Shown: positions 1 to 12,469 of the stretch, piece after piece
Position numbering within the stretch: position 1 is the stretch's first letter
Layout: every line of letters starts with the position of its first letter
Assembly: GCA_934636065.1 (NCBI GenBank)
Contig: CAKTZW010000021.1
Span: forward strand, 1 to 12,469
Reading direction: 5' to 3'
DNA: 12,469 nt
Source of the DNA: an uncultured Labedella sp.
Lineage (GTDB): Bacteria > Actinomycetota > Actinomycetes > Actinomycetales > Microbacteriaceae
Made by a program: the position numbers and the translations under genes
The notes under the pieces: generated by a model
Seen by the model: the letters and a program-made list of their open reading frames with translations, nothing else
What the model was told of the DNA's origin: nothing
Database searches by the model: none

Positions 1-71
1 AGTTCATCGTCCGCGGCAGCACTGCGCCGCTCCGGGGGCAGAGCGCTCCGTCGGCCGTCGGCGCCGAGTGA
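1..71 (+). CDS. C-terminal end of an unidentified protein (partial)
   Basis: Reading from base 3, the plus strand gives 22 codons ending FIVRGSTAPLRG...SAVGAE and a TGA at 69-71. Every one of these codons except two ends in G or C, which is the codon signature of real genes in this window; the other plus frames are poorer. The gene enters from the left edge, so its start and function cannot be seen. The tail is Ala/Gly/Ser/Pro-rich and shows no motif. It would run convergently towards the TetR-type gene whose stop lies at 163. With so little sequence, a chance open frame cannot be excluded. Confidence 0.4.
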   Translation, partial: FIVRGSTAPLRGQSAPSAVGAE

Positions 72-162
72 GCTCCCACTCCGTCGGGCACGGAATCGAC
101 GGTCGAAAGCAACCACTCGATAGGGCGGCCGTGCGCGCGCACGACGACGCGGGGCTGAGTGG
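72..162. other. convergent intergenic gap with short palindrome
   Basis: This 91-bp gap separates two converging gene ends. It contains a perfect 14-bp GC palindrome at 130-143 (CGTGCGCGCGCACG). The palindrome is too short and too close to simple CG repetition to call a terminator with confidence, and no T-run follows it on either strand. Confidence 0.25.
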
Positions 163-739
163 TCAGCCCGCTCCGAGCGCGAGCACCTCTCGGAAGGCGG
201 CGCGGCACTCGCGAACGAGGTCCGCGGGGGTGCGTGCGCGCAACCGACCCGTCTCGTAGCACGCGAGAGCGACCCGCGCGGCGAGCGCGGCGGTGGCCTC
301 GGTCGCACCCCGGTGCCGGAGCAATTCGCCGAGCTTCGAGCCCATCTGCTGGTTCTTGAGGGCATCGCGAGCGCTGAGCTCCACGTGGCGCTCCAGCAGC
401 TCCGCCCGACGCGCGAAGGCGTCCGGGTCGGAGGCGGCGAACGCGCAGAGGTCGAGCACGATCGGCCGCAGCTGCTCGACGGCGTCGTGAAGCGTCCGTG
501 CCGCGGGCGCGTCGTCCTCGCGGGCCCCGTCGATCGCGTCGAGCATCGCCTGCTCCTTCGCGAAGACGACCTCCGACTTGTCGCCGAAATAGCGGAAGAA
601 CGTGGTCCTACCCACCTCGGCGCGAGCGGCGATGTCGGTCACGGAGACGGCGTCGAATCCCCGCTGAGCGAAGAGCTCGTCGGCCGCATCGACGATGCGC
701 TGTAGCGCCGCGCGCTGCTTCCGCCCGACGAGGGAGTCG
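163..739 (-). pseudogene. TetR-family transcriptional regulator, 5' end missing
   Basis: This is a TetR/AcrR-type repressor: an N-terminal helix-turn-helix DNA-binding domain followed by an all-helical ligand-binding domain. The HTH is clear: VTDIAARAEVGRTTFFRYFG, then DKSEVVFAKEQ. The first usable start is GTG at 642, giving 159 aa, which would begin in the middle of the HTH. In-frame codons upstream of that GTG plainly continue the family pattern (RKQRAALQRIVDAADELF, then AQRGFDAVS), so coding sequence reaches about 735-750. No ATG, GTG, TTG or CTG exists there before the in-frame TAG at 778-780. The gene has therefore lost its start codon and perhaps a few N-terminal residues. It stands head to head with a SnoaL-like gene that is also missing its front, so one deletion may have removed both 5' ends and the shared promoter. 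A product started at GTG 642 would lack helix 1 and should not bind DNA normally. The stop is TGA at 163-165. Confidence 0.8.
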
Positions 740-1057
740 CTGGAGCGACTCGGCGAGCTCTTCGTGCCCGACGCCGTCTACGACATGCGTGCCTCCGGCA
801 TGGGCGTCTTCGACGGAATGGAGGCCATCAGCGCGGCCGCCGCACGGATGAACGCGAGTGGCCGCGCGCCGCGCGCGCACTTCATCACCAACATCATCGC
901 CACCGAGACCGGCGACGGGACGGCGAGCGCGCGATCGAGATGCCTCATGATCATGCACGACGGTTCTCTTCATGCGGTCGACTACGCCGACGAGCTCCGA
1001 CGTCACGACGGTCGATGGCTCATCAGCCGCCGTCTCATCACGCCGATCGGGGAGTGA
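695..1057 (+). pseudogene. SnoaL/NTF2-like domain protein, N-terminus replaced
   Basis: The frame reads ...LERLGELFVPDAVYDMRASG, then MGVFDGMEAI, later AHFITNIIATETGDGTA and DGRWLISRRLI. This is the pattern of SnoaL-like (NTF2-fold) proteins, small cone-shaped proteins that act as polyketide cyclases, dehydratases or unassigned ligand binders. Full-length members usually have about 130-150 residues and begin with helices that are absent here. Family-like sequence starts only at about 740. The ATG at 695 opens a 120-codon frame whose first 15 or so residues (MRCSAARCFRPTR) are antisense TetR codons, so that ATG is probably not the native start. The missing N-terminal helices make normal folding doubtful. 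Stop at 1055-1057. The call to family is good; the claim of inactivity is inference. Confidence 0.72.
734..751. repeat. 18-bp perfect palindrome at the TetR/SnoaL junction
   Basis: GAGTCGCT-GG-AGCGACTC is an inverted repeat with 8-bp arms and a 2-base centre. It lies exactly where the coding similarity of the minus-strand TetR gene and the plus-strand SnoaL gene meet. Both reading frames run through it. It could be a leftover operator half, a hairpin that promoted a deletion, or a coincidence of coding sequence. Confidence 0.6.
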
Positions 1058-1108
1058 GGGACGCCCGTTCGCCTCGGGGGAGGTGACTCCTCGGCTCGTC
1101 GCTCCGGG

Positions 1109-1510
1109 TCAGTGGCCCCAGTAGCGAGCCACGACCGTCAGCAGTGCGCGTGCCGACTCTGCGTCCGATTCGACGGTGATCGTGCGCGGGTCCCACAGGT
1201 GCCCGGGAATCTTCACCGTCTCGTCGACCCCCATCGCTGCGGCGAGCTCGAGCGGTGTCTGACCGGGTTCGGGTCGGACGACGATCTCCCACCAGCACCC
1301 GCCCGACGCGCAGAGCTCCTCCTGACCCACGATGGTGGCGCCGGCGGGGACGGGAGGGGTCGACGAGGCGGGCGGCACATCGCCCTCCTCGGCTCCGGTG
1401 AAGAGCAGCACCAGACACAGGGCGTAGAGGGGGAGGGCGACCGCCAGGAGGACCGCGACGACGACGAGCGCGCGGAGCGCGTTCCGCTTCGTTCGAGAAA
1501 TCGTCGGCAT
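1109..1510 (-). CDS. small membrane-anchored protein of unknown function
   Basis: This gene encodes 133 aa. A basic N-terminus (MPTISRTKRN) precedes one strongly hydrophobic segment at about residues 12-38 (ALVVVAVLLAVALPLYALCL), which should be a membrane anchor or uncleaved signal. A Pro/Ser/Thr-rich linker at about 41-57 leads to an extracytoplasmic domain of about 75 residues. Two cysteines in LCASGGCWWE (C67 and C72) could form a disulfide outside the cell. I do not recognise the family and assign no function. The ATG at 1510 has no clear ribosome-binding site, but TAGGTT lies exactly six bases upstream (1522-1517), which suits a leaderless transcript. High GC at third positions supports a real gene. 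Its stop faces the SnoaL-like gene 51 bp away. Confidence 0.82.
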   Translation of the reverse strand: MPTISRTKRNALRALVVVAVLLAVALPLYALCLVLLFTGAEEGDVPPASSTPPVPAGATIVGQEELCASGGCWWEIVVRPEPGQTPLELAAAMGVDETVKIPGHLWDPRTITVESDAESARALLTVVARYWGH

Positions 1511-1522
1511 GCGTCGAACCTA
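1511..1522 (-). promoter_or_regulatory. leaderless -10 element of the membrane protein gene
   Basis: On the minus strand TAGGTT (1522-1517) fits the actinobacterial -10 consensus TANNNT and is followed by six bases and then ATG at 1510. Transcription would start at or next to the A of the start codon. No good -35 was seen. Confidence 0.45.
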
Positions 1523-1834
1523 GCGCGGCCGGATCCCGGGGCCGAGTCCCTTCTCCCGACGCCCCGCTCTCGGCAATGTCACGAGCTCGCCCGGCGGCTC
1601 GCAGCGGAGCCGGCCCGCGTGAGCCGGGGCGGTGTTCGATCGCTTCGTCGAGGTCACCGCTCACCGGCCGGACTGGGTGGTCGCGACGGACGGCACCCAC
1701 CTGCTGCTGAGCGACTCCGCGTCCGACTCGAACCGCGAACCGGCAGGACGAGGCTGTGCGCCGTCAAGGAGCGCACGTCACGAGCGGCGTGCGGCGCCAT
1801 CATCCAGGCCCTCCACGAGGCGAAGGGGGAACCG
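1523..1834. other. intergenic stretch, possible decayed ORF
   Basis: No convincing gene lies between the membrane-protein promoter and the end of the hydrolase gene. The plus strand holds a GTG at 1632 followed by about 34 codons (FDRFVEVTAHRPDWVVATDG, then THLLLSD) that nearly all end in G or C. After about 1735 the frame loses this bias and becomes Arg/Ser-rich like an antisense frame. It may be a relic of a deleted gene, but I recognise no family and see no ribosome-binding site. No RNA gene or repeat was found. Confidence 0.3.
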
Positions 1835-2785
1835 CTACAAGGCGGCGGTCCTCGGAATCGCGCGCTCGTCGCTGGACACTCTGCCGGTCTCGTCTCCCGC
1901 CGCCGCGTCGACCCGCCCGACGAAGTCGAGCAGCACGTTCGCCAGCCGCTCGGGCGCCTCCTGGGCGACGAGGTGACCGACGCCGTCGATGTGGGCAGCG
2001 GTCGGCTCGGTCGCGCTCACCTGCCGCAGGCTGTTCGCCGTGAAGGGCGCGTTCGGCCCGTCGACTGCGAGCACGGGCATCGGGAGCGGCCGTGCCTCGG
2101 CGAGAGCCCGCGTCCGGCCCTCATCGGTGAAGAGGGACCGGTAGAGGCCGGCGGTGCCGTGCCACGCGTCGGGTCCCGTATAGGTGCGGACGAACTCGTC
2201 GACGTCAGCCGGCGTCACACTCTCGGGAGTCGCGCCCATGACGTCGTAGGCCCACCGCAGCAGGTCGCGCTCGTGCCCTCCGAGCAGCAGCTCCGGAATG
2301 CCCGGGGTGCCGAGGAAGCCGAGGTGCCAGGATCCGCCGTTGTTCACATCGGCCAGCAGCTCGAGGCCGAAGCCGGCGAACGTCGTCTCGACTCCGGTGA
2401 AGCTCAGCACCTGGCCCGGATGGGTCGCGGCGAAGGCGAGGGCCGCTCCGCCGCTGATGTCCTGGGCGAGGAGGTGCACGGGTCCGACGTCGAGGTGCGC
2501 GACGAGCGCGTGGAGGTCGTCCGCGAACGCCGCCTCCGTGTAGTCGTGGGACGGGTCGTGACTCGAATCGCCGAAGCCGCGAAGGTCGAGGGCGACGACG
2601 CGATGCGTCGCGGCGAGCAGCGGGATGAGGCCGCGGAAGGCCCACCAGGTCTCGGGCCACCCGTGGACGAGGAGGATCGGGGAGCCCGTCGTCCCCGCGG
2701 TGACGTAGTGCAGGGAGACGTCCTCGCGATCAAGGCGGTGGTGCGCGAGGCCCGGTGGGGTGCTGAGGTCGGGGGCGATGATCAT
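1835..2785 (-). CDS. alpha/beta-fold hydrolase, epoxide hydrolase-like
   Basis: The product has 316 aa and the alpha/beta-hydrolase core. Strand 3 ends in the oxyanion motif HGWPE (41-45). VVALDLRGFGDSS follows at 63-75. The nucleophile elbow is AQDISGG with Asp109 in the nucleophile position, and the catalytic His lies in DGVGHLVAQEAPE near the C-terminus. An Asp nucleophile after an HGxP motif is typical of epoxide hydrolases and haloalkane dehalogenases rather than serine esterases, so a small epoxide-type substrate is plausible; the exact substrate cannot be read. No signal peptide is seen, so it should be cytoplasmic. An earlier in-frame start exists, but the ATG at 2785 is preferred: GAAGGAG sits six bases before it, and earlier codons lie in the promoter and antisense to marR. 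It is divergent from the MarR gene, its likely regulator. Stop TAG at 1835-1837. Confidence 0.88.
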   Translation of the reverse strand: MIIAPDLSTPPGLAHHRLDREDVSLHYVTAGTTGSPILLVHGWPETWWAFRGLIPLLAATHRVVALDLRGFGDSSHDPSHDYTEAAFADDLHALVAHLDVGPVHLLAQDISGGAALAFAATHPGQVLSFTGVETTFAGFGLELLADVNNGGSWHLGFLGTPGIPELLLGGHERDLLRWAYDVMGATPESVTPADVDEFVRTYTGPDAWHGTAGLYRSLFTDEGRTRALAEARPLPMPVLAVDGPNAPFTANSLRQVSATEPTAAHIDGVGHLVAQEAPERLANVLLDFVGRVDAAAGDETGRVSSDERAIPRTAAL

Positions 2786-2813
2786 GACTGCTCCTTCAAG
2801 AATGACAACGCGG

Positions 2814-2851
2814 TTGACAATCAAAGTAGGCAACCGGGATGTCAAAGTCAA
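2814..2851. promoter_or_regulatory. candidate MarR operator (TTGAC/GTCAA repeats)
   Basis: TTGACA at 2814-2819 and TGTCAA at 2840-2845 form an inverted repeat 20 bases apart. Inside it, TTGACAATCAA (2814-2824) is itself symmetric (TTGA-N3-TCAA), and a second GTCAA follows at 2847-2851. The cluster covers the hydrolase promoter and ends ten bases before the marR -10. This is a typical place for a MarR dimer to repress both divergent genes. Binding is inferred. Confidence 0.45.
2823..2851 (-). promoter_or_regulatory. promoter of the hydrolase gene
   Basis: On the minus strand, TTGACT (2851-2846) and TACTTT (2828-2823) are separated by 17 bases, a sound -35/-10 pair about 40 bases before the ATG at 2785. 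The leader includes the GAAGGAG ribosome-binding site. The MarR-type repeats overlap this promoter. Confidence 0.5.
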
Positions 2852-2860
2852 GCCGACTCG

Positions 2861-2872
2861 TATGATGGGGGC
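2861..2872 (+). promoter_or_regulatory. leaderless -10 element of the MarR gene
   Basis: TATGAT (2861-2866) is followed by exactly six bases and then ATG at 2873. This is the spacing of a leaderless actinobacterial transcript. The GGGGG in between is too close to the ATG to act as a ribosome-binding site. No clear -35 was seen. Confidence 0.55.
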
Positions 2873-3346
2873 ATGACACGTTCGGGGGCCGATCTCGCGC
2901 TGCTCCTGCTCGCCGGATTCCGCACGTTCGCCGATCGGGGGACCGATGCTCTCGCACACCGGGGCTTCGAGGACGTGCGTCCCACGCACGACTTCGCCCT
3001 CCGCGCCGTCGCCGCGGGAGCGGACACGCCATCGGAACTCGCGCGACGGCTCTCGGTCACGCGCCAGGCAGCCGCGAAGACGATCGCGACGCTCGAGGAG
3101 CGGCGGTACATCGAGCGAGCGCCCGATCCGCGGGACGGCCGCCGGCTCCGTCTCACGATCACGGACCGCGGGGCCGAGCTCATGCGAACCGGCGACGCCG
3201 TCTTCGCGGAGCTGCGGTCGCAGTGGGAGGAGCAGGTCGGTGCCGGCCGCGTCGCGGAGATCGAGGACGCGCTGCGCGCGCTCATCGGCGACGGCGTCCT
3301 GTCCGTCGACTCGCCCGACTGGTCGACGCGCGACCTCGAGGCCTAG
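2873..3346 (+). CDS. MarR-family transcriptional regulator
   Basis: The product is a 157-aa winged-helix repressor. The HTH runs at about residues 52-76 (TPSELARRLSVTRQAAAKTI), followed by the wing with the family signature DPRDGRRLRLTITDRG (85-100). Helices on both sides form the dimer interface. MarR proteins bind short palindromes as dimers and are released by small aromatic or reactive ligands. Being divergent from the epoxide hydrolase-like gene with operator-like repeats between, it probably represses that gene and itself, sensing a substrate of the hydrolase. Translation from ATG 2873 appears leaderless. Its stop TAG (3344-3346) shares the palindrome CTAG with the stop of the converging lacI-type gene, so the two genes overlap by four bases. 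Confidence 0.9.
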   Translation: MTRSGADLALLLLAGFRTFADRGTDALAHRGFEDVRPTHDFALRAVAAGADTPSELARRLSVTRQAAAKTIATLEERRYIERAPDPRDGRRLRLTITDRGAELMRTGDAVFAELRSQWEEQVGAGRVAEIEDALRALIGDGVLSVDSPDWSTRDLEA

Positions 3347-4416
3347 TCGGCCGGATTCGCCGCCGAGCTCTCCGTCGGATCGCTCACAGTGGGGGTCTCG
3401 TGCTCACCGCACGATGCGCGGAGAACGAGGTCGCCCGAGAACAACCGGTGCCGACGCTCCTCGGGAGCCGCGCGATCGAGCAGGGCGGCGACCGATGCGT
3501 CGGCCATCTCCTCGATCGGCTGGCGCACGGAGGTGAGGGCCGGCCAGGAGTACTCCGCCTCCCACGACCCGTCGAACGACACGATCGCGACCTGCTCGGG
3601 GATCGCGACGGCCCGTTCGTGCAGGGCGCGCAGCACGCCGAGCGCGATGAGGTCTGAGGCGGCGAACACGGCGGCCGGCCGGGGGTCGAGGGTCGCCAGC
3701 TCGAGTCCGGCGCGATACCCGCTCCGCCGCGTGTAGGCGCTCTCGAACGACGGTCCCGCCTCGACACCGAGCCGCTCGCACGCGTCGCGCCACCCGCGAT
3801 AGCGCGGCTCGCGCTCGTCCACCTCGCCGATGAAGGCGATGCGGCGGTGCCCGTGTGAGGCGAGATGCTCGGTCGCGAGGACCGCGCCGCCGTAGAGGTC
3901 GACTCCGAGACTCTCGATCCCGGGCTGCTCGTGAACCGTGTTGAGCTGCAGCCACGGGATGCCGATGCGATCGATCGACGCGGGGTCGAGCGAGCCGTCG
4001 CCGGGGACGATGAGCACTCCGTCGACCTGACGGGTGGCGAAGTCGTTGAGCCGCGTGACGACGGCCGCCTGGTCCGGCGAGGTCGGTGTCATGTAGAGGG
4101 CGTAGCCGCGGCGTCGCGCGGCCGCCTCGACGGCGTTCGTGAACTCCGTGAAGAACGGGTTCGCGAACACCGGATCGGGGCCGTCCGGCATGATGAGACC
4201 GAGCGTCCGGGACGACCCCGACTTGAGGGCCCGCGCCGACTGGTTCGGCTGGTACCCGAGCTCCGCGACGGCCCGCAGGACGCGCTCGGCGGTCGCCGCC
4301 GCGACGGGCGCTCCGCCGTTGAGCGTGTAGGTGACGACAGCGTCGCTCACTCCCGCGCGACGGGCCACGTCCGCGCGGGTCGCCCGTCGGCCGCGTCCGG
4401 TAGCAGGCTCCCGCAT
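3343..4416 (-). CDS. LacI-family transcriptional regulator
   Basis: The product has 357 aa, the usual length for the family. The N-terminal HTH is TRADVARRAGVSDAVVTYTL (13-32), followed by NGG and the hinge region NQSARALKSGSS (58-69), which in this family inserts a Leu into a central CpG of the operator. From about residue 70 a periplasmic-binding-protein fold follows (RTLGLIMPD...), with the PAAVFAASDLIALGVLRAL and VAIVSFDGS segments that line the sugar site. It should bind DNA until a sugar or sugar derivative induces release. The two TTTACCCGAGTNAA operators in the 5770-5984 region both have the expected CpG centre and are its likely targets. ATG 4416 is chosen over GTG 4431 because GAGAGGG lies about eight bases before it. 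No copy of the operator precedes its own gene, so autoregulation is not evident. Confidence 0.92.
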   Translation of the reverse strand: MREPATGRGRRATRADVARRAGVSDAVVTYTLNGGAPVAAATAERVLRAVAELGYQPNQSARALKSGSSRTLGLIMPDGPDPVFANPFFTEFTNAVEAAARRRGYALYMTPTSPDQAAVVTRLNDFATRQVDGVLIVPGDGSLDPASIDRIGIPWLQLNTVHEQPGIESLGVDLYGGAVLATEHLASHGHRRIAFIGEVDEREPRYRGWRDACERLGVEAGPSFESAYTRRSGYRAGLELATLDPRPAAVFAASDLIALGVLRALHERAVAIPEQVAIVSFDGSWEAEYSWPALTSVRQPIEEMADASVAALLDRAAPEERRHRLFSGDLVLRASCGEHETPTVSDPTESSAANPAD

Positions 4417-4462
4417 CCCCGTCCCTCTCACGTCGGCCCCAGTATGTCACGGCGCCGGGCGT

Positions 4463-4512
4463 CGCCCTCCTCGTCCGCTCGCCGGGAGGAGGGCGAGCGG
4501 ACGGCGAGGGCG
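4463..4512 (-). terminator. stem-loop after the oxidoreductase gene
   Basis: A perfect 12-bp stem (CGTCCGCTCGCC at 4472-4483 with GGCGAGCGGACG at 4492-4503, 8-base loop) is extended by a 7-bp outer stem (4463-4469 with 4506-4512) across a small internal loop. It begins seven bases after the oxidoreductase stop. No U-run follows, as is common in high-GC actinobacteria. It probably ends or protects the oxidoreductase transcript before the lacI gene. Confidence 0.55.
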
Positions 4513-4518
4513 CGGACG

Positions 4519-5769
4519 TTACTCGTGCTGCGACGCGGGTGCCCCCGCGGTGACGCCGGGGAGTTCGGCAGGGGCGTCACCGAAGTCGGGGATGGGGAGT
4601 CGCTCGCCCCCGCGCAGGGCCGACTCGTGGGCGACCTGGCCCGGCAGGGTGAAGCGCGCGGCGACCCACGCGTTGACGGTGGGGATCGTGCGGTCGTTCA
4701 CCGCGCGGACGAAGTCGTCGACGAGCAACTGGTGAGCGCCCTCGTGACCGTTCGGGGCGACCTCGAAGGAACTCGGAAGGCGCCCGATGAGGTCGTCGTG
4801 CACGGGTGCGTGGCCCGAGACGAACGCCTCCCGGAGCGCCGGTGCGACGTCGGCGAGCAGGGGATCGTCGAGCGAGAGGGTCGGACGCGTCGCGATCTCG
4901 TCGGACACGTCGGTCGCCCCCTCCTTCGTCTGCCAGATCGACGTCGTCGCCAGCTGTTCGAAGCTGCCGTCGGTTCCGAAGAAGGAGAACCGGCTCTCGC
5001 GGAGCTGGGAGGGGTATCCGACCCGCCGGAACTCGTTGATCCGCATCGACCCGCCGCCCGACAGCTCGAAGAGCGCCGTCGCGTTCGAGAAGTCGTTGCC
5101 GAACATGCTCACGCCGCGGTCGAAGACGCCGTCGTTCGACTCGTCGCGCACGCCGATGCAGCTCACGCTCGTCGCATGCGCCGGCAGTGCGCCGAGCACG
5201 CCGCCGATCGAGTGCGTCGGGTACCACATGGGCGGGTAGCTCGCCGTGGCGCGCCAGTCCTCGCCGCCGCTGAAGCGGTAGGCGTCGTAGAAGCCGAGGT
5301 CCATGTCGTGCAGGTAGTCACCCTCGGCGTAGAAGACGCGCCCGAGGCTTCCGTCCGCGAGGCGCTTGCGGGCGAAGACGGTCGCCGGGTTGTAGTAGCT
5401 CGTCTCGCCCATCATGTAGGTGAGGCCGGTCTCCCGGACGGCGTCGATGATCTCCCCGATCTCCGTCTGGGAGACCGCCATCGGCACCGCGGAGTAGACG
5501 TGCTTGCCGGCCCGCAGGGCCTGCACGACGAGGGGACCGTGCGTCCAGCGCTGGGTGAAAATCGCGACGGCGTCGATGCCGTCGTCCTCGAGCATCGCCT
5601 CGAAGCTGTCTCGCGTTCCGGCAAGCCCGACGTCGGCCACGAGTTTCTCGGCGCGGCCGTCGATCACGTCCGTCGCGTAGATCTCGGAGATGCCCGGGTG
5701 CAGCTGGAACAGGGAGGCGAAGTGGGCGGAGAACTGGCCCGCGCCCACCATGCCGAGGGTGAATGTCAT
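4519..5769 (-). CDS. Gfo/Idh/MocA-family oxidoreductase
   Basis: The product has 416 aa. The N-terminal Rossmann fold starts at residue 3 with TLGMVGAGQFSAHFASL, giving the NAD(P)-binding motif GxGxxxA-like at 6-15. VQALRAGKHVYSAVPMA (82-98) is the place where classical members carry the EKP motif. Here the lysine is absent (SAVPMA), seen also in some subgroups of the family. The C-terminal alpha/beta domain includes MWYPTHSIGGVLG (181-193), with His186 a likely catalytic or substrate-binding residue. Such enzymes oxidise or reduce sugars, inositols or their derivatives. Beside a LacI regulator and a sugar importer, it probably converts the imported sugar. ATG 5769 is chosen because the Rossmann motif follows at once and AAGGAC lies about nine bases upstream; earlier in-frame codons run through the promoter and operators. 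Stop TAA at 4521-4519. Substrate not determinable from sequence. Confidence 0.9.
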   Translation of the reverse strand: MTFTLGMVGAGQFSAHFASLFQLHPGISEIYATDVIDGRAEKLVADVGLAGTRDSFEAMLEDDGIDAVAIFTQRWTHGPLVVQALRAGKHVYSAVPMAVSQTEIGEIIDAVRETGLTYMMGETSYYNPATVFARKRLADGSLGRVFYAEGDYLHDMDLGFYDAYRFSGGEDWRATASYPPMWYPTHSIGGVLGALPAHATSVSCIGVRDESNDGVFDRGVSMFGNDFSNATALFELSGGGSMRINEFRRVGYPSQLRESRFSFFGTDGSFEQLATTSIWQTKEGATDVSDEIATRPTLSLDDPLLADVAPALREAFVSGHAPVHDDLIGRLPSSFEVAPNGHEGAHQLLVDDFVRAVNDRTIPTVNAWVAARFTLPGQVAHESALRGGERLPIPDFGDAPAELPGVTAGAPASQHE

Positions 5770-5841
5770 GTTCGTGGGTCCTTCATGATTTGGCCGGGGC
5801 AGGTCATCGAGGCGTCCCGGCGGTGGCGCCGATGACTTGGG

Positions 5842-5870
5842 AGTATTGCATTCCGGTTTACCCGAGTCAA
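5842..5870 (-). promoter_or_regulatory. promoter of the oxidoreductase gene
   Basis: On the minus strand TTGACT (5870-5865) and AATACT (5847-5842) are 17 bases apart, about 75 bases before the ATG at 5769. The -35 lies inside the operator at 5855-5872, so repressor binding should block it. Confidence 0.5.
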
Positions 5871-5872
5871 CC
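5855..5872. promoter_or_regulatory. LacI-type operator 1 (oxidoreductase side)
   Basis: GGTTTACCC/GAGTCAACC is an 18-bp imperfect palindrome with a central CpG; seven of nine positions pair. It shares the core TTTACCCGAGTNAA with the second operator 67 bp away (centre to centre). It overlaps the -35 of the oxidoreductase promoter. Confidence 0.65.
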
Positions 5873-5910
5873 CGCGTGATCCCTGCCGTCATCACGCGCG
5901 GACACGACTC

Positions 5911-5939
5911 TTGCGGCCCGCACTTTACTCGGGTAAAGT
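5911..5939 (+). promoter_or_regulatory. promoter of the ABC importer operon
   Basis: TTGCGG (5911-5916) and TAAAGT (5934-5939) are separated by 17 bases. The -10 is the right half of the operator at 5922-5939, a classic repressible arrangement. A GAAGGA ribosome-binding site at 5972-5977 precedes the ATG at 5985. Confidence 0.55.
5922..5939. promoter_or_regulatory. LacI-type operator 2 (importer side)
   Basis: ACTTTACTC/GGGTAAAGT is an 18-bp palindrome with only one mismatched pair and a central CpG, as expected of LacI-family sites. Its reverse complement carries the core TTTACCCGAGTAAA, matching operator 1. It covers the spacer and -10 of the importer promoter. Confidence 0.75.
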
Positions 5940-5984
5940 CCCCGGCACCGCCATCCCGGCGACCCCACACCGAAGGAATCGACG

Positions 5985-7253
5985 ATGAAGTCACGCACTG
6001 TGGCCGCGACCATGGCGGCCGGCACCGCCGTCCTGCTCGCAGGCTCGTTCACCGGATGCAGCACCGGATCCGGGGGCGGAGGGAAGGAGACCCTCGAGTT
6101 CCAGACCGCGCAATCGGTCGACTCGCCCGTCTACGCCCAGCTGGAGGAGATCACGGCCGCGTTCGAGAAGGAGAACCCGGACGTCGACATCGACCTCAAG
6201 ACCGGCGCCGACGACTACGAACCGCAGATGAAGGTGCGGCTCGCCGCACGGAATCCTCCGGACATCTGGGCGACCCACGGGTGGTCGCTGCTGCGCTACA
6301 GCTCCTTCCTCGCACCGCTCCAGGACGAGCCGTGGGCCGAGAACGTCGACGAGGTCCTCGATCCCGTCATGAAGAACGCCGACGGCGAGTTCTTCGCCCT
6401 CCCCGTCACGACGTCAGCGTCCGGGCTCATCTACAACCGGACGGTGCTCGAGGACGCGGGCGTCGACCCCGCGAGCCTCACGACGTGGGACGCCCTCGCG
6501 GACGCGGCCGAAGCCGTCAAGGCCAACGGGTTCGTTCCGTTCCACCTCGCGGGCTCGAAGGACGGCTCGGCGGGCAACCTCGTCGACTGGATCGCGCCCG
6601 GGGCCTTCACCGACGACGAGCTCGAGTCGATGCGCTCCGGCGAGTTCCAGGAGGACGCGTACGCCGACATGCTTGGACAGCTCGAGCAGATGCAGGCGGA
6701 CGGGTGGACCAACGTGGACTACACGTCGGCCACGGGCGACGACATGGCACGGGCGCTCGCGGAGGGCACCAGCGCCTTCGCGCTCAGCTCCAACGCCCTC
6801 GTCACCCTCGCCTGGACCTACAACCCCGACGCCGAGCTGAGTTACGTGCCGGTGCCCGCGCTCGACGGGGGAGACCCGTACCTCATCGGCGGTGAGGACA
6901 CCGCGTTCGGCGTCGCGAAGGACGGCGAGCACCTCGAGACGGCGAAGGAGTACCTCGCGTTCCTCGCCGAGCCCGAGAACATGTCGGCCCTCGCGGCGGC
7001 CGTCGGCAACCCGCCGGGGCTCACGGACGCCGAACCGGACCTCGGTGCTCTCACAGAACCCTTCGAGCAGTTCGTGGCGAGCGGCACGGTGCCGCTCGAG
7101 CCGTTCTTCGACCGCGTCTACCTGCCGAACGGCATGTGGGACAGCGTCGTCACCACGGCGGACGGCGTGCTCGCCGCCCAGTCGACCCCCGCCGAGGGCG
7201 CCGCGAAGATGGCGAGCGACTTCGACACGCTCTTCCAGCAGTCCTCCAACTAG
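5985..7253 (+). CDS. sugar ABC transporter solute-binding lipoprotein
   Basis: The product has 422 aa. It begins with a lipoprotein signal: basic MKSR, a hydrophobic stretch and the lipobox FTGC, with Cys25 as the lipidated residue. A Ser/Gly linker follows. The mature part has the family 1 extracellular binding-protein pattern: TLEFQTAQSVDSPVYAQLEE, then ITAAFEKENPDVDIDLKTG, later PDIWATHGW, ALPVTTSASGLIYNRTVLED and a late AKEYLAFLAEPENM segment. It captures an oligosaccharide or sugar outside the membrane and delivers it to the two permeases encoded next. ATG 5985 is supported by GAAGGA seven bases upstream and by the signal peptide. It is first in the operon and under the operator at 5922-5939. 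A strong stem-loop follows its stop codon. The sugar cannot be named from sequence. Confidence 0.93.
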   Translation: MKSRTVAATMAAGTAVLLAGSFTGCSTGSGGGGKETLEFQTAQSVDSPVYAQLEEITAAFEKENPDVDIDLKTGADDYEPQMKVRLAARNPPDIWATHGWSLLRYSSFLAPLQDEPWAENVDEVLDPVMKNADGEFFALPVTTSASGLIYNRTVLEDAGVDPASLTTWDALADAAEAVKANGFVPFHLAGSKDGSAGNLVDWIAPGAFTDDELESMRSGEFQEDAYADMLGQLEQMQADGWTNVDYTSATGDDMARALAEGTSAFALSSNALVTLAWTYNPDAELSYVPVPALDGGDPYLIGGEDTAFGVAKDGEHLETAKEYLAFLAEPENMSALAAAVGNPPGLTDAEPDLGALTEPFEQFVASGTVPLEPFFDRVYLPNGMWDSVVTTADGVLAAQSTPAEGAAKMASDFDTLFQQSSN

Positions 7254-7256
7254 TCC

Positions 7257-7286
7257 GCGCGGCGGCCCGGCGACGGGCCGCCGCGC
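7257..7286 (+). promoter_or_regulatory. intercistronic stem-loop after the binding-protein gene
   Basis: A perfect 13-bp stem (GCGCGGCGGCCCG at 7257-7269 with its complement at 7274-7286) is closed by the GNRA tetraloop GCGA. It starts four bases after the binding-protein stop and ends 18 bases before the permease start. Such hairpins protect the upstream mRNA from 3' exonucleases or partly terminate transcription, giving more binding protein than permease. Confidence 0.75.
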
Positions 7287-7304
7287 CGATCGACGGGTGA
7301 GCTC

Positions 7305-8255
7305 ATGACCAACGACGTTCTCGAATCGGCCCCGCCCCGCACTCTCGACCCGGCGCCGCCGCCGGCGCTGCGGCGGCGGCCGAGCCGCTTCCGCGGAGCG
7401 AGCATCAACCTGCTCACCGTGCCGGCGCTCGCCCTGTTCGGGGTGTTCATCATCTACCCGCTCATCAGCGGCGTCGCGATCAGCTTCACCGACTGGGACG
7501 GCTACAGCCCCGACAGCAACTCCGTCGGGGCGGCCAACTACCTGCGCCTGTTCACCGACGAGACGTTCCGGGCCGTGCTGCTCACGACGTTCGTCTACGG
7601 CATCGGAAGCACCATCGTGCAGCAGGTGCTGGGCCTCGGACTCGCCCTGGCCCTCGACCGCAAGCTCGCCGGCCGCGGCGTCGCCCGGGCGATCATCTAC
7701 CTGCCGGTGCTCGTGTCCCCGATCGTCATGGGCACCTTCTACTACCTGCTCTTCCAGTACAACACCGGCGCCTTCAACGACGTCGTCGTCGCGTTCGGCG
7801 GGGAGCGCCAGGCGTGGTTGTCCACCGCGGGCGGCGGCGTGACGATCATCCTCGCGGTCAACTCCGTGCAGTTCGTCGGCACGTCGATGATCATCTATCT
7901 GGCGGGGCTGCAGGCGATCGCGCCGGAGTACATCGAGGCGGCGACCCTCGATGGAGCTCACGCCGGCCAGCGCTTCCTGCACGTCGTCGTGCCGCTGCTC
8001 CAACCGGCCTTCGCGACGAGCGTCGTCCTCAACCTCATCGGCGGGCTCAAGCTCTTCGACGTCATTCAGGTGCTCACGGGCGGTGGTCCGGGCACGTCGA
8101 CGAGCTCGGTGTCGACCCTCATCGGACGCACGTACTTCGACAGCCAGGCGGCCGGCTACTCCGCGGCGATGGGCGTCGCTCTGTTCTTCATCATCGCGAT
8201 CCTCACGATCCTCGCGAACGGGGCGCTCAACCGTCGCCGGTTGGAGCAGCAGTGA
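7305..8255 (+). CDS. sugar ABC transporter permease, MalF type
   Basis: The product is a 316-aa inner-membrane protein of the MalF/UgpA class with about six membrane segments. The first is at about 33-60 (INLLTVPALALFGVFIIYPL). A proline- and arginine-rich cytoplasmic N-terminus of about 30 residues precedes it. The EAA loop that docks on the ATPase is at 211-230 (EAATLDGAHAGQRFLHVVVP). The typical late segment LKLFDVIQVLTGGGPGTST (248-266) is present. It forms the translocation channel with the next gene's product. ATG 7305 follows the stem-loop by 18 bases; its ribosome-binding site is weak (GGGTGA). A short GC hairpin also lies in codons 17-26. Its TGA overlaps the GTG start of the second permease (GTGA), so the two are translationally coupled. 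Confidence 0.93.
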   Translation: MTNDVLESAPPRTLDPAPPPALRRRPSRFRGASINLLTVPALALFGVFIIYPLISGVAISFTDWDGYSPDSNSVGAANYLRLFTDETFRAVLLTTFVYGIGSTIVQQVLGLGLALALDRKLAGRGVARAIIYLPVLVSPIVMGTFYYLLFQYNTGAFNDVVVAFGGERQAWLSTAGGGVTIILAVNSVQFVGTSMIIYLAGLQAIAPEYIEAATLDGAHAGQRFLHVVVPLLQPAFATSVVLNLIGGLKLFDVIQVLTGGGPGTSTSSVSTLIGRTYFDSQAAGYSAAMGVALFFIIAILTILANGALNRRRLEQQ

Positions 8256-9082
8256 ACGCCGTCCTCAGTCGTCGTGCCATCGGAACAGCGATCGGTGCGT
8301 TCGTCCTCCTCGTCGTGGTCGTGCAGCTCCTGCCGTTCTACGTCGCGCTCACGACCGCCCTGAAGCCCAAGACCGACCTGTCGTCGCAGTGGTCGCTTCC
8401 CGTCCTCGACCTGTTCTGGGGCAACTTCGCGACGGCCGTAACCGACGGCGGGATCCTCCGAGCGATGGGCAACAGCGTGATCGTCGCGTCCGTCTCGACG
8501 GTGCTCGTCTGCATCGTCGGGGCCTTCGCGGCGTACCCGCTCGCGCGCCGGCCCACCGCGTACAACCGCGGGATCCTGGCCCTCAACGTCGGCCTCATGA
8601 TGGTGCCGGCGCTCAGCATTCTCGTGCCGCTCTACAGCATGCTCGCGCAGCTGGGAGCGCTCAACACCTATTGGGGCGTCATCCTCGTCATGGTCGCGAC
8701 GAGCCTGCCGATCAGCATCTTCCTCTACGCCTCGTTCATGCGCTCGCTGCCGCTCTCCGTGGAGGAGGCCGCGATGATCGACGGCGCCAACCGGTTCCAG
8801 ACGCTGTGGTTCGTCGTGATCCCGATGCTCAAGCCGGTCACCGCGACGGTGGGCATCCTGACCGGTGTCGGCGTGTGGAACGAGTACGCGCTCTCCGGGT
8901 ACATCCTCACCTCGCCGGAGACGCGCACGATCGCCCCGGCGATCGCGTCGTTCTTCTCGATGCAGTCGAGCAACCTCCCCGCGGCGGCCGCGGCCTCGCT
9001 GCTCGCGGTGATCCCCGTCGTGGTCGCGTACCTCTTCCTCCAGAAGTACTTCGTCCGGGGGCTCGTGGGTGCGGAGAAGTAG
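8252..9082 (+). CDS. sugar ABC transporter permease, MalG type
   Basis: The product is a 276-aa inner-membrane protein of the MalG/UgpE class with about six membrane segments, the first at 9-32 (AIGTAIGAFVLLVVVVQLLP). It has the family signatures LTTALKPKTDL (33-43), GNSVIVASVSTVLV (73-86), the EAA loop EAAMIDGANRFQTLWFVVIP (172-191) and WNEYALSGYIL (209-219). It pairs with the MalF-type permease. The GTG start at 8252 overlaps the preceding TGA by the tetranucleotide GTGA, with GGAG about eight bases upstream; it is preferred because the membrane segment and family pattern begin right after it. No ATPase gene follows, so the complex must use an ATPase encoded elsewhere, as with shared MsiK-type ATPases in actinobacteria. 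Stop TAG at 9080-9082. Confidence 0.93.
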   Translation: MNAVLSRRAIGTAIGAFVLLVVVVQLLPFYVALTTALKPKTDLSSQWSLPVLDLFWGNFATAVTDGGILRAMGNSVIVASVSTVLVCIVGAFAAYPLARRPTAYNRGILALNVGLMMVPALSILVPLYSMLAQLGALNTYWGVILVMVATSLPISIFLYASFMRSLPLSVEEAAMIDGANRFQTLWFVVIPMLKPVTATVGILTGVGVWNEYALSGYILTSPETRTIAPAIASFFSMQSSNLPAAAAASLLAVIPVVVAYLFLQKYFVRGLVGAEK

Positions 9083-9257
9083 ACGAGGAGAGCGGAGATG
9101 GGGTGATTGACCGTGCTATTCCACACCCCGCCCAGGGGTCCACGATCCAGAGCCGTCCGACCGCGTTCTGCTGAAGCGGCGGCACTCCGTCGATTTTCAT
9201 TGGCGTCTATCTCAGTGATCGGCTTTCCAACCGGAGCAGATTTTGGTCGACGCGCTT
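9083..9257. other. non-coding boundary between sugar operon and NTPase gene
   Basis: No convincing gene lies in this stretch. It contains only a weak hairpin at 9125-9139 (ACCCC-N5-GGGGT). Base composition drops in GC towards the right. A 23-codon frame from GTG 9103 to TGA lacks family features and is not called. This gap is the likely edge of an acquired segment, but no tRNA, insertion-sequence end or direct repeat was seen. Confidence 0.4.
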
Positions 9258-9269
9258 TAGATTGATGCT
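9258..9269 (+). promoter_or_regulatory. leaderless -10 element of the NTPase gene
   Basis: TAGATT (9258-9263) fits TANNNT and is followed by exactly six bases and then ATG at 9270. There is no purine-rich ribosome-binding site before the ATG, which supports a leaderless transcript. No good -35 at normal spacing was found. Confidence 0.5.
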
Positions 9270-12200
9270 ATGACCCGAAGTCTGAGCGGGGACAGTGCTG
9301 CCGCATATTGGATGCAAAGTGGCCTCGCCCTCCTGCAGGGCGACCTGCATGCATTCGTCGAAGCGGTGCGCGGTCGGCCCGATGTCGGCCGAGTAGCGGC
9401 GCTCGCCAACAGCGTCTCGGAGGCCTTCGAGGGGCGCGAGTGGTCGTCGCTCGGCACAAATGATGCCGAGGCCGCTCGTGAAGCAGTTGTTGCGACACTC
9501 AAAGAAGTGGCAGGGGATCTTCGTAAGCCCGCTACACGTGACCGCCTCCTTCGCGAAGCAGTCGAGGAATCGTCGGAGTGGACTGATCGCTTCCTGCGGA
9601 GCCGGAGCGTCACGGAGTGTCTGCAGGGATCTCCACCAGACTCTGAGCTCGTTTCCGGGCTCGAGTCGGCGGTTCGCCTGCTCGCGAGCACCACCGCTGC
9701 CTGGGGCAGGCGCAACGAAGGGGACGCCGTCGTTGTGTCCTCTAGTGAGTTGCTTCGCCGGACCCGGGAGCTGTCGCATACGTTGTCGGACGTCCGGGAT
9801 GCTGTGGAGAACCTCCAGACTGAATCGGACATGGCCGCGCGCGAAACGGCCGATACTGTCGTGCGACGGTCCGGCAGGTTGACCGCTGCTCTGGGAAGGA
9901 CTTTCGAGGCAGAGCCGGCACCGGTCGGGTCGTACGCTCTGTTCGTTGAACGCGATGTCGAACTCCGGCTTGCGAGCTTGTTGATCAACCGCGAGGAGAC
10001 CTCTGGCGCAATCTTGGTCCGCGGCAGCGCAGGCTCCGGGAAGTCGAGCCTCTTGTGGGGCATTGCGAAACGCCTCGCCGCCAACCCGCTCGTACACCCA
10101 GTCTTGATCTCGGCGAGCTGGTTTCCTGCCGTAGCGGGAGCGTCGGACGGTATCCCCATCAGGGACATGCTGAAGGCCTTCCGGCTCCTGAAACGGTTGA
10201 CCACGCATCTCGTCGTACTCCTAGACACCGCGGATCTCCTCCTTCATTCCGATGCCTCCAAGGAGGCAACGGAAGACTTCCTGGAGGGACTCGAGGACAT
10301 CGGTGTCGCAGTCGCTGTAGCGGTTCGTCCCGTCGAATCTGAACTTCTCGACGCACGCTTCAGGCGGTTCGACCTGCACAATTACGGCCCAAGCGAAATG
10401 GACAAGGCCACGTCGGCTCTCATGGCCGAGCACTTTCCCAACGAGGACCCATCGCTGGGAATCGATCTGGTTCGTAACGCCCGGGCGCGCGGACTGCCTG
10501 TGCTCGAGGTCTTGCAGTCCCCACTGCTGCTCCGCATTCTTTTCGACCTCGCCGGCGGCACTCTTCCCTCAATGGAAGTGGACGTGACCACCCTCTATCG
10601 CAGGTACTGGGAGCATCGAATAGTCAGTGACCGGCGATCCACCAATGCGAAAGCTGAACGCGACTTGTCGGGGACGGCCAAACGGATCGGGATAGTGATG
10701 CTTGCGGAAGGCTCTCCTGAGCTCTCTATCAACACACTGGTGCAACTCGTCGACCGCGTCGCCTTTCCCGACCCGACGAATCCTTCTGCCGATATCGATG
10801 ACTTGACGGCCAGGGGGGTGCTCACGGTCGGCGGCGAGCAGCGGAGATTCTTCCATCAGACGATGTTCGAGTTCGCGGCCGCACACGGCCTTCTTCACCG
10901 CGGCGGGTTGCGAGAGGCCCGCCGCCTGGTCGAACATATGCGGCAGCATCCGCTCGACCTCTTCGTCGGAGCTGTCCTGGAGCAGATGCTGATTCTGATG
11001 AAGGATGAGTCGTCCTCTCGTGCTTCGGTCTCGGAACTGATCAACGGTCTGTTAGCGGTCGAACAACCGGCGACATCCCAAATCGGCCTCATGGCGTGGG
11101 CGCACCAACCCGCGCTTCGACCCGACGTGCGACCGACAATCGAGTCCGCGCCGCAAGAAACAATCAGTCGCTTCGTTGAGGTTCTCCCGACCGTCGGTTC
11201 CGTCGACGTGACTGATTCTGTACATATCGTGGAGCAGGTATGGGCGTACAGACGAATCGACTGCCACCTCGTGGTGGTGCGCGTCCTGGCGCGGCTAGCG
11301 CGCCGTCATCCGGAGGCGGTAGTCGCTGCGGCAAGGCGGATGGGGATCGTCGACCACTACTGCGGGCCGGCGCGAGCTTCGTTGACGAATCCGGCCGAAC
11401 TCTACGATCTGATTTTCTCCCTCGCCGGAGCCGATCCGGCTTTCGTGCGCAGCGCGGTGAGGCGGCTTCTCGCGTCCGTCGGGCCGGGAGACAGGCAGGC
11501 GGACGTGTTGAGTCTCGTTGCGTCACACTACGCAGAACTGGCCGAGCCTCACTTTTTCGCTGCCCTTGTCAACGATGTCGATACGGACCCGCGCTTGGGC
11601 GGGAAGCCGGTCGGGCGTAGCGTCGTAGCCGCCTTGGGTCGAATTCTCTGGGTTGATCGTTCGAGCGGCGAGGGCGTTCACGATGACCATGGCGACTGGT
11701 TGATGCGTACCCGCGAGAACGTGCCTCGAATCAGACCAGCGCAGTTGGATCTTTCGGTGGGCATCGAGTTGGGCGCGCTGGCCCAGCATCTCATCGCGGC
11801 TGATGAGGGAGCCGTTGGGCGGGTGAATGACATCCTCGACGAGGTCTTCCGAGCACCTGCTGAGGATGGGCCCCCCCAAATCGTGGGAATCCTGCTCGCT
11901 CCTGTGCTCGAGGTGAGCGGGGGAGCCGCGAGGGGTACGTCAGAGCGTTTGGCGGCCTGTTTGGAGAATGGTCTGCCGCTTCCCGGCGACCACTTCGGTC
12001 TTTCTGCTGAGCAGAATTGGGCGATCGCGGCCCGCGCGGCGCTGGGAGACGACCGGGTACCCCGAGAAGTCGTGGCGACATGTCTCGCGCGCTTCGGTGA
12101 AATGAGTGAGCTGTGGTTCGACCGGGGCGGCCTCCTTCCTCACCTTCCGCATGCTGCAGTCGGAGGGCTTTCGGCGGCGCGCTCCTACCTTCGGCATTTG

Positions 12201-12469
12201 CAAGACAATCCTCACGCCTTCGACGCCCTGACACTGCGAGACTTCCTGGAGGCAGCTCGTGCATCGACGAGCGTCGATGAGGGGGTGGCAGCCACATACG
12301 TCAGCGTGGCGCTTGCCGTCGGCGGAGTAGGGCAGCTGAGGCACGCTCTATCGTCGAACACCGGCAGAGCGGCGATCGCTTCACGGCTCGAAGAGGCGTT
12401 GAATCTCGTGGCGACGCTCCTGACTGGACGGGACGACGAGCAAAAGCTCGCGATCTCTCTCTGGAAGGA
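9270..12469 (+). CDS. large STAND/NACHT-like P-loop NTPase (3' end outside window)
   Basis: One frame stays open from ATG 9270 to the window end, 1066 codons without a stop. Residues 1-157 are helical and match no effector domain I recognise. Residues 158-209 look like a coiled coil (ELLRRTRELSHTLSDVRDAV, then ENLQ). FVERDVELRLASLL (225-238) leads into Walker A GSAGSGKS (252-259). Walker B is HLVVLLDTAD (313-322) with Asp319 and Asp322, and VAVAVRP (348-354) is a sensor-like Arg353. SPLLLRILFDLAGG (417-430) and LYRRYWEHR (442-450), then RFFHQTMFEFAAA (526-538), match the helical/winged-helix end of STAND NTPases. Residues from about 540 on are helical-repeat-like, probably a sensor. Such proteins oligomerise when they detect a phage or other ligand and trigger an effector. 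A defence role is inference from architecture. About a third of its early codons end in A/T, unlike its neighbours, which suggests transfer. The start is fixed by an in-frame TAG at 9258-9260 and a -10-like TAGATT. Confidence 0.85.
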   Translation, partial: MTRSLSGDSAAAYWMQSGLALLQGDLHAFVEAVRGRPDVGRVAALANSVSEAFEGREWSSLGTNDAEAAREAVVATLKEVAGDLRKPATRDRLLREAVEESSEWTDRFLRSRSVTECLQGSPPDSELVSGLESAVRLLASTTAAWGRRNEGDAVVVSSSELLRRTRELSHTLSDVRDAVENLQTESDMAARETADTVVRRSGRLTAALGRTFEAEPAPVGSYALFVERDVELRLASLLINREETSGAILVRGSAGSGKSSLLWGIAKRLAANPLVHPVLISASWFPAVAGASDGIPIRDMLKAFRLLKRLTTHLVVLLDTADLLLHSDASKEATEDFLEGLEDIGVAVAVAVRPVESELLDARFRRFDLHNYGPSEMDKATSALMAEHFPNEDPSLGIDLVRNARARGLPVLEVLQSPLLLRILFDLAGGTLPSMEVDVTTLYRRYWEHRIVSDRRSTNAKAERDLSGTAKRIGIVMLAEGSPELSINTLVQLVDRVAFPDPTNPSADIDDLTARGVLTVGGEQRRFFHQTMFEFAAAHGLLHRGGLREARRLVEHMRQHPLDLFVGAVLEQMLILMKDESSSRASVSELINGLLAVEQPATSQIGLMAWAHQPALRPDVRPTIESAPQETISRFVEVLPTVGSVDVTDSVHIVEQVWAYRRIDCHLVVVRVLARLARRHPEAVVAAARRMGIVDHYCGPARASLTNPAELYDLIFSLAGADPAFVRSAVRRLLASVGPGDRQADVLSLVASHYAELAEPHFFAALVNDVDTDPRLGGKPVGRSVVAALGRILWVDRSSGEGVHDDHGDWLMRTRENVPRIRPAQLDLSVGIELGALAQHLIAADEGAVGRVNDILDEVFRAPAEDGPPQIVGILLAPVLEVSGGAARGTSERLAACLENGLPLPGDHFGLSAEQNWAIAARAALGDDRVPREVVATCLARFGEMSELWFDRGGLLPHLPHAAVGGLSAARSYLRHLQDNPHAFDALTLRDFLEAARASTSVDEGVAATYVSVALAVGGVGQLRHALSSNTGRAAIASRLEEALNLVATLLTGRDDEQKLAISLWK

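Follow-up and report, generated by a model that had tools for sequence, protein, structure and literature searches.

The window, a stretch of 12,469 nucleotides from an uncultured Labedella sp., ends within a gene. With moderate confidence we read it as a STAND sensor-switch that consists of one gene, was acquired horizontally and most likely acts against phages or other invaders. Its placement among antiviral STAND proteins was made on anatomy and context; what was observed directly is a layout in three parts, conserved motifs in the NTPase, heads exchanged between relatives, and a foreign composition and genomic position. According to passages of two papers (PMC10907252, PMC8195603), the C-terminus of characterised antiviral STAND proteins senses, and killing proceeds by way of the N-terminus or of an adaptor recruiting an effector.

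Reading frame and domain anatomy

The STAND NTPase reading frame occupies 9270..12467 (+ strand) as 1066 open codons, contains zero internal stops on translation and reads past the window end, as an earlier note on this DNA had described. The ATG taken as its start aligned with that of P0001 (1310 aa), the closest protein found, which matched the window protein over its whole length (40% identity, E 1.1e-212), so the frame is not a chance one. P0002-P0005 (1296-1301 aa) were 32-35% identical to it. Past the common NTPase stretch the window protein has 526 residues vs 765-769 in full-length P0001-P0005, and therefore ~240 residues are missing. GC3 was 0.705 in the STAND gene vs 0.85-0.94 in eight other measured window genes, which bears out the differing codon usage first noticed by eye.

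The NTPase core (residues 218-430, 9921..10559, + strand) was delimited by profile matches and a structure model, with five predicted strands. Walker A (residues 252-259, 10023..10046, + strand) was identified as GSAGSGKS by sequence and alignment, and the Walker B strand (residues 315-322, 10212..10235, + strand), with D319 and D322, by alignment and model; the P-loop core thus carries the Walker A and acidic Walker B of STAND proteins. R353, PLLLRIL from residue 418, LYRRYW at 442-447 and RFFHQTMFEFAAA from residue 526 were likewise located where the earlier note had put them, and most of the motif residues were identical in all five full-length relatives in the alignment. The AlphaFold2 model consisted of helices up to residue 212 and placed five strands within 248-368. 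Ahead of the core lies a helical linker (residues 171-217, 9780..9920, + strand; model, alignment), whose last helix (S201, R203), with the YALFVERD that follows, resembles the pre-NTPase segment in most of 61 family proteins. Behind the core, alignment and model indicated a probable winged-helix unit (residues 466-540, 10665..10889, + strand) with RFFHQTMFEFAAA as its terminal motif; three helices and two strands were modelled over 466-527, at low confidence (block pLDDT 37-61 over 431-530). The remainder (residues 541-1066, 10890..12467, + strand; model, alignment) is a presumed sensor of helical repeats, cut by the window end. Residues 528-1065 were modelled exclusively as helices with pLDDT mostly 70-93, as expected of superstructure-forming C-terminal repeats, and the earlier estimate of more than 500 repeat-like residues agrees with the 526 present here. 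No named repeat family in Pfam matched the window protein.

Profile searches placed the core in the STAND class below family thresholds. AAA_16 matched at E 2.2e-6, under the Pfam cut-off, and nSTAND_NTPase5 (PF25199) matched the same NTPase stretch at E 0.0037, with 17.5 bits vs a gathering cut-off of 34; the latter family stands in the precomputed annotation of 7/46 relatives. The NACHT profile (PF05729) gave 14.6 vs 26.7 bits, so that of the NACHT-like NTPase proposed earlier the STAND-type core stood and membership of Pfam NACHT did not. Bacterial NACHT and NLR-related proteins combine an NTPase with a winged-helix unit, which is probable here too, and with an FxH-type motif. Structure matches of the model spanned residues 187-546; at E <= 0.001, Foldseek matches included NLRP9, NLRP7 and NLRC4, and the best were Avs3 and Avs4, at a low overall TM-score. 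The Avs (AVAST) STAND proteins Avs3/Avs4 share the order of N-terminal effector, STAND NTPase and long C-terminal helical repeats, but PADLOC gave the window protein no sequence-level match to them, and its N-terminus differs. Five PADLOC families matched the window protein at E <= 1 (best E 0.0056); none is named Avs, although the library presumably includes Avs models. The PADLOC candidate PDC-M54A matched 4/7 scanned relatives weakly (P0002, P0008, P0024, P0040), over only ~50 residues, and left the window protein unmatched at E up to 1. The tripartite STAND-type layout originally suggested is therefore retained on profile, model and structure matches.

Heads of the family and the N1 domain

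A family search in which 7994 candidates were scored returned 46 proteins, whose cores align and whose N-termini largely do not. The 41 usable N-termini (40/46 relatives and the window) fell into 22 groups (BLAST, E 0.01). A nucleoside-phosphorylase domain (PF01048) was found in seven relatives, all of one N-terminal group; P0040 carries trypsin and TIR annotations, and the HNH part of P0015 matched PADLOC CBASS-type effectors at E 1e-20. The P-loop of P0039, which is annotated with PF01048, already begins at residue 6; its phosphorylase part may therefore sit away from the N-terminus, or the record may be truncated.

A scan of genome contigs yielded 17 loci of the family, all actinobacterial to judge by the record titles, and Pfam was run on five of their proteins, picked by eye, so that counts of SARP-type and diadenylate-cyclase fusions are lower bounds. 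An N-terminal diadenylate-cyclase domain (PF02457) was detected in L004 (7202-13483, + strand; E 1.8e-13) and L010 (9140-15475, + strand; E 9e-10). Each of these proteins, ~2100 aa long, also has NB-ARC parts, TPR parts and a second STAND-type NTPase, which belongs to the window's family; possibly they are c-di-AMP-making immune or signalling proteins. BTAD preceded the related NTPase in L013 (9215-13258, + strand; E 9.7e-8), together with Trans_reg_C, and in L015 (9065-13243, + strand; E 3.6e-8). One NTPase chassis therefore serves regulator-like as well as effector-like proteins, and family membership alone is no proof of immunity. Pfam found nothing at the N-terminus of L009. In L008 (9803-13330, + strand), a short N-terminus takes the place of N1 and includes one stretch of strong hydrophobicity (hydropathy 2.29).

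In a tree built from 56 cores, the N1 proteins made up one side of a branch, adjoining P0007, with a support of only 74; the support for the seven together was 99. Head labels changed 12 times on this tree, the minimum for 13 groups, and therefore each head type arose once within the sample. The head distribution reflects exchanges of long ago, not rapid shuffling.

N1 (residues 1-170, 9270..9779, + strand), an all-helical N-terminal domain, was delimited by BLAST grouping, model and alignment. Among the relatives found, it is common only to the window protein, P0001-P0005 (P0002 is the protein of L001, P0005 that of L003) and L002. Identity to the window copy was 18-32% in N1 vs 39-51% in the NTPase and winged-helix stretches. 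The fourteen invariant columns of the N1 alignment hold Leu, Trp, Ala, Pro, Gly, Phe and two Arg, and zero Asp, Glu, His, Lys, Cys, Ser, Thr, Asn, Gln or Tyr, hence no catalytic-type residue. N1 contains no strongly hydrophobic segment (19-residue hydropathy 0.93). Modelled alone, it was all-helical at pLDDT 67, and this separate model had no fold match. The idea of amphipathic helices was rejected, five of six sequences being no more amphipathic than shuffles; the window value was reached by 157/500, and P0005 was the sole outlier of the six (9/500). A search of open-licence literature, not directed at the N1 sequence, found no description of N1, and the N-terminus reported as unrecognised has stayed so. 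With few candidates scored per genome, N1 had clear matches in 2/366 genomes in the genus and 1/396 in the order, and the whole STAND protein matched 6/398 genomes in the family, two of them with N1. The simplest reading is that N1 is a structural signalling domain, and we commit to a helical domain without enzymatic activity, for signalling or oligomerisation, rather than a nuclease, an NADase or an effector that spans the membrane.

Genomic position and neighbourhoods

Other genes of the window include TetR, SnoaL, hydrolase, LacI, oxidoreductase and sugar ABC transporter genes. The genome G112, best of 398 Microbacteriaceae, matched window 3407-9080 at 83%, and G025 matched most of the same segment at 71-76%. 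In both, synteny ends at the stop codon of the ABC permease gene (9080) and other genes follow, so the STAND gene begins <190 bp from the break; a whole-protein family search found no relative of it in either genome. Residual homology to G112 past the permease stop was rejected, 19/300 shuffles scoring as high. The spacer (9083..9269, no strand), defined by the synteny end and a hairpin scan, holds one terminator-like hairpin at 9177-9192 (0.2 expected) between the permease and STAND genes, and no sigma-70-like promoter was found in it. An acquired defence island had been suggested; foreign composition and the synteny break agree with acquisition, and the window, which stops within the STAND gene, shows no island. 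A phage origin was rejected, as no phage record or viral contig encodes a relative. Relatives were encoded in 5/72,556 plasmid records, all from Streptomyces, with coverage of at most 50%.

Neighbouring genes were scored with PADLOC for ten proteins, from L001, L002, L003 and L008 only; the other 13/17 loci were covered by open reading frame listing, with gene calls that are GC-based picks rather than annotation. In L001 (Microbacterium pullorum), a 1008-aa protein of SIR2-like and STAND parts (6062-9088, + strand) is encoded 0.9 kb upstream of the N1 STAND gene. It matched a STAND NTPase at E 5.1e-7 and SIR2_2 at 5e-4, the latter under the cut-off, and had no PADLOC match at 1e-5. L001 also has a TraG-type coupling protein and an integrase nearby; two different STAND genes thus stand there in tandem on a mobile element. 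In L002 (M. testaceum), type I restriction genes start 3.4 kb downstream of the STAND gene. ParA, DUF3800, T4SS-type genes and a TrwC relaxase surround that of L003 (Plantibacter), yet the gene that follows it immediately codes for DNA polymerase III alpha. In L008, which lacks N1, a Vsr-type gene lies 4.4 kb downstream. Defence-type neighbours of relatives, which the earlier note had named as a test, were therefore found at two single loci, L001 and L002.

Upstream of their STAND genes, L001 (11-4894) and L003 (2978-6658) carry the same succession of three conjugation-type genes, 37-43% identical, which points to related integrative elements as carriers. The STAND proteins of L001 and L002 share 88% identity, and the genes around them differ. 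The window, L001, L002 and L003 neighbourhoods have no small partner gene in common; only the STAND gene itself and the conjugation genes recur around N1.

Candidate function and alternatives

In the preferred reading, the C-terminal repeats would bind an invader component, and binding would free the NTPase/winged-helix module, which would then swap ADP for ATP and oligomerise. The clustered N1 heads may signal growth arrest or death, N1 either recruiting an unrelated host protein or being itself toxic once clustered. Layout, composition and the relatives' defence neighbours argue for the candidate immune sensor named at the outset, and the SARP fusions leave family membership insufficient for it. 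In a bolder and less probable reading, N1 would found an undescribed helical signalling domain whose clustering, in a self-sufficient Microbacteriaceae STAND system of one gene, would kill the cell with neither enzymatic or membrane-spanning activity nor a homotypic partner.

We consider it unlikely that the protein has no immune role and belongs instead to the STAND-type regulators of transcription or signalling that, like MalT or the AfsR/SARP proteins, control host physiology. The L013 and L015 fusions are consistent with such a regulator, as is the position immediately after a sugar ABC operon that includes a LacI regulator, but this SARP pair branches elsewhere in the tree than the N1 proteins, the nearest genomes G112 and G025 lack the gene behind the same operon, and STAND relatives occupy other, mobile contexts. 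The N-terminal Trans_reg_C/BTAD that is clear in L013 and L015 was not found in the window protein; neither it nor P0001, P0002, P0003 or P0005 gave any HTH or BTAD match (Pfam, E up to 5), and the C-terminal ends of those four relatives gave no HTH match under the same search. An AfsR- or LuxR-like regulator, which the earlier note had set against its own proposal, thus finds no DNA-binding match in the visible part, ~240 C-terminal residues lying outside the window.

For N1 itself, an adaptor of the effector-associated-domain type, recruiting a separate effector that bears the same domain, seems rather unlikely. Adaptors of this kind appear for bacterial STAND systems in passages of PMC8195603 and PMC10907252, and a helical domain whose conservation is non-enzymatic would suit one; however, G001, G002 and G003 each contained one N1 and no second copy (E up to 1, all candidates scored), so that no other protein there shares the domain, and N1 neighbourhoods have no common candidate partner gene. 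This argument leaves room for a partner that binds through some unrelated interface. It is improbable that N1 is a distant enzyme or a helical toxin that disrupts membranes directly: hydrophobic N-terminal segments do occur in several relatives (19-residue hydropathy 2.29 in L008, 1.83 in P0018, 1.76 in P0035), and L008, P0017 and P0018 fall within the 11 rows closest to N1 on the tree, but N1 has neither such a segment, nor helices more amphipathic than shuffles, nor an invariant catalytic-type residue.

A STAND sensor with an exchangeable N-terminus was already known. Added here are an Actinomycetota family whose one chassis of NTPase and repeats bears many different N-termini, and within it a small set with an undescribed helical head. 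Close relatives differ chiefly in their heads, and the family therefore amounts to a natural swap experiment: N1 can be set against heads whose activity is known (phosphorylase, HNH, TIR), on a comparable chassis, for a clue to its role. The window protein carries a rare front domain and is probably encoded by an acquired anti-phage gene whose general kind is known.
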